64,000 nucleotides of DNA from a bacterium (GTDB lineage Bacteria > Bacillota > Clostridia > Christensenellales > Aristaeellaceae): the NCBI GenBank assembly GCA_029009515.1, contig JAQXJZ010000112.1, positions 1 to 64,000 on the forward strand. The letters are read 5' to 3'. Shown piece after piece: positions 1-64,000 of this stretch (position 1 is the first letter of the stretch; the number at the start of each line of letters is the position of its first letter). A model generated the notes under the pieces. It was not told the DNA's origin, ran no database searches, and saw only the letters and a list, made by a program, of their open reading frames with translations. The position numbers were made by a program, and so were the translations under genes.

Positions 1-2766
1 CACGCCTTCACGCAGCGTTTTGGGTTTGAGGAAATCCAGCGCAACCAACAGCTGATCGCGGCTGTAGCTGCAATGCACATCCAGCGGGCAATCATACGGC
101 AGCCCTGCAGGAACATCGATAAAGTCGATCTCATCCAGACGGTAACGCAACAGTTCAATCAGCTCCTGCAGCATCACGGGGCTATCGCACAGCGTGTAGA
201 GCTTCTCCCAAACCTCGTCGGCACCGAAATCCTCAATCGTTTCCTGCCATACGGTCGTATAGAACATATTGAGCATCTGCTGCTCCATGTGGGAGAGCTT
301 GGTGAAATCCACATCGTCTAGCCTCGGTAGGATATCCAGCAGGAACTGAATCCAGCGGCGAGAATCAATGGTGACCAAGCGACTGAAGGCCTTGGTCATG
401 GTTTCTTCGATGGACTCAGTATACTGCTCACGCACACCGGCCTCAACACACAGCCTGGAGAAGTTGTATTTAGCATACAACGACCGCGCATCCATATGAT
501 GATAGCGCAGGAAATTGGCCAGCGTCAGCGGCTGCGCGCTGTCCTCCTCAAAGGAAGCAATCAGGCTCACCAGCTTGGCTTTGAAGCCATAACTCTGGCG
601 GATGTTGCCAAGGATGACCTGCGCTGCCTTCTTTTCCAGCTGGATGTAACAGCCTTTGGGGACATTCACAAAACCATGCTGCAGTTCGTATTCCACATTG
701 CGATGGTTGCCGGAGAGCAGCGAGGCAAATTTCTCCTCAAAGTTGTACTTGCGGTTGGCAGCGCCGATGAAATCCAGCACCGTGAGGCAGTCCTTGCCAT
801 CAGCCAGACGCAGACCGCGTCCAAGCTGCTGGAGGAAAATGGTCAGAGACTCCGTCGGGCGCAGGAAAAGCACGGTATTGACCTCAGGAATATCGACGCC
901 TTCGTTATAGATGTCCACAACGAAAATGATGCGAATTTTGCCGCTGACAAGGCGCTTGCGGGCATTGCTGCGTTCTTCATCGGAGGAAGAACCAACCAGA
1001 GACATCGCCGGGAAGCCGCAGGCATTGAAATAATCTGCCATGAACTTCGCATGCTCAACTGAAACACAGAAGCCCAGCGCTTTAACATCGTTCATATCCG
1101 TAGCATAGCGATCAAGACTGCGCAGGATATGATCGGCGCGCTTTTCAGCAACAGCCCGGTTGAGGGTATATACGTTGCTAAGTTCGGATTTATCATAACC
1201 ACCACGTACCCAATGAAGCTCGCTCAGATCCACGGTGTCAGATACACCGAAATACTGGAACGGACAGAGCAGCTTGCGGTCAATAGCTTCCGGCAGGCAG
1301 ATATCCGCAGCAATACGTCCGCCAAAATAATCGAGAATGCTTTTACCGTCCATACGTTCCGGCGTAGCTGTCAGACCAAGCATGATCTTCGGCTGGAAGT
1401 ATTCCAGAGCTTTGCCATAGCTGTGCGCCGCAGCATGGTGGGTTTCGTCAATGACGATATAGTCGTAATAATCAGCAGGCAGCTTTTCATGGAACGCCTG
1501 CGAATTCAGCGTCTGTACGGAAATGAACAGGTGGTCCAGCGATTCAGGCTTATAGCCGCCCACATAGAGTTCGCCGAAATTAGCATCCTTCAGCACGCCA
1601 GCGAATGTATCACGGCTCTGTTTGAGGATTTCCTCACGGTGAGCAATGAACAGCAGTCGGTTTGCTTTGCCGAGATTTTGCTTACAGAAACGACGATAGT
1701 CCAGAGCGGAGATCACAGTTTTTCCGGTACCGGTGGCAGCAACCACCAGATTGCGCCAGATGCCACGTACCTCGCGCTCGGCCAGCAGTTTATCGAGGAT
1801 TTCCTGCTGATAGGGATACGGGCGGATATCGAACAGGAACTGCGGACGTTCGCCGGTATACTTTTCAGCTTTCAGAGCTTGATCGAGGCGCTCGCGCTCG
1901 TCGTCGCTATAGAATTCAAATTCATCAGAATGCCAGTAAGCATCAAAGGTCGCAGCGATTTTGCGGATGGTCTGCGGCAGATCGCGTGCGGTGACCTTCA
2001 CATTCCATTCAAGGCCACTTGAAATGGCTGCGTTGGACAGATTTGAAGAACCGACATATGCCGTCGTAAAGCCAGTATCGCGGTAGAACACATACGTCTT
2101 TGCATGCAGGCGGGTACGCTTAGTATCATAGGAGACCTTAATCTGTACATTTTCCAGCTTGGCCAGTTCTTCAATGGCTTTTATATCCGTCGCGCCCATG
2201 TAGGATGTGGTGATGATACGAAGCTCGCCGCCGCGCCGAGTGAACTCGGTCAGTTCCTCCATGATCAGGCGCAGACCGCTCCATTTGATGAAGGACACCA
2301 GCATATCGATGCGGTCGGCGGAGGCAATCTCTTTCTTCAATTCGGAGAACATCTGCGGCTCATGGACTGCACCGGTAAACAGGCTGCTCTGCGCCAGTGA
2401 CGTTTCCGGACGGACAACGTCCTTTGCGGATTTGCCGAGCCCAATGCGAGGGTCTTTATCACCAATGAGCGCCAGCAGCTGCTGAGCGCGTTCGTCTACG
2501 GAAATGCCGTCGATATCCTCTTCTGCTACCTCACCGACCATAGCGACCAGCTGATTAACAAGCGCCACCTGATCCGGCAGTTCGGATTTGCCGTCATGCA
2601 TCCGTTCCAGCGCCTTACGAACGACGTCTGCCACATACTGAGACAGCACGGAAGAAGCCTCCGCCTGATCGATTGCGGCGGTGGCCTTCTGATTCTCTGG
2701 CAGTTGATCCAGTTCGTGCGCCAAACGGCGGTCGATCAGCTGTTCATAAATGCCGGGACGGAGCAT
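1..2766 (-). CDS. PLD-like nuclease domain + DEAD/DEAH helicase + DUF3427-type protein (3' end outside window)
   Basis: Manual reverse-strand translation from ATG at 2766: MLRPGIYEQLIDRRLAHELDQLPENQ...; PLD-like HAKTYVFYRDTGFTTAYVGSSNLSNAA; Walker A VVAATGTGKTVISALDY; DETHHAAAHSY; GLTATPERMDG; FLQQLGRGLR. No stop before window edge, so the ORF track misses it. Confidence 0.9.
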   Translation of the reverse strand, partial: MLRPGIYEQLIDRRLAHELDQLPENQKATAAIDQAEASSVLSQYVADVVRKALERMHDGKSELPDQVALVNQLVAMVGEVAEEDIDGISVDERAQQLLALIGDKDPRIGLGKSAKDVVRPETSLAQSSLFTGAVHEPQMFSELKKEIASADRIDMLVSFIKWSGLRLIMEELTEFTRRGGELRIITTSYMGATDIKAIEELAKLENVQIKVSYDTKRTRLHAKTYVFYRDTGFTTAYVGSSNLSNAAISSGLEWNVKVTARDLPQTIRKIAATFDAYWHSDEFEFYSDDERERLDQALKAEKYTGERPQFLFDIRPYPYQQEILDKLLAEREVRGIWRNLVVAATGTGKTVISALDYRRFCKQNLGKANRLLFIAHREEILKQSRDTFAGVLKDANFGELYVGGYKPESLDHLFISVQTLNSQAFHEKLPADYYDYIVIDETHHAAAHSYGKALEYFQPKIMLGLTATPERMDGKSILDYFGGRIAADICLPEAIDRKLLCPFQYFGVSDTVDLSELHWVRGGYDKSELSNVYTLNRAVAEKRADHILRSLDRYATDMNDVKALGFCVSVEHAKFMADYFNACGFPAMSLVGSSSDEERSNARKRLVSGKIRIIFVVDIYNEGVDIPEVNTVLFLRPTESLTIFLQQLGRGLRLADGKDCLTVLDFIGAANRKYNFEEKFASLLSGNHRNVEYELQHGFVNVPKGCYIQLEKKAAQVILGNIRQSYGFKAKLVSLIASFEEDSAQPLTLANFLRYHHMDARSLYAKYNFSRLCVEAGVREQYTESIEETMTKAFSRLVTIDSRRWIQFLLDILPRLDDVDFTKLSHMEQQMLNMFYTTVWQETIEDFGADEVWEKLYTLCDSPVMLQELIELLRYRLDEIDFIDVPAGLPYDCPLDVHCSYSRDQLLVALDFLKPKTLREGV

Positions 2767-2798
2767 AAGGGATCACTTCCTTGGATTTCTATGTGTTT

Positions 2799-2827
2799 AT
2801 TATACGGAATCAAGTGCAACGATTCAA
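2799..2827 (-). promoter_or_regulatory. Predicted sigma-A promoter for the helicase gene (TTGAAT-17-TATAAT)
   Basis: -35 (minus) at 2822-2827, -10 at 2799-2804, 17-nt spacer. Confidence 0.6.
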
Positions 2828-2910
2828 TATATGTTAATGAAAGGAAAACAGCCCCACAGCGAGAACTTTATCTTCATTGGATTTTTTTTGGAAGAGAAGA
2901 GGCCAGAAAG

Positions 2911-3606
2911 ATGGAGTGCAGGGTGGAACAGATTGGCGGGGTTTGCTGCCGGATCTGGCAGCATGGCCCAAACGGCCCGGTGATGTATTGGGGCACTTCG
3001 TGCGATGGGGAGCAGCAGGGAGAAAGCGTAGCCGCTCTTATCGAAAGAAAGCTGGGCAATCATGCGCCGTGGACGCTGGTTGCGTATGAAATGGAAGAAT
3101 GGAACCGGGATTATTCGCCGTGGGCGCTTCCGGCAGAGAATGAAAAGGCGATATTCACCGGCGGCGCGAAGGAGACGCTTGCCTGGCTTGCGGATCTCTG
3201 CATTCCATATGTAGAAAGCAGCCTGCCGGACGGTGCATCGCGCCGCCTGATTGGCGGCTATTCGCTGGCGGGGCTGTTCAGCCTGTTTGCGTTTTATGAG
3301 AGCGGGCTGTTTGACGGCGTGGCCAGCTTCAGCGGGTCGCTGTGGTATCCGGGGTGGAAGGAATACGCAGAGCGCCGGCAATGTCCCGAAGGCAGCATTG
3401 TCTACCTGAGTCTTGGCCGGAAAGAAGAAAAAACACGCAGCAGGCAAATGGCTGCGGTAGGGGATATGACATGCTGGCAGTACGACCAGCTGAAGCAGGA
3501 CGAACATGTGCGCGCATGCGAGCTGGTCTGGCATAACGGCGGGCATTTTGCCGAGGTGGATCAGCGCATTGCCCAGGGCTTTGCCTGGCTGATTGAGCAC
3601 GCATAA
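2911..3606 (+). CDS. alpha/beta hydrolase (predicted esterase)
   Basis: ORF 2596-3606 trimmed to ATG at 2911 (upstream part is antisense to the helicase gene); GGYSLAGLFSLFAFYESGLFDGVASFSGSLWYPG nucleophile-elbow region. Confidence 0.75.
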   Translation: MECRVEQIGGVCCRIWQHGPNGPVMYWGTSCDGEQQGESVAALIERKLGNHAPWTLVAYEMEEWNRDYSPWALPAENEKAIFTGGAKETLAWLADLCIPYVESSLPDGASRRLIGGYSLAGLFSLFAFYESGLFDGVASFSGSLWYPGWKEYAERRQCPEGSIVYLSLGRKEEKTRSRQMAAVGDMTCWQYDQLKQDEHVRACELVWHNGGHFAEVDQRIAQGFAWLIEHA

Positions 3607-3684
3607 CCAGCAAACCCGACGAATGAGAACAACCGGTGGCAGCATGTACCGCGCCATGCTTTTGCCAAAAATGGAGGATTGACC

Positions 3685-5709
3685 ATGTACGAACAGCTTC
3701 ATATCGAGCGGGAGCAGCTGACCTGCGAGCCTTCCTGCCAGGAATTTCGCTATCGCCTCCATAATCCGACAGACGAACCCGTCTGGCTGGAAGAATTTGA
3801 AGTGTTCCACGCGGATTCGCTGGATGCTTTGGACGTGGCGGCTGATCGCTGCCGCGTGCTGCGTACGGGCCGCCACAAGAATGATATGCCTTCCGTAGCC
3901 ACGCTGGGCTGTATGGACGACGCCATGCTGGATGCGCTGGGCGGGATGACCGAATCGGGCGACAGGGCAGCCAATGGCGGACAGAAAAGGCTGGTCAGCG
4001 ATCATCTGACGGTGTTGGGCAGCGGTGATCGCTGGTGTGTCATCGCCTTCATGACGGGCTTTGATCAGATGTTCTGCACGGAAATCATCCTTTCGGAAAC
4101 CGGCGATTTTCAGTCTCTGTCCAGCCGGGTGCAGTTTTACCGGTACATCCGTCCGGGCGAAACGCTGGTGACGGAAACCCTGCGCGTGGAGCATACCAAC
4201 AATCCGGAGGAGAGCATCCGCCGCTTTGCACAGGACAAGGCGCAGCCCCGTCCGTCTCTGCTGGGCGATCCGCCGTCGGTGTTCTGCACCTGGTACTACT
4301 ATGGCCTGACCGTCACCGAGGAGGATGTGATGGTCAACCTGAAAAAGATGGCGGAGCAAAAGCTGCCCTTTGACGTCTTTCAGATTGACGAGGGCTGGGA
4401 GCAAACGCTGGGGCACTGGGAGCCCAACAGCAAGTTCCCGACGCCCATGAAGGAGATGGCAGACCGTATCCGCAAGGCGGGATACCGCCCCGGCATCTGG
4501 ACCAGCCCCTTTGTGGCCAGGGAGACCGCGCCCGTGGTGCTGGAGCATCCCGAGTGGGTCCTGCGGGACAAAGCCGGTCAGCCCTGCATCTTCCCCATGA
4601 ACGACACCACCTATTACGTGCTGGATATCACCCATCCGGATACGCTGCCGTACTTTACGGAGCTGTACCGTCATTTCACCTTCGACTGGGGCTACACCTA
4701 CCACAAGCTGGATTTCACCCGCGCCCCGATGATCTACGCAGATGCGGATTTCCACAACAAGTTCATCACCCCGGCCCGCGCTTACCGCGAGGCCGTGGCC
4801 GCCATCCGCAAGGGCATGGGGGAGGACGCGTATTTCCTCATGTGCGGCGGATTGTACGACCCCATCATCGGGCTGGTGGATGCGCAGCGCAGCGGATCGG
4901 ACGTGCTGTCCATGTGGGCGTCCACCATCAACAAGGGCGGCAAGACCGCGCCCTTCACCATCAAGCAGAGCCTGCTGCGCTACTACATGAACGCCTGGTG
5001 GCACAATGACCCCGACGCGCTGATGATCCGCCGCAACAGCGAGATGGAACGCGGCCTGCGCCTGACCTATGGTCTGCTCAATGAGGACGAGGTGCGCACG
5101 ATGGTGGTCAATCAGCTCATCGGCGGCGGCATTGTGTGCTCCACCGAGCCGCTGGATCGCATCGATCCGAACCGCCTTGCCCGGCTGCGCCATCTCCTTC
5201 CGCCCATGCGCACGACGGTGCAGCCGCTTGCGCTGATGCACTCCGGGCGTTTCCCCGATAAAGTGCGCGTCGCCTTCCCGGGGAATGACCGTGTGCTGAT
5301 TGCGCTGATCAACTGGTCGGATGATGCCGCCTGCCCGGCGACCGTCACCCTGGACGCTGATACGCTGGGCGCGGCTTATGCGCCGGATGGGGTGTATGCC
5401 GTCAGCAGCTTCTTTGACGGCTGCTGGACCGCCGGCGTGAAGAGCGGCGAAACCGTCACCCTTGGCGCCATCGCTCCGCACAGCACGGCGCTTTTGAAGA
5501 TCGAGCCTCAGACGGACAAACCCATCGTGGTTGCATCGGATGCGCACTTCAGCATGGGACTGGAGCTGGACGGGCTGTATCAGCAGGACGGTCAATACCG
5601 CGCCCATCGCCGTCAGCCTGCCTGCTGGGATGCGCACTATACGGTGTTCAATCCCGCTGCGGGTAAAACCGTATTGTGTGTTGACAGGGAAGCACTGGGA
5701 AACCTATAA
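3685..5709 (+). CDS. alpha-galactosidase, GH36/melibiase family
   Basis: FQIDEGWEQTLGHWEPNSKFPTPMKEMADRIRKAGYRPGIWTSPF, YHKLDFTRAP, DVLSMWAST; GGAGG ahead of ATG 3685. Confidence 0.9.
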   Translation: MYEQLHIEREQLTCEPSCQEFRYRLHNPTDEPVWLEEFEVFHADSLDALDVAADRCRVLRTGRHKNDMPSVATLGCMDDAMLDALGGMTESGDRAANGGQKRLVSDHLTVLGSGDRWCVIAFMTGFDQMFCTEIILSETGDFQSLSSRVQFYRYIRPGETLVTETLRVEHTNNPEESIRRFAQDKAQPRPSLLGDPPSVFCTWYYYGLTVTEEDVMVNLKKMAEQKLPFDVFQIDEGWEQTLGHWEPNSKFPTPMKEMADRIRKAGYRPGIWTSPFVARETAPVVLEHPEWVLRDKAGQPCIFPMNDTTYYVLDITHPDTLPYFTELYRHFTFDWGYTYHKLDFTRAPMIYADADFHNKFITPARAYREAVAAIRKGMGEDAYFLMCGGLYDPIIGLVDAQRSGSDVLSMWASTINKGGKTAPFTIKQSLLRYYMNAWWHNDPDALMIRRNSEMERGLRLTYGLLNEDEVRTMVVNQLIGGGIVCSTEPLDRIDPNRLARLRHLLPPMRTTVQPLALMHSGRFPDKVRVAFPGNDRVLIALINWSDDAACPATVTLDADTLGAAYAPDGVYAVSSFFDGCWTAGVKSGETVTLGAIAPHSTALLKIEPQTDKPIVVASDAHFSMGLELDGLYQQDGQYRAHRRQPACWDAHYTVFNPAAGKTVLCVDREALGNL

Positions 5710-5856
5710 TGGAACAGCGTTCCATAACGCAGGGAAAACAACGATGCATCGTATACGGATCTGCAGAACAGATCAGGGAATGCTGCAGCTCCGTATATGT
5801 TCATGTGCAAAAGGGATCAATGATTGGAACTGTGAAAAACGAGAGGAAGCAAGAAC

Positions 5857-6711
5857 ATGTTTTGCAGCAATTGTGGAAAAGAAATTTCGGATCAGGCCCG
5901 GTTTTGTAATTATTGCGGAAGCAAGGTGGAGATTGCCCAGCCCAAGGCTGCGCCGGTGGAGCCGCAGCAGCCCGTCCAGCCCGTTCAGCCTGCGCAGGCG
6001 GCTCAGCCGTCCAAGCCGGCAAAGCCCAAGGGCAAGCTGGGCAAGCGCCTTCTGAGCATCGTGCTGGTTGTGGCTGTGTATTACGGTGCGCAGTACATCA
6101 CGAAGAACGTGCTTACCCAGAAGCAGAAAACGCAGACGCAGGCGCCCGGCTCTGCCACGGTCGTGCAGGATGACGACCCCAATCTGACGGCTTCCTGCCT
6201 GTACGGCGCGCTGTACGAGAATGGCGATCTCACCTACGGCATGGCGCGGGTGCATATGCCGGGCTACAAGCTGATGGCCGGTGAAGGCGATGAGCGCGAC
6301 AGGCTGATTTCGCTGGACCGCACCAACCTGGTCTATACCTCCCAGCAGCTCGAAATCGGCGGCATCTCCTACGACGCGAGCGACGCGGACGGCATTCTCA
6401 AGTCTTTCAGCAGAAGCGGCGTTGACAACAGCGCCATGGTGGATTTCCGCAAGTACGAGGTGGATGGCTATCCCGTCATCCGCTACATTGCCAGCGGCAC
6501 GGTGGACGGCATGGAGGAATACTTTGGCGAGCTCATCGTATTCCCCGGCAGGAAGCCCAACAAGACGCTGCGCATTGGCATGGAAGCCCTGGCCGATGGC
6601 GGCCTGGACGTGATCAACCGGGTGTTTGACACGCTCAAGATTTCGCGCGATTTCCAGCTGAGCTCTGAAGATACCAATACCATGGGCCTCAACCGCATTA
6701 CTGTTCGATAA
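5857..6711 (+). CDS. zinc-ribbon domain protein with TM helix and QP/AP-rich linker
   Basis: MFCSNCGKEISDQARFCNYCGSKVE double CxxC; linker QPVQPVQPAQAAQPSKPAKP; TM LLSIVLVVAVYYGAQYI. Confidence 0.8.
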   Translation: MFCSNCGKEISDQARFCNYCGSKVEIAQPKAAPVEPQQPVQPVQPAQAAQPSKPAKPKGKLGKRLLSIVLVVAVYYGAQYITKNVLTQKQKTQTQAPGSATVVQDDDPNLTASCLYGALYENGDLTYGMARVHMPGYKLMAGEGDERDRLISLDRTNLVYTSQQLEIGGISYDASDADGILKSFSRSGVDNSAMVDFRKYEVDGYPVIRYIASGTVDGMEEYFGELIVFPGRKPNKTLRIGMEALADGGLDVINRVFDTLKISRDFQLSSEDTNTMGLNRITVR

Positions 6712-6722
6712 GGAGCCGCCGT

Positions 6723-7931
6723 ATGCGTTTTGTCATTTATCGTAATTCCATTCTGGCATCCATCTGCAGTCTGTTTGGCTCTGTCTGCGTCGCCATGGCC
6801 GTTGGCGGCCTGATTGGCAAGGAGATTGAAATCCTTCCGGGCATCGCCATGATCGCGGTCGGCATCGGCCTTGTGTGGCTGGGAAGCGTGATCAGCGAGC
6901 GCAAGGCCCGCAAAAAGCAGGCCAAGGCGCAGGCTGCTGCGGCTGGCAAGACGGCTCAGCCCGCGCAGAGGACGGCTGCACGCGTCAGCGCTGCGCCCGC
7001 AGCAAACGCAAAGCCCGCCAAGAAGGCCGCCACGTTTGCCAATCTGTGCTTCCTGTTTGCGGCCATCGTTGGCGTCTGGGCTTTCTATACCTATGGAGCG
7101 TGGATGAAGGCCCGTGCCACGGGCGCGGCGTATGCCGCCGGTACCGTCGGCTTTGACCGCCAGTCCGTCAACATAGTGATGGAGGCGGTGGTGTATGCCA
7201 ACCTGTGGATCACCTGCTTTGGCATGAAAAAAAGGCAGGAGCCTTCCGCGATGCAGGCGGTGGGCTTCTTTGGCCTCACGGCCATCAATGCGGTGCTGGC
7301 CGTGAGCTACTATCAGGATTACGGCTTTGGCGGATATACCTCTGCTTCGGGCATTTATCATGCCATCATTTCCGTACCGCTTCTGAAGATTGGCGCCTTT
7401 GTGCTGATGGCCATCTTCGCCATCTGCGCCATGCCCAACGCGCGCGTGCGCTGCGGCGGCGTGGTGCGTGCGCTCTGGTTTGTGCCTGCTGTGCTGCTGG
7501 GGCTGGCCTGCGCCAAGAACATCAGCGACAGCTTCCTTCCGGAACTGCTGCCCCATATGTTTGCCGAGGGCGTCAGCCTGACCCTTCGCCCGGAATATGT
7601 GGATATCCTCTGCCAGGTCTTTTCCACGCTGGCCGTGGCTTTTGCGGGTTTCTGCTATCAGCGCATCAGCCGCAGGGGCGTGCAGGCTGTGCAGCAGGAG
7701 ACCTATGTGCGTCCTGAACCGCAGTACGAAGCGCCCCGGCAGCCTGTGCAGCCGCCCAGACCGGCACAGCCCGTGCAGCCTGTGCAGCCTGTGCAGCAGG
7801 CTCCGGCTGCCGCTCAGCCCAGCCGTCAGGAGATGGAGAAGAAGCTGCAGGCCTACAAGGACCTGCTGGACTGCGGCATTCTGACGCAGGCGGAATACGA
7901 CGAGAAGGTCCGTGAACTGATGCGCGGCTGA
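6723..7931 (+). CDS. multi-pass membrane protein with C-terminal SHOCT-like domain
   Basis: Several TM helices, QPVQP linker, C-terminus MEKKLQAYKDLLDCGILTQAEYDEKVRELMRG typical of SHOCT. Confidence 0.7.
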   Translation: MRFVIYRNSILASICSLFGSVCVAMAVGGLIGKEIEILPGIAMIAVGIGLVWLGSVISERKARKKQAKAQAAAAGKTAQPAQRTAARVSAAPAANAKPAKKAATFANLCFLFAAIVGVWAFYTYGAWMKARATGAAYAAGTVGFDRQSVNIVMEAVVYANLWITCFGMKKRQEPSAMQAVGFFGLTAINAVLAVSYYQDYGFGGYTSASGIYHAIISVPLLKIGAFVLMAIFAICAMPNARVRCGGVVRALWFVPAVLLGLACAKNISDSFLPELLPHMFAEGVSLTLRPEYVDILCQVFSTLAVAFAGFCYQRISRRGVQAVQQETYVRPEPQYEAPRQPVQPPRPAQPVQPVQPVQQAPAAAQPSRQEMEKKLQAYKDLLDCGILTQAEYDEKVRELMRG

Positions 7932-7947
7932 CAGGGGGGACAAAACG

Positions 7948-8826
7948 ATGAATGAAATTCTGAAGATGCTCAATGCGCTCAAGGCGGACGACTTGGAAAG
8001 CGTCATCACGCGCGCAAACATCATTCTGGAAAAGAAGCGCAAGGAAGAGGCCGAGGCGGCGCTGCTGGAGAAGGAGCGTCAGCGTCAGGAGCGTATTGCG
8101 CAGGAGAAGCGCCGTCAGGAGGAGATTGCCCAGCTGCAGCGCAGGCTGCAGGAATTGCAGACCCAGTCCGCTGCGGCGCAGAAGGAGCCCAACGAGGTCA
8201 AGGGCGATACCTTCGTGATGTACGATGCGCCCAAGGCGGCGGTCAATCCGCAGCCGTCCCCCGCGCCTGTGAAGCCCCAGCCTGCGCAGATTGCCTGCCC
8301 GCACTGCCGTCAGCTCAACACGCCCGACAGTCTCTTCTGCGAGCACTGCGGCCAGAGGCTTTCCGCCCAGCAGCCCGCCGTTCAGCCGCAGACCCGCACG
8401 GCTCCTGCAACACGTTCGCGCGTAAGCGCTGCGCAGGTGCGCTTTGCGGATGAGAATATGAAAAAGTGGGAACTGCAGCCGGATGAGAAGGTGGTGTACT
8501 CCAACCGTGAAATCCAGCTGCTTCAGCCGGATCTGGGCCGAAAGTACCAGTATTCCATGCAGGTGACCAACAAGCGCATCCTCTTCACCCGCATCAGCGC
8601 TGTTGCGGCAGCCTCCGGCGTGGCGTTTGGCCTGATCGGCTCGCTGGCCAGGGATGCGGTGGGCGCAGGCCCCAAACCCTGGCTGGAAATCCCGCTCAGG
8701 GCGGTGTCCAGCTGCGGCGTTCAGAACAAGAAGGAGTTTTTCATCGCTGCCGATCAGACCTATGTGCTGAAAAACCATGGCTATGAAAAATTCCTGCCCG
8801 ATCTGGTGGCCAAAGCAAAGGCCTGA
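7948..8826 (+). CDS. coiled-coil + zinc-ribbon + PH/GRAM-like protein
   Basis: Charged coiled coil KKRKEEAEAALLEKERQRQERIAQEKRRQ; CPHCRQLNTPDSLFCEHCGQRL; C-terminal VTNKRILFTR pattern. Confidence 0.65.
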   Translation: MNEILKMLNALKADDLESVITRANIILEKKRKEEAEAALLEKERQRQERIAQEKRRQEEIAQLQRRLQELQTQSAAAQKEPNEVKGDTFVMYDAPKAAVNPQPSPAPVKPQPAQIACPHCRQLNTPDSLFCEHCGQRLSAQQPAVQPQTRTAPATRSRVSAAQVRFADENMKKWELQPDEKVVYSNREIQLLQPDLGRKYQYSMQVTNKRILFTRISAVAAASGVAFGLIGSLARDAVGAGPKPWLEIPLRAVSSCGVQNKKEFFIAADQTYVLKNHGYEKFLPDLVAKAKA

Positions 8827-8856
8827 ACCAACTGACCAAAGACAGGGGAATGGAGC

Positions 8857-9609
8857 ATGAAAGAGTTTTTTGGCTACTTCTTCGGCGAGGGGAGCGAACC
8901 GGAGTTTGCCATCTTCACGCTGGCGCATCTTCTGCCCGTGCTGGTGATGATTGGGGTGATTGCGCTCATCATCCGCAAGCGCGAATGGATCCGTCAATGG
9001 AAGCATGAAGAAGCGCTTCGCTGGGTGCTGGCCTTTGCGCTCATTCTGGCGGATATGTCGTATTACTGGCGGCTGGTGGGCATGCCGCAGCTGCATCCCG
9101 GCCCGGTGGAAAACCTGCCCATCGGCGTGTGCGGCTGGGCGGTGATCCTGTGCAGCTATCTGGTCATCAGCAAAAAGCAGACGCTGTTTGACATCAGCTA
9201 TTTCTGGCTTTTGTCCGGGTCGCTGTTTGCGCTCATCACGCCCACGCCGCTCACCTTCACCGGCCCCACGCGCTTCCGCTATTACCAGTTCTGGCTGGAG
9301 CACACGCTGGGCTATGTGGCCATCTTCTACATGATTTTTGTGCACGGCATGCGGCCCACGGTGAAATCCGCCTTCAAGTCATTTGCGGCGCTGGTGGTGA
9401 TGGCCGTGCTGGCTTACTGCGTCAACCGCATGATTCCCGGCGCCAACTACCTTTACATGGCGCGCCCGGAAGCCGCCCCGTCGGTGCTGGATATCCTTCC
9501 TCCCAACTTTGCGCTGAGGCTGATCATCATGGCGGCGGTCATCATGCTGATGTACGGGCTGGCCTATCTGCCGTGGTATCTGAAGGACCGCAAGGCAAAG
9601 GCGGCCTGA
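8857..9609 (+). CDS. YwaF/TIGR02206-like integral membrane protein
   Basis: Polytopic; HLLPVLVMIG start region, MPQLHPGPVENLPIGVCGWAVILCSYLVI, GANYLYMARPE. Confidence 0.7.
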   Translation: MKEFFGYFFGEGSEPEFAIFTLAHLLPVLVMIGVIALIIRKREWIRQWKHEEALRWVLAFALILADMSYYWRLVGMPQLHPGPVENLPIGVCGWAVILCSYLVISKKQTLFDISYFWLLSGSLFALITPTPLTFTGPTRFRYYQFWLEHTLGYVAIFYMIFVHGMRPTVKSAFKSFAALVVMAVLAYCVNRMIPGANYLYMARPEAAPSVLDILPPNFALRLIIMAAVIMLMYGLAYLPWYLKDRKAKAA

Positions 9610-9620
9610 GAAAGAAAGGG

Positions 9621-9752
9621 GTGCGCGTGCGCGGACAGATCCGCAAGGCCGGGGTTGACCAGACCACGCCGCTGGTTCGCCGGCTGTCCTTTGGCATCTA
9701 CAATCAGAAGTGCAAGCCTAACCGCATGCCCATGGACTGGCTGCTGAAATGA
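9621..9752 (+). pseudogene. C-terminal-type relic of a lysophospholipase-like alpha/beta hydrolase
   Basis: 44-codon frame VRVRGQIRKAGVDQTTPLVRRLSFGIYNQKCKPNRMPMDWLLK* resembling the LSFGxYNKxFxPxRTxxDWL segment of Firmicutes lysophospholipase-family hydrolases (from memory). Confidence 0.5.
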
Positions 9753-9761
9753 CAGAGAAAA

Positions 9762-9810
9762 ACAAAACGTCCCGCTTTCCGTGCGATGGAAAGCGGGGCG
9801 TTCTTTGTTG
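9762..9810. terminator. Bidirectional-looking intrinsic terminator
   Basis: aaaacgtcccgctttccgtgcgatggaaagcggggcgttctttg hairpin with A/T flanks between convergent units. Confidence 0.7.
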
Positions 9811-9819
9811 CTTGCTTGT

Positions 9820-10704
9820 TCAGCCGATGCAGCGCGGCAGGCCGTTTTCAAACACGACCTCCTTGCGGGACAGGTACCAGGTTTCGCCCATGTCGGCGCT
9901 GCCCTGATAGAACAGGTGGATGCGTCCGTCGTCATCCTGAAACACATACGGATGGCCGGATTCGCTGCTATTCCACGCCCCGGCCGGGCCACAGGGCAGG
10001 ATGGGTTCGCTGGATACGCGGCGGAAGAACACGCCGTCCTCCGATACCGCACAGCCAATCTGCTGCGGCTTGCAGTTGTAGGACCCGCCGTAGAACAGGT
10101 AGATCTTTCCGTCCACCACCACGGTGGCGGGCGCTTCGATGCACTCGCCTTCCCATTTCAGCTCCGGCGTCAGCAGCGACTGATCCGCTAGCGCCGTCCA
10201 CGCATCCCGGCCAAAGCCGGAGCTCAGATCCGCCCACGCGCCGCCCAGCTTCTGCACGCGCATGTCGTGATCGCGGGTGGCAAAGTACAGGTGCAGCCTG
10301 CCGTGAAACACACACAGGTCGGCGTCGATGGCACGGCCGATGCACCACGTGGCTTTGGGCGCATAGACGGGGTTTTCCGGGTTCTTGGCAAAGTGCAGGC
10401 CATCGGCGGAAAAGGCATGGCAGATGGCGTCGCGCTGGCCGTTGCCGTAGCTCTGGTAGAACAGGTGCACGCAGCCGTCCAGCACGATGACGCCGGGCGC
10501 GGCGATGCCGTGCTGCTCGTAGGGCATCTCCAGCGGCACCTCACCGCAGACCGTCCAGTTGTCCAGATCATCGGAAACGGCGATGCCGATGCCAAAGCGG
10601 TAATCATTGTACCGCTGCGAAAAGTACAGGTAGTATCGGTCGTGGAAACGCACCACGGCGGGATCCTTGGCAAAGTGATTGAGCGCGGCGTGGGTAAACA
10701 GCAC
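9820..10704 (-). CDS. glycoside hydrolase, five-bladed beta-propeller (GH43/GH32-like)
   Basis: FAKDPAVVRFHDRYYLYFSQR, AAPGVIVLDGCVHLFYQSYGNG, IEAPATVVVDGKIYLFYGGS, ESGHPYVFQDDDGRIHLFYQGS. Confidence 0.8.
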   Translation of the reverse strand: MLFTHAALNHFAKDPAVVRFHDRYYLYFSQRYNDYRFGIGIAVSDDLDNWTVCGEVPLEMPYEQHGIAAPGVIVLDGCVHLFYQSYGNGQRDAICHAFSADGLHFAKNPENPVYAPKATWCIGRAIDADLCVFHGRLHLYFATRDHDMRVQKLGGAWADLSSGFGRDAWTALADQSLLTPELKWEGECIEAPATVVVDGKIYLFYGGSYNCKPQQIGCAVSEDGVFFRRVSSEPILPCGPAGAWNSSESGHPYVFQDDDGRIHLFYQGSADMGETWYLSRKEVVFENGLPRCIG

Positions 10705-10770
10705 GGCGATTCCTCCTTGAAATGCGCAACAGGCCGCCGAAGGCAGGTTCGGCGGCCATGTGTATCTGTG

Positions 10771-12186
10771 TCAGATCCTCTTCCACTTGGTGCCCTGGGG
10801 CGTGTCGATGATCTCGATGCCGCGGGCCTTCAGTTCGTCGCGGATGCGGTCGGCTTCGGCGAAGTTCCTGGCCTTCTTGGCGGCGGTACGGGCTTCGATG
10901 AGGCCGTCGATCTCGGGATCGGCAGACGCGGCGGCTTCCTCTTCCTGCTGCTTGCGGATCTTGCCGGCTTCCTCGATGAGGTTGAGGGAGAGCACGTAGT
11001 CGAAATCCTTCAGCGCAGCCAGCTTGGTGGCGTCATTGCACTTGGCCTTGAGCACGTCGTACACGGCGGTGATGGCCAGAGAGGTGTTCAGGTCGTTGTT
11101 GAGGGAGGTGAGGAAGCGCTCCTTCAGCGCGTCAAACGCGGCCTGATCCACTTCGCCGTCTTCCTTGAGGGTGGCGATGCGGGCGATCAGCTTTTCGTAG
11201 GTGGCGGCGGCGTTGTCGAGGTTCTCCCAGGAGAACACCAGATTGCGGCGGTAGTGGCTCTGCAGGCAGAACAGGCGGTACACCATGGGGTTGTAGCCCT
11301 TTTCCTTGAGCAGGCTCACGGTCAGGAACTCGCCCGTGGACTTGCTCATCTTGCCGGTATCCGTGTTCAGGTGATGCACATGGAACCAGTAGTTGCACCA
11401 CTTGTGGCCCAGGTAGCTTTCGGACTGGGCGATTTCGTTGGTGTGGTGGGGGAAGGCGTTGTCGATGCCGCCGCAGTGGATGTCCAGGTCCTCGCCCAGA
11501 TGCTTCATGGAGATGCCGGAGCACTCAATGTGCCAGCCGGGATAGCCCACACCCCAGGGAGAATCCCACTTGAGGGCCTGATCCTCAAACTTGGACTTGG
11601 TGAACCACAGCACGAAGTCGTTCTTGTTGCGCTTGTTGGTGTCCTCTTCCACGCCCTCGCGCACGCCCACGGCCAGATCATCCTCGTCATGGTCGTTGAA
11701 CACGTAGTACTTGTCCAGCGTGGCGGTATCAAAGTACACATTGCCGCCGGCCAGATAGGCCTTGCCCTTTTCAATGAGGGTTTCCACGATGTGGATGTAC
11801 TCGGCAATGCAGTTGGTGGCGGGCTCCACCACGTCCGGGCGCTTGATGTTCAGCGCGTCGCAGTCAGCAAAGAACGCGTCGGTGTAGTACTGGGCAATCT
11901 CCATGACGGTCTTGTTTTCGCGGCGGGCGCCCTTGAGCATCTTGTCCTCGCCGGTGTCGGCGTCGGAGGCCAGGTGGCCCACGTCGGTGATGTTCATCAC
12001 GCGCTTCACATTATAGCCCGCGTAGCGCAGGGACTTTTCCAGAATGTCCTCCATGATGTAGGTGCGCAGGTTGCCGATATGGGCAAAGTGGTACACGGTC
12101 GGGCCGCAGGTGTACATCTTGACGATGTCGGGGGAGTTGGGGGTGAACAGTTCCCTCTTGTGGGATGCGGAATTGTACAGATACAT
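10771..12186 (-). CDS. cysS: cysteine--tRNA ligase
   Basis: MYLYNSASHKRELFTP...VKMYTCGPTVYHFAHIGNLRTYIMEDIL; HIECSGISMKHLGEDLDIHCGG; GKMSKSTGEF; ATG at 12186. Confidence 0.97.
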   Translation of the reverse strand: MYLYNSASHKRELFTPNSPDIVKMYTCGPTVYHFAHIGNLRTYIMEDILEKSLRYAGYNVKRVMNITDVGHLASDADTGEDKMLKGARRENKTVMEIAQYYTDAFFADCDALNIKRPDVVEPATNCIAEYIHIVETLIEKGKAYLAGGNVYFDTATLDKYYVFNDHDEDDLAVGVREGVEEDTNKRNKNDFVLWFTKSKFEDQALKWDSPWGVGYPGWHIECSGISMKHLGEDLDIHCGGIDNAFPHHTNEIAQSESYLGHKWCNYWFHVHHLNTDTGKMSKSTGEFLTVSLLKEKGYNPMVYRLFCLQSHYRRNLVFSWENLDNAAATYEKLIARIATLKEDGEVDQAAFDALKERFLTSLNNDLNTSLAITAVYDVLKAKCNDATKLAALKDFDYVLSLNLIEEAGKIRKQQEEEAAASADPEIDGLIEARTAAKKARNFAEADRIRDELKARGIEIIDTPQGTKWKRI

Positions 12187-12211
12187 GGTGCTGCCTCCTT
12201 GCTGTGCTGGA

Positions 12212-12428
12212 AAAATGAAAACGCCCGCCACTTGTGCCTTCACGGGCATAAGAGGCGGGCGAAGAACGCTCGCGGTTCCACTCTCATTTATCACTCAATC
12301 ATTTGGGTTCGCTCCCGGACGCACTTTCGCAGCCTGCTCATCAGCCGGGCTTTCAGCCCGCGACCCGGCCTCTCTTGGAAAAGCGTTTGCGCTGCTACTC
12401 TTTCCGTTCAACGCGATATGCAGTTACT
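12212..12428 (-). ncRNA. T-box leader upstream of cysS
   Basis: Minus strand has GAGTGGAACCGCG (12271-12283) followed by terminator CGCCCGCC...GGCGGGCG-TTTT (12222-12261); stem-I-like AGAGAGGCCGG region; candidate TGC (Cys) specifier at 12321-12323. Confidence 0.9.
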
Positions 12429-12433
12429 GCCTC

Positions 12434-12463
12434 ATTGTAACGGGTGACTGGGCGGTTTGTCAA
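12434..12463 (-). promoter_or_regulatory. Promoter for T-box/cysS (TTGACA-18-TACAAT)
   Basis: Minus-strand -35 at 12458-12463, -10 at 12434-12439. Confidence 0.6.
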
Positions 12464-12479
12464 GGGGAAGTAAAGCGTG

Positions 12480-12507
12480 TTGACAAGGGGAAATGCTTTG
12501 GTATAAA
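12480..12507 (+). promoter_or_regulatory. Promoter for the GH3 gene (TTGACA-16-TATAAA)
   Basis: ttgacaaggggaaatgctttggtataaa. Confidence 0.65.
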
Positions 12508-12562
12508 ATTCTTGTCAGATTGATACGCTGCGGCACGGCCGCGGCTTTGATGAGGTGAAAAA

Positions 12563-14830
12563 ATGGATATCAAAAAGCTCATTTCTGAAATGACCCTGGA
12601 GGAAAAAGCCTCGCTGCTCAGCGGCCTGGATTTCTGGCACACCAAGCCCGTTGAGCGCCTGGGCATTCCCAGCGTGATGGTGTCCGACGGCCCGCATGGC
12701 CTGCGCAAACAGTCCGATCAGGCGGATCATCTGGGCGTGAACGAGAGCATCAAGGCGGTGTGTATGCCCACCGCCTGCGCCACCGCCGCCAGCTTTGACC
12801 GCGATATGCTGCGTCAGATCGGCGAAGCGGTGGGCGACGCCTGCCAGCATGAGAAGGTGGCGGTCGATCTGGGCCCTGCCGTCAACATCAAGCGCTCGCC
12901 CCTGTGCGGCCGCAACTTTGAATATTTCAGCGAGGATCCCTATCTGGCGGCGGAGCTGTCCACCAGCCTCATCAAGGGCATCCAGAGCCGCAACATCGGC
13001 GTGAGCGTGAAGCACTTTGCCGCCAACAGCCAGGAGCACCGCCGCATGTCCTCCGACAGCGTGGTGGATGAGCGCACCCTGCGCGAAATCTACTATCCCG
13101 CCTTTGAAAGCGCCGTGAAGGACGGCAAGGCCTGGACGGTCATGTGCTCCTACAACCGCTTGAACGGCGAATATGCCTCCCAGCACCGCGGCCTGCTCAC
13201 CGACCTTCTGCGCGGCGAGTGGGGCTTTGACGGCTATGTGGTCAGCGACTGGGGCGCTGTGAGCGACCGCGTGAAGGGCGTGCATGCGGGACTGGATCTG
13301 GAAATGCCCGCTTCCGGCGGCACCAACGACCAGCGTGTGGTGGAAGCCGTGCGCGCGGGCGAGCTGGACGAGAAGGACGTGGATCTGGCTGTGGAGCGCA
13401 TCCTGACCGTGCACAAACGCTACTGGGACAACGCAAAGCCCGATACCCCGTGGGACATGGAAGCCCAGCACGAGCTGGCCCGTCAGCTGGCGGCCGAGTG
13501 CATGGTGCTGCTCAAGAACGAGGACGGCGTGCTGCCCATCGCCCAGGACGAAACCGTGGCCGTCATTGGCCGGTTTGCCAAGGTGCCGCGCTATCAGGGC
13601 GGCGGCAGCAGCCACATCAACAGCTTCAAGGTGGAAAGCCTGCTGGATGCGCTCGAGGGCAATGAGAAGATCACCTATGCGCAGGGCTACGACATCGTGA
13701 CCGAGGAGCCGGACGAAGCCCTGATCGCCGAGGCCGTCGAGGCGGCGAAGAAGGCCGACAAGGCCGTCATTGTGGCCGGCCTGCCGGACAGCTTTGAATC
13801 CGAAGGCTATGACCGCACGCACATGCGCATGCCCGCCTGTCAGGTGGCGCTCATCGAACGCGTGGCCGCCGTCAATCCCAACACCATCGTGGTGCTGTAC
13901 AATGGTTCGCCTGTGGAAATGCCGTGGATCGGCTGCGTGAAGGCCGTTGTGGAAGGCTATCTGGGCGGCCAGGCCGTGGGCGGCGCGACCAAACTGGTGC
14001 TGTGGGGCGATGTGAACCCCTGCGGCCGCCTGCCGGAGAGCTTCCCCATCAAGCTGGAGCACAACCCCAGCTACCTCACCTACGGCGGCGAGGGCGATAC
14101 GGCCATCTACAGCGAGGGCGTGTTTGTGGGCTACCGCTACTATGACAGAAAGTGCATGGACGTGCTGTTCCCCTTCGGCTACGGCCTGAGCTATACCAGC
14201 TACGAGTACAGCAACCTCACCGTGAGCGCTGACAGCATCAGGGATACCGACACGCTGAACGTGACCGTGGACGTCACCAACACCGGCAAGCTGCCCGGCA
14301 AGGAAGTGATGCAGCTGTACGTGGGTGATTGCGAAAGCAGCGTGTTCCGCCCCGTGCGCGAGCTCAAGGGCTTTGAAAAGGTGGCATTGCAGCCCGGCGA
14401 AACCAAGACGGTTTCCTTTACGCTGGGCAAGCGCGCTTTCGCCTACTGGAATGCGGCGCTGCATGACTGGCATGTGGAAAGCGGCGCGTTCACCATTGAA
14501 ATCGGCCGCTCCAGCCGGGATATCGCGCTTAGCAAAACCATCAACGTGGAGAGCACCGTGGAGGTGCCCGCGCACTTCACCGTCAACAGCATCTTTGCCG
14601 ATTTCATGAAGAGCCCCAAGGCCATGGCGGTGCTTGCGCCCATCGTGGAGGAAATGGCGCACGGCATGGGCATGGGCGGCGACAGCGAAACCGCGCAGAG
14701 CGCCATCAGCAGCGAGATGGTGGAAGCCATGGTGCGCTACATGCCGCTGCGCAGCGTGGCCAGCTTCTCCGGCGGAAAGCTGGGCTACAAGGAGCTCAGC
14801 GCGCTGGTGGACATGATCAACAACGCCTGA
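12563..14830 (+). CDS. GH3 beta-glucosidase with C-terminal fibronectin III-like domain
   Basis: SGLDFWHTKPVERLGIPSVMVSDGPHGLRKQ, VKHFAANSQEHRRM, GFDGYVVSDWGAV, FPFGYGLSYTSYEYSNL. Confidence 0.95.
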   Translation: MDIKKLISEMTLEEKASLLSGLDFWHTKPVERLGIPSVMVSDGPHGLRKQSDQADHLGVNESIKAVCMPTACATAASFDRDMLRQIGEAVGDACQHEKVAVDLGPAVNIKRSPLCGRNFEYFSEDPYLAAELSTSLIKGIQSRNIGVSVKHFAANSQEHRRMSSDSVVDERTLREIYYPAFESAVKDGKAWTVMCSYNRLNGEYASQHRGLLTDLLRGEWGFDGYVVSDWGAVSDRVKGVHAGLDLEMPASGGTNDQRVVEAVRAGELDEKDVDLAVERILTVHKRYWDNAKPDTPWDMEAQHELARQLAAECMVLLKNEDGVLPIAQDETVAVIGRFAKVPRYQGGGSSHINSFKVESLLDALEGNEKITYAQGYDIVTEEPDEALIAEAVEAAKKADKAVIVAGLPDSFESEGYDRTHMRMPACQVALIERVAAVNPNTIVVLYNGSPVEMPWIGCVKAVVEGYLGGQAVGGATKLVLWGDVNPCGRLPESFPIKLEHNPSYLTYGGEGDTAIYSEGVFVGYRYYDRKCMDVLFPFGYGLSYTSYEYSNLTVSADSIRDTDTLNVTVDVTNTGKLPGKEVMQLYVGDCESSVFRPVRELKGFEKVALQPGETKTVSFTLGKRAFAYWNAALHDWHVESGAFTIEIGRSSRDIALSKTINVESTVEVPAHFTVNSIFADFMKSPKAMAVLAPIVEEMAHGMGMGGDSETAQSAISSEMVEAMVRYMPLRSVASFSGGKLGYKELSALVDMINNA

Positions 14831-14920
14831 TGAACCGGCATGCGCCGGTGGCTTATCGACCAAGGTACAGAAGAGTCAAGTCCGTCCCACGATCCAAACA
14901 TGACTTTTCCGCAACAAAAC

Positions 14921-14949
14921 AAACCCACCGGTTCAGCCGGTGGGTTTGC
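14921..14949 (+). terminator. Intrinsic terminator after the GH3 gene
   Basis: AAACCCACCGGTTCAGCCGGTGGGTTTG. Confidence 0.8.
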
Positions 14950-15051
14950 TTTGCCTGAAAAAAATGAATATGGTCCGGTGCAGGAAAACGCCGGAAAAAG
15001 GCGAATGGGTAGAGTACATGATTCACTATACGAGAGGCAGGTTATCCCGCT

Positions 15052-17505
15052 ATGAATCTCATCTCTCTCAACGGCGCGTGGCGCATGCGTGAATGCGGCA
15101 CCGAAAACTGGCACGAAGCGCTGGTTCCCGGCTCTGTCTATGCCGACCTGATGCGCGATGGTTCCATGCCCGATCCCTTCTGGCGCAACAATGAGCTGGC
15201 CGCTTTTGACCTGCTCAAAAAGGATTACGAGTACACCCGCACCTTCACCATGACAGACCTTGCGCAGAAGCGCTACGTGCTGCGCTGCCACGGCCTGGAC
15301 ACGCTGGCCCATGTGTTCATCAATGGCGTGAAGGTGGCCTATGTGGAAAATATGCACGTCACCTGGGAATGGGACGTGAAGCAGCTGCTCAAGGCGGGCG
15401 AAAATGAGATTGCGATCCGTTTTGATTCTCCCATCCTCGCAGCTCTGGAACGCTACGACCAGAGCCCCGGCTGGTACTGCACCGACGCCATCCCCGGCTT
15501 CCAGCATGTGCGCAAGACCCACTGCATGTACGGCTGGGACTGGGGCCCCCGACTCCCGGACGCGGGCATCTGGCGCGACATCGAGCTTTTGTGCATCGAT
15601 GAAGCCAAGCTGGACAGCGTTCTGGTTCTGCAGAAGCACGAAGCGGGCAAGGTGACGCTGCAGTTCAAGCCCGAAATCGACGGCTGCGCCGATGGCTGGA
15701 AGGCCGTTGTGACCGCGCCGGACGGCGAAAGCTGGACCGTGGAATCCAAAGACGGCGACGAGGTCGTCATCGAAAACCCGCAGCTTTGGTGGCCCAACGG
15801 CTTTGGCGCTCAGCCTCTGTATACGGTGACCGTCACGGCCTTTGCCAACGGCAAAGCGCAGGATGCCTGGCAGCGCCGCATCGGCCTGCGCACCATGGGC
15901 ATCAGCCGCGAAAAGGATCAGTGGGGCGAGGAATTCTGCCACATTGTCAACGGCGTCAAGGTGTTTGGCATGGGCGCGGATTACATCCCCGAGGACAACA
16001 TCTTCAGCCGCATCACGCCGGAACGCACCCGCAGGCTTCTGGAGGACGCCAAGCTGGCCAACTTCAACGCCGTGCGCGTATGGGGCGGCGGCTACTATCC
16101 GGATGATTTCTTCTATGACATCTGCGACGAGCTGGGCCTGATGGTGTGGCAGGATCTGATGTTCTCCTGCGCCTTCTACGATATGACGCCCGAGTTCGAC
16201 CAGTCCATCCGCCGGGAAACCGCCGACAACGTCAAGCGCCTGCGCCATCACGCATCTCTGGCGCTCATCTGCGGCAACAACGAGATGGAGATGTTCATGG
16301 GTCAGGCGCTGCAGACCACCATGCAGGGCGACTTTGAAACCAACGGCCCCAAGGACTATCACCACTACACCGACTATGTGAAGATGTTTGAGTACGTGCT
16401 GCCCTCCGTGGTGAAGGAGCACGCGCCCCAGACCTTCTGGTGGCCGGCCTCGCCGTCCTCCGGCGGCAACTTTGACGAGCCCAACGCCGAAAACCGCGGC
16501 GATGTGCACTATTGGGAAGTGTGGCACGGCAAAAAGCCCTTCACCGACTACCGCAAGTTCTTCTTCCGCTACGCCTCCGAGTTTGGCTTCCAGTCCTTCC
16601 CGTGCCTGAAGACTGTGGAAGCCTTCACCGAGCCGGAGGACCGCAACGTGTTCTCCCGCGTGATGGAGTACCACCAGCGCAACAAGGCCGCCAACGGCAA
16701 CATTCTGGCCTATCTGGCGCAGACCTACAAGTATCCCGCCACGTTTGACAACCTGCTGTACTGCTCGCAGCTTCTGCAGGCGGACGCCATCCGCTACGGC
16801 GTGGAGCACTGGAGGCGCAACCGCGGCCGCTGCATGGGCGCCATCATCTGGCAGCTCAACGACTGCTGGCCGGTGGCCTCCTGGGCGTCCATCGACTACT
16901 TTGGCCGCTGGAAGGCCATGCATTATGCCGCCAAGCGCTTCTTCGCGCCGGTCATGATCTCCGCCGAGGAAGAGGGCGAGCTGACCCAGCAGCCCAACGT
17001 GATCGACTTCCTGCGCAAGCCCTTTGTGTGCAGCGCCAAGCTCAACGTCGCCAACGAAACCATGGCGGATGTGAAGGGCCTGGTGAAGTGGGCGCTGCGC
17101 GATGCGCACGGCTGCATCGTTCGTTCCGGCGAGCAGGAGCTGGCCATTCCCGCGCTGAGCGCCGCGTGGATGGATGAAATCACCTTTGAAGAAGCGGTGA
17201 CCACCAAGCACTACCTCAGCTATCGCTTCGAAGTGAACGGTGAAACCATCAGCGAAGGCACGGCGCTGTTCTGCGCGCCCAAGCACTTTGAGTTTGTCAA
17301 TCCCAAGCTGCAGGTGCGTCAGGAGGGCGACGAGATTGTGGTAACCGCCAACGCCTTTGCCCGCTTCGTATGCGTGGAGAGCGACGACCCCGATATGCTG
17401 CTCAGCGACAACTACTTCGACCTCAATGCCAGCGAAAAGCGCGTGAAGATCCTGCGCGGCAGCGCCAGCAACCTGCGCGTGCGCAGCGTGTTTGATCTGG
17501 CGTAA
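15052..17505 (+). CDS. GH2 beta-mannosidase-type enzyme
   Basis: LNGAWRMRECGTENWHEALVPGSVYADLMRDGSMPDPFWRNNEL, VRVWGGGYYPDDFFYDICDELGLMVWQDLMFSCAFYD, ICGNNEMEMF, SEFGFQSFP. Confidence 0.93.
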   Translation: MNLISLNGAWRMRECGTENWHEALVPGSVYADLMRDGSMPDPFWRNNELAAFDLLKKDYEYTRTFTMTDLAQKRYVLRCHGLDTLAHVFINGVKVAYVENMHVTWEWDVKQLLKAGENEIAIRFDSPILAALERYDQSPGWYCTDAIPGFQHVRKTHCMYGWDWGPRLPDAGIWRDIELLCIDEAKLDSVLVLQKHEAGKVTLQFKPEIDGCADGWKAVVTAPDGESWTVESKDGDEVVIENPQLWWPNGFGAQPLYTVTVTAFANGKAQDAWQRRIGLRTMGISREKDQWGEEFCHIVNGVKVFGMGADYIPEDNIFSRITPERTRRLLEDAKLANFNAVRVWGGGYYPDDFFYDICDELGLMVWQDLMFSCAFYDMTPEFDQSIRRETADNVKRLRHHASLALICGNNEMEMFMGQALQTTMQGDFETNGPKDYHHYTDYVKMFEYVLPSVVKEHAPQTFWWPASPSSGGNFDEPNAENRGDVHYWEVWHGKKPFTDYRKFFFRYASEFGFQSFPCLKTVEAFTEPEDRNVFSRVMEYHQRNKAANGNILAYLAQTYKYPATFDNLLYCSQLLQADAIRYGVEHWRRNRGRCMGAIIWQLNDCWPVASWASIDYFGRWKAMHYAAKRFFAPVMISAEEEGELTQQPNVIDFLRKPFVCSAKLNVANETMADVKGLVKWALRDAHGCIVRSGEQELAIPALSAAWMDEITFEEAVTTKHYLSYRFEVNGETISEGTALFCAPKHFEFVNPKLQVRQEGDEIVVTANAFARFVCVESDDPDMLLSDNYFDLNASEKRVKILRGSASNLRVRSVFDLA

Positions 17506-17513
17506 CATTTCAC

Positions 17514-17545
17514 GAGAACGGCAGTCTTGTGCTGCCGTTCTCTTT
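17514..17545 (+). terminator. Terminator/hairpin after the GH2 gene
   Basis: GAGAACGGCAG-tcttgtg-CTGCCGTTCTC-TTTG. Confidence 0.65.
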
Positions 17546-17564
17546 GCGAAAGGAAAGACGTACC

Positions 17565-18968
17565 ATGCACCGCTCAAGCGGGTTTCCCTGGAAGGGGTTT
17601 CTGAAACGAATCGCAGTCATCGCCATTCCGGTGGCGCTGCAGAACCTGCTGACCACCACCGGCAGCATGGTGGATACCATGATGATTGCGCCGCTGGGCG
17701 AGAACACCGTGGGCGCCATCGGCCTGTGCGCGCAGTTTTCGTCGCTCATGTTCAGCGGCTACTGGGGCTTTGTGGGCGGCGGCATGCTGTTCTTTGCCCA
17801 GTACTACGGCGCGAAGGATGACGACGGCATCGACCGCTCCTATGGCATCACCTTAAGCTGCATGATGACGGTGGCCTTCACCTTTGCCGCGCTTGCGCTG
17901 CTGGCCCCGGAGTGGGTCATGCGCGTGTATACGGACAAGGCGGCCATTCAGGAAATTGGCGTGCAGTACCTGCGCGTGATCGGCTTTGCCTATCCGCTGC
18001 AGATTTTCTCCATGGCCATGAGCGCGCTTCTGCGCTCCACGGAGCGCGTGCGTATCCCGTTCTATGCGGCCATCGCCTCCGTGTTTACCAATATTGCGCT
18101 CAACTGGGTGTTCATCTACGGCCGGTTTGGACTGCCGGCCATGGGCGTGCGCGGCGCAGCGCTGGCCACGGTGTGCGCGGCGTTTGTGAATGCTGCGGTC
18201 ATCCTGCTGTGCGCACGCGCGCAGAAGTACCCCTACCTGTTCCATTTCCGCAAGCACTTCCGCTGGAGCAAGGCGGCCATCGCCCTGTATCTGCAGCGCT
18301 GCTTTCCCATCATCTGCAACGAAGTGATGATCGGCGTGGCCAACATGGTCATCAACATGGTGCTGGGCCGCCAGAGCGAGCAGGCCATCGCCGCCACGGC
18401 GGTGTTCCGCACGCTGGAAGGCCTGGTAATCGGCTTCTTCGCCGGGTTCTCCAATGCCGCCTCCGTGCTGGTGGGCACCAGCGTGGGCGCTGGCGAACTG
18501 GAAACCGCCTACGAGCGCGCCAAGAGGCTGGTGTATCTGTGCGGCAGCTGCATCTTTGTGGTGTGCATTGCGCTGCTTTCGGTGCACAAGCCGCTTTTGA
18601 CCGCCATGAGCCTTTCGGGCGAATCCTTCCGCATCGGCGTGGGTATGCTGACCATTTACTGCGTGGCGGCGGTTATCCGCATGTGCAACTGGACGCAGAA
18701 CGACACCTATCGCTCCGCAGGCGACGCCACCTTTGGCACGGTGCTGGAAATTGTGTTCATGTACGCGCTGGTGCTGCCCTGCGTATGCCTGAGCGGCCTG
18801 TACTTCAAGGCTCCGTATCTGCTCATCTTTGCCTGCTGCTACATCGACGAGCCCATCCGTTTTGTGCTGATGCAGCGTCATATGTATTCCGGCAAATGGG
18901 TGCGCCCCGTAACGCCGGAAGGGCAGGCGGCGCTGCCGGCATTCAGAGAGCGCAGAAAAAAGAAATAG
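17565..18968 (+). CDS. MATE family efflux transporter
   Basis: MHRSSGFPWKGFLKRIAVIAIPVALQNLLTTTGSMVDTMMIAPLGENTVGAIGL; ~12 TM; ATG 17565 preceded by AAAGGA. Confidence 0.92.
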   Translation: MHRSSGFPWKGFLKRIAVIAIPVALQNLLTTTGSMVDTMMIAPLGENTVGAIGLCAQFSSLMFSGYWGFVGGGMLFFAQYYGAKDDDGIDRSYGITLSCMMTVAFTFAALALLAPEWVMRVYTDKAAIQEIGVQYLRVIGFAYPLQIFSMAMSALLRSTERVRIPFYAAIASVFTNIALNWVFIYGRFGLPAMGVRGAALATVCAAFVNAAVILLCARAQKYPYLFHFRKHFRWSKAAIALYLQRCFPIICNEVMIGVANMVINMVLGRQSEQAIAATAVFRTLEGLVIGFFAGFSNAASVLVGTSVGAGELETAYERAKRLVYLCGSCIFVVCIALLSVHKPLLTAMSLSGESFRIGVGMLTIYCVAAVIRMCNWTQNDTYRSAGDATFGTVLEIVFMYALVLPCVCLSGLYFKAPYLLIFACCYIDEPIRFVLMQRHMYSGKWVRPVTPEGQAALPAFRERRKKK

Positions 18969-19012
18969 CCAAGAAACAGCAGCTGGTCACGGATCAGCTG
19001 CTGTTTTTGGCT
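18967..19012 (+). terminator. Long terminator hairpin overlapping the MATE stop region
   Basis: AGCCAAGAAACAGCAGCTG...CAGCTGCTGTTTTTGGCT. Confidence 0.75.
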
Positions 19013-19337
19013 TAGTCAAAGTCACTGTGGTGTGCCATGAAAAAAACGAAATAGGCGCGCATGTTGGGCAGATGGGTCCATCTGTCCGGCGCGGGCGGCT
19101 GGGCGTCCATGTTGTACAGCTTTGCGCCTCTCGTGGCCAGCAGGAAGGGCGAATGCGTGGCGATGACGAACTGGCATCCGAAGAAGCGGGCGGAATCCGT
19201 CAGGTGCTGCGCAAGCTCCAGCTGCTTTTCGGCGGACAGGCTGTTTTCCGGCTCGTCCAGCAGGTGCGGCGCTGGTCGTTGATGAACCATTCGCGCTTGG
19301 AAAGGCTGGGCAGGGTGAAACGGCTGAGATAGATCAT
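19012..19337 (-). pseudogene. AAA family ATPase (SMC-like) with internal deletion/frameshift
   Basis: Minus strand from 19337: MIYLSRFTLPSLSKREWFIND..., then a frame change to ...HLLDEPENSLSAEKQLELAQHLTDSARFFGCQFVIATHSPFLLATRGAKLYNMD; Walker B/D-loop/H-loop remain, Walker A segment missing. Confidence 0.8.
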
Positions 19338-19340
19338 GGC

Positions 19341-21332
19341 TTATCTGGCATACCTTTCAAACCAGTCGGTGATTTCCTTCAGACGGCGCACGCGGTGACT
19401 GGGCTTGCCGGAACGGCTCAGCTCATGATTCTCGCCGTGGAACACGCACAGGCGCGCGGGCACGCCCCTGTCCACCAGCGCGGTGTACATCTGCAGGCCT
19501 TCGGCCAGCGGACAGCGGTAGTCCTCATCGGAGTGGATGAACAGCGTGGGGGTGACGGCGTTGGCGGCGTATTTGAGCGGCGAATGCTGCCACAGCTTTT
19601 CGGGGCTTTCAAAGGGATTGCCCGCGTTCTGATCCTCCGCAAAGGTAAAGCCGATGTCCGACACGCCGTAGAAGCTCAGCCAGTTGGAAATGGAGCGCTG
19701 GCTGGCAGCGCAGCAGAAACGGTCGGTGTGACCGATGATCCAGTTGGTCATGAAGCCGCCGTAGCTGCCGCCGGTTTCGCACACGCGCTTGGGATCAATC
19801 TGCGGATACGCCCTGAGCACCGCATCGGTGAAATCCATCAGGTTCTGGTAATCCGTCTCGCCATAGTGGCCGCGGATGTCCATGAAGGCGTTGTCGCGCC
19901 CGTCGCCGCCCTTGGGGTTGCAGTAGAACACAAAGTAGCCCATGTTGGCCCACAGCTGCATCTCGTGGTAGAACACGGGGCCGTAAACGGTTTTGGGGCC
20001 GCCGTGGATGTCCAGCACGGCAGGATAGGTCTTTTGGGGATCAAAATCCCTGGGCGGCAGCACCCACCCGCCGATGGTGAGGCCTTCGCTCTCCACGCTG
20101 AGCGGGACGGGCTGGGCCACATATGTATCACGGAGCACCTCGTCATTGAAGTGGCTCAGCTGGGTGAGTGTGCCGGTTTTGAGATTGCAGGCGTACAGCT
20201 CCTGCAGCTTCATCCCAAACAGGCCGATCACCAGCGCCTGATCGCTGCCTTCGCTCACGCTGAAGCAGTCTACGCTTCCGTCCCCGGTGAGCACCATCTC
20301 CATGCCGCCGTTTCGGTCGATGCGGCACAGGCTGGCATTGCCTTCGCGCGTGGTGACAGCGTAGAGCCATTCGCCCTTTGCCATGCGCTCGCGGCCTCCG
20401 CCAAGGCGGCAGTCGCTGCCCACGCTGCCGTACAGGCTGTATTCCTCCTGACGGATCACGTCCAGCGCGCCGTTGTGCACATCCAGACGGTACACCCAGT
20501 CGTTCTCATTCATGCCGTGACGCTCGCCGGTGGTGCCAAGCAGCCACACTTCATGATCCACTTCGATCATCTGGGACAGGGACAGCTTTTCGTGCTTCAT
20601 CACATCGCGCATTTCGCCGGTGCGCCAGTTGAGCGCGCGGATGCAGCAGCCCTGCAGGCTGGGCTTGGCACAGAAGGTTTCGCTGTCGAAGAGCACCTCG
20701 TCGCCGTAAATGAGCATGGAATGCACCATGGTCATGGGCTCGGTGATGCGCTCCACCTTCCACGGGTCGGTCGTGACCATGAACAGGGCGGTGCGGCGTT
20801 TGTTGATCACGCCGCGGCCGTTGAACCAGAAGGGGATCTCGTCGAACACCTCATAGTCCTTTTCATCCGCATAGGCCTTGTGTACCTGCTCGCGCTCCTC
20901 GTCGCTCATGCGGTAATAATCCGGCTGATTGGCGTCCATGCCGCCCAGCACGGCAAAGTGCGTGTCATCCAGCCTGCGGATCATGTGTGCACCAAAAGGA
21001 AGCGTGAAGGCGGGCTGCGCCTCGCCGCCGCGCAGATCCAGCACATGGTAGCTGGTGAAGGCCTCATGCTTTTCGGCACGCTTCTTTTCCTTTGCCGAGC
21101 GCACGGCGGGGAACAGCAGGCGGTTGTCATCCAGCCACAGGAAGCTGCTTTCCTTTCCAAGGGCGGTCAGGGGGCGGATTTCACCGTCGTAGAGATACAG
21201 GCGGCTTTCATAGCTGTTTTCCTCCTCGTTGGCATTGGATACCACAAAAGCACCCTTCTGGCCGTTTGGAGAATGCTCGATGGCGGAAAGAAAACGGTAT
21301 TGCAGAAAATCCTTCAGCTGAAGTTCATTCAT
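19341..21332 (-). CDS. S9 family peptidase (acylaminoacyl/dipeptidyl peptidase type)
   Basis: YPAVLDIHGGPKTVYG, CETGGSYGGFMTNWIIGHTDRF (GxSxGG), FIHSDEDYRCPLAEGLQMYTAL, ENHELSRSGKP. Confidence 0.95.
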   Translation of the reverse strand: MNELQLKDFLQYRFLSAIEHSPNGQKGAFVVSNANEEENSYESRLYLYDGEIRPLTALGKESSFLWLDDNRLLFPAVRSAKEKKRAEKHEAFTSYHVLDLRGGEAQPAFTLPFGAHMIRRLDDTHFAVLGGMDANQPDYYRMSDEEREQVHKAYADEKDYEVFDEIPFWFNGRGVINKRRTALFMVTTDPWKVERITEPMTMVHSMLIYGDEVLFDSETFCAKPSLQGCCIRALNWRTGEMRDVMKHEKLSLSQMIEVDHEVWLLGTTGERHGMNENDWVYRLDVHNGALDVIRQEEYSLYGSVGSDCRLGGGRERMAKGEWLYAVTTREGNASLCRIDRNGGMEMVLTGDGSVDCFSVSEGSDQALVIGLFGMKLQELYACNLKTGTLTQLSHFNDEVLRDTYVAQPVPLSVESEGLTIGGWVLPPRDFDPQKTYPAVLDIHGGPKTVYGPVFYHEMQLWANMGYFVFYCNPKGGDGRDNAFMDIRGHYGETDYQNLMDFTDAVLRAYPQIDPKRVCETGGSYGGFMTNWIIGHTDRFCCAASQRSISNWLSFYGVSDIGFTFAEDQNAGNPFESPEKLWQHSPLKYAANAVTPTLFIHSDEDYRCPLAEGLQMYTALVDRGVPARLCVFHGENHELSRSGKPSHRVRRLKEITDWFERYAR

Positions 21333-21441
21333 GTTCGGTTCTCCTTTCGATAAAGAGGAAGTAAATGTATGATAGTGCTTTACCAGCGGCTTGTCAATGT
21401 GGTATGATCAAAGAAAAGCCTCACTGAGGAGGAACGGATAA

Positions 21442-22326
21442 ATGAATGAAACCCGTGTGATTGCGCATAATCCCGATTTTCTTGGCATGGTGGATCTGAG
21501 GCCCGATATCGAGTTTGCCTGCCCGGACGGCGAGCGGCTGGCGCTGCAGCTGCTCAAGCCCATGTGGAAATCTCCTGAAGGCAAGGGATTTCCGCTGGTG
21601 GTATTCATTCAGGGCAGTGCGTGGCAGAAGCCCAACCAGTTCTGGCAGCTGCCGCAGCTCAGCCTGCTTTCCCGCAGGGGTTTTGTCATTGCCAGCGTCA
21701 CGCACCGCGCCTGCTGGACAGCCAAGGCGCCTGCCTTTTTGCAGGATGTGAAAAGCGCCATCCGCTTCCTGCGCGCGCATGCGGAGGAGTATGACATCGA
21801 CAAGGAGCGCGTATGCGCGTGGGGCACATCCTCCGGCGGCAACACCGCGCTGCTGCTGGGTTTGACGGGGGATGATCCCGCCTTTGAAACGGAGCTGTGG
21901 GCGGGTGAATCCACCCGTGTGCAGGCTGTGGTGGATTGCTTTGGCCCCAGCAATCTGGTCAATATGCTCCAGTCCGAACGCAGGCACGAGGAGTCGGAGG
22001 GCGCGGCGCTGTTCACTGCGCTGGCTGGCTGCCAACTGGTGGACGAGGATGGCGAACCCACGCCTGAGGGCGTTGCCGCGCTCAAGGTAATCAGCCCGGA
22101 ATATTATGTGGAAAAGGGCAGGAATCTGCCGCCCTTCCTGCTCCTGCACGGCGACGCCGACCCCGTGGTGCTCTATTCGGACAGCGACCGCATGCACGAA
22201 AAACTGACCTCCTGCGGCTACGAATCGCAGCTGGTGAAAGTGACGGATGCGCCGCACGAGGGTCCGTTCTGGTCGAGGGAGCTGCTGGAGATCATCTTCA
22301 GCTTCATTCAGGAGAAGATTGGCTAA
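21442..22326 (+). CDS. alpha/beta hydrolase (BD-FAE/esterase-like)
   Basis: LVVFIQGSAWQKPNQF, SAIRFLRAHAEEYDIDKERVCAWGTSSGGNTALLLGL, LLLHGDADPVVLYSDS. Confidence 0.88.
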   Translation: MNETRVIAHNPDFLGMVDLRPDIEFACPDGERLALQLLKPMWKSPEGKGFPLVVFIQGSAWQKPNQFWQLPQLSLLSRRGFVIASVTHRACWTAKAPAFLQDVKSAIRFLRAHAEEYDIDKERVCAWGTSSGGNTALLLGLTGDDPAFETELWAGESTRVQAVVDCFGPSNLVNMLQSERRHEESEGAALFTALAGCQLVDEDGEPTPEGVAALKVISPEYYVEKGRNLPPFLLLHGDADPVVLYSDSDRMHEKLTSCGYESQLVKVTDAPHEGPFWSRELLEIIFSFIQEKIG

Positions 22327-22486
22327 GACTTCACACAACCATCACGCAATTCTAATGTACTTTTCAGCGCGCTCAAAGCTGGTTTTGGACGCGCTTTCTT
22401 TTCTTGCATCCAAAGATATGGTATAATACATCCCGAAAGGAGCCTGTGAAACGCTCCGATCGTCACTATGTTTGAAGGAGCCTGCC

Positions 22487-23335
22487 ATGAGCAAGAAGAA
22501 ATCCAAGCAAAAGAGCGGCTTTGGCCCGGGAGTACTCGCCTTTGGCGCGGTGTTTGCGCTGTATTCGGCCATTTTCCATCCGCACAGCCTGGGCGGATGC
22601 GTGCTGGCCGCCGCGCTCAGCGGCTTTGTCGGGGCCATCGTGCGCATTATGGCGCAGGGGCTGGATACCACGCAAAACCAGAAGACGCCGGAAAGCCTGA
22701 AAAAGGTGCAGGGCGAAACGGGCGATCCTGATGTGGACGCGCTGCTTGAAAAGGGCCGCGAGGTGATCACCGAGATCCGCAAGGAAAACGACCTTATCCC
22801 GGATTCCAGCCTGTCCTACAAGCTGGATATTCTGGAAAACCAGTGCGCCGAAATCTTCCGCACCGTGTACGACAAGCCCGAAAAAGCCTCGCAGATCCGC
22901 AAGTTCATGGATTACTACCTGCCCACCACCCTCAAGATGGTCAAGGGCTACCGGATGCTTGACGAGCGCGGCGTGACCGGCGAGGAAGCTGTGGCTGCGC
23001 GCAGGCGCATCGACGACGCGCTGGGCGTGGTGATTCAGGGCTGCTCCAAGCTGATGGATAAGCTCTATCAGGGCGACGTGCTGGATCTGACCACCGACAT
23101 TGACGTGCTGGAGCAGATGCTCAAGCGCGACGGTTTGGCCGAAGGCGATCTGGAGGCCGCCGCCCAGCAGGCGCGCAATGCCGCCCGCATCAACGAGGCC
23201 GCTGACCGCATCGCTGCGCAGAAGCGCGCGCAGGTGGTCAAGCCCTCGCAGACGGCCATGCCCCGCTGGAAGATGGACGAGCGCTTCCGCCCCTCCGGCG
23301 ATCAGGCCATGATGAACCGTCCCGAAGAAAAGTAA
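22487..23335 (+). CDS. XpaC-like / 5-bromo-4-chloroindolyl phosphate hydrolysis family protein
   Basis: MSKKKSKQKSGFGP...; helical C-terminus ENQCAEIFRTVYDKPEKASQIRKFMDYYLPTTLKMVKGYRML; adjacent to telA; GAAGGAG RBS. Confidence 0.8.
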   Translation: MSKKKSKQKSGFGPGVLAFGAVFALYSAIFHPHSLGGCVLAAALSGFVGAIVRIMAQGLDTTQNQKTPESLKKVQGETGDPDVDALLEKGREVITEIRKENDLIPDSSLSYKLDILENQCAEIFRTVYDKPEKASQIRKFMDYYLPTTLKMVKGYRMLDERGVTGEEAVAARRRIDDALGVVIQGCSKLMDKLYQGDVLDLTTDIDVLEQMLKRDGLAEGDLEAAAQQARNAARINEAADRIAAQKRAQVVKPSQTAMPRWKMDERFRPSGDQAMMNRPEEK

Positions 23336-23367
23336 CGATTTTTTTGATGATACAGGAGGCAAAGAAC

Positions 23368-24561
23368 ATGACGGATAACAACGCGATCCAGACCCCCGTG
23401 CTCACCCTGAACCCCACCTCCGAGGCACAGGACAAGGCCGTGCTGGAGGAAGCCGCCGCCCAGATGGAAGCGCCCGCGCCCGCCGCGCATGACGTGGCCG
23501 AGGCTGCCAGCCAGGCCGTGCAGCAGATGGATACCTCCATGCTCACCGAGGAAGAAATGCAGGCCATCGATGCCTTCATCAGCCAGATTGACGTCAACAA
23601 CACCGATCACGTGCTGCTCTACGGCGCAGACGCGCAGAAGAAAATTTCTGACTTCTCCGATACTGCGTTGGAAGCTGTGCGCACCTGCGATACCGGCGAA
23701 GTGGGCGATATGCTCATCAAGCTGGTGGGCGAGATCAAGGGCTTCAACGAGACTGCCGAAAAGCCCAAGGGACTGGCCGGCCTGTTCTGGAACGCCAAGA
23801 AGGCCGTGGGCGACATGACCGCCAAGTATGACGAGGTGGAAGCCAATGTGGAAACCATCGCCACCGCGCTGGAAAGCCACCAGGTGCAGCTGCTCAAGGA
23901 CGTGGCCATGTTCAACCGCCTCTACGACATGAACACCCAGTACTTCAAGGAACTGACGATGTACATCATCGCCGGTGAAAAGAAGCTGAACGAAGTTCGC
24001 TCCACCGCGCTGCAGGAGCTCAAGGACAAGGCCGCCGCCAGCGGCGATGCCATGGACGCCCAGCGCGCCAACGATCTGGCCGCCAACTGCGACCGCTTTG
24101 AAAAGAAGCTGCACGATCTCAAGCTCACCCGTCAGGTGGCGCTGCAGATGGCTCCGCAGATCCGCCTTCTGCAGAACAATGACAGCCTGCTGGTGGAGCG
24201 TATCCAGAGCACGCTGTCCAACACGCTGCCGCTGTGGAAGAGCCAGATGGTCATCGCCCTTGGCATGCACCGCAGCCAGGAGGCCCTGAAGGCCCAGACT
24301 GCTGTGACCGACATGACCAACGACCTGCTCAAGAAGAACGCCGAATCCCTCAAGATCGGCACCATCGAGACCGCACGCGAGGCCGAGCGCGGCATCATCG
24401 ATCTGGAAACCCTCGTTTCCACCAACCAGAGCCTCATTGACACCATCAACGAAGTGATGAAGATTCAGGACGACGGCCGCACCCAGCGCCTGACTGCCGA
24501 GCAGCAGATGGCGCAGATGGAAGCCGAGCTCAAGCGCAAGCTGCTGGAGCTGCGTCACTGA
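23368..24561 (+). CDS. telA: toxic anion resistance (TelA) family protein
   Basis: Helical protein; LLKDVAMFNRLYDMNTQYFKELTMYIIAGEKKL, APQIRLLQNNDSLLVERIQSTLSNTLPLWKSQMVIALG; AGGAGG before ATG 23368. Confidence 0.93.
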   Translation: MTDNNAIQTPVLTLNPTSEAQDKAVLEEAAAQMEAPAPAAHDVAEAASQAVQQMDTSMLTEEEMQAIDAFISQIDVNNTDHVLLYGADAQKKISDFSDTALEAVRTCDTGEVGDMLIKLVGEIKGFNETAEKPKGLAGLFWNAKKAVGDMTAKYDEVEANVETIATALESHQVQLLKDVAMFNRLYDMNTQYFKELTMYIIAGEKKLNEVRSTALQELKDKAAASGDAMDAQRANDLAANCDRFEKKLHDLKLTRQVALQMAPQIRLLQNNDSLLVERIQSTLSNTLPLWKSQMVIALGMHRSQEALKAQTAVTDMTNDLLKKNAESLKIGTIETAREAERGIIDLETLVSTNQSLIDTINEVMKIQDDGRTQRLTAEQQMAQMEAELKRKLLELRH

Positions 24562-24588
24562 TCGTAACGAAAGGACTGCAAGGGAAAG

Positions 24589-25131
24589 ATGAAATTCAAC
24601 CTGCCAACATGGCTGTGCGCGGTGCTTGCGCTGGTGCTGGTGGCCTTTGGCCTGGTGTTTGGCACCTGGTCGGGCTACCGCGAGGACCGCGCGGATGTGA
24701 CGGCGCTGCTGGAAGCCGATAACGGCCTGATGGACGTGCTCAGCTACCGCGCGGCGGATGGCCTCAACCTGTGCGTGGTGGCCAGGCGCCATCTGGGCGC
24801 GGACGATGCGGATGTGCTGGCGCTGGAGCAGAGCGCACGCGCGCTGCAGCAGAGCACAGACCTGAACGTGCGCCGCACCGAGGACGCGAAGCTGACCGTG
24901 AACGTGGCGGATGTATCCGCCAGGCTGAACGCTTCGCAGAGCTTTTTGGCCAGCCAGCGCGACCAGAAGTATCTGGAGATGCTGACGGCGGATCTCAACA
25001 ACCTCAAGGGCAGCACCGCCGTAACCGTGTACAACGAGGCGGCGCATGCCTTCAACCAGAAGCTGGGCGGCAGCCTGTTCGGCACGCTGGCTTCCATGCT
25101 GGGCGTGCAGGCATGCCCTGTGTATCAGTGA
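24589..25131 (+). CDS. LemA-like membrane-anchored protein
   Basis: N-terminal TM then helical domain; YNEAAHAFNQKLGGSLFGTLASMLG resembles the LemA C-terminus. Confidence 0.6.
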   Translation: MKFNLPTWLCAVLALVLVAFGLVFGTWSGYREDRADVTALLEADNGLMDVLSYRAADGLNLCVVARRHLGADDADVLALEQSARALQQSTDLNVRRTEDAKLTVNVADVSARLNASQSFLASQRDQKYLEMLTADLNNLKGSTAVTVYNEAAHAFNQKLGGSLFGTLASMLGVQACPVYQ

Positions 25132-25141
25132 GGTGAGCGGA

Positions 25142-25957
25142 ATGAAGAAAAGAGTATTCGTCCTTCTCCTCACGCTGATGCTGCTGGTGCCGCTTTGCGC
25201 CCTTGGCGCGCTGCGCATGCCCGAGCACCGCGGAACCGTGACCGACGACGCAAACGTGCTTTCGGCGCAGACGGTAAGCGATCTGAACAGCTATGCGCAG
25301 AAGCTGGCTGAAAAGGCGGATGTGAACCTGCATGTGGCGCTGGTGCACTTCCTGGACGGCGCCGAGGTGCAGAGCTACGCCAACACGCTGTTTGACCTGT
25401 GGGAGCTGGAAAACGATGATCTGCTGCTGCTTGGCGCGGCGGGCGAGGACAGCTTTGCCGCCGTCATGGGCAATGATGTGCAGAAGGTTCTGGGCAAAAC
25501 AAACGCCGAAAACCTGCTGTTCACCTCCTCGGAGTTCAGCTCCTTCTTCCGCACGCAGCAGTACGATGCGGCCATCGCCGCCTACTGCACGGCGCTCAAT
25601 GAACTGGTGCACAAGCAGACGGGCGAATCCATCCGCATGGACGGCCTGTTTGGCCAGGCGGCGGCGGATCCCATCCAGCAGGTGCAGCAGTACGGCAGCG
25701 CGCTTTGGAGCGACGTGATGCAGTCCATCAGCGAAAGCAGTCAGGACTACCTTGCGCATCACGAGCGCGAGGAGCGCGAGGAAAACGGCCTGACGGCGGG
25801 CGGCTGGATTGTGCTGATTGTGCTCATCGTCATCATGACGCGGCAGAGCAAGGCGCAGCGCCGCTACGGCCAAAGGCGCCGCAGCGGATGCCTGACGTGG
25901 ATTCTTGGCTTGTTTGGCCTGAATATTTTCATTGACTTCCTGCGCGGCAGGCGTTAA
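25142..25957 (+). CDS. TPM (YgcG-like) domain membrane protein
   Basis: MKKRVFVLLLTLMLL signal; VTDDANVLSAQTVSDLNSYAQKLAEKADVNLHVALVHFLDGAEVQSYANTLFDLW. Confidence 0.8.
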   Translation: MKKRVFVLLLTLMLLVPLCALGALRMPEHRGTVTDDANVLSAQTVSDLNSYAQKLAEKADVNLHVALVHFLDGAEVQSYANTLFDLWELENDDLLLLGAAGEDSFAAVMGNDVQKVLGKTNAENLLFTSSEFSSFFRTQQYDAAIAAYCTALNELVHKQTGESIRMDGLFGQAAADPIQQVQQYGSALWSDVMQSISESSQDYLAHHEREEREENGLTAGGWIVLIVLIVIMTRQSKAQRRYGQRRRSGCLTWILGLFGLNIFIDFLRGRR

Positions 25958-26033
25958 AATTCCAAAGCATCTATTATTGTGCGGCAGGAGGCTGGTCCTC
26001 CTGCCGTCCATTCATCGGAAGAAGGCACACCTT

Positions 26034-26750
26034 ATGTTTGCGGATTACAAAAGGGGATTGTGGCACGGCCTGCCCATTGCGCTGGGCTACGTGTCGGTAT
26101 CGTTCGCGTTTGGCATTCAGGCCACGTCGCTGGGGCTTACGCCTCTGCAGGCGGTTCTGATCTCGTTTTTCAACCTCACCAGCGCCGGTCAGCTGGCTGG
26201 TTTGCAGCTGATGGCCGTGGGCGCGCCGCTGGTGGAAATGGCGCTGACGCAGCTGACCATCAACCTGCGCTATGCGCTGATGAGCCTGAGCCTGAGCCAG
26301 AAGCTGGACAAGAGCATGACCACCGTGCAGCGCCTGCTGCTCAGCTTTGCCAACACCGACGAGGTGTTCGCCGTGGCCTCTCAGCAGCCCGGCAAGCTGG
26401 GCAAGTGGTACCTCTACGGCCTCACCAACGGCCCCTTCGTGGGCTGGACGCTGGGCACGCTGCTGGGCGCTTTGGCTGGCGGCATCCTGCCGGGGCCCGT
26501 AACCGACGCGCTGGGCATTGCCATCTACGGCATGTTTATCGCCATCATCCTGCCGCCCTTCCGCAAGTCGCGCGAGGTGCGCATTGTCATTCTGATCGCC
26601 GTGGCCATGAGCTGCCTGTTCACCCTTGCGCCCCTGTTTGCGTTCCTGTCCGATGGCTTCCGCATCATTCTGTGCGCGGTGGCGGCGTCGGCGCTGGGCG
26701 CGTGGCTGATGCCCCAGCCCGTGAAGGAAGATGAGGAGGTGCAGGCGTAA
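26034..26750 (+). CDS. azlC: branched-chain amino acid exporter subunit AzlC
   Basis: FADYKRGLWHGLPIALGYVSVSFAFGIQATSLGLTPLQAVLISFFNLTSAGQ. Confidence 0.92.
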   Translation: MFADYKRGLWHGLPIALGYVSVSFAFGIQATSLGLTPLQAVLISFFNLTSAGQLAGLQLMAVGAPLVEMALTQLTINLRYALMSLSLSQKLDKSMTTVQRLLLSFANTDEVFAVASQQPGKLGKWYLYGLTNGPFVGWTLGTLLGALAGGILPGPVTDALGIAIYGMFIAIILPPFRKSREVRIVILIAVAMSCLFTLAPLFAFLSDGFRIILCAVAASALGAWLMPQPVKEDEEVQA

Positions 26751-27058
26751 TGGAGTGGAAGCTGTTTATTCCCCAGCTGCTGGTGATGGCCGGCGTTACC
26801 TACCTCATCCGCATGCTGCCCCTTGCGGCCATCCGCGGCAAGGTGAAGAGCGTTTTTCTGCAGTCCTTCCTTTATTATGTGCCCTACGCTGTTCTGGGCG
26901 CCATGACCTTTCCGGCGGTGTTTTCCGCCACGGGCAGCTTCCCGGCGTCTCTGGCCGGAACCATGGCCGCGCTCATCCTTGGCTGGATGGACAAGGGCCT
27001 GCTGACCGTGGCTGTTGCTGCCAGCGTGGTATCCTTCCTCACGGGGATGTTTTTCTGA
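26750..27058 (+). CDS. azlD: branched-chain amino acid exporter subunit AzlD
   Basis: YLIRMLPLAAIRGKVKSVFLQSFLYYVPYAVLGAMTFPAVF; overlaps azlC stop. Confidence 0.88.
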   Translation: MEWKLFIPQLLVMAGVTYLIRMLPLAAIRGKVKSVFLQSFLYYVPYAVLGAMTFPAVFSATGSFPASLAGTMAALILGWMDKGLLTVAVAASVVSFLTGMFF

Positions 27059-27078
27059 CGGAAAGTGCAACTAAAGTA

Positions 27079-27107
27079 TTGCAATTTGTGCTGAAATGTG
27101 GTACAAT
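27079..27107 (+). promoter_or_regulatory. rpsT promoter (TTGCAA-17-TACAAT)
   Basis: ttgcaatttgtgctgaaatgtggtacaat. Confidence 0.6.
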
Positions 27108-27145
27108 AAGCCTTGCGATTTATGATCCTAAGGAGGTGAAAGAAG

Positions 27146-27382
27146 TTGCCTAACATCAAGTCCGCTATGAAGCGCGTGAAGGTGACCGAAACCAAGAACC
27201 TGCGCAACCGTATCGTCAAGTCCAAGGTGAAGACTGCGATCAAGAAGTTTGAGACGGAGGCCAACGCTGCTCAGTACAGCCTGACCACCTCCGCTATCGA
27301 TAAGGCCGTGGCCAAGGGCATTCTGCACAAGAATGCTGCGAACCGCAAGAAGGCTCGTCTGGCCAAGATGGTGAACGCTTAA
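27146..27382 (+). CDS. rpsT: 30S ribosomal protein S20
   Basis: TTG start; (M)PNIKSAMKRVKVTETKNLRNRIVKSKVKTAIKKFE...GILHKNAANRKKARLAKMVNA; AGGAGG at 27131. Confidence 0.96.
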   Translation: MPNIKSAMKRVKVTETKNLRNRIVKSKVKTAIKKFETEANAAQYSLTTSAIDKAVAKGILHKNAANRKKARLAKMVNA

Positions 27383-27454
27383 GTTTCTTAAGCAGTGCCG
27401 CCGACCTGCGCGTTGCGTATGTTTCAGCGGCAGGTCGATGAAGTGGAAAGCAAT

Positions 27455-27483
27455 GCCGTGTGACAAGTTCACACGGCTTTTGC
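27455..27483 (+). terminator. Intrinsic terminator after rpsT
   Basis: GCCGTGTGA-caagt-TCACACGGC-TTTTGCTTT. Confidence 0.8.
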
Positions 27484-27664
27484 TTTGCAGGGGATAATCC
27501 CCTGCACCCGTACACCGCGCATCCGGAGGATGCGCGGGTCTTTTATGTTTGTTGGCTGCAGCTCAGACCGCCGGTCGGCGGAGGGCCTCCCGGCTCGCTT
27601 GAGCGCAGTGGGATGTGAAATGAAAATCAGCGAAGCGTGCTTCGTTAGCGCAGCGTCTTTATTC

Positions 27665-27703
27665 AAAAAAGCGGATGGTTCCCACAGAACCATCCGCTTT
27701 TTT
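27665..27703. terminator. Bidirectional terminator
   Basis: AAAAAAGCGGATGGTTcccacagAACCATCCGCTTTTTT. Confidence 0.85.
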
Positions 27704-27708
27704 GCTTG

Positions 27709-28404
27709 TTACGCTTGTCCGGCTGCTTCCATTACGCTGCGCAGACCGGCCACGCTTTCCACGGGCAGGGAGAACATAACCGTGTGGGCGGGGCTTTCCA
27801 CACCGGCCTTTTCCATGATGGCGCGCATGATGGGCGCCTTCTGGCAGGCGGCGGTGAGAATCATGAGCATTTCCTTTTCGTCGGCGATGGACATGCCGAA
27901 GAAGTTGGCGTTGCTGTCGGGATTGGTGCCCTTGGCGTGCAGCACCGTGCCGCCCATGGCGCCGGCGCTGCGGGCAGCATCCATCACCATGTCGGAGTAA
28001 CCGCGGTTGGCAATGGCAACGATCAATTCGTAGGGGAAGGCATTCGGCATTTCATTCACCTCTTCGGAATTCAGATTCTGACCGCTGGTAAAGTGGTTCA
28101 GGCTGCTGGCGCCGGCCAGGCTGGCCACCGGAATGGTAAAGGCCACGCCGGTGCCGGGCATGTCCAGTCCCAGCTCGCTCACCATGGCTTTCATCAGCCT
28201 TCTGGCGACAGTGCGGTTGGTCATCACGTACATGTACAGCTTTTCGGTTTCTTCCAGACCCAGCAGGCTCAGGAGCTTCTTGCTGGCCGTACCCTCACAG
28301 GGGATGGAGGTCATGGTCTCCACGTCATGCTCCTGAAAAAAGGCGATGAGCGGCTCGTCGTGATCGCGTCGGACGATCACATTGAGCAAACACAGATCAT
28401 GCAT
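27709..28404 (-). CDS. Tandem (two-domain) PII-like protein
   Basis: Two halves each ending in a similar segment (AFTIPVASLAGASSL / TVMFSLPVESVAGLRSV); immediately downstream of a DUF1538 gene. Confidence 0.7.
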   Translation of the reverse strand: MHDLCLLNVIVRRDHDEPLIAFFQEHDVETMTSIPCEGTASKKLLSLLGLEETEKLYMYVMTNRTVARRLMKAMVSELGLDMPGTGVAFTIPVASLAGASSLNHFTSGQNLNSEEVNEMPNAFPYELIVAIANRGYSDMVMDAARSAGAMGGTVLHAKGTNPDSNANFFGMSIADEKEMLMILTAACQKAPIMRAIMEKAGVESPAHTVMFSLPVESVAGLRSVMEAAGQA

Positions 28405-28417
28405 GGGAGATCTCCTT

Positions 28418-29977
28418 TCATTCGATGATGTCTTCGGCAGGATGCTGCACGGGTGCGGCAGGCACGGCTTTGCCTTGCTTGCGCTTGTAGCTCAGGCCCA
28501 GCAGCTGGATGGCGATGAGGGGCGTCATGGCAACCATGGCCACCACGCCGAACGCGTCGGTGGTCACATCACCGCCTACGGCTGCGCACGCGCCCATGGC
28601 CATGGGCAGCATGAATGTGGCCGTCATGGGGCCGGATGCAACGCCGCCGGAGTCAAACGCGATGGACGTGAAGATGGGCGGCACGAAGAACATCAGGATG
28701 AGTGCGATGGCGTAACCGGGGATCAGCAGGTACATGATGGGCATCCCGGTGAGAATGCGCAGCATGGAAAGCCCCACCGAGATGGACACGCCCACGGACA
28801 GGCTCAGCTTGAGCGCCTTGGGCGGCACCGCGCCGGCGGTGAGCTCGTACACCTGCTTGCTCAGCACGTGCACAGCGGGCTCGGCTGCAACCACAAAGTA
28901 GCCCATCAGCATGCCCAGCGGCACCAGAATCCAGTTGGACGGGAGCGCGGCAAGGGCCTGTCCCAGATAGCTGCCCATGGGCAGGAAGCCCACGTTCACG
29001 CCCGTCAGGAACAGGGTGAGGCCCACATAGGTGTACACAAGGCCAAACGCAATGCGCAGCACCTCGCGCATGGGCAGATGCAGCACGGCCAGCTGGAAGA
29101 TGACAAAGAATGCGATGATGGGCGCCAGCGCCAGCGCTACCTCGCCCATGTAATGGGGCAAGGCATGCGTGAACATGCCGGTGAGGGAGGTGGTATCCTC
29201 CACAATGGTCATGGTGGCAGGCGTGTAGGCCGCGCCGTCGGGCTTGAATGCGAGGCTCAGGATCATCACGGCCAGGATGGGGCCCACGGAGGACAGCGCG
29301 ACCAGACCGAAGGAGTCGTTCTCGGCGTTGCGGTCACTACGCATGGCGCTCACACCAACGCCCAGCGCCAGGATGAAGGGTACCGTCATGGGGCCGGTGG
29401 TGACGCCGCCGGAGTCAAACGACAGCGCCAGGAAGGAATCCGGCACGAAGCAGGAAAGGACAAACACGGCAATGTAGCAGCCCAGCAGCAGCCAGGACAT
29501 GCGGATGTGCAGAAGAATGCGCAGCAGCGCAACCACCAGGAACAGGCCCACGCCGATGGCCACCGACAGAATCAGCGTCATGTTGGGCACGCCGGGCACC
29601 TGGTTGGCCAGCACCGTCAGGTCAGGCTCGGAGATGGTCACCACCACGCCCACAAGAAAGCTGACCAGCATAATCAGCCACAGCTTCTTGCTGCGCGTCA
29701 TGGCCGAACCCACATGCTCGCCGATGGGCGTCATGGCAAGGTCCGTGCCAAGGGTGAACAGCGCCATGCCCACCATCAGCATCACGCCGCCAAGCAGGAA
29801 ACCCAGCATGGCGCTCACAGGGGCAGGCACAAACACAAAGCAAAGGATGAGAACAATGAGGACGATGGGGACGACAGAGGAATAGGATTCTTTCCATTTT
29901 TCGTGGAGAATGCCGCGATGGCGGCTCTGACGCCTCAAAAACCGGCGGGCAGCCTCCTGCCTGCTGACTTTGGTCAT
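28418..29977 (-). CDS. DUF1538 family polytopic membrane protein
   Basis: Internal duplication: FDSGGVTTGPMTVPFILALGVGVSAM...FGLVALSSVGPI and FDSGGVASGPMTATFMLPMAMGACAAV...FGVVAMVAMTPL. Confidence 0.85.
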   Translation of the reverse strand: MTKVSRQEAARRFLRRQSRHRGILHEKWKESYSSVVPIVLIVLILCFVFVPAPVSAMLGFLLGGVMLMVGMALFTLGTDLAMTPIGEHVGSAMTRSKKLWLIMLVSFLVGVVVTISEPDLTVLANQVPGVPNMTLILSVAIGVGLFLVVALLRILLHIRMSWLLLGCYIAVFVLSCFVPDSFLALSFDSGGVTTGPMTVPFILALGVGVSAMRSDRNAENDSFGLVALSSVGPILAVMILSLAFKPDGAAYTPATMTIVEDTTSLTGMFTHALPHYMGEVALALAPIIAFFVIFQLAVLHLPMREVLRIAFGLVYTYVGLTLFLTGVNVGFLPMGSYLGQALAALPSNWILVPLGMLMGYFVVAAEPAVHVLSKQVYELTAGAVPPKALKLSLSVGVSISVGLSMLRILTGMPIMYLLIPGYAIALILMFFVPPIFTSIAFDSGGVASGPMTATFMLPMAMGACAAVGGDVTTDAFGVVAMVAMTPLIAIQLLGLSYKRKQGKAVPAAPVQHPAEDIIE

Positions 29978-29980
29978 GAT

Positions 29981-30817
29981 TCACCTCTTTGGAATGTTGA
30001 TGTTGTTCAGCTGCTGAACAAGAATGATCCCGATGATGGCCAGCCCGATCTGCGCAAAACAGCGCGGAAAGGCGGCAAAACCGGGAAACACCAGCGCGGC
30101 GGAAGCGAGCACGAAGCCCATCACCGTGCTGTAGGCCGCCGCAGGACGGCGGTCAAAAAAAGATTTGACGGCATGCATGCACACCAGCGCAGACAGGGCA
30201 AAACCTGCGCCCATCCAGATCAGCTGGGGAATGAGCAGGGTCCAGAGCATCTGCAGATAGGCGCTGTACCAGCCCAGGCGGATGAGCACCATGGAGGTGG
30301 ACACGCCCGGGATGATGGTACCCGCGCCTTCCAGAAGCCCAGTCAGGAAGGACTGCACCGGGGTAAGCTGCGCGGCGGGTGCGTCCGCTGCGCCAAGCAG
30401 CGCAAACGGCAGCGTGAGCGCAGCGCCGGTGAGGATCCAGCCCATGCGCCTTCCAAGCGGTGCGCTTGTTTCGCGCCACAGATCCGGCAGACCGCCCAGA
30501 ATGAAGCCAATGAAGAGAAACAGCACCAGGTCGCCGCTGTGAGCGATCAATTGCGTCAGCGCCCGTGCGCCAAGCAGCAGCCCGATGCAGCCGCCCAGCG
30601 CGATGGGCAGCAGGTAGCGCAGTTTTCTTCCCGTATCGCGGAAAAAGGTGAGCAGCGCATCCAGCGCCGGGCGGTAGAGGCCAAAGGAGATGGCCATCAC
30701 GCCGCCGCTCACGCCGGGCAGAATGCACCCGATGCCAATCAGGATTCCCGAGAGAAACCGGTGAATAAAGCCTCTGTACCGCATGCGCATCCCTGCCTCT
30801 TCCTTGATATACAGCAA
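29981..30817 (-). CDS. DUF368 family membrane protein
   Basis: GILIGIGCILPGVSGGVMAISFGLYRPALDAL, LLEGAGTIIPGVSTSMVLIRLGWY. Confidence 0.9.
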   Translation of the reverse strand: MLYIKEEAGMRMRYRGFIHRFLSGILIGIGCILPGVSGGVMAISFGLYRPALDALLTFFRDTGRKLRYLLPIALGGCIGLLLGARALTQLIAHSGDLVLFLFIGFILGGLPDLWRETSAPLGRRMGWILTGAALTLPFALLGAADAPAAQLTPVQSFLTGLLEGAGTIIPGVSTSMVLIRLGWYSAYLQMLWTLLIPQLIWMGAGFALSALVCMHAVKSFFDRRPAAAYSTVMGFVLASAALVFPGFAAFPRCFAQIGLAIIGIILVQQLNNINIPKR

Positions 30818-30839
30818 CGTATGCGCCTGTGAAACCGCT

Positions 30840-32321
30840 TTATGCGAGATTGCTGAGCACCTGCTGGAGGTGCTTCACATAGTAGGCAGGATTGAATTCC
30901 TCGCCGGTGGCCATCTTGAGCAGATCATTGGGCTCATAGCGGCTGCCGTGGCGGTGAATCCTGTCGCCCAGCCACGCGGTGATGGGCGCGATATCGCCCC
31001 TTTCAATCAGCGCATCGGTATCCAGATCACGCTGCATGGCGTGGAGCATCTGGCTGGCGTAGGCGCTGCCCAGCGCATAGGTGGGGAAGTAGCCAATCAT
31101 GCCGCCAGCCCAGTGGGTGTCCTGCAGCACGCCCTGCGAATCGTTGGGCACGTCCACGCCCAGGTACTCCTTGTACAGCGCGTTCCATGCCTCGGGCAGA
31201 TCCCTGGTGCTGAGGGTTCCGGCCATGAGCTGCTTTTCCAGCTCGTAGCGCACCATGATGTGCAGCGGATAGGTGACCTGATCCGCCTCAATGCGGATGA
31301 GGGAGGGCTGCACGTGGTTGACGGCGCGGAAGAGATCGCGGTCGGTAACGCCCTGCATCATATCGGGGAAGAACTCGCGCATCTTAGGCGCGATGAAGCG
31401 CAGGAAACCGGCGCTGTGGCCGATGAGGTTTTCGTAGAAACGGCTCTGGCTTTCGTGCAGGGACATGCTGGAGGTGCGGCCGAGCACGGAGAACTGATAC
31501 TCCGGCGCAACGCCCAGCTCATACAGCGCATGGCCGCCTTCGTGCACGACGCTGTACAGGGACGAGAGCACGGCGTTTTCATAATAATGGGTGGTGATGC
31601 GCACATCGCTGCGGTTCATGCCGCTGGTGAAGGGATGCTCGGTTTCGGCGATGGAGCAGCGGTTCTTATCCAGACCGATCACGTCCATCAGCCAGCTGGA
31701 AAACTCGCGCTGGGCGGAGATGGCGCAGGGCTTGCTGACGAATGCGGGCTGCGGAGGCAGGGATTTGGCCATGTCCAGCATGGGCACCAGCTCCTTGCGC
31801 AGCATGCCGAAGAAGGGATCCAGCATGGCGGTGGACATGCCCTTTTCGTAGGAATCCAGCTGGGATTCATAGGCGGGCAGGTCGGCGCGGTGATAGTGCG
31901 CAAAGCGCTGGGTATATTCCACAATCTGCTTCAGATACGGCTCGAAAAGCGCGTAATCGTTGGTTTCCTTGGCCTTCACCCAGGCGGCGGAGGAATTGTT
32001 GACCAGCTTGCCGTAGGCGGCATACTCCTCCATGGGGATGCGGGTGAGCTCGTCCAGATCCTCGCGCAGGATTTCCACCTGACGCACGGTTTCGCCGTCC
32101 AGCTCGTCCTTCTTCTCCCACAGGGTGTCCAGCAGCTTGCGGGTTTCATCGTTCACCAGCAGCTCGTAGCGCTTTTGGCTCAGGAAGGCCATTACCTCGC
32201 CGCGGGCTTCGGCAGCGCCGCGGGGAGCGGCGGTTTCGCCGTCGCACATCAGCACGCCTTCGGCCTGGCCGTAGCAGTGCAGTTCAAATTGCAGCTTTTT
32301 GAGGGCGTCTTTCATGTTCAT
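30840..32321 (-). CDS. M32 family carboxypeptidase
   Basis: VVHEGGHALYELGV (HExxH), MSLHESQSRFYENLIGHS, GYFPTYALGSAYASQML. Confidence 0.95.
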   Translation of the reverse strand: MNMKDALKKLQFELHCYGQAEGVLMCDGETAAPRGAAEARGEVMAFLSQKRYELLVNDETRKLLDTLWEKKDELDGETVRQVEILREDLDELTRIPMEEYAAYGKLVNNSSAAWVKAKETNDYALFEPYLKQIVEYTQRFAHYHRADLPAYESQLDSYEKGMSTAMLDPFFGMLRKELVPMLDMAKSLPPQPAFVSKPCAISAQREFSSWLMDVIGLDKNRCSIAETEHPFTSGMNRSDVRITTHYYENAVLSSLYSVVHEGGHALYELGVAPEYQFSVLGRTSSMSLHESQSRFYENLIGHSAGFLRFIAPKMREFFPDMMQGVTDRDLFRAVNHVQPSLIRIEADQVTYPLHIMVRYELEKQLMAGTLSTRDLPEAWNALYKEYLGVDVPNDSQGVLQDTHWAGGMIGYFPTYALGSAYASQMLHAMQRDLDTDALIERGDIAPITAWLGDRIHRHGSRYEPNDLLKMATGEEFNPAYYVKHLQQVLSNLA

Positions 32322-32330
32322 TCTCCTTTT

Positions 32331-33530
32331 TTACAGCGCAGCGCCGGTATACAGCAGATAGATGATGTAATAAATGCCGCTTAGCAGATGCCAGCCCAGC
32401 AGAATCCAGCCGGGAATATGGCGCTTTTCAGGCTTGCGCAGCTTTGCTTCGCGCAGGAAGCGGCCCAGGCACACCACCCACAGCATCAGGCTGGCGCCCA
32501 TCATGCCCCAGCCAAAGTTGCCGTCGGAGGCGCGGCGGCCGTTTTCACCAAGAATCAGGAATTCCACAATGGCCACGGCGTTAAACAGCACGGTGAGCAC
32601 ATAGGTGGTATCGGCCTTCTGCTTGCGGCAGGCAAAGATGGCGTAGAGGGGGAAGGCCATGATCAGCACCACGCGCACCAGCACCGTCCAGAACTTGCCG
32701 CCGCTCACCTCCAGCACCATATCCGCCTGCCACGGCACGATGATGCCGAAGTAGTACAGGTACTGGAAGATCATGAAGATCACGGAAGGCAGCACGCACA
32801 CGATGATCTGACAGAAATAACGGCTGTTTTTGGGGTGACGGATCCACTGCCAGAGAAAGTACAGGCAGCACGCGGGCAGGAAGGCCTGCATGAAGGTGGG
32901 TTTGGCCAGCAGGCTCAGAAACAGAATGCAGCCAAGCAGGATGGGGTACTTCCACGGCAGGATGGTATCCTGTCCGCCGCGCAGCACGCGGTGGGTGAAG
33001 CTGTCCCAGCACCACGCCACATAGGGCACGCAGAGGAGCATCCAGCAAAGGGCAATCAGCTGGGTGCAGCTGTGCCATGTGTTGGGAGAACCCGCGCCCA
33101 GATACACCGTGGGATTGTAAAACGGCACGCACAGACAGCTGACGGCGGCGCAGGCGGCGGTGTAGCCGGTGATGGCGCCGCGGCTGAGTTTGTCGTGCAG
33201 CATCACGGTGAGGATGCGGTGGATGAGCCACAGCTCCACGGCCTTGCAAAGCGTGGTGACCAGCGCGGAGGCCAGCCACAGCTCCGCCCCCAGGAGCGTG
33301 ACCAGATGCACCAGCAGATGCCACATGGGATGCGCGCCGTGGCGCACAAAGGTGGTGAGATCCGCAAAGGTGCACTCGCCGGCCCAGGCGGTGTGGATGC
33401 TGATGTCGCTGGAAGGCTGCATGAGCAGGCGCAGGAAAATGACCATGCTCAGCAGGCTCATGCCGATGATCATCAGCCACTTGCCGATGTTGAAGCGCTT
33501 ATCGGGGTTTTTCAGGGGGAAGGGAAGCAT
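32331..33530 (-). CDS. hypothetical polytopic membrane protein (GT-C-like)
   Basis: About 10 predicted TM segments; paired with a similar membrane gene upstream. Confidence 0.6.
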   Translation of the reverse strand: MLPFPLKNPDKRFNIGKWLMIIGMSLLSMVIFLRLLMQPSSDISIHTAWAGECTFADLTTFVRHGAHPMWHLLVHLVTLLGAELWLASALVTTLCKAVELWLIHRILTVMLHDKLSRGAITGYTAACAAVSCLCVPFYNPTVYLGAGSPNTWHSCTQLIALCWMLLCVPYVAWCWDSFTHRVLRGGQDTILPWKYPILLGCILFLSLLAKPTFMQAFLPACCLYFLWQWIRHPKNSRYFCQIIVCVLPSVIFMIFQYLYYFGIIVPWQADMVLEVSGGKFWTVLVRVVLIMAFPLYAIFACRKQKADTTYVLTVLFNAVAIVEFLILGENGRRASDGNFGWGMMGASLMLWVVCLGRFLREAKLRKPEKRHIPGWILLGWHLLSGIYYIIYLLYTGAAL

Positions 33531-33545
33531 CGGTTTCCTCCTTGG

Positions 33546-35036
33546 TTATTCGTCGATTTTGCGGTAGAGCTTGTAATCGCCGGTGTCCAGCACGTTTTCG
33601 TAGCCGCTGACCGGGCACTTGAGGCGGTCGGTCAGAATCCAGCGGCTCTTTCCGGTGGTTTCGGTGGTGAACCAGCCGTACTGCATGCCCATGCCGGGAT
33701 GGATCTGCTCCATGATGGGGTAGGTGCACAGGTCGGTGCGGATGGTGTTGTCGAAGGGATCATCGGCCGCTTCGTCATATTCAATGGCGGCCACCACCTC
33801 GGGCAGGCTTTCGGGCGATTCAGGATAGGCAAAGCGGTTTGCGTCCACAAACGCGCCTTCCGGGCTGAAGAGAAGCAGGCCCAGCGTTACCACGCAGCAG
33901 CCCAGCATCAGCGTGGGAATGCTGGGACGGTTGCGCGCCACCATGTAGGCAATCACCAGCCACAAGTAGGGCGCAAGGCGGCGGAAATCCTGCCAGTCAT
34001 AGGTTTCGTAGAAAAGAACGGTGAAGGCAAAGGCGGCCAGCAGCAGCGCAAAGCAGCTCATCATGGGGCCGCGGTAGCCAAAGCGCAGGCGCAGCTTACG
34101 TTCGGGCGAAAGCACCGTGCACACAAAGGTGCCCAGGCCGCAGCCGATGGTCACGCCCCAGTACAAAACGCGGAAGGCGTCCTGCATCAGGCTGTGCGTG
34201 GGGCGGATGAAGTAATCCATCAGGTTGGATTTGGCATGGCTGAGCAGCATGCGCACAAAGGTGGCGGCGTCCGGCGCGCGCAGCAGGTGATACACAAAGC
34301 CCTGCGCCTGCGGAGCGGCCGTCTGCATGCCGATGTAGCAGCAGATGAACGAAGCGATGAGCGCCGGAATGGAGAACCACACCAGCCTCCAGCCAATGCG
34401 GTAGCGGCAGAAGATGAGGATGACGGGCAGAAACAGAATGCAGTACATGGGACGGTACAGCGTGCCCATGAGGATGCACAGGATGCACAGTACCAGCATC
34501 CACACCCTGCGCTTCTCCTGGAAGCCCAGCAGGAACGTGATGTACAGAAGCACCAGCGCATAGTCGAACCACTGCGTCATGGAGGTGAGGCAGTACAGCA
34601 CGATGGGCGCGTAGCAAAGCATCAGCCCCGTCAAAAGCAGAGAGGCGGAGAGCCTGGGCTTGCGGATGAGGCAGAACACCGCCGCCGCCAGCGAGCACCA
34701 CAGCGCATTGCACAGCATGATGGTGTTGTGGCTGACGCCGAAGAGCTTTACAAACAGGCCGTAGATGAGAATGGGCCCGATGCCGGAGGTACCCATGGTG
34801 CCGATGGCGGCATTCTGCTCCAGCATGCCGTAGTAGCCGGTGGAGAAGCCATGCTCGTGCCAGCTCAGCAGCGTGCGGTAGTTGCTCAGCTCATCCATCC
34901 ACACGGGATGCGAATCCAGCGTGTTCACGCCCAGGAAGAGCGAAATCATCCACAGAAGCAGAAACGGCGAGAGGATGAACACGGCCCAGCCGATGTGGTC
35001 GGCTCTGGCGGAACTGCGCCTGAAAACATCCTTCAT
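33546..35036 (-). CDS. hypothetical GT-C/ArnT-like polytopic membrane protein
   Basis: MKDVFRRSSARADHIGWAVFILSPFLLLWMISLFLGVNTLDSHPVWMDELSNYRTLLSWHEHG (acidic first-loop WMDE motif); start placed at 35036. Confidence 0.6.
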   Translation of the reverse strand: MKDVFRRSSARADHIGWAVFILSPFLLLWMISLFLGVNTLDSHPVWMDELSNYRTLLSWHEHGFSTGYYGMLEQNAAIGTMGTSGIGPILIYGLFVKLFGVSHNTIMLCNALWCSLAAAVFCLIRKPRLSASLLLTGLMLCYAPIVLYCLTSMTQWFDYALVLLYITFLLGFQEKRRVWMLVLCILCILMGTLYRPMYCILFLPVILIFCRYRIGWRLVWFSIPALIASFICCYIGMQTAAPQAQGFVYHLLRAPDAATFVRMLLSHAKSNLMDYFIRPTHSLMQDAFRVLYWGVTIGCGLGTFVCTVLSPERKLRLRFGYRGPMMSCFALLLAAFAFTVLFYETYDWQDFRRLAPYLWLVIAYMVARNRPSIPTLMLGCCVVTLGLLLFSPEGAFVDANRFAYPESPESLPEVVAAIEYDEAADDPFDNTIRTDLCTYPIMEQIHPGMGMQYGWFTTETTGKSRWILTDRLKCPVSGYENVLDTGDYKLYRKIDE

Positions 35037-35176
35037 CGTGTAAAAACACCGTCCTTTTCCAAAAGCATCGTGCCATAAAAGCACTACCTATTAATATATC
35101 ATATTGCCTTCGGGCTTGCAACAATCGCGTTTTTTTGCTATGCTTTGTGCGACAATGCATGCAAAGGAGCAGCACA

Positions 35177-36460
35177 ATGAACAACTTTCCCTATGACGCT
35201 GTGGTTTTTGATCTGGACGGCACGCTGTTTGACGCGGAGGAAGGCATTGTATCCTCGGTGATTGAATCGGTGCGGGGACTGGGGCTGGAGGTGCCGCAGA
35301 ATGCGGATCTGCGCGAGGTGGTGGGCCCGCCGCTGCGCGATTCCTACCGCAATCTGCTCAATGTGCCCGAAGAACTGGTGGAAAAAGCCATGGATCTTTA
35401 CCGCGTGGATTTTTCTGCGCGCGGCATGTATCTGTACAGCGTATATCCCCATATCCGCAGCATTCTGCAAATGCTGCGCAAGGGCGGCACACATGTGGCT
35501 GTGGCCACCTCCAAGCCGCTTTGGCTGGCGCTGGATATTCTGCGCCACTTTGGCATGGAGAAGCTGTTTGACCGCATTGTGGGCGAGGTGGACGGCGCGG
35601 CCAAGCTGGGCAAGCCCGAGCTCATCCGCAGCGCCCTGCCGGATAAATACAAAAGCGCCGCCATGGTGGGCGACCGCAAGTTTGACGTAGAGGGCGCTCT
35701 GGCCAACGGCATCGATGCGGTGGCGGTTTCCTACGGCTGCGGCAGCGAGGAAGAGCTGCAGGACGCCGGCGCGACGGTGATCATCCCGGATACGGAAAGC
35801 CTGCGCGCCTATCTGTGCCCCGGTGCGGAGATTCCGCGTGGCTTCTTCCTGAGCGTGGAAGGCCCGGACGGCAGCGGCAAGACCACGCAGGTGGACCTGC
35901 TGGAAAAGAGCCTGCGCCAGTACGGCTTCAGCGTGGTGCGCACCCGTGAGCCCGGCGGCTGCGAGATCAGCGAGGACATCCGCCGCATCATTCTGGACCC
36001 CGAAAACATGGAAATGTGCGACGAGTGCGAGGCACTGCTCTACGCCGCATCCCGCGCGCAGCATGTGCATCAGGTCATCCGCCCCGCGGTGGAGCGCGGC
36101 GAACTGGTGCTGTGCGACCGCTTTGTGGACAGCTCCGTCGCCTATCAGGGCGGCGGCCGCGAGCTGGGCGTGGACATGATTCAGCAGATCAACGCGCCTG
36201 CTGTGGGCGATATGCTGCCCGACGCCACGCTGTATCTGGCCATCGATCACAAGCTGGCGCTCATGCGCCGCCTGGCCGCTTCCGAGCCCGACAGGCTGGA
36301 GCTGGCGGCGGTGGAATTCCACGGCCGCGTACAGAAGGCCTACGAGAGGCTGATTAAGGAAAACAAGAAGCGCTTCCTGGTGGTGGACGCCTCGCGCGAT
36401 ATCGAAAGCATCGCGCAGGATGCGCTGAAGGCTGTGCTTTCCAAACTTCTGGAGGATTGA
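35177..36460 (+). CDS. tmk: HAD hydrolase - thymidylate kinase fusion
   Basis: N-terminal HAD: VFDLDGTLFDAEEG, VATSKPLWLALDIL, GKPELI, VGDRKFDVEGA; C-terminal TMPK: FLSVEGPDGSGKTTQVDLLEKSL, TREPGGCEISEDIR, LCDRFVDSSVAYQGGGREL; single uninterrupted frame. Confidence 0.93.
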   Translation: MNNFPYDAVVFDLDGTLFDAEEGIVSSVIESVRGLGLEVPQNADLREVVGPPLRDSYRNLLNVPEELVEKAMDLYRVDFSARGMYLYSVYPHIRSILQMLRKGGTHVAVATSKPLWLALDILRHFGMEKLFDRIVGEVDGAAKLGKPELIRSALPDKYKSAAMVGDRKFDVEGALANGIDAVAVSYGCGSEEELQDAGATVIIPDTESLRAYLCPGAEIPRGFFLSVEGPDGSGKTTQVDLLEKSLRQYGFSVVRTREPGGCEISEDIRRIILDPENMEMCDECEALLYAASRAQHVHQVIRPAVERGELVLCDRFVDSSVAYQGGGRELGVDMIQQINAPAVGDMLPDATLYLAIDHKLALMRRLAASEPDRLELAAVEFHGRVQKAYERLIKENKKRFLVVDASRDIESIAQDALKAVLSKLLED

Positions 36461-36463
36461 CGT

Positions 36464-37558
36464 ATGGAGAGAGTCGTCATCGGCATGTCCGGCGGCGTGG
36501 ACAGCTCCGTCGCGGCGCTCATGCTCAAGCAGCAGGGCTACGACGTGGTGGGCGTGTTCATGAAAAACTGGGATGAGAAGGACGAAAACGGCACCTGCAC
36601 CGCCGCCGACGACTGGCGCGATGTGCAGGACGTGTGCGACACCATCGGCATTCCCTGCTACGCCGTCAATTTTGAAAAAGAATACTACGACCGCGTGTTC
36701 AGCTACTTCCTGAGCGAATACCGCCTGGGCCGCACGCCCAACCCGGATGTGCTGTGCAACCGCGAGATCAAGTTCAAAGCGTTTTTGGAGTACGCCCTCA
36801 AGCTGGGCGCGGGCCACATGGCCACCGGCCACTTCGTGCAGAAGGATGTGCGGGATGGTCACACCGTGCTTCTGCGCGGCAGCAATCCGGCCAAGGATCA
36901 GAGCTATTTTCTCTACATGCTCAAGGAAAGGCAGATTGAGCGCGCGCTGTTCCCCGTGGGTCACCTGACCAAGGACGAGGTGCGCGAGATTGCCGAGAAA
37001 AACGGCCTGATCACCAGCAAGAAGAAGGATTCCACCGGCGTGTGCTTCATTGGCGAGCGCAACTTCCGCCAGTTCCTGCAGGGCTTTTTGCCCATGCAGC
37101 CGGGCGACATGCGCACCGAGGACGGCAAAAAGGTGGGCGAGCACATCGGCCTGGCCTACTACACACTGGGCCAGCGCCGCGGCCTTGGCATTGGCGGCAG
37201 CGGCGACGGACGCAGGTGGTTTGTGATCGACAAGGATCTCAAAAACAATGTGCTGGTCGTCTCCCAGGGCGAGGACAGCCCGCGCCTCTACAGCAAATTC
37301 ACCCGTGCCAGCCAGCTGACCTGGGTGGCGGATGAAGCGCCCGCGCCGGACGGTGTGCCCTTCCGCGCAACGGCCAAGTTCCGCTACCGCCAGCCGGATC
37401 AGGCGGTGACGATCACCATCCATGGCGATGAGATGTACATCGAAGCGGATGAGCTGCAGCGTGCGGTCACGCCGGGTCAGAGCGTGGTGCTCTATCAGGA
37501 CGATGTGTGCTTGGGCGGAGGCATTGCGGAAGAGACTTCCATGCAGCCTTATGCATAA
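36464..37558 (+). CDS. mnmA: tRNA 2-thiouridine(34) synthase MnmA
   Basis: [83 protein letters not shown]. Confidence 0.97.
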
Positions 37559-37629
37559 GGGAAATGTGCAATATAAGGAAGATTTGCGTCAAAAAAACAA
37601 TCCAAAAACACCTTTCCGCAGGGAAGCGC

Positions 37630-37659
37630 TTGCAATCGCACGCACGATTGTCGTATAAT
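37630..37659 (+). promoter_or_regulatory. Promoter for liv operon (TTGCAA-18-TATAAT)
   Basis: ttgcaatcgcacgcacgattgtcgtataat. Confidence 0.6.
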
Positions 37660-37716
37660 ATTCAGCATCATTCGGATATCGTCTGAATGTTTATAGGAAC
37701 AAGGAGGAATTTGACC

Positions 37717-38841
37717 ATGAAGAAACTGGTTGCTATCGTTTTGACTCTGGCTCTCGCGATGAGCTTTGCCATCCCTGCCATGGCTGCCGACACCATCAAG
37801 ATCGGCGTTATCGGCCCCCTGACCGGCGGCGCTGCCATTTACGGCAATGCGGTTGCCAACGCTGCCAAGATTGCTGCTGATGAGATCAACGCTCTGGGCG
37901 GCATGCAGCTCGAGATCGATGCTCAGGACGACGAGCATGACCCCGAGAAGTCCATCAACGCTTACAACACCACCCTGGATAGCGGCTCCCTCGTCATCGT
38001 GGGCTGCGTTACCTCCGGCCCCTGCGCTGCTGTTGCCAGCCAGGCTTATGAAGATCGCATCTTCATGCTGACCCCCTCCGCTTCCTCTGTTGACGTCATC
38101 GCCGACAAGGACAACGTGTACCAGGTCTGCTTCACCGACCCCGCTCAGGGCGCTGCCTCCGCTGATTACATCGCCGGCAAGGGCCTGGCCAAGAAGGTTG
38201 CCGTGATCTACAACAACGGCGACGTGTACTCCACCGGCATCTACCAGACCTTCGAAGCCAAGGCTGCCGAGGTTGGTCTGGAGATCGTGGCTGTGTCCAC
38301 CTTCACCGATGACACCACTGACTTCTCCGTGCAGGTCACCGAGGCCAAGAACGCCGGCGCCGAGCTGGTCTTCCTGCCCATCTACTACACCCCCGCTTCC
38401 ATGATCCTCACCCAGGCTGCGGCCGTGGACTTCAAGCCCATCTTCTTCGGCGTGGACGGCTTGGACGGCATCCTGACCATGGAAGGCTTCGACGCTTCCC
38501 TGGCCGAGGGCGTGCTGCTGCTGACCCCCTTCTCTGCCGACGCCAAGGATGAGAAGACCCAGAACTTCGTCAAGAAGTACACCGAGCTGTACAACGACAT
38601 CCCCAACCAGTTTGCTGCTGACGCCTACGACGCTGTGTACGCTGTGTACGAGGCCATGATCGCTGGCGGCGTGACCGCTGACATGAGCCCCGAAGAAGTT
38701 TGCGAGATCATGATCGAGCAGATGCAGCAGCTGACCATCGACGGTCTGACCGGCACCATGACCTGGGCCGCCACCGGCGAAGTGAGCAAGACCCCCACTG
38801 CCGTCAAGATCGAAAACGGCGTCTACGTGGGCATGGAATAA
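37717..38841 (+). CDS. livJ: branched-chain amino acid ABC transporter substrate-binding protein
   Basis: Signal peptide MKKLVAIVLTLALAMSFAIPAMAADTIKIGVIGPLTGGAAIYGNAV; LivJ-like fold. Confidence 0.93.
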   Translation: MKKLVAIVLTLALAMSFAIPAMAADTIKIGVIGPLTGGAAIYGNAVANAAKIAADEINALGGMQLEIDAQDDEHDPEKSINAYNTTLDSGSLVIVGCVTSGPCAAVASQAYEDRIFMLTPSASSVDVIADKDNVYQVCFTDPAQGAASADYIAGKGLAKKVAVIYNNGDVYSTGIYQTFEAKAAEVGLEIVAVSTFTDDTTDFSVQVTEAKNAGAELVFLPIYYTPASMILTQAAAVDFKPIFFGVDGLDGILTMEGFDASLAEGVLLLTPFSADAKDEKTQNFVKKYTELYNDIPNQFAADAYDAVYAVYEAMIAGGVTADMSPEEVCEIMIEQMQQLTIDGLTGTMTWAATGEVSKTPTAVKIENGVYVGME

Positions 38842-38994
38842 TCGCTGCAAAAGCGCTTCTTTCCGGCTCCGTCCCCAATGCGGGCGGAGCCGGAAAACCG
38901 TATAGCTTTAAGGTAACCAACGGTAGTTTAGTCGCGTGATCACCCGACTGCCGTTGATTACCTTAACGCATTTTCAAGAAAGGATGTGGGGAAC

Positions 38995-39879
38995 ATGATG
39001 CAATTCCTGTCCTACCTGTGCAACGGCATCAGCCTGGGCAGCGTTTACGCCATCATTGCCCTTGGATACACCATGGTTTACGGCATCGCCAAGATGCTCA
39101 ACTTCGCTCATGGCGACGTCATTATGATTGGCGCCTACATTGCCTTCTGCGCCATGCAGTACTGGGGCCTGCCGCCCATCATCTCCGTGATTGCGGCCAT
39201 GGCGGTGTGCACCGCGCTGGGCGTGACCATCGAACGCCTGGCCTACAAGCCCCTGCGCAAGGCGACCTCTCTGGCTGTGCTCATCACCGCCATCGGCATG
39301 AGCTACCTGCTGCAGAACATCGCCCTGCTGGTCTGGGGCGCCAACCCCAAGAGCTTCCCCTCTGTGGTCAAGCTGGGTTCCGTTTCCCTCGCGGGCGGCC
39401 AGCTGATCATCTCCGGCGCTGCCATCGTGACCATCGTGGCTTGCATCGTGATCATGGTGGCGCTCACCCTGTTCACCAGCAAGACCAAGATGGGCAAGGC
39501 CATGCGCGTTGTCAGCGAGGACAAGGGCGCGGCTGAACTGATGGGCATCAACGTGAACTTCACCATTTCCATCACCTTCGCCATCGGCTCCGCGCTGGCG
39601 GCCATCGCCGGCGTGCTGCTGTGCTCCGCCTATCCCACCCTGCAGCCCACCACCGGCTCCATGCCTGGCATCAAGGCATTTACCGCCGCTGTGTTCGGCG
39701 GCATCGGCTCCATCCCGGGCGCCATGGTTGGCGGCATCCTGCTGGGCGTGATTGAAATTCTGGGCAAGGCCTATGTATCCACCGAGCTGGGCGATGCGTT
39801 CGTCTTCGCCGTGCTCATCGTGGTGCTGCTGGTGAAGCCCGCCGGTCTGCTTGGCAAGACCGTGCACGAGAAAGTGTGA
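38995..39879 (+). CDS. livH: branched-chain amino acid ABC transporter permease
   Basis: CNGISLGSVYAIIALGYTMVYGIAKMLNFAHGDVIMIGAYI; AFTAAVFGGIGSIPGAMVGGILLG. Confidence 0.95.
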   Translation: MMQFLSYLCNGISLGSVYAIIALGYTMVYGIAKMLNFAHGDVIMIGAYIAFCAMQYWGLPPIISVIAAMAVCTALGVTIERLAYKPLRKATSLAVLITAIGMSYLLQNIALLVWGANPKSFPSVVKLGSVSLAGGQLIISGAAIVTIVACIVIMVALTLFTSKTKMGKAMRVVSEDKGAAELMGINVNFTISITFAIGSALAAIAGVLLCSAYPTLQPTTGSMPGIKAFTAAVFGGIGSIPGAMVGGILLGVIEILGKAYVSTELGDAFVFAVLIVVLLVKPAGLLGKTVHEKV

Positions 39880-39889
39880 GGTGAGCGGT

Positions 39890-40947
39890 ATGAAGATCAA
39901 CAAAAAACTTCTCAACAACCTCATCACCTATGGCATTGTCATCATCGCTTTCATCATCTGCCAGTCCATGGTATCCACCGGCACCATGAGCCGTTCGCTC
40001 AAGGGCCAGCTGGTGCCCATCTGCGTGTGGATTGTGATGGCCGTGAGCCTCAACCTGGTGGTTGGCGTATCCGGCGAGCTGAGCCTTGGCCACGCCGGTT
40101 TCATGAGTGTTGGCGCGTTCAGCGGCATTGTGGTTTCCACCTGGCTGCTCACCCGCTTCCAGATGGACAATGAGCCCCTGCGCCTGGTGCTGGCCATGAT
40201 CGGCGGCGGCGTGTGCGCCGGTATCGCCGGCGTGCTGATCGGCATTCCCGTTCTGCGCCTGCGCGGCGACTACCTGGCCATTGTAACCCTGGCGTTTGGC
40301 GAAATCATCCGCAACGTCATCAACTGCCTGTACATTTCCTTCGACAACGGCAAGATGCACATGGCCTTCAACAACTCCGACATCCCCGGCAAGCTGATCA
40401 TCTCCGGCCCCAAGGGCGCTGTGGGCGTGGACAAGATTGCCACCTTCGTGATGGGCTTCATCCTCATCATGTTCACGCTGTTCGTGGTTCTCAACCTCAT
40501 CAACTCCCGCTCCGGCCGCGCCATCATGGCCACCCGCGACGCGCGCATTGCCGCTGAGAGCGTGGGCATCAACGTGACCAAGTACAAGATGATGGCCTTC
40601 GTCACCAGCGCTGTGCTGGCCGGCATGGCCGGTACGCTCTACGGCCTCAACTTCTCCACCGTGGCTGCCAGCAAGTTCAAGTTTGATACTTCCATCCTTG
40701 TGCTGGTGTTCGTGGTGCTGGGCGGCATCGGCTCCATCCGCGGCTCCATCATCGCGGCTGCGCTGCTGACGGTTCTGCCCGAACTTCTGCGCGCCTTCTC
40801 CGATTACCGCATGCTGGTGTACGCCATTGTGCTCATCCTGGTCATGCTGGTCACCAACAACCCGATGCTGAAGACCCGCATGGTTTCCATCACCACGACG
40901 ATCAAACAGAAAATTGGCAGGAAAGGCGGAAAGGAGGCTGAGCAGGA

Positions 40948-40951
<4 letters not shown>
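39890..40951 (+). CDS. livM: branched-chain amino acid ABC transporter permease
   Basis: LVVGVSGELSLGHAGFMSVGAFSGIVVS; LRGDYLAIVTLAFGEIIRNVINCL. Confidence 0.95.
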
Positions 40952-41799
<848 letters not shown>

Positions 41800-41802
41800 C
41801 GA

Positions 41803-42513
41803 ATGAGCACGCTTCTGAAAGTTGACAACATTCACGTGTACTACGGCGCCATCCACGCCATCAAGGGCATTTCCTTTGAGGTGAACGAAGGCGAGATCGT
41901 CACCCTCATCGGCGCCAACGGCGCTGGCAAGTCCACCACGCTCAACACCGTGGCTGGCCTGCTCAAGCCCCGCGAAGGCTCCATCACCCTCGAAGGCAAG
42001 AGCCTGCTGGGCATTCCGGTGCACAAGCTGGTGTCCCGCGGCATGGCGCTCTGCCCCGAAGGCCGCCGCATCTTCCAGCAGATGACCGTGCGTGAGAACC
42101 TTGAAATGGGCGGATATAGCCGTCCTGCCGAGGAAATCGACGCTTCGATGGCGGACGTGTTCAGCCGCTTCCCGCGCCTCAAGGAGCGCGAAAAGCAGAT
42201 CGCCGGCACGCTGTCCGGCGGCGAGCAGCAGATGCTGGCCATGGGTCGCGCGCTCATGTCCAAGCCCAAGCTCCTCATGCTGGACGAGCCTTCCATGGGT
42301 CTGGCGCCCATTCTGGTGGAGCAGATCTTTGACATCATCAAGGAGCTGCACGAGGCTGGCACCACCATTCTTCTCGTTGAGCAGAACGCGCAGATGGCTC
42401 TGTCCATCGCCGACCGCGCTTACGTGCTCGGCACCGGTTCGATCACCATGTCCGGCAACGCTGCCGACGTGCTGGCGGACGACCGCGTGCGTGCAGCTTA
42501 TCTCGGTGGATAA
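41803..42513 (+). CDS. livF: branched-chain amino acid ABC transporter ATP-binding protein
   Basis: TLIGANGAGKSTTLNTVAGLLKP, TLSGGEQQMLAMGRALMSKPKLLMLDEPSMGLAPILVEQIF. Confidence 0.96.
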   Translation: MSTLLKVDNIHVYYGAIHAIKGISFEVNEGEIVTLIGANGAGKSTTLNTVAGLLKPREGSITLEGKSLLGIPVHKLVSRGMALCPEGRRIFQQMTVRENLEMGGYSRPAEEIDASMADVFSRFPRLKEREKQIAGTLSGGEQQMLAMGRALMSKPKLLMLDEPSMGLAPILVEQIFDIIKELHEAGTTILLVEQNAQMALSIADRAYVLGTGSITMSGNAADVLADDRVRAAYLGG

Positions 42514-42520
42514 GCTGCAC

Positions 42521-42727
42521 GAGTGAAGGAGTGAAGCAGCGGCTTTGCCGCTGTGAAGTATGCCTTCGGCATGTGAAGTGTTCCGCTGAAGCGGAACGAT
42601 TTGATTAGATATGCAAAAAGCAGCTGGTCATGGCGATCAGCTGCTTTTTGCATATCAAACTGAAATCTTCGAGCGAAGCGAGAAACTTCATTTGCCGCAG
42701 GCAAACTTCATTTCTTCACTCCTTCAC
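42521..42727. repeat. Composite divergent palindromic element: TGAAG-spaced hairpins flanking a bidirectional terminator
   Basis: Terminal perfect inverted 14-mers GTGAAGGAGTGAAG (42523-42536) / CTTCACTCCTTCAC (42714-42727); small palindromes GCGGCTTTGCCGC, ATGCCTTCGGCAT, GTTCCGCTGAAGCGGAAC, CTTCGAGCGAAG, TTTGCCGCAGGCAAA; central perfect 19-bp stem. Confidence 0.85.
42608..42656. terminator. Bidirectional terminator, 19-bp perfect stem
   Basis: GATATGCAAAAAGCAGCTG-gtcatggcgat-CAGCTGCTTTTTGCATATC. Confidence 0.85.
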
Positions 42728-43563
42728 TTGGCGGCGTCAGCCGCCACCAGCGGTACCCAGATTTCGCTGTATTCGCTGTTGCTTTCGGTTTCCGCCACAT
42801 AGCATTCAATGTTGTAGTTGCCGGCCAGTTTATAGTCGCGGCAGTTGGGCAGCCATTCCTTCCAGATGCGGCTGTTAACGCTTTGCAGCGCATCCGGCAG
42901 AGCGCCGCGGCAGGGGAATACGGCCCATGTACCGGCGGGGATGGTACGGGTAACGCAGCCGGAAGGCACTTCCGCCCAGGGGACGTAGACGTCTGCGATG
43001 AGGTACTCAAAGTGGCGGCCGTCGCTGTCCAGGCAAACGCCGAAGTCGCCGCAGACAGGAGAGGACTGCGCCATGTGCTCCTGCCAGAATTTCGGGATTT
43101 CCTGATAGCTTGTCAGGCCGTCAAACATACGCGGCACGCCCATTACGGTAAAAGCGGGTTTTTCGACAATTTTGTATTCCAGCATGTTTCCACCCTCCAA
43201 TGTGATCCTGATTTTCAGCGGAGCAAAGGCATTCAGCCGTGCTCCTTTTTCTTTTGCGGCAGAAGGGGAGACGCCGTGAAAGCGCGTGAAGGCGCGTGTG
43301 AAACTGTCCGGCGAGTCGTAGCCATAGCGCAGTGCGGCATCGATCACCTTCACCTTGCCAAGCGACAGCTCCTCTCCGGCCAGGGTGAGGCGGCGTTTTC
43401 GGATGTACTCCGAAAGCGGCAGGCCGCACACGGCGCCAAAGATGCGCTGAAAGTGGAACTCCGACACATAGGCGCAGCGCGCAATGGCCTGTATGTCCAG
43501 TTCCTCCGTCAGGTGCTCCTCAATATAGTCCAGCGCGTTTTGCATCCCTTCCATCCAGTTCAT
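42724..43563 (-). CDS. AraC family regulator with GyrI-like effector-binding domain
   Basis: DYIEEHLTEELDIQAIARCAYVSEFHFQRIFGAVCGLPLSEYIRKRRLTLAGEEL; C-terminal VEKPAFTVMGVPRMF...DFGVCLDSDGRHFEYLIADVY. Confidence 0.93.
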   Translation of the reverse strand: MNWMEGMQNALDYIEEHLTEELDIQAIARCAYVSEFHFQRIFGAVCGLPLSEYIRKRRLTLAGEELSLGKVKVIDAALRYGYDSPDSFTRAFTRFHGVSPSAAKEKGARLNAFAPLKIRITLEGGNMLEYKIVEKPAFTVMGVPRMFDGLTSYQEIPKFWQEHMAQSSPVCGDFGVCLDSDGRHFEYLIADVYVPWAEVPSGCVTRTIPAGTWAVFPCRGALPDALQSVNSRIWKEWLPNCRDYKLAGNYNIECYVAETESNSEYSEIWVPLVAADAAK

Positions 43564-43734
43564 GGGGCAGTCTCCTTTCTGACAGGATCAGCATAGCATG
43601 CACGTGCAGCGAATGCCCGACTTTTTATGCCGGGCTGGGTCGGACGAAATAAAAAGCCAGGGAGGCCTTTGTGCGGCCTCCCCGGGAAACAGCGTTTCCT
43701 GCTAATGAAAGCTGTTGATGACGACCATATTGTT

Positions 43735-44280
43735 TTATGCTTCCGGCTCCATCAGACCCAGATCGCCGTCTTTGCGCAAGTACAGCACATTGGTGCGATC
43801 GGTCTCCACGTTTACAAATACGAAGAAGCTGTGTCCCAGCAGCTCCATCTGCAGGATGGCGTCCTCCACGCTCATGGGGCGTACGGGGAAGGACTTGGTG
43901 CGCACGATCTTGCGGGTGGATTCCTCCACGGTTTCGGCGGCGTCGGCGTCGTATTCCAGCTCCACGGGGCTGAAGGCGTCCTCACGCAGGCGCTTATCCA
44001 GCTTGGTGCGGTGCTTGTGAATCTGGCGCTCCAGCTTGGCCAGCGCCTGATCGATGGAAACGTAGAGGTTATCATCGTTGCTGGCTTCTGCGCGCAGGGT
44101 GACGCCGCTGACAGGAACCGTAATTTCGCAGGTGCGGCGGTTGTTCTTTTCCTTGGTGAGTCGCACAAAGATCTCAGCGTTGGGGTTGAGATAACGGCCC
44201 ATCTTGGAAATCTTCTTCATTACGCGGTCGTTGATGCCGGGGGTCACTACCATGTTCTTAGCAGTAATGGTCGTCTTCAT
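43735..44280 (-). CDS. hpf: ribosome hibernation promoting factor (long form HPF)
   Basis: ITVPVSGVTLRAEASNDDNLYVSIDQALAKLERQIHKHRTKL; C-terminal VRTKSFPVRPMSVEDAILQMELLGHSFFVFVNVETDRTNVLYLRKDGDLGLMEP. Confidence 0.95.
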   Translation of the reverse strand: MKTTITAKNMVVTPGINDRVMKKISKMGRYLNPNAEIFVRLTKEKNNRRTCEITVPVSGVTLRAEASNDDNLYVSIDQALAKLERQIHKHRTKLDKRLREDAFSPVELEYDADAAETVEESTRKIVRTKSFPVRPMSVEDAILQMELLGHSFFVFVNVETDRTNVLYLRKDGDLGLMEPEA

Positions 44281-44546
44281 AGCGTTTCTCCTTTTATTTA
44301 CAAATATGCCTCATCCGGAAGGGGAACAAAAGAGTGTGCGGGTGCCAATGGAACCACGCTCCTTTCCGAGAATATGGGCAGGGCTTCCTCGCCCTGGAGT
44401 TTGTCTGTTTGTCTCTTTCTTATTCTGTGTCTATATGTTTCTACATATGCGGGTGAAATTCCTGCAAGAAAGATGTGAACAAACAGTAACTTCGTCTGTT
44501 TTATGGACAGCTTGCTTTGGCAAAAGCGTCAAAACAGCGTCTTTCA

Positions 44547-44575
44547 TTGACTTTCTCCCCATTCTGCGGTATGAT
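44547..44575 (+). promoter_or_regulatory. Promoter for the wbp-like operon (TTGACT-17-TATGAT)
   Basis: ttgactttctccccattctgcggtatgat. Confidence 0.7.
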
Positions 44576-44646
44576 ACAAAATTGGGGGATCATGTGTCCT
44601 CCATCGCTTGAACGACCTATTCTGTACATATGGGGAGAGAGATGGC

Positions 44647-45954
44647 ATGTCTGTTTTGAAGCAAAAGATTCTGGATCGCACCGTTACGCTGGGCGTTGTG
44701 GGCCTGGGCTATGTGGGTCTGCCGCTGGCGGTGGAAAAGGCCAAGGCCGGCTTCAAGGTGATCGGCTTTGACGTGCAGGACCAGAAGGTGGACATGGTCA
44801 ATCAGGGTCATAACTATATTGGCGACGTCGTGGACAGCGATCTGGAAAAGATCGTCCGCGAAGGCTATCTGCGCGCGACTACGGATTTTGCCTCCGTGGC
44901 CAGCTGCGACTGCGTGTGCATCGCCGTGCCCACGCCGCTGGATGCGCATCAGCAGCCCGACATCAGCTACGTGCGTTCCTCTGCCGAGAGCATCATGCCG
45001 CATATGCATAAGGACATGCTCATCGTGCTGGAATCCACCACCTATCCCGGCACCACCGAGGAGCTGCTCAAGCCCATCCTGGAAAAGAGCGGCCTGAAGT
45101 GCGGCGTGGATTTCTACCTGGCGTTCTCGCCCGAGCGCGTCGATCCCGGCAACCTCATCTACAAGACCAAGAACACCCCCAAGGTAGTCGGCGGCTGCAC
45201 CCCCGAGTGCACCGATATCGCCGCTACCCTCTACGAGGCTGTGCTGGAAGCGCCCGTGCACCGCGTCAGCTGCCCCGCTGTGGCTGAAATGGAAAAGATT
45301 CTGGAAAACACCTACCGCAATGTCAACATCGGTCTGGTGAACGAAATGGCCATGCTGTGCGAGCGCATGGGCATCAACGTGTGGGAAGTAATTGACGCCG
45401 CCAAATCCAAGCCCTACGGTTTCCAGGCGTTCTATCCCGGCCCCGGCCTGGGCGGCCACTGCATCCCGCTGGATCCCTACTACCTGAGCTGGAAGGCTCG
45501 CGAGTACGGCTTCCACACCTCGATGATCGAAAGCTCCATGATGATCAACGACCGCATGCCTGAGTACTGCGTGGATCGCGCCATGGCGGCCCTCAACGAT
45601 CATAAGAAGGCCATGAACGGCGCCAAGGTGCTGGTGCTGGGTGTTGCCTACAAGCAGGACATCGACGACTACCGCGAGTCTCCCGCCATCCGCGTGATCG
45701 AAGCGCTCAAGAAGCGCGGCGCGGAGGTTTGCTACTACGATCCCTTCGTGCCCGAGTACCGCGAGCACGGCGTGGTGGAAAAAGGCATCCCCGCCCTGAC
45801 CGAGGAAGTGCTGAAGGCTGCCGATCTGGTCATGGTCACCACCGCCCATACCACCGTGGATTACGACTTTGTGGCCGAGCACGCCGCTCTCATCTTCGAT
45901 ACCAAGAACGCCATGAAGAATGTGCAGAAGCGCGAAAACATCCGCATTCTGTGA
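44647..45954 (+). CDS. wbpA: UDP-HexNAc 6-dehydrogenase (WbpA/WecC-like)
   Basis: VGLGYVGLPLAVEKAKAGFKVIGFDVQ, CVCIAVPTPLDAHQQPDISYV, ESTTYPGTTEELL, PGPGLGGHCIPLDPYYLSWKA. Confidence 0.92.
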   Translation: MSVLKQKILDRTVTLGVVGLGYVGLPLAVEKAKAGFKVIGFDVQDQKVDMVNQGHNYIGDVVDSDLEKIVREGYLRATTDFASVASCDCVCIAVPTPLDAHQQPDISYVRSSAESIMPHMHKDMLIVLESTTYPGTTEELLKPILEKSGLKCGVDFYLAFSPERVDPGNLIYKTKNTPKVVGGCTPECTDIAATLYEAVLEAPVHRVSCPAVAEMEKILENTYRNVNIGLVNEMAMLCERMGINVWEVIDAAKSKPYGFQAFYPGPGLGGHCIPLDPYYLSWKAREYGFHTSMIESSMMINDRMPEYCVDRAMAALNDHKKAMNGAKVLVLGVAYKQDIDDYRESPAIRVIEALKKRGAEVCYYDPFVPEYREHGVVEKGIPALTEEVLKAADLVMVTTAHTTVDYDFVAEHAALIFDTKNAMKNVQKRENIRIL

Positions 45955-45976
45955 TTCAGAAGGAGCTATCCAAATC

Positions 45977-47077
45977 ATGAGTGAAAAACTTCGCTACGCC
46001 CTCATCGGCTGCGGCCGCATTGCGCCCAACCATATCGCCGCGGCCATGAACAACGCCGATGAACTGGAACTGTGCGCCGTGTGCGATCCCGTTGTGGAGC
46101 GCATGGAAGCCGTGCTGGCTCCCGTGCCGGAAGAGCAGCGCGCCCAGATCCGCCGCTATGCCGATTACCGTGAGATGCTGGAAAAGGAGCATCCCCAGCT
46201 GTGCGCCGTGGCCACCGAAAGCGGCGAGCATGCGCGCATCGGCATGGACGTGATCCGCGCCCATTCCAACATCATCATCGAAAAGCCCATCGCCCTTTCC
46301 ATCAAGGACGCCCGCGCCCTCATCGCCGAGGCACAGAAGCAGGGCGTGAAGCTGTGCGCCTGCCACCAGAACCGCTTCAACAAGTCCATCCAGAAGATCC
46401 GTTCTGCCATGGAAGCAAAGCGCTTTGGCCGCATGCTGCACGGCGCTGCGCACATCCGCTGGAACCGCGGCCCCTCCTACTACGAGCAGGCCAAGTGGCG
46501 CGGCACCTGGGCGCAGGATGGCGGCGCTCTGATGAACCAGTGCATCCACAACATCGACCTGCTGCGCTGGATGATGGGCGACGAAGTGACCGAAGTGATG
46601 GCCTATACCGATAACCTCCAGCATGATTACATTCAGGCGGAGGACCTGGGCATGGCGCTGGTGCGTTTTGCCAACGGCAGCTACGGCCTCATCGAAGGCA
46701 CCACCAACATCTATCCCCGCAACCTCGAGGAAACGCTGTACCTGTTTGGCGAAAACGGCACCGTGAAGGCCGGCGGCAAGAGCGTGAACATCATCGAGAA
46801 CTGGGATTTCCGCGACAATGCCGACAACGCCGAGGAGGTCAAGCAGCAGTACTGCGAAAACCCGCCCAACGTGTACGGCTACGGTCACACTCCGCTGTAT
46901 GCCGACGTGATCGACGCCATCCGCCGCGACCGCGCGCCCTATGTGGACGGCAAGGCCGGCCTGCGCGCGCTGGAACTGGTGCTGGCCATCTATAAGTCCG
47001 CTGCGGAGCACCGTCCGGTGCAGCTGCCGCTGGAGGACTGCGCCACCACCGATTTTGAAGGGCGGTTTGGCCGATGA
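45977..47077 (+). CDS. wbpB: Gfo/Idh/MocA oxidoreductase (WbpB-like)
   Basis: LRYALIGCGRIAPNHIAAAMNNADELELCAVCDP, IIIEKPIALSIKDARALI, WRGTWAQDGGALMNQCIHNIDLLRWMMGD. Confidence 0.88.
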   Translation: MSEKLRYALIGCGRIAPNHIAAAMNNADELELCAVCDPVVERMEAVLAPVPEEQRAQIRRYADYREMLEKEHPQLCAVATESGEHARIGMDVIRAHSNIIIEKPIALSIKDARALIAEAQKQGVKLCACHQNRFNKSIQKIRSAMEAKRFGRMLHGAAHIRWNRGPSYYEQAKWRGTWAQDGGALMNQCIHNIDLLRWMMGDEVTEVMAYTDNLQHDYIQAEDLGMALVRFANGSYGLIEGTTNIYPRNLEETLYLFGENGTVKAGGKSVNIIENWDFRDNADNAEEVKQQYCENPPNVYGYGHTPLYADVIDAIRRDRAPYVDGKAGLRALELVLAIYKSAAEHRPVQLPLEDCATTDFEGRFGR

Positions 47078-47637
47078 GCGCGTATATCCATCCCACCGCT
47101 GTGGTGGATGAGGGCGCTCAGCTTGGCGAAAACACCAAGGTATGGCATTTTTGCCATGTGGAAGGCAGCGCGAAGATCGGCGCTGGTTGCTCCATCGGCC
47201 AGAATGCCTATGTGGGCAAGAACACGGTGATCGGCGACGAGTGCAAGCTGCAGAACAACGTGAGCATTTACGAGGGCGTTACCCTTGGCAATGGTGTGTT
47301 CTGCGGCCCCAGCTGCGTCTTTACCAACGATCTCACGCCCCGTGCCCGCTATCCCAAGGGACATGAAAACTTTGTGCCCACCGTGGTGGAGGATGGCGCG
47401 TCCATCGGCGCCAACGCAACCATCGTGTGCGGCCATCGCATCGGCCGCTGCGCCATGATCGGCGCGGGTGCGGTGCTTACCAAGGACGCGCCTGCCCACG
47501 CGCTCATGCTGGGTACGCCTGCAGCGGTGCGCGGTTATGTGTGCACCTGCGGCGAGCTTCTGCGCGGCGCGATGGTCTGCCCCAAGTGCGGCAGACAGTT
47601 TGAACAGGACGGAGACGGACTCCGGGAGGTGGAATGA
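47074..47637 (+). CDS. wbpD: left-handed beta-helix N-acetyltransferase (WbpD-like)
   Basis: Hexapeptide repeats; IHPTAVVDEGAQLGENTKVWHFCHVEGSAKIGAGCSIGQNAYVGKNTVIGDECKLQNNVSIYEGVTLGNGVFCGPSCVFTND; C-terminal CxC...CxxC zinc-ribbon-like tail. Confidence 0.9.
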   Translation: MSAYIHPTAVVDEGAQLGENTKVWHFCHVEGSAKIGAGCSIGQNAYVGKNTVIGDECKLQNNVSIYEGVTLGNGVFCGPSCVFTNDLTPRARYPKGHENFVPTVVEDGASIGANATIVCGHRIGRCAMIGAGAVLTKDAPAHALMLGTPAAVRGYVCTCGELLRGAMVCPKCGRQFEQDGDGLREVE

Positions 47638-48764
47638 TGCAGTTTCATGATCTGGCGGCGCAGTATCAGGCGCTGAAAAAGGACATCGACGCCGGGATCG
47701 CCGACGTGCTTTCCAAGGGTCACTTCATTCTGGGCGAACAGGTGACGGAGCTGGAAAACAAGCTGGCCGCGGACGTGGGACGCAAGCACTGCGTGTGCTG
47801 CGCCAACGGCACCGACGCGCTGGAGCTGGCCCTGATGATGTGGGGCATCGGCGAAGGCGATGCTGTGTTCACCGCTGATTTTACCTATTTTGCATCCGCA
47901 GGCACCGCCAGCCGCATCGGCGCGGAGCTGATCCCTGTGGATATCGATCTGGACACCTTCAACATCTGCCCCGATGCGCTGGAAAAGGCCATCGAGCGCG
48001 TGGAGAAGGAAGGCCGCTTCAAGCCCGCTGTGGTCGTGGCGGTCGACCTGTTCGGCCAGCCTGCGCAGTATGAGCGCATCGAGGCCATTGCCAAAGCGCA
48101 CGGCATGCGCGTGCTGGAGGACGGCGCGCAGGGCTACGGCGGACAGATTGGTTCTCGTCACGCCTGCTCCTTCGGCGATGCCGCCACCACGTCGTTCTTC
48201 CCGGCCAAGCCGCTGGGCTGCTATGGCGACGGCGGCGCGGTGTTTGTGGGCAGCGATGAGGAGGACGCGCTGCTGCGCTCCCTCCGCGCCAACGGACGCG
48301 GCGTGCAGGATAAGTACGACAACCAGCGCATCGGCATGAACAGCCGTCTGGATACGCTGCAGGCCGCCATTCTGCTGCCCAAGCTCAAGGCGCTGCGCGA
48401 GTATGAGATCGACGCTGTGAACGCTGCGGCGCAGAAGTATACCGAAGCGCTCAAGGACGTTGTCAAGACCCCCGTAGTGCTTCCCGGCTACGTGAGCAGC
48501 TGGGCGCAGTACACGGTGCTGCTGGACAGCCGCGAGCAGCGCGACCGCGTGCAGCAGGAGCTGAAGGCGCAGGGCATTCCCACCATGGTGTACTATCCGC
48601 GCGGCGTGCATGAGCAGACCGCCTACGCCGACCGTCACTTCCCCGACGAGTGGTACCCCAACACCATCGAAGCCACCAATCGCGTGCTGGCGCTGCCCAT
48701 GCATCCCTATCTGACGGATGAGGACATCCAGACCGTTGTGACAGCGCTCAAAAAAGCTCTGTAA
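47637..48764 (+). CDS. wbpE: DegT/DnrJ/EryC1/StrS aminotransferase (WbpE-like)
   Basis: FHDLAAQYQALKKDIDAGIADVLSKGHFILGEQVTELE, CCANGTDALELALM, EDGAQGYGGQIGSRHACSFGDAATTSFFPAKPLGCYGDGGA. Confidence 0.92.
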   Translation: MQFHDLAAQYQALKKDIDAGIADVLSKGHFILGEQVTELENKLAADVGRKHCVCCANGTDALELALMMWGIGEGDAVFTADFTYFASAGTASRIGAELIPVDIDLDTFNICPDALEKAIERVEKEGRFKPAVVVAVDLFGQPAQYERIEAIAKAHGMRVLEDGAQGYGGQIGSRHACSFGDAATTSFFPAKPLGCYGDGGAVFVGSDEEDALLRSLRANGRGVQDKYDNQRIGMNSRLDTLQAAILLPKLKALREYEIDAVNAAAQKYTEALKDVVKTPVVLPGYVSSWAQYTVLLDSREQRDRVQQELKAQGIPTMVYYPRGVHEQTAYADRHFPDEWYPNTIEATNRVLALPMHPYLTDEDIQTVVTALKKAL

Positions 48765-48785
48765 AAATGTCCAAATTGCAAAATG

Positions 48786-48816
48786 TAACAGGCGCAGATG
48801 CTTTCTGCGCCTGTTT
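48786..48816 (+). terminator. Terminator of the wbp-like operon
   Basis: AACAGGCGCAGAtgctTTCTGCGCCTGTTT. Confidence 0.75.
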
Positions 48817-48830
48817 GCTGTATAATGGAC

Positions 48831-49139
48831 TTACAGATGCTGCACGTAATCCTGTGCATAGTACAGCACACGCATTACATTGAGCACCTGGCTGCCTTTG
48901 TCAGGAATCACAAAGATGATGTAATTCCTGACGATGATCTTTCGGTAGCCTTTCAGTTTTAAAAGCGGATCGCCGACCACAGACAGTGAGAATGGAAAAT
49001 GACAGGCGGATTGAAGCGCTTGCTCAAACGCATCCAGCAGCTCTTTCGCGCTCTCCGGTGCAAACAGCTGCTGACTGATATAATCAGAGATTTCCCGAAG
49101 ATCGCGAATGGCCGACTCTGTTAAACGGTAGGTGTACAC
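48831..49139 (-). CDS. RelE/ParE family toxin
   Basis: MYTYRLTESAIRDLREISDYISQQLFAPESAKELLDAFEQALQSACHFPFS...YRKIIVRNYIIFVIPDK...RVLYYAQDY. Confidence 0.92.
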   Translation of the reverse strand: MYTYRLTESAIRDLREISDYISQQLFAPESAKELLDAFEQALQSACHFPFSLSVVGDPLLKLKGYRKIIVRNYIIFVIPDKGSQVLNVMRVLYYAQDYVQHL

Positions 49140-49140
49140 T

Positions 49141-49395
49141 TCAGTCCAGCCTCGCTCTCAATTCAGCAAAGGCGGCCTCACCATCCATGGTGCGGCCTTG
49201 TGCAAGGTCGGTTTCCGCTTCCATCAGCTTACGGTAGACTTCTGCCATGGCAACCGTTCGCTGATAGGTTTCCATACTCATGACAACCATGTCGCCATAG
49301 CCGTTTTTGGTGACGAAAATAGGTTCGCGGCTTTGCTTGCAGCGTTCGCTGATTTCATTGGTGTTGCGAAGATCGCGAATGGGAATGATCTGCAT
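49141..49395 (-). CDS. Phd/YefM family antitoxin
   Basis: MQIIPIRDLRNTNEISERCKQSREPIFVTKNGYGDMVVMSMETYQR; AGGAGG upstream of ATG 49395. Confidence 0.92.
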   Translation of the reverse strand: MQIIPIRDLRNTNEISERCKQSREPIFVTKNGYGDMVVMSMETYQRTVAMAEVYRKLMEAETDLAQGRTMDGEAAFAELRARLD

Positions 49396-49482
49396 ACAAT
49401 GACCTCCTTGTGTCATTAGGCTATCATTATCATAGCACAATTATGACACATGGTCAAACGGAAGAAAAAGGAGGAATGGCAA

Positions 49483-49971
49483 ATGGAAATCCGTCCGCTG
49501 ACTTTGCAGGATGATCTGCGCGCGGTGGGGGAAGTATATGCCGAAGGCTGGAAGAACGCCTATCAGCGCCTGCTGCCGCAGCGCTTTCTGGACAAGCTGA
49601 ACCACGAACGGTGGAGCGCCGTTTTGCATGCCGATCCGTCCGCGACCATTGGACTGTTTGAGGAAGGAAGGCTGCTGGGCGCGGCCACAACGGGATTTGT
49701 GCGCGAGGAAGGCCGCGAGGGTTATGGCGAGATCGCAAGCCTGTACGTGCTGCCGGAGTGCATCGGTCAGGGATACGGCGCTGCGCTGCTCAGGGCTGCG
49801 GAAGACCATCTGCGCGATCAGGGCTGCGAAGGCGTCTGCCTGTGGGTGATGTGCGCCAACACGCGCTCCATTTCTTTTTATCTGCGCAAGGGCTACCGTC
49901 CCAGCGGCCGCATGCAGAGCGAACGCTACGGCGAGGCGGATGTGGAGCTGATGGAGCTGGTGAAGGACTAA
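49483..49971 (+). CDS. GNAT family N-acetyltransferase
   Basis: GEIASLYVLPECIGQGYGAALLRAAEDHLRDQGCEGVCLWVMCANTRSISFYLRKGY. Confidence 0.93.
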   Translation: MEIRPLTLQDDLRAVGEVYAEGWKNAYQRLLPQRFLDKLNHERWSAVLHADPSATIGLFEEGRLLGAATTGFVREEGREGYGEIASLYVLPECIGQGYGAALLRAAEDHLRDQGCEGVCLWVMCANTRSISFYLRKGYRPSGRMQSERYGEADVELMELVKD

Positions 49972-50618
49972 GCCTGCAGGCCGCGCAGCGTGCGGCGGCA
50001 CCAGTTGAACAGCACGTCGAAAGCCGCGTCAAAATCATCACAGCAAAGATTCATCACTGCTGCGTCGTCTTTATTCAGATGGCGCAGCAGTTCTTTTCGG
50101 GTGGGATAAAACATGCCCTCGCGCAGCAGGTACAGCCCCTGCAGGATGAAGAACACGCCCTTGGCGGTCATGGGCAGTTTTTGCCGGTTCTTTTCAAGCG
50201 GCGCATGCACGCGGCGGTGCGCCAGCTCGTGATACAGGTTGCCCAGGCTCAGCTGCAGATACGCGCGCAGATCATCTGCCGTATAGGCTGGCACGAGTTC
50301 CTTCAGACAGCCGAAGAAGTCCTTCGTGCCATGCACCAGCTGGGCAATCTCCAATGCGTTCCAGCAGGCCAGCTCCTCCTGTCCGCACAGAAAGCCGCAG
50401 GAAAGCCCGGGCTGCGCAAGCGTCTCCACGATGCTGCGGTAGGCGGCCAGATCCGCCGGGCCAAGATCGCGGATGACGACCATGGGGTCGATATCGCTGG
50501 CTTCGGTGGCTTCGCCGCGCAGATAGCTGCCCTGCAGCCCCGCGTAAACCAGACGGCTGCCGAAGGTTTCCTGAAGGCGGCTGATGAGCTGCGCCATATA
50601 CTCGTTTGCACAGAACAT
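49968..50618 (-). CDS. nucleotidyltransferase domain (Pol beta-like) protein
   Basis: LVYAGLQGSYLRGEATEASDIDPMVVI (GSxxRGE..SDID). Confidence 0.8.
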   Translation of the reverse strand: MFCANEYMAQLISRLQETFGSRLVYAGLQGSYLRGEATEASDIDPMVVIRDLGPADLAAYRSIVETLAQPGLSCGFLCGQEELACWNALEIAQLVHGTKDFFGCLKELVPAYTADDLRAYLQLSLGNLYHELAHRRVHAPLEKNRQKLPMTAKGVFFILQGLYLLREGMFYPTRKELLRHLNKDDAAVMNLCCDDFDAAFDVLFNWCRRTLRGLQA

Positions 50619-50650
50619 AACAGGTGCTCCTTTGATTCTCAGTCAAGCAA

Positions 50651-50682
50651 AGACCAGCCGGAATGCGACTGGTCTTTTGGCA
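50651..50682 (-). terminator. Terminator after the polysaccharide deacetylase gene region
   Basis: Minus strand: AAAAGACCAGTCGCATTCCGGCTGGTCTTT. Confidence 0.6.
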
Positions 50683-50697
50683 ATGTTTTTGGATGGG

Positions 50698-51531
50698 TTA
50701 CAGCACCAGATCCCCACCGGCTTCGACGCAGTAAGTCTTGCCGTCGGCAAGCAGCCACAGGGGCTGCGCGCTGGGATTGTGGAAGCGGCGGCCATCGGCG
50801 CTGATGTGCATGCCGCGCCAGGCGGTGACGTAATCGTAGATTTCGATGTTGGTGGCGTACCACACATTGTCGCGGCCGGACATGAACTGTGCGAAGTTTT
50901 CGATCACGTGCCAGTTGTTGTTGGCCTCAAACTCGTAGCTGTGGCCCCAGAGATAGAACAGCTGCGGTCCGAAGGGATGCGGCTTGACGAACTTTTCAGC
51001 CAGCTCCATCAGCATGGGATCATCATGATGGCAGGTGGCGGGCAGGCGCAGCCAGTCGTGGGTGATATCAAACCGGTGGGTGGATTCCACCGTGCGCGAA
51101 TAGGCCACGCCGCAGCTCTTGAGGGTCTGGGCCAATTCCGGCGTGACGGTGCCGAAGGGATAGGCCATGCCGCGGATGATGCGGCCAAACTCGTTTTCCA
51201 GCACGTTCTTGTCGTGCATCACCTGCCAGATGGCATAGGCGGGCGGCAGGGAGGGCAGATCGCCGTGATGATAGGCGTGAATGGCAATCTCATGGCCGCT
51301 GTCCTTGTACAAATCCAGCACGGCGCTGCGGCTCATGCGGCGGTGAATCTGCCCTTCGGGCCACACATGGCCTTCGGGCGCGTACAGGCCGCTGTTGATG
51401 TTGAAGGTGGCTTTGAGACCGTGGCGGTTGAGGATGTCCATCAGCCGGATATCCTGCTCCACGCCGTCATCATAGCTCAGGGTGAGGGCCTTGGGTTTTC
51501 CATTGGGAAACAGCATCCACAGATCGGGCAT
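50698..51531 (-). CDS. polysaccharide deacetylase family protein
   Basis: ALTLSYDDGVEQDIRLMDILNRHGLKATFNINSGL; GHEIAIHAYHH; MAYPFGTVTPELAQTLKSCGVAYSRTV. Confidence 0.88.
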   Translation of the reverse strand: MPDLWMLFPNGKPKALTLSYDDGVEQDIRLMDILNRHGLKATFNINSGLYAPEGHVWPEGQIHRRMSRSAVLDLYKDSGHEIAIHAYHHGDLPSLPPAYAIWQVMHDKNVLENEFGRIIRGMAYPFGTVTPELAQTLKSCGVAYSRTVESTHRFDITHDWLRLPATCHHDDPMLMELAEKFVKPHPFGPQLFYLWGHSYEFEANNNWHVIENFAQFMSGRDNVWYATNIEIYDYVTAWRGMHISADGRRFHNPSAQPLWLLADGKTYCVEAGGDLVL

Positions 51532-51563
51532 GGTATTTACCTCGCGAGTAGATTTGGTTTGGT

Positions 51564-52355
51564 TCAGTTCTTCGTCATCTCGGCAACCAGATCATCGGTG
51601 AGGGGCGCGCCGTATTCGGTGCACTCAAAGGCCTCGGCGTATCCCGTGCCCTCGGGCAGACGGTCCGGGTACATGCGGGCGATGACGGCAAAGCGCTCAA
51701 ACTCCTGCTTTTTGAGCAGCCTCGTCTTTTCCTCGAAGGTGGGCGCGGCCTCAATCTCCGGCCAGTGGTCGCACCAGGGCAGCCACTCATAGTACTGCGA
51801 TTCATGCGCCAGCACGCCGTCGATCTTCGTATCCATCACCTCGTCAACCCGCAGGCACACATCCGCGCGGAAAGGGGTGGGATTGGTGAAGGAATCCCAC
51901 GAGGAGAGCACCACGGGCGTTTTGCGCATGCAGGGCACTTCGGGCAGATACAGCGGCACGCCCATGAGATAGCAGCAGTCCATCACCAGCTGGCCGCAGG
52001 CGCGGTGATCGGGATGGTAATCGCACACGCGGTGGGTGATAATCACATCGGGATTTCCTTCGCGGATCACCTTCATCAGCATGGCGCGGTGCTCAAGGGA
52101 AGCCGTCAGCTCGCCGTCCGGAATGGGCAGGATGTGGTACTCCACGTCGTACAGCTGGCTGACCTTTTCCGCCTCTTTGGCGCGCCGCGCAGCCAGCGAT
52201 GCGCGATCCATCAGGTGATGGCCAGCGCTGCCGTCCGTACCGGTGACAAAAGTGACCTTGTGGCCCTTTTTGCGCATGAGAAGCGCAAGGCCGCCGCACA
52301 TGTTTTCAGGGTCGTCCGGGTGCGCGCCAACAACCATAAAATGAAGAGGATTCAT
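51564..52355 (-). CDS. PIG-L/LmbE family deacetylase
   Basis: MVVGAHPDDPENMCGGLALLMRKKGHKVTFVTGTDGSAGHH; RRAKEAEKVSQLYDVEYHILPIPDGEL; HRVCDYHPDHRACGQLV. Confidence 0.92.
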   Translation of the reverse strand: MNPLHFMVVGAHPDDPENMCGGLALLMRKKGHKVTFVTGTDGSAGHHLMDRASLAARRAKEAEKVSQLYDVEYHILPIPDGELTASLEHRAMLMKVIREGNPDVIITHRVCDYHPDHRACGQLVMDCCYLMGVPLYLPEVPCMRKTPVVLSSWDSFTNPTPFRADVCLRVDEVMDTKIDGVLAHESQYYEWLPWCDHWPEIEAAPTFEEKTRLLKKQEFERFAVIARMYPDRLPEGTGYAEAFECTEYGAPLTDDLVAEMTKN

Positions 52356-52437
52356 CAGAGTGCCTCCTTATGGAATTTCGAAAAAGTTCTTAGATTATTA
52401 TAGCGATTTCATCAGGGAAACGCAAGACGGGATGCTA

Positions 52438-52467
52438 TTGACACACACGCTTTTTGTGTGCTACGCT
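52438..52467 (+). promoter_or_regulatory. Candidate promoter/operator for the nagZ-like gene (TTGACA-18-TACGCT) with an inverted repeat between the -35 and -10
   Basis: ttgaCACACAcgcttttTGTGTGctacgct. Confidence 0.4.
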
Positions 52468-52529
52468 GTATGCAGCAATGCGAACTTTTTTTCACAACTG
52501 CATGACTTGCGAAAGTGAGGCAATATCCA

Positions 52530-54104
52530 ATGAAGCTTCCCTATGAACAGGCGGAGAAGATCCTTGCGGGCATGACGCTGGAGCAGAAGGTGGGCCAGAT
52601 GGTGATGGCCAGCATCGAAGTGACGGAGATGGACGAAAAGACCCGTCGGTTCCTGCGCCAAAACCATGTGGGCAATATCATCCTCTTTGGCAAAAACTGC
52701 GTGGACCGCGCCCAGCTGGCCAGGCTCAACCAGCAGATTCAGGACGAGGTGACCAGCTATACCGGCGGCGTGCAGGCGCTTTTGTCCATCGACCAGGAGG
52801 GCGGCAACGTCACCCGCATCCGCAACGGCGCAACGGTGTTTGGCTGCGCCATGTCGGTGGGTCAGACGATGGACCCGGAGAATGCCTATCTCACCGGCCA
52901 TATCATGGGCAATGAAATGCGCGAGCTGGGCATTTACTTCGACCTTGCGCCCGTGCTGGACAGCTGCTCCCACGAAGCGGTCAATCCCGTGGTGGGCCGC
53001 CGCAGCTACGGCAAAACGCCGGAGGAAGTGGCGCTGATGGGCGGCGCGATGGCCAGGGGCCTGCAGGATGCGGGCATTCTGGCCTGCGGCAAGCATTTCC
53101 CGGGCTCCGGCGACTGCAAGGTGGACACGCACTTTGCCTTTGCGGTGGAGATGACCCCGGAAAACGTCATCCGCGAGCAGTATCTCATTCCCTTCCGCAA
53201 GGCCATCGAAAACGGCCTTGGCGCGCTCATGACCAGCCATATCTGCTATCCTGCCCTCGAGCCCGACAGGCTGCCCGCTACCATGTCCAAACGCATCCTG
53301 CGCGATCTGGTGCGCGACGAGCTGGGCTTTGACGGCCTTGTGATCAGCGACGGCCTGCAGATGCTGGCCATCGCCGAAACCTACGGCGCGCCCAACGGCT
53401 GCGTGCGTGCGGCACAGGCCGGCTGCGACCTGCTCATCGTGGGCAATGGCGGCGACAATGCCGATCCCGACGGCGCGGACGTGCAGACGCCCTGCATCCA
53501 GGCCATGCTCAAGGCCGTGGAAACGGGCGAGCTGAGCATGGAGCGCGTGAACGAATCCGCGCGCCGCGTGATTGCCCACAAGCTGGCGCTGGGCGATATG
53601 CAGCCCAACCCCGATGTGGTCAGCCGCGACTGGCGTGCGCATGAGGCCTTTGCCGCCGCGCTGGCGGAAATGGCCGTGAAGGTGGAGCGCGATGACGCGC
53701 ACATGCTGCCGCTGCCCAAGGGCGCGTTGTTCCTCTCCCGCATCTCCCGTGCAAGGCTTGGCGTGGAGGAAGGCGACCATCTGGTGGCCGGCTTCGCGCC
53801 CATGGCCGCAAGGCTGACGGACGGCGAGGCGGTGGAGTTTGCCGACCATCCCGATCTGGACGCGCTGAAGGAAAAAATTGAAAAAGCCCCCGCAGTGGTA
53901 TTCGCCTTTGCCAACAGCATGGAGCGCGACGCCCTGATGGAGGACATGAAAAAGGTCTGTGAAATGAACGCCAAGACCTGTATCGTCTGCCTCGACATCC
54001 CCTTGATGGCAGAAGAACTGACCTTCGCCCAAACCCTCATCACCAGCCACGACCAGACCGTGCACGCCATCCGCGCCATCTGCCGTTCCCTTCAGGCCCT
54101 GTAA
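52530..54104 (+). CDS. nagZ: GH3 beta-N-acetylhexosaminidase (NagZ-like)
   Basis: LLSIDQEGGNVTRIRNGATVFGCAMSVGQT, LDSCSHEAVNPVVGRRSYG, ACGKHFPGSGDCKVDTHFAF, LGFDGLVISDGLQM (KHFPGxGxxxxDxH motif). Confidence 0.93.
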   Translation: MKLPYEQAEKILAGMTLEQKVGQMVMASIEVTEMDEKTRRFLRQNHVGNIILFGKNCVDRAQLARLNQQIQDEVTSYTGGVQALLSIDQEGGNVTRIRNGATVFGCAMSVGQTMDPENAYLTGHIMGNEMRELGIYFDLAPVLDSCSHEAVNPVVGRRSYGKTPEEVALMGGAMARGLQDAGILACGKHFPGSGDCKVDTHFAFAVEMTPENVIREQYLIPFRKAIENGLGALMTSHICYPALEPDRLPATMSKRILRDLVRDELGFDGLVISDGLQMLAIAETYGAPNGCVRAAQAGCDLLIVGNGGDNADPDGADVQTPCIQAMLKAVETGELSMERVNESARRVIAHKLALGDMQPNPDVVSRDWRAHEAFAAALAEMAVKVERDDAHMLPLPKGALFLSRISRARLGVEEGDHLVAGFAPMAARLTDGEAVEFADHPDLDALKEKIEKAPAVVFAFANSMERDALMEDMKKVCEMNAKTCIVCLDIPLMAEELTFAQTLITSHDQTVHAIRAICRSLQAL

Positions 54105-54117
54105 GGGCCTGAAGCCA

Positions 54118-54170
54118 CGGGATTCTCAAGGGCGAAGCCCTTGAGCGGGTGCAGGGTAGCGCCCTGCCGT
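54118..54170. repeat. Intergenic double-hairpin repeat: hairpin + GGGTGCA-linked hairpin
   Basis: CTCAAGGGCGAAGCCCTTGAG-cgggtg-CAGGGTAGCGCCCTG. Confidence 0.6.
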
Positions 54171-54179
54171 TCCTCATCC

Positions 54180-54214
54180 AAAAAACGCCGTGAAAATCCT
54201 CACGGCGTTTTTTT
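54180..54214. terminator. Bidirectional terminator
   Basis: AAAAAACGCCGTGAaaatccTCACGGCGTTTTTTT. Confidence 0.85.
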
Positions 54215-54216
54215 GA

Positions 54217-55326
54217 TCAATTGTAAATGTAAAACTCGCACTCCAGCCTTCCGTTGTACAGCCTGCGCTTCTTGTCGGCGCGGCGGCCGAAGGAGCGCTC
54301 GAAGGCGGGGTCGGCGGTGATGACGGCCAGCTTCCAGCCGGGATGGCGCTTGAGCAGCAGGCCGATTTCGCGGTAGAGCTCGCGGGCGGATTTCTGGTCG
54401 CTCAGGCGCTCGCCATAGGGCGGATTGAGCAGGAACACGCCGGGCTGGCCTTCCAGCTGCAGCGTGCGCAGATCCTGCGCCTTCGTGTGGATGCGCCCCT
54501 CAAAGCCCGCCTGACGGATGTGGCGGCGGCACAGCTCGAGTGCTTCGGGGTTGATGTCGCTGCCGGCGATGGAGAAGGACGCGCTTTCGTCGTAGGAGGC
54601 TTCCAGTTCCTCGCGCAGCGCCTTCATTTCGGCGCGCGGCATGAAGGGATACTGCTCGCAGGCGAACTTGCGGCGGATGCCGGCCGGACGCCCGATGGCC
54701 TTGATGGCCGCTTCAATCAGCAGCGTGCCGGTGCCGCAGCAGGGATCGTACAGCCGCATGCCCCTGCGCCACGGGCACAGATCCACCAGCGCGGCGGCCA
54801 GCGTCTCGCGCACGGGAGCCTCGCCGTTCCAGGTGCGGTAGCCGCGGCGGTTGAGCGCATCGCCGCTCAGATCCAGCGTGATGCGCGCCTGATCGTTCAC
54901 CACGGCCACGTCGATGGGAAAGGCCACGCCGGTTTCCGGCAGACGGTCCACGCGCAGCTTCTGCATCAGGCGCTGTACGATGGCCTTTTTGCTGATGGAC
55001 TGGCAGTCGCGCACGCTCATGAGACGGCTGCGCACGCACTTGCCGCTCACGTTGATTCTGGCGTCGCGGTTCAAGTACTTCTCCCACGGGATGCGGCTGA
55101 CCAGCTGGAACAGATCCTCAAAGGTCTGCACATGCTGCTCAGCCAGCACCAGCAGAACGCGGTCGGCCGTGCGCAGGCACAGATTGGCGCGGAAGGCGTC
55201 CAGAAGGGATCCTTCAAAGCGAGCGCCGCCGTTTTCAGCACGGGCCGGGATGTTCATGCGCTTGAGCTCGTTGGCAGCCACGCCCTCCAGACCAAAGGCG
55301 GCAGTGGCCAGAAATGTATATTCCAT
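54217..55326 (-). CDS. THUMP-domain class I SAM-dependent RNA methyltransferase (RlmL/YpsC-like)
   Basis: MEYTFLATAAFGLEGVAANELKRM; YDPCCGTGTLLIEAA; GSDINPEALELCRRHI; VFLLNPPYGERL. Confidence 0.94.
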   Translation of the reverse strand: MEYTFLATAAFGLEGVAANELKRMNIPARAENGGARFEGSLLDAFRANLCLRTADRVLLVLAEQHVQTFEDLFQLVSRIPWEKYLNRDARINVSGKCVRSRLMSVRDCQSISKKAIVQRLMQKLRVDRLPETGVAFPIDVAVVNDQARITLDLSGDALNRRGYRTWNGEAPVRETLAAALVDLCPWRRGMRLYDPCCGTGTLLIEAAIKAIGRPAGIRRKFACEQYPFMPRAEMKALREELEASYDESASFSIAGSDINPEALELCRRHIRQAGFEGRIHTKAQDLRTLQLEGQPGVFLLNPPYGERLSDQKSARELYREIGLLLKRHPGWKLAVITADPAFERSFGRRADKKRRLYNGRLECEFYIYN

Positions 55327-55454
55327 ATCGGTATCTCCTGTCATGTGGATGGGTGGGAAAACCCATGGGGAATTATACCATGCCGTTTGATGGCAGACAA
55401 GCCTTTGCATGGCGCGGGAAGGAATGGTTCATCCTGTCCGGGGAGGTGGGGGAG

Positions 55455-55856
55455 ATGCATTTTCTGTTGGGCGCAGCGGGCTATCCGCTGCTGGAGCTGT
55501 GCTGGCGCAGGCGCACGCATCCGTCCATGGCGCTGGCAGGCGGCATGGCCATGAGCTGGCTGGGCTTCCTTTGCCGCAAAGGAAAAGACCGCCCCTTGTG
55601 GCAGCTGGCGCTGCTGGGCGGCCTTGGAATAACGGGGATTGAATATGGCATTGGCCAAACGTTCAACCGGCGCTTCCGCGTGTGGGATTACCGGCGCATA
55701 CCCCTGAATGTACAGGGGCAGATCTGCCCTGCGTACACGCTGGCATGGTGCGGCCTGAGCGCGGCGGTAATCGGAATTATGCGTTTTTCCAGCGCGCAAG
55801 CATCTGCTGCATCTGGCGGATGGGTTCGCCGCCTTCCATGGAGGACAGGAAGGTGA
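55455..55856 (+). CDS. PF06541-like putative ABC transporter permease
   Basis: GITGIEYGIGQTFNRRFRVWDYRRIPLNVQGQICPAYTLAWCGLSA; start chosen at ATG 55455 after GGGGAGG; 3' end overlaps convergent murI. Confidence 0.6.
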   Translation: MHFLLGAAGYPLLELCWRRRTHPSMALAGGMAMSWLGFLCRKGKDRPLWQLALLGGLGITGIEYGIGQTFNRRFRVWDYRRIPLNVQGQICPAYTLAWCGLSAAVIGIMRFSSAQASAASGGWVRRLPWRTGR

Positions 55857-56544
55857 CCTGACCGCCGGGGCCGCAGTTGGCCAGCCCTTCTTCCTGCAGA
55901 CGGCGGCCAAGCTGGCGCACCGTGCCCAGATTGCCGTCGATGAGCGCCGTATCAGCCGGGAAGAACCTGGCGATGGTCTTTTTGAGGAAGGGATAGTGCG
56001 TGCAGCCCAGCACCACAGCCTTGATATTTTCGCTCTGATAGGGCGCGGTGAGCTGCTCAAGCAGCGTTTCCACACGCTCGCCGCTCAGTTCGCCTGCCTC
56101 CACGCATTCCATCAGGCCGGAGCAGGGCAGCGGAATGGCGTCGCGGCCAAAGCGCTCCATCAGGCTCTGGAACTTGGGCAGCGCCAGGGTGTTGCGGGTG
56201 GCCATCACCAGCACCTTGCCGTCGCCCGGCAGGAGCGATGCAGGCTTGAGCGCGGGTTCCATGCCGATGATGGGCAGGCTGAGCTCCGCTCTCAGCTGCG
56301 CGGCAGCCACGCTGGTGGCCGTGTTGCAGGCGATGACGATGGCCTTGCAGCCCTGATCCAGCAGTAGCTGCACGGCATCGCGCGAGTAGCGCAGCACCTC
56401 CTGAGGCGGCTTGTCGCCATAGGGAATGTGCAGGGTATCGCCGAAGTAGATGAAGTTTTCGTTTGGCAAAATGCGCAGGGCTTCGCCAAGCACGCTGATG
56501 CCGCCTAAACCGCTGTCAAAAAAGCCCACCGGACGAGGATCCAT
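55777..56544 (-). CDS. murI: glutamate racemase
   Basis: PVGFFDSGLGGISVLGEALRILPNENFIYFGDTLHIPYGDK; IVIACNTATSVAAAQLR; VVLGCTHYPFL; start at ATG 56544. Confidence 0.96.
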   Translation of the reverse strand: MDPRPVGFFDSGLGGISVLGEALRILPNENFIYFGDTLHIPYGDKPPQEVLRYSRDAVQLLLDQGCKAIVIACNTATSVAAAQLRAELSLPIIGMEPALKPASLLPGDGKVLVMATRNTLALPKFQSLMERFGRDAIPLPCSGLMECVEAGELSGERVETLLEQLTAPYQSENIKAVVLGCTHYPFLKKTIARFFPADTALIDGNLGTVRQLGRRLQEEGLANCGPGGQVTFLSSMEGGEPIRQMQQMLARWKNA

Positions 56545-56624
56545 GCGTCTCACCTCCCTGTGGGGATTATACCCGCAAACCGGGCGTTTTTCAACCCCGG
56601 CCAAGGTTTTTACACCGTGCAGCA

Positions 56625-56653
56625 TTGACAATGTCTGCCTGTGCGGATATAAT
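56625..56653 (+). promoter_or_regulatory. Promoter for greA-lysS (TTGACA-17-TATAAT)
   Basis: ttgacaatgtctgcctgtgcggatataat. Confidence 0.75.
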
Positions 56654-56796
56654 ATCTGCATGTCTGTGTATGCGCATGGACGGCGACTGCATCGCCCGGA
56701 AGAGCCGGACGGTGCGGCTTTGCTTTGCTTTTTGGGCGCATGCAGACGGTGAAAAGGATTTTGATAACGGCTTGCCGTTGAAAGGAGCATCCCACC

Positions 56797-57276
56797 ATGG
56801 CGGAAGAAAAAAAGGTTATTCTCACCCGAGAGGGCTATGAGAAGCTGGAAAAAGAGCTGGACTATTACGTCAGCGTGCGCCGCAACGAAATTTCTGAGCA
56901 GATTGCCATCGCCCGCGGCTTTGGCGACCTGAGTGAAAATGCTGAGTACGACGAGGCCAAGAACGAGCAGAGCCGCATCGAAGCCAAGATCGTCGAGATG
57001 GAAAACACCCTGCGCAACTGCATCGTCGTGGAAAACGACGAAGTGAGCACCGACACCGTCGGCGTTGGCAACACCGTGAAGGTTATGAACGACTTCCTCA
57101 AGAAGGAACAGGTCATCACCATCGTCGGCGCCAACGAGACCGATCCCGTCAACCTCAAGATCAGCTCCGAAAGCCCCATCGGCGCGGCGCTGCTTGGCAA
57201 GAAGGTTGGCGATCTGGTGAGCGTGGAAGTGCCCGTGGGCATCATGAAGATGACCGTGCTGGAGATCAGCCGCTAA
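56797..57276 (+). CDS. greA: transcription elongation factor GreA
   Basis: [55 protein letters not shown]. Confidence 0.97.
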
Positions 57277-57325
57277 GTATCCCCAATCCCTACTTTTTCC
57301 CTTTCAAGAAGGAGCGTTTTATACC

Positions 57326-58831
57326 ATGTCCCAGAACACGGAAGTACAAGTTCAGCAGGAAATGACCCAGCAGCAGCTCAGCGAGCAGGAAGCCATCCGC
57401 CGCGAGAAGCTGCGCAAGCTGGTGGAGGCGGGCAACGATCCCTACACCATCACCCGCTATGACCGCACCCACACCTCCCAGCAGATTCTGGATAACTACG
57501 ATGAACTGGAAAACAAGGAAGTGTGCATCGCCGGCCGTATGATGGCCCGCCGCATCATGGGCAAGGCCTCCTTTGCCCATCTGCAGGACAACGACGGCAA
57601 GATTCAGATCTATGTCAAGCGCGACGACGTGGGCGAAGAGGACTATGCCGCCTTCAAGCAGGACGACATCGGCGATATTTTTGGCGTCAAGGGCTTTGTG
57701 TTCAAGACCAAGACCGGCGAGGTCAGCGTGCATGCCAGCCAGATCGTTCTGCTCTCCAAGTCCCTCAAGCCCCTGCCTGAAAAGTTCCATGGCCTGACCG
57801 ATACCGACATGCGTTACCGTCAGCGCTATGTGGACCTGATCATGAATCCCGAATCCAAGGATGCTCTGGTCAAGCGCTCCAAGATCATTAATGCCATCCG
57901 CCGCTATCTGGACACCCAGAACTTCATTGAGGTGGAAACCCCGGTGCTGGTGCACAACGCCGGCGGCGCTGCTGCCCGTCCCTTCATGACGCACTTCAAT
58001 GCGCTGGACGTGGACATGAAGCTGCGCATCTCCCTGGAGCTGTACCTGAAGCGCCTCATCGTGGGCGGCATGGAGCGCGTGTACGAAATTGGCCGCGTGT
58101 TCCGCAACGAGGGCATCGACACCCGCCACAACCCCGAGTTCACCCTCATGGAGCTCTACCAGGCCTACACCGACTACCATGGCATGATGGACCTGACCGA
58201 AAACATGTACCGCTATGTGGCGCAGGAAGTGCTGGGCACCACCACCATCGTCTACAACGGCGTGGAGATGGACCTGGGCAAGCCCTTTGAGCGCATCACC
58301 ATGCTGGATGCGGTCAAGAAGTACTCCGGCGTGGATTTCAATGAGATCCACACCCTGGAAGAAGCCCGCGCCATCGCCAAGGAGCACCACATCGAGTTTG
58401 AGAAGCGCCATAAGAAGGGCGACATCCTCAACCTCTTCTTCGAAACCTACGTGGAGGAGCACCTGATCCAGCCCACCTTCGTGATGGATCATCCCATCGA
58501 GATCTCCCCCCTAACCAAGAAGAAGCCCGAGAATCCCGAGTACGTGGAGCGCTTCGAGTTCTTCATGAACGGCTGGGAGATGGCCAACGCCTACTCCGAG
58601 CTCAACGACCCCATCGACCAGCGCGAACGCTTCGCCGCTCAGGAAGAGCAGTTCAAGCAGGGTGACGAGGAAGCTAACCACACCGATGAGGACTTCCTCA
58701 ACGCGCTGGAAATCGGCATGCCCCCCACCGGCGGCATCGGCTACGGCATCGACCGCATGGTCATGCTGCTGACCGATTCTTCCTCCATCCGCGACGTGCT
58801 GCTGTTCCCCACCATGAAGCCGCAGGCGTAA
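57326..58831 (+). CDS. lysS: lysine--tRNA ligase
   Basis: [83 protein letters not shown]. Confidence 0.97.
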
Positions 58832-58851
58832 AGGATTAAGAAACTTCCGGA

Positions 58852-58882
58852 AACAGCATCCTCAAAAGAGGGTGCTGTTTTT
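58852..58882 (+). terminator. Terminator after lysS
   Basis: AACAGCATCCTCaaaaGAGGGTGCTGTTTTTT. Confidence 0.85.
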
Positions 58883-59090
58883 TGCGTAAATGAAGGAAAT
58901 ATGCTAAATATGCGCGATGCATAATCCAAATAAAGGCTGCACAAGCGCTGCAGTCTGGTGCACCAAAAGTACATCAATTCACCTTTTTTATCCTTGAAAA
59001 CGAACCAGTTGAGATGTAACTTATGAAACGATAAGAGCTGGGCTGAATGCCCGTCATACGCGCTGGACAAAAAGAAGAGGAGAAGGTGCC

Positions 59091-60428
59091 ATGGCAGAAA
59101 GCTATTTTTATGACGTAACAAAGTGGCAGACCGGCAATGCCTATGATGATATTGGCGAAGTCATCAACAGCATGATCGCGGACATCAAGCAGCGTCAGAA
59201 TAATTCGGATCTCAACGACGGCGGAAAGCCTGGCGCGGTCATCTTTATTCCCTCGGGTGACTATCACCTCCGCACGCAGGTCGTGATTGATATCAGCTAT
59301 CTGAAAATCATGGGCACCGGCCATGGCTTTATCTCTTCCAGTATCCGCTTCAATACGCCGCAGGAGGAATGGAAGAACCTTCACGAGCTGTGGCCGGGCG
59401 GCAGCCGCGTTCTGGTGGATCTGCAGCCGGAAAAGGGGAATGAAAAATCCGGCGCGGCCTTTTATGTTAAGCGCGAAGGGAACCCCAGAATCAGCTCGGT
59501 TGAGTTTGCCAACTTCTGCATCGACGGCCTGCACTTTGTGGAGGACGCCCGTGCGGCTGAGCCGGAAAACACCTACGTCAACGGAAAAACCGGTATTTTG
59601 GTGGACTGCGCACACGATTCCTTCCGGATCAGCGAAATGGGCATCGTGTATCTGGAGCACGGCGTGGTCTGCTGCCACGCGGACGCCCTGACGATCCACG
59701 ACAATTTCATTGCTGAATGCGGCAACTGCATCGAGCTGCGCTGCAAGGGACAGGCGGCCAAGATTACGGATAACCTGCTGGGCGCCGGATTTTGGGGCTA
59801 TTCGATTTTTGCGGAGAATTTCGGTGGCCTGCTGGTGGGCGTGAACAATGTGTTCCCGCGCGGCAGCAGCAGCCTTCACTTCTCGGGCGTGGTGCGCTCA
59901 AGCGTGACCGGCAACCGCTTCCATTCCTTCTATCCGGGCATGCTGATTTTTGATCACAACTGTACCGAAAACCTGGTGGCCTCCAATCATTTCCTGAGGG
60001 ATCACGAGCCGTGGCCGCCTATGATGGCGTATGACAATGGTGTGGATGACGACTTTGGCCTGCTCAGAATCAATGGATGCAATAACTCCATCATGGCAAA
60101 CCATATTTCGGAAACCATTGGCAGGCAGTATCTGAAGCCCGCCGGGGTCAAGCCGGTCATCATCCATATCGAAGCCGGCCATGGCAATTATGTAGCCAAT
60201 AATCATATTGTGGCAACGACCGAGGCGGCAGACAAGAGCGGTTCGAACGGGGATGATTCCTGCTTCGGAGCGCAGGTGGGCGCGCTGCTGACGGTTGATT
60301 CGCTGGAAGAACTGGACGTTGTTGCCGTGCGCGTTGCAGAAGAAGCGTTCAGTAATACCATTCTGGACACCTGCAGCGAGCAGCAGTGCGAAGCGGACAC
60401 AGCGCGGAACAAATGCCGGTTTGTGTAA
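59091..60428 (+). CDS. GH91 family protein (inulin fructotransferase / DFA hydrolase-like beta-helix)
   Basis: YDVTKWQTGNAYDDIGEVINSMIADIKQRQ, GAVIFIPSGDYHLRTQVVIDISYLKIMGTGHGFISSSIR, VYLEHGVVCCHADALTIHDNFIAECGNCIELRCKGQAAKITDNLLGAGFWGYSIFAEN; matches IFTase motifs as I recall them. Confidence 0.8.
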   Translation: MAESYFYDVTKWQTGNAYDDIGEVINSMIADIKQRQNNSDLNDGGKPGAVIFIPSGDYHLRTQVVIDISYLKIMGTGHGFISSSIRFNTPQEEWKNLHELWPGGSRVLVDLQPEKGNEKSGAAFYVKREGNPRISSVEFANFCIDGLHFVEDARAAEPENTYVNGKTGILVDCAHDSFRISEMGIVYLEHGVVCCHADALTIHDNFIAECGNCIELRCKGQAAKITDNLLGAGFWGYSIFAENFGGLLVGVNNVFPRGSSSLHFSGVVRSSVTGNRFHSFYPGMLIFDHNCTENLVASNHFLRDHEPWPPMMAYDNGVDDDFGLLRINGCNNSIMANHISETIGRQYLKPAGVKPVIIHIEAGHGNYVANNHIVATTEAADKSGSNGDDSCFGAQVGALLTVDSLEELDVVAVRVAEEAFSNTILDTCSEQQCEADTARNKCRFV

Positions 60429-60441
60429 ACGCGCAGATCCT

Positions 60442-60470
60442 TGATGATATGATCCGATTTTGATATAATG
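60442..60470 (+). promoter_or_regulatory. Promoter (TTGATG-17-TATAAT) of the PLP enzyme
   Basis: ttgatgatatgatccgattttgatataat. Confidence 0.65.
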
Positions 60471-60480
60471 CCAGCATAGC

Positions 60481-60494
60481 TCTTGATCAAGAGG
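60481..60494. promoter_or_regulatory. Perfect 14-bp palindrome, candidate operator
   Basis: CTCTTGATCAAGAG, about 10 bp downstream of the -10 box. Confidence 0.45.
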
Positions 60495-60532
60495 GCATTG
60501 TGCATTTGGATCAATACACAGGAGGAAGTCAT

Positions 60533-61474
60533 ATGCGCAGTTTTGAGAAGGAATCCCTGGGCCTGTTTCCCACACCGATGTACCGGCTGCCCAACATCAG
60601 CCGCGAGCTGGGAACCAACGTGTGGATCAAGCGAGACGATCTGTGCGGCGTGGCGCTGGGCGGCAATAAGGTGAGAAAGCTGGAATACCTGCTGCACGAA
60701 GCCAAAACGCAGGGATATGATCTGGTAATGACCACCGGTCAGGCTCAGAGCAATCATGCCATGCTGACGGCTGCCTGCGCGCTGCGCATGGGTATGGACT
60801 GCATTCTGGTTCTGAAAAAGCGCGGCGTCACGGCCCGCAAAGGCAATCAGATTCTCAACCACCTGATGGGCGTGGAGGTCCGCTATATGGATACGGACAG
60901 CTACGAGGAGATTTATCAGGAAATGGATCGCATCGGTCAGGAAATGGGTCGCAGGGTGTACAAGATTCCGTGCGGCGGTTCCAATGCGCTGGGCTCTCTG
61001 GGCTACATTGACTGCATGAAGGAAATTGCCGATTCCGGCTGCCGCTTCGATCATCTGGTGTGCGCCTGCGGATCCGGCGGTACCGCCGCGGGCTGCGTGC
61101 TGGGCGCGAAAATTCATCTCCCCGGAACGCAGGTGATGTGCTCCATGGTGGATAACGATCCCTTTGACGTGATCGTTCCCAAGCTGATGAAGGAAGCGGC
61201 GGATCTGCTGGAGATCGATGTGGATATTCCCGTTCCGGATCTGCTGGATATGTGCGGCCCCGGCTATTCCATCCCGTCCGAGGAGGGCAATGAGGCCATC
61301 GGAATGATGCTGAAGCTGGAAGGCATTGTGCTGGACACCTGCTATACGGGCAAGGCCTTTGCCGGACTGGTGCGGCGGGCGAGAGAAGGATACTATAAGC
61401 CGGAGGATCAGGTGCTGTTTGTTCATACCGGCGGCGCAGGCGGCCTGTTTGCGCAGGACTGGGAGAAGAAATAA
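60533..61474 (+). CDS. D-cysteine desulfhydrase / ACC deaminase family PLP enzyme
   Basis: FPTPMYRLPNISRELGTNVWIKRDDLCGVALGGNKVRKLEYLLHEAKTQGYDLVMTTGQAQSNHAMLTAACA; ACGSGGTAAG. Confidence 0.92.
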   Translation: MRSFEKESLGLFPTPMYRLPNISRELGTNVWIKRDDLCGVALGGNKVRKLEYLLHEAKTQGYDLVMTTGQAQSNHAMLTAACALRMGMDCILVLKKRGVTARKGNQILNHLMGVEVRYMDTDSYEEIYQEMDRIGQEMGRRVYKIPCGGSNALGSLGYIDCMKEIADSGCRFDHLVCACGSGGTAAGCVLGAKIHLPGTQVMCSMVDNDPFDVIVPKLMKEAADLLEIDVDIPVPDLLDMCGPGYSIPSEEGNEAIGMMLKLEGIVLDTCYTGKAFAGLVRRAREGYYKPEDQVLFVHTGGAGGLFAQDWEKK

Positions 61475-61475
61475 C

Positions 61476-61516
61476 AAAAACGACGCAGACGAACATACTC
61501 GTCTGCGTCGTTTTTT
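61476..61516. terminator. Bidirectional terminator
   Basis: AAAAACGACGCAGACGAacatacTCGTCTGCGTCGTTTTTT. Confidence 0.88.
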
Positions 61517-61518
61517 GG

Positions 61519-63312
61519 TTACTTGCTGGCTTCCTGGGCGGCAATGCGCTCGGCCAGATCGCTCAGGTAGAACCAGCGCTCGGTCTTTTCTTCCAGCTGG
61601 ACTTCCAGCGCGGCTTTTTCCTCCATGATCTCCTGCAGGCGCACATAGTCGCTGGCGTTCTGGGCAATGCCGGCCTCGCAGTCGGCGATGCGCGCTTCCA
61701 GATTGGCAATGTCCTGATCGATGGTTTCGTACTCGCGCTGTTCCTTGAAGGAAAACTTCAGCTTCTGAGGCCGGTCGCTGCGTTTTTCGCGGGTGTCGCG
61801 GCTTTCCTTTGGCACGGGCGGCTTTTCGTCCATTTCACGCAGAAGCAGCCAGTCGGAGTAGCCGCCCATGGTGCGGCGCACTTCTCCGTCGCCGCGTACC
61901 TCCAGAATGGACGTGGCAATCTTGTCCAGGAAATAGCGGTCATGCGAAACGGATACAACCGCGCCGGGGAACTCGGTGAGATAATCCTCCAGAATGGTCA
62001 GCGTTTCCACGTCCAGATCGTTGGTGGGCTCGTCCAGAAGCAGGATGTTGGGCGCGCTCATCAGAATGCCCAGCAGGTAGAGACGGCGTCTTTCTCCGCC
62101 GGAAAGCCTGCCAATGGTGGAAAACTGCAGATCGGACGGGAAGAGGAAGCGCTCCATCATCTGCGTGGCGGAGATGCGGCCCTCTTTGGTGTGAACCTCG
62201 GAGGCAACCTCGTGGATGTAGTCGTACGGGCGCTGGGTGGGATCGAGCTCGCGGCCTTCCTGCGTGAAGTAGCCGATGCGCACGGTGCCGCCAAAATCCA
62301 CCGTGCCGCTGTCGGGCATAAGCTCGCCGGCGATCATGTTCAGCAGCGTGGATTTGCCCGCGCCGTTGCGGCCGATGATGCCCACGCGGTCATCGCGCAG
62401 CAGGGTATAGGAGAAATCCCGGATGATGGTGCGGTCGCCGTAGGCTTTGGAAACATGCGAAAGCTCGACGGTTTTGCGCCCCAGGCGGGAGGCGGCGGAA
62501 GAGATGGAAACAGCGCTGTCCGTGGGCGGCGCTTCCTGCGCCTTGAGGGCCTCATAGCGTGCGATGCGCTCGGTGCTTTTGGTGGATCGCGCACGGCAGC
62601 CGCGCATGATCCACTCGGTTTCCTTTCTCAAAAGGGCCTGACGCTTGCGCTCAGATGCCTGCGCCATTTCGAGCCGCTGCGTTTTCAGCTCCAGATACTT
62701 GGAATAGTTGGCCTCATAAAGATACATCTTGCCGAAGGACACTTCGGCGATGCGCGTGACGACGTTTTCAAGGAAATAGCGGTCATGGGTGACCATGACC
62801 AGGCCGCCGGTGAATTTGGACAGCTTCTGCTCCAGCCACGTGACCATTTCGGCGTCGAGATGGTTGGTGGGCTCGTCGAGGATCAGCACATCAGCCGGAT
62901 GCACAAACACCGTCGCCAGCGCTACACGCTTGCGCTGGCCGCCGGAAAGCTCGCCAATCTTCTGCTCAAAATCGGTGATGCCCAGCTTGGTAAGCGTCGC
63001 TTTGGCCTCATATTCGTTCAGCTGGCGGAATTCGGCAGGATGCCCTGCAAACACCTGTTCCAGAACGGTAAGGCTGTCATCCATGGCGGGCACCTGCGGC
63101 AGATAGGCAACCTGCACATTGGGATCACGGGTGATGCGGCCGGAATCAGGGTCCTCAACACCTGCGAGCACTTTGAGAAAAGTGCTCTTGCCGGTGCCGT
63201 TTACGCCGATCAGGCCAACGCGCTCTCCGGCGTTCAGGTACAGCGTCACGCCATCCAGCAGCTGTTTCATGCCGTAGTTCTTTTTGATATTCTCTGCGGT
63301 GAGCAGCATCAT
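61519..63312 (-). CDS. ABC-F family ATP-binding protein (Uup-like)
   Basis: Two NBDs: GLIGVNGTGKSTFLKVLAG / GIIGRNGAGKSTLLNMIAG; LSGGQRKRVALATVFVHPADVLILDEPTNHLD / LSGGERRRLYLLGILMSAPNILLLDEPTNDLD; C-terminal coiled coil. Confidence 0.95.
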   Translation of the reverse strand: MMLLTAENIKKNYGMKQLLDGVTLYLNAGERVGLIGVNGTGKSTFLKVLAGVEDPDSGRITRDPNVQVAYLPQVPAMDDSLTVLEQVFAGHPAEFRQLNEYEAKATLTKLGITDFEQKIGELSGGQRKRVALATVFVHPADVLILDEPTNHLDAEMVTWLEQKLSKFTGGLVMVTHDRYFLENVVTRIAEVSFGKMYLYEANYSKYLELKTQRLEMAQASERKRQALLRKETEWIMRGCRARSTKSTERIARYEALKAQEAPPTDSAVSISSAASRLGRKTVELSHVSKAYGDRTIIRDFSYTLLRDDRVGIIGRNGAGKSTLLNMIAGELMPDSGTVDFGGTVRIGYFTQEGRELDPTQRPYDYIHEVASEVHTKEGRISATQMMERFLFPSDLQFSTIGRLSGGERRRLYLLGILMSAPNILLLDEPTNDLDVETLTILEDYLTEFPGAVVSVSHDRYFLDKIATSILEVRGDGEVRRTMGGYSDWLLLREMDEKPPVPKESRDTREKRSDRPQKLKFSFKEQREYETIDQDIANLEARIADCEAGIAQNASDYVRLQEIMEEKAALEVQLEEKTERWFYLSDLAERIAAQEASK

Positions 63313-63496
63313 ATACCTCCGGGAAATGGTTGAAAACCATCAAATCTCCTCCACAGTATAGCACAGGATATCGCGCTTTTGCTACCTGCAGATGAAAACC
63401 TGAAAAACGAAGCCTTCTGACACAATTCTGACACGGAACATTTGTACAATGTAAAAAAGCGCCTCCTGCTGGCGGCGCTTATCGCATGTTATGGTG

Positions 63497-64000
63497 TTAT
63501 TCAGCTTGTGTTTTGCTGCCGGAGACTGTTTCAAACCGGTAGCCAATGCCCCATACGGTTTTGATCCGCCAGCCCGGATGCTCAAACTGATCCAGCTTGG
63601 CCCGCAGGCGTTTGATCTGAGAGTCCACCGTTCGCACATCGCCAAAATAGTCGATGCCCCATAATGCGTTGAGCAGGTTTTCGCGCGTGAATACCTTGTT
63701 GGGGTAGGATACCAGCGTCCAGAGCAGATCCAGTTCTTTTTTGGAAACGCTGACCGGCTGGCCGTCAATCAGAACCATGTTGTTGTCCATCTGAATCTGC
63801 AGATTATCAACGCAAATCTGCTGCGGCTCCCGGCCGGTCTGGCTTTTGCTGAGACGGCGAGTGACGGCGCGCACGCGGGCCATCACTTCGCCGGGGGAAA
63901 AGGGCTTGATGACGTAATCATCCGCGCCGATGTCCAGCCCCAGGATGCGGTCCACTTCTTCGGCCTTGGCGGAAATCATGATGATGGGCGTGGTGGAATG
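63497..64000 (-). CDS. OmpR/PhoB family response regulator (5' end outside window)
   Basis: MISAKAEEVDRILGLDIGADDYVIKPFSPGEVMARVRAVTRR; wHTH VSKKELDLLWTLVSYPNKVFTRENLLNALWGIDYFGDVRTVDSQIKRLRAKL. Confidence 0.93.
   Translation of the reverse strand, partial: HSTTPIIMISAKAEEVDRILGLDIGADDYVIKPFSPGEVMARVRAVTRRLSKSQTGREPQQICVDNLQIQMDNNMVLIDGQPVSVSKKELDLLWTLVSYPNKVFTRENLLNALWGIDYFGDVRTVDSQIKRLRAKLDQFEHPGWRIKTVWGIGYRFETVSGSKTQAE

Follow-up and report, generated by a model that had tools for sequence, protein, structure and literature searches.

A predicted intracellular difructose anhydride III hydrolase of family GH91, encoded apart from the fructan genes of a clostridial genome

Characterised DFA-III hydrolases and related enzymes

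Within glycoside hydrolase family 91 (GH91), intracellular difructose anhydride III (DFA-III) hydrolases without signal peptides form an established subfamily (PMC4640833, PMC11538131), and the enzyme type (DFA-IIIase) is already known in purified and crystallised form, without a secretion signal. In the accepted pathway, DFA-III is imported and hydrolysed inside the cell, and this is followed by cleavage by GH32 enzymes (PMC4640833, PMC8605356, PMC11538131). No signal peptide was detected by SignalP in the DFA-IIIase of A. aurescens, mutants of which at the equivalent of either catalytic residue discussed below, Asp or Glu, are inactive (PMC4640833). The enzyme from Blautia parvula NBRC 113351 (BpDFA-IIIase; LC508_RS12690) has been purified and interconverts DFA-III and inulobiose (PMC11538131), while the DFA-IIIase from the actinobacterium Arthrobacter chlorophenolicus A6 (AcDFA-IIIase) is known from the structures 5ZKS, 5ZKU and 5ZLA. 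The DFA-III-forming inulin fructotransferases (IFTases; 2INU, 9J4I) share the GH91 fold and the catalytic Asp/Glu pair with the protein described here, but are secreted and lack the C-terminal lid that is common to DFA-IIIases.

The gene considered here lies in a window of 64000 nucleotides, i.e., the whole stretch of DNA that was analysed (Table 1). Its product has about 68% identity to BpDFA-IIIase (locus L014) over the full length, and shares with it the catalytic residues, the lid, the lid cysteine, the lack of a signal peptide, and a host among the gut Clostridia. The two differ in their surroundings: the Blautia gene adjoins GH32 and ABC transporter genes, whereas the present gene is flanked by lysS and by a gene for a pyridoxal phosphate (PLP)-dependent enzyme.

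Table 1. Positions of the GH91 gene and associated features in the window
Feature	Position	Strand	Remarks
lysS, left neighbour	57326..58831	+	genus-native; 93-96% identity in nearest congeners
Strong intrinsic terminator after lysS	58849..58884	+	hairpin followed by T run; 58841-58895 fold at -22.2 kcal/mol
Probable ribosome-binding site of GH91 gene, GAGGAG	59076..59081 (approximate)	+	sequence, 5' of ATG
Putative GH91 DFA-III hydrolase (DFA-IIIase) gene	59091..60428	+	445 aa, without signal peptide
Catalytic pair, D198 (codon 59682-59684) and E209 (codon 59715-59717)	59682..59717	+	alignment
Lid region, approximately residues 377-406, with C391	60219..60308	+	alignment, phmmer extent, predicted model
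Promoter-like site 5' of PLP gene, TTGATG-17-TATAAT	60441..60469	+	consensus match only
PLP-dependent enzyme, D-cysteine desulfhydrase / ACC deaminase-related family, right neighbour	60534..61474	+	

The GH91 gene and its product

The reading frame is complete, and its product includes the motifs YDVTKW (residues 7-12), GTGHGFIS (residues 75-82) and FIAECGNCIEL (residues 206-216), which are the three GH91-like motifs named in a preliminary description of this DNA. The same description held that a signal peptide is lacking, and this is borne out by a hydrophilic N-terminus, with Kyte-Doolittle means (11-residue windows) below zero over the first 18 window positions, and by the sequence upstream. 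The first in-frame stop 5' of the ATG is a TGA at 59010; in the frame between the two, a single CTG and a single ATA are present, and none of ATG, GTG and TTG. A signal peptide translated from a usual start codon is thus impossible, and a longer form of the protein carrying one was ruled out. A second GH91 gene or a secreted IFTase was searched for elsewhere in the genome and not found; the gene is intact and single-copy.

Because the DFA-IIIase subfamily is normally intracellular, the missing signal peptide is expected and not anomalous. The preliminary description had proposed a cytoplasmic hydrolase of imported DFA or of a different fructoside. The former proposal agrees with the sequence, the catalytic residues, the lid, the tree and the predicted fold, and is right but unsurprising; the latter gives way to DFA-III as the preferred substrate.

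Assignment to the DFA-III hydrolase subfamily

In phmmer comparisons, the protein found its nearest solved counterparts in the A. chlorophenolicus DFA-IIIase structures, aligning with 5ZKS over residues 5-443 (E value 1e-177), a match that excludes chance resemblance. The scores with IFTases were far lower (E values 1e-102 to 1e-73), and these alignments stopped at residue 377-379; across GH91 structures overall, E values ranged from 1e-73 to 1e-177. The best relatives among genomes, from Faecalicatena, have 71% identity. A right-handed beta-helix homologous to inulin fructotransferase, together with the catalytic Asp/Glu pair, characterises GH91 in CAZy, and both are present. The Pfam model of the IFTase repeat (PF18835) scored 23.6 bits, below its cutoff of 30, while general beta-helix models pass. 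Matches to models of the copper protein NosD (PF05048, TIGR04247) were set aside as generic beta-helix likeness, at 13 bits versus the NosD cutoff of 300 bits.

The catalytic acids, singled out for checking in the preliminary description, are both kept: D198 and E209 align with D233 and E244 of the Bacillus IFTase and with D207 and E218 of the A. aurescens DFA-IIIase. At the 13 mapped active-site positions of BsIFTase, the protein has residues known from DFA-IIIases, including, besides the catalytic pair, the conserved S84, I85, R133, Y162, Q221, F255, P256, R257 and F280. Position 278 is His, as in 5ZKS and in all 80 relatives compared, in place of the Gln of IFTases, and the Met at position 311 is shared with BpDFA-IIIase. 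The lid residue C391 aligns with C387 of the Arthrobacter enzyme 5ZKS. A C-terminal lid over the active site with this conserved cysteine, the mark of the DFA-III hydrolase subfamily, is present here, while it is missing from the IFTases compared; a secreted IFTase would combine a signal peptide with the absence of a lid, and the protein shows the reverse on both counts.

The phylogeny, also envisaged in the preliminary description, gives the same placement. In a maximum-likelihood tree of 84 rows, the protein falls among gut Clostridia inside the DFA-IIIase clade, which also includes BpDFA-IIIase and, on a different branch from the present protein, AcDFA-IIIase; the two IFTases lie outside with a support of 100/100. 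The structure predicted by AlphaFold2 has a mean pLDDT of 84, with the lowest certainty at the tip of the lid; it matches 5ZKS with a TM-score of about 0.91 and 62% identity, and matches the IFTases less well (41% and 34-35% identity). From the sequence and the predicted model, it is very probable that the protein is an intracellular DFA-III hydrolase of the characterised GH91 subfamily, and DFA-III, rather than DFA-I or a different fructoside, would best be regarded as its substrate. Knowledge of the enzyme family is unchanged by the present gene.

Two other activities were weighed against DFA-III hydrolysis. An IFTase, i.e., a lyase that forms DFA-III or DFA-I, would still have the same fold and catalytic pair after losing its signal peptide, and BpDFA-IIIase too makes some DFA-III from inulin (PMC11538131). 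However, such an enzyme would not be expected to carry the lid, to be placed with full support apart from the branch of the IFTases, or to show the lower identity to IFTases that is seen here, and polymeric inulin would be out of its reach without a secretion route, so that we regard this origin as highly improbable. Hydrolysis of DFA-I or of a different fructoside would be consistent with the fairly long branch of the protein (0.44) and with its few substitutions at conserved columns, where there are seven departures at positions otherwise highly conserved. Against this, DFA-I is not used by the nearest characterised enzyme (PMC11538131), the DFA-I hydrolase known from bifidobacteria is a member of GH172 (PMC8605356), and the mapped active-site residues are identical to those of DFA-IIIases; a substrate other than DFA-III is accordingly very unlikely.

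Origin of the gene

The GH91 gene was not detected in any of 16 congeners or of 299 other sampled genomes of the family; several of these genomes are incomplete. The flanking lysS and ABC-F genes are 90-96% identical to those of congeners and conserved in several of them, which makes an assembly chimera unlikely, while the likeness to the examined congeners stops at or just past the lysS terminator. The GC3 of the gene is 0.70, versus 0.85 for lysS and 0.79 for greA (range of lysS, greA and ABC-F, 0.76-0.85). The absence from congeners and family, the end of similarity at lysS and the lower GC3 together suggest that the gene was probably acquired horizontally at a variable site. No clean empty site was found in the examined congeners, in which the sequence 3' of lysS differs and the flanking genes are on separate contigs. 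The region after lysS (58900-61500 in the window, and locus L130) suggests an insertion site for mobile DNA. By eye, two ORFs of L130 (G011:C108), at 9245-10099 and 10268-10858, resemble an ArdC-type antirestriction protein and a serine resolvase.

Fructan genes elsewhere in the genome and a possible pathway

The preliminary description had reported no fructan locus. This is correct beside the GH91 gene, where there is no sugar importer, kinase or GH32, but does not hold for the genome as a whole. Contig C90 carries a fructan-type locus (G000, L089:719-10869) encoding an AraC-type response regulator, two ABC permeases, a solute-binding protein, two GH32 enzymes, one of them with a BT1760-like C-terminal domain, and one GH13. 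Two more GH32-like ORFs are present on contig C28, and the genome has several PfkB-family kinases. The best match in the genome to the GH32 of the Blautia cluster is one of those on C90, with only 37% identity. For the Blautia DFA-III solute-binding protein there is no clear orthologue in the genome; the best matches have 25-27% identity, the C90 protein is not orthologous, and a Blautia-type importer was rejected on these values. The arrangement of the Blautia DFA-III utilisation cluster, in which GH91 adjoins GH32 and an ABC importer, is not found here. The fetched flanks include a GH32 gene in about 63 of 80 relatives, usually together with ABC permeases, several loci being truncated by contig ends. 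Among the neighbours scanned, however, GH91 genes without a full fructan neighbourhood are also found in gut MAGs, with no recognisable fructan gene in L007 and L015 and a PfkB sugar kinase as the sole one in L012. The isolation of the present gene from the genome's fructose-polymer genes is only mildly unusual.

In the proposed pathway, DFA-III from caramelised food or from the inulin fructotransferases of other microbes would be imported and opened to inulobiose by the GH91 enzyme, in an inverting, lytic-transglycosidase-like reaction via D198 and E209, the lid over the active site permitting action on a small cyclic disaccharide. A GH32 beta-fructofuranosidase from another part of the genome, most likely the one on C90, would then cleave the inulobiose to fructose. 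The importer and the pairing with the C90 GH32 are inferred. We put forward only tentatively, as something that may well not be so, a dispersed pathway in which a lone, horizontally acquired hydrolase has joined a pre-existing fructo-oligosaccharide importer and GH32. If true, this would allow an uncultured gut lineage outside Blautia to use DFA-III without having gained the whole cluster.

It is also conceivable, if rather unlikely, that the acquired gene no longer aids growth on DFA-III since no importer came with it. Its absence from the congeners and other family genomes sampled, its lower GC3, the lack of an adjacent GH32 or importer and the missing orthologue of the Blautia-type solute-binding protein would all agree with this. 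The gene's intact frame, conserved catalytic residues and own ribosome-binding site argue otherwise, as do the fructan ABC locus and GH32 genes in the genome and the retention of GH91 without such a locus in related gut MAGs. Such a loss would be a matter of physiology and would agree with the assignment as a DFA-III hydrolase. With that assignment, the enzyme would occur in a lineage from whose sampled congeners the gene is missing, slightly widening the possible DFA-III users beyond the described Blautia; as the full cluster is not always beside the enzyme, co-location searches would miss some carriers.

Neighbouring genes

Upstream of the GH91 gene are greA and lysS, and downstream is the PLP gene, of the D-cysteine desulfhydrase family, in agreement with the neighbours given in the preliminary description. 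The strong terminator that follows lysS makes an operon of lysS with the GH91 gene unlikely, so that the latter is probably a separate transcription unit. For the PLP gene, the ATG that follows AGGAGG was chosen as the start, in place of the GTG at 60500 given in the ORF list. The promoter-like site upstream suggests that this gene has its own promoter, although such consensus matches occur in the region in a number near chance. With this site and its own ribosome-binding site, a link between the PLP enzyme and GH91 is unsupported, and the PLP gene was detected in none of the 80 relative loci. The enzyme resembles the D-cysteine desulfhydrase / D-cysteate sulfo-lyase family, without reaching the curated cutoffs for any named subfamily, and the 16 congeners have no close orthologue (best, 37% identity).

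Pfam scans of the larger ORFs in the window revealed no sugar ABC importer and no PfkB kinase. An ORF on the minus strand at 9820-10704, approximately 48 kb from the GH91 gene, is GH43/GH32-like, with a weak match to GH32 and a better one to GH43. At 8857-9609, the encoded protein matches the Pfam family TMEM164 (E value 3e-36), which is named after a eukaryotic membrane protein.
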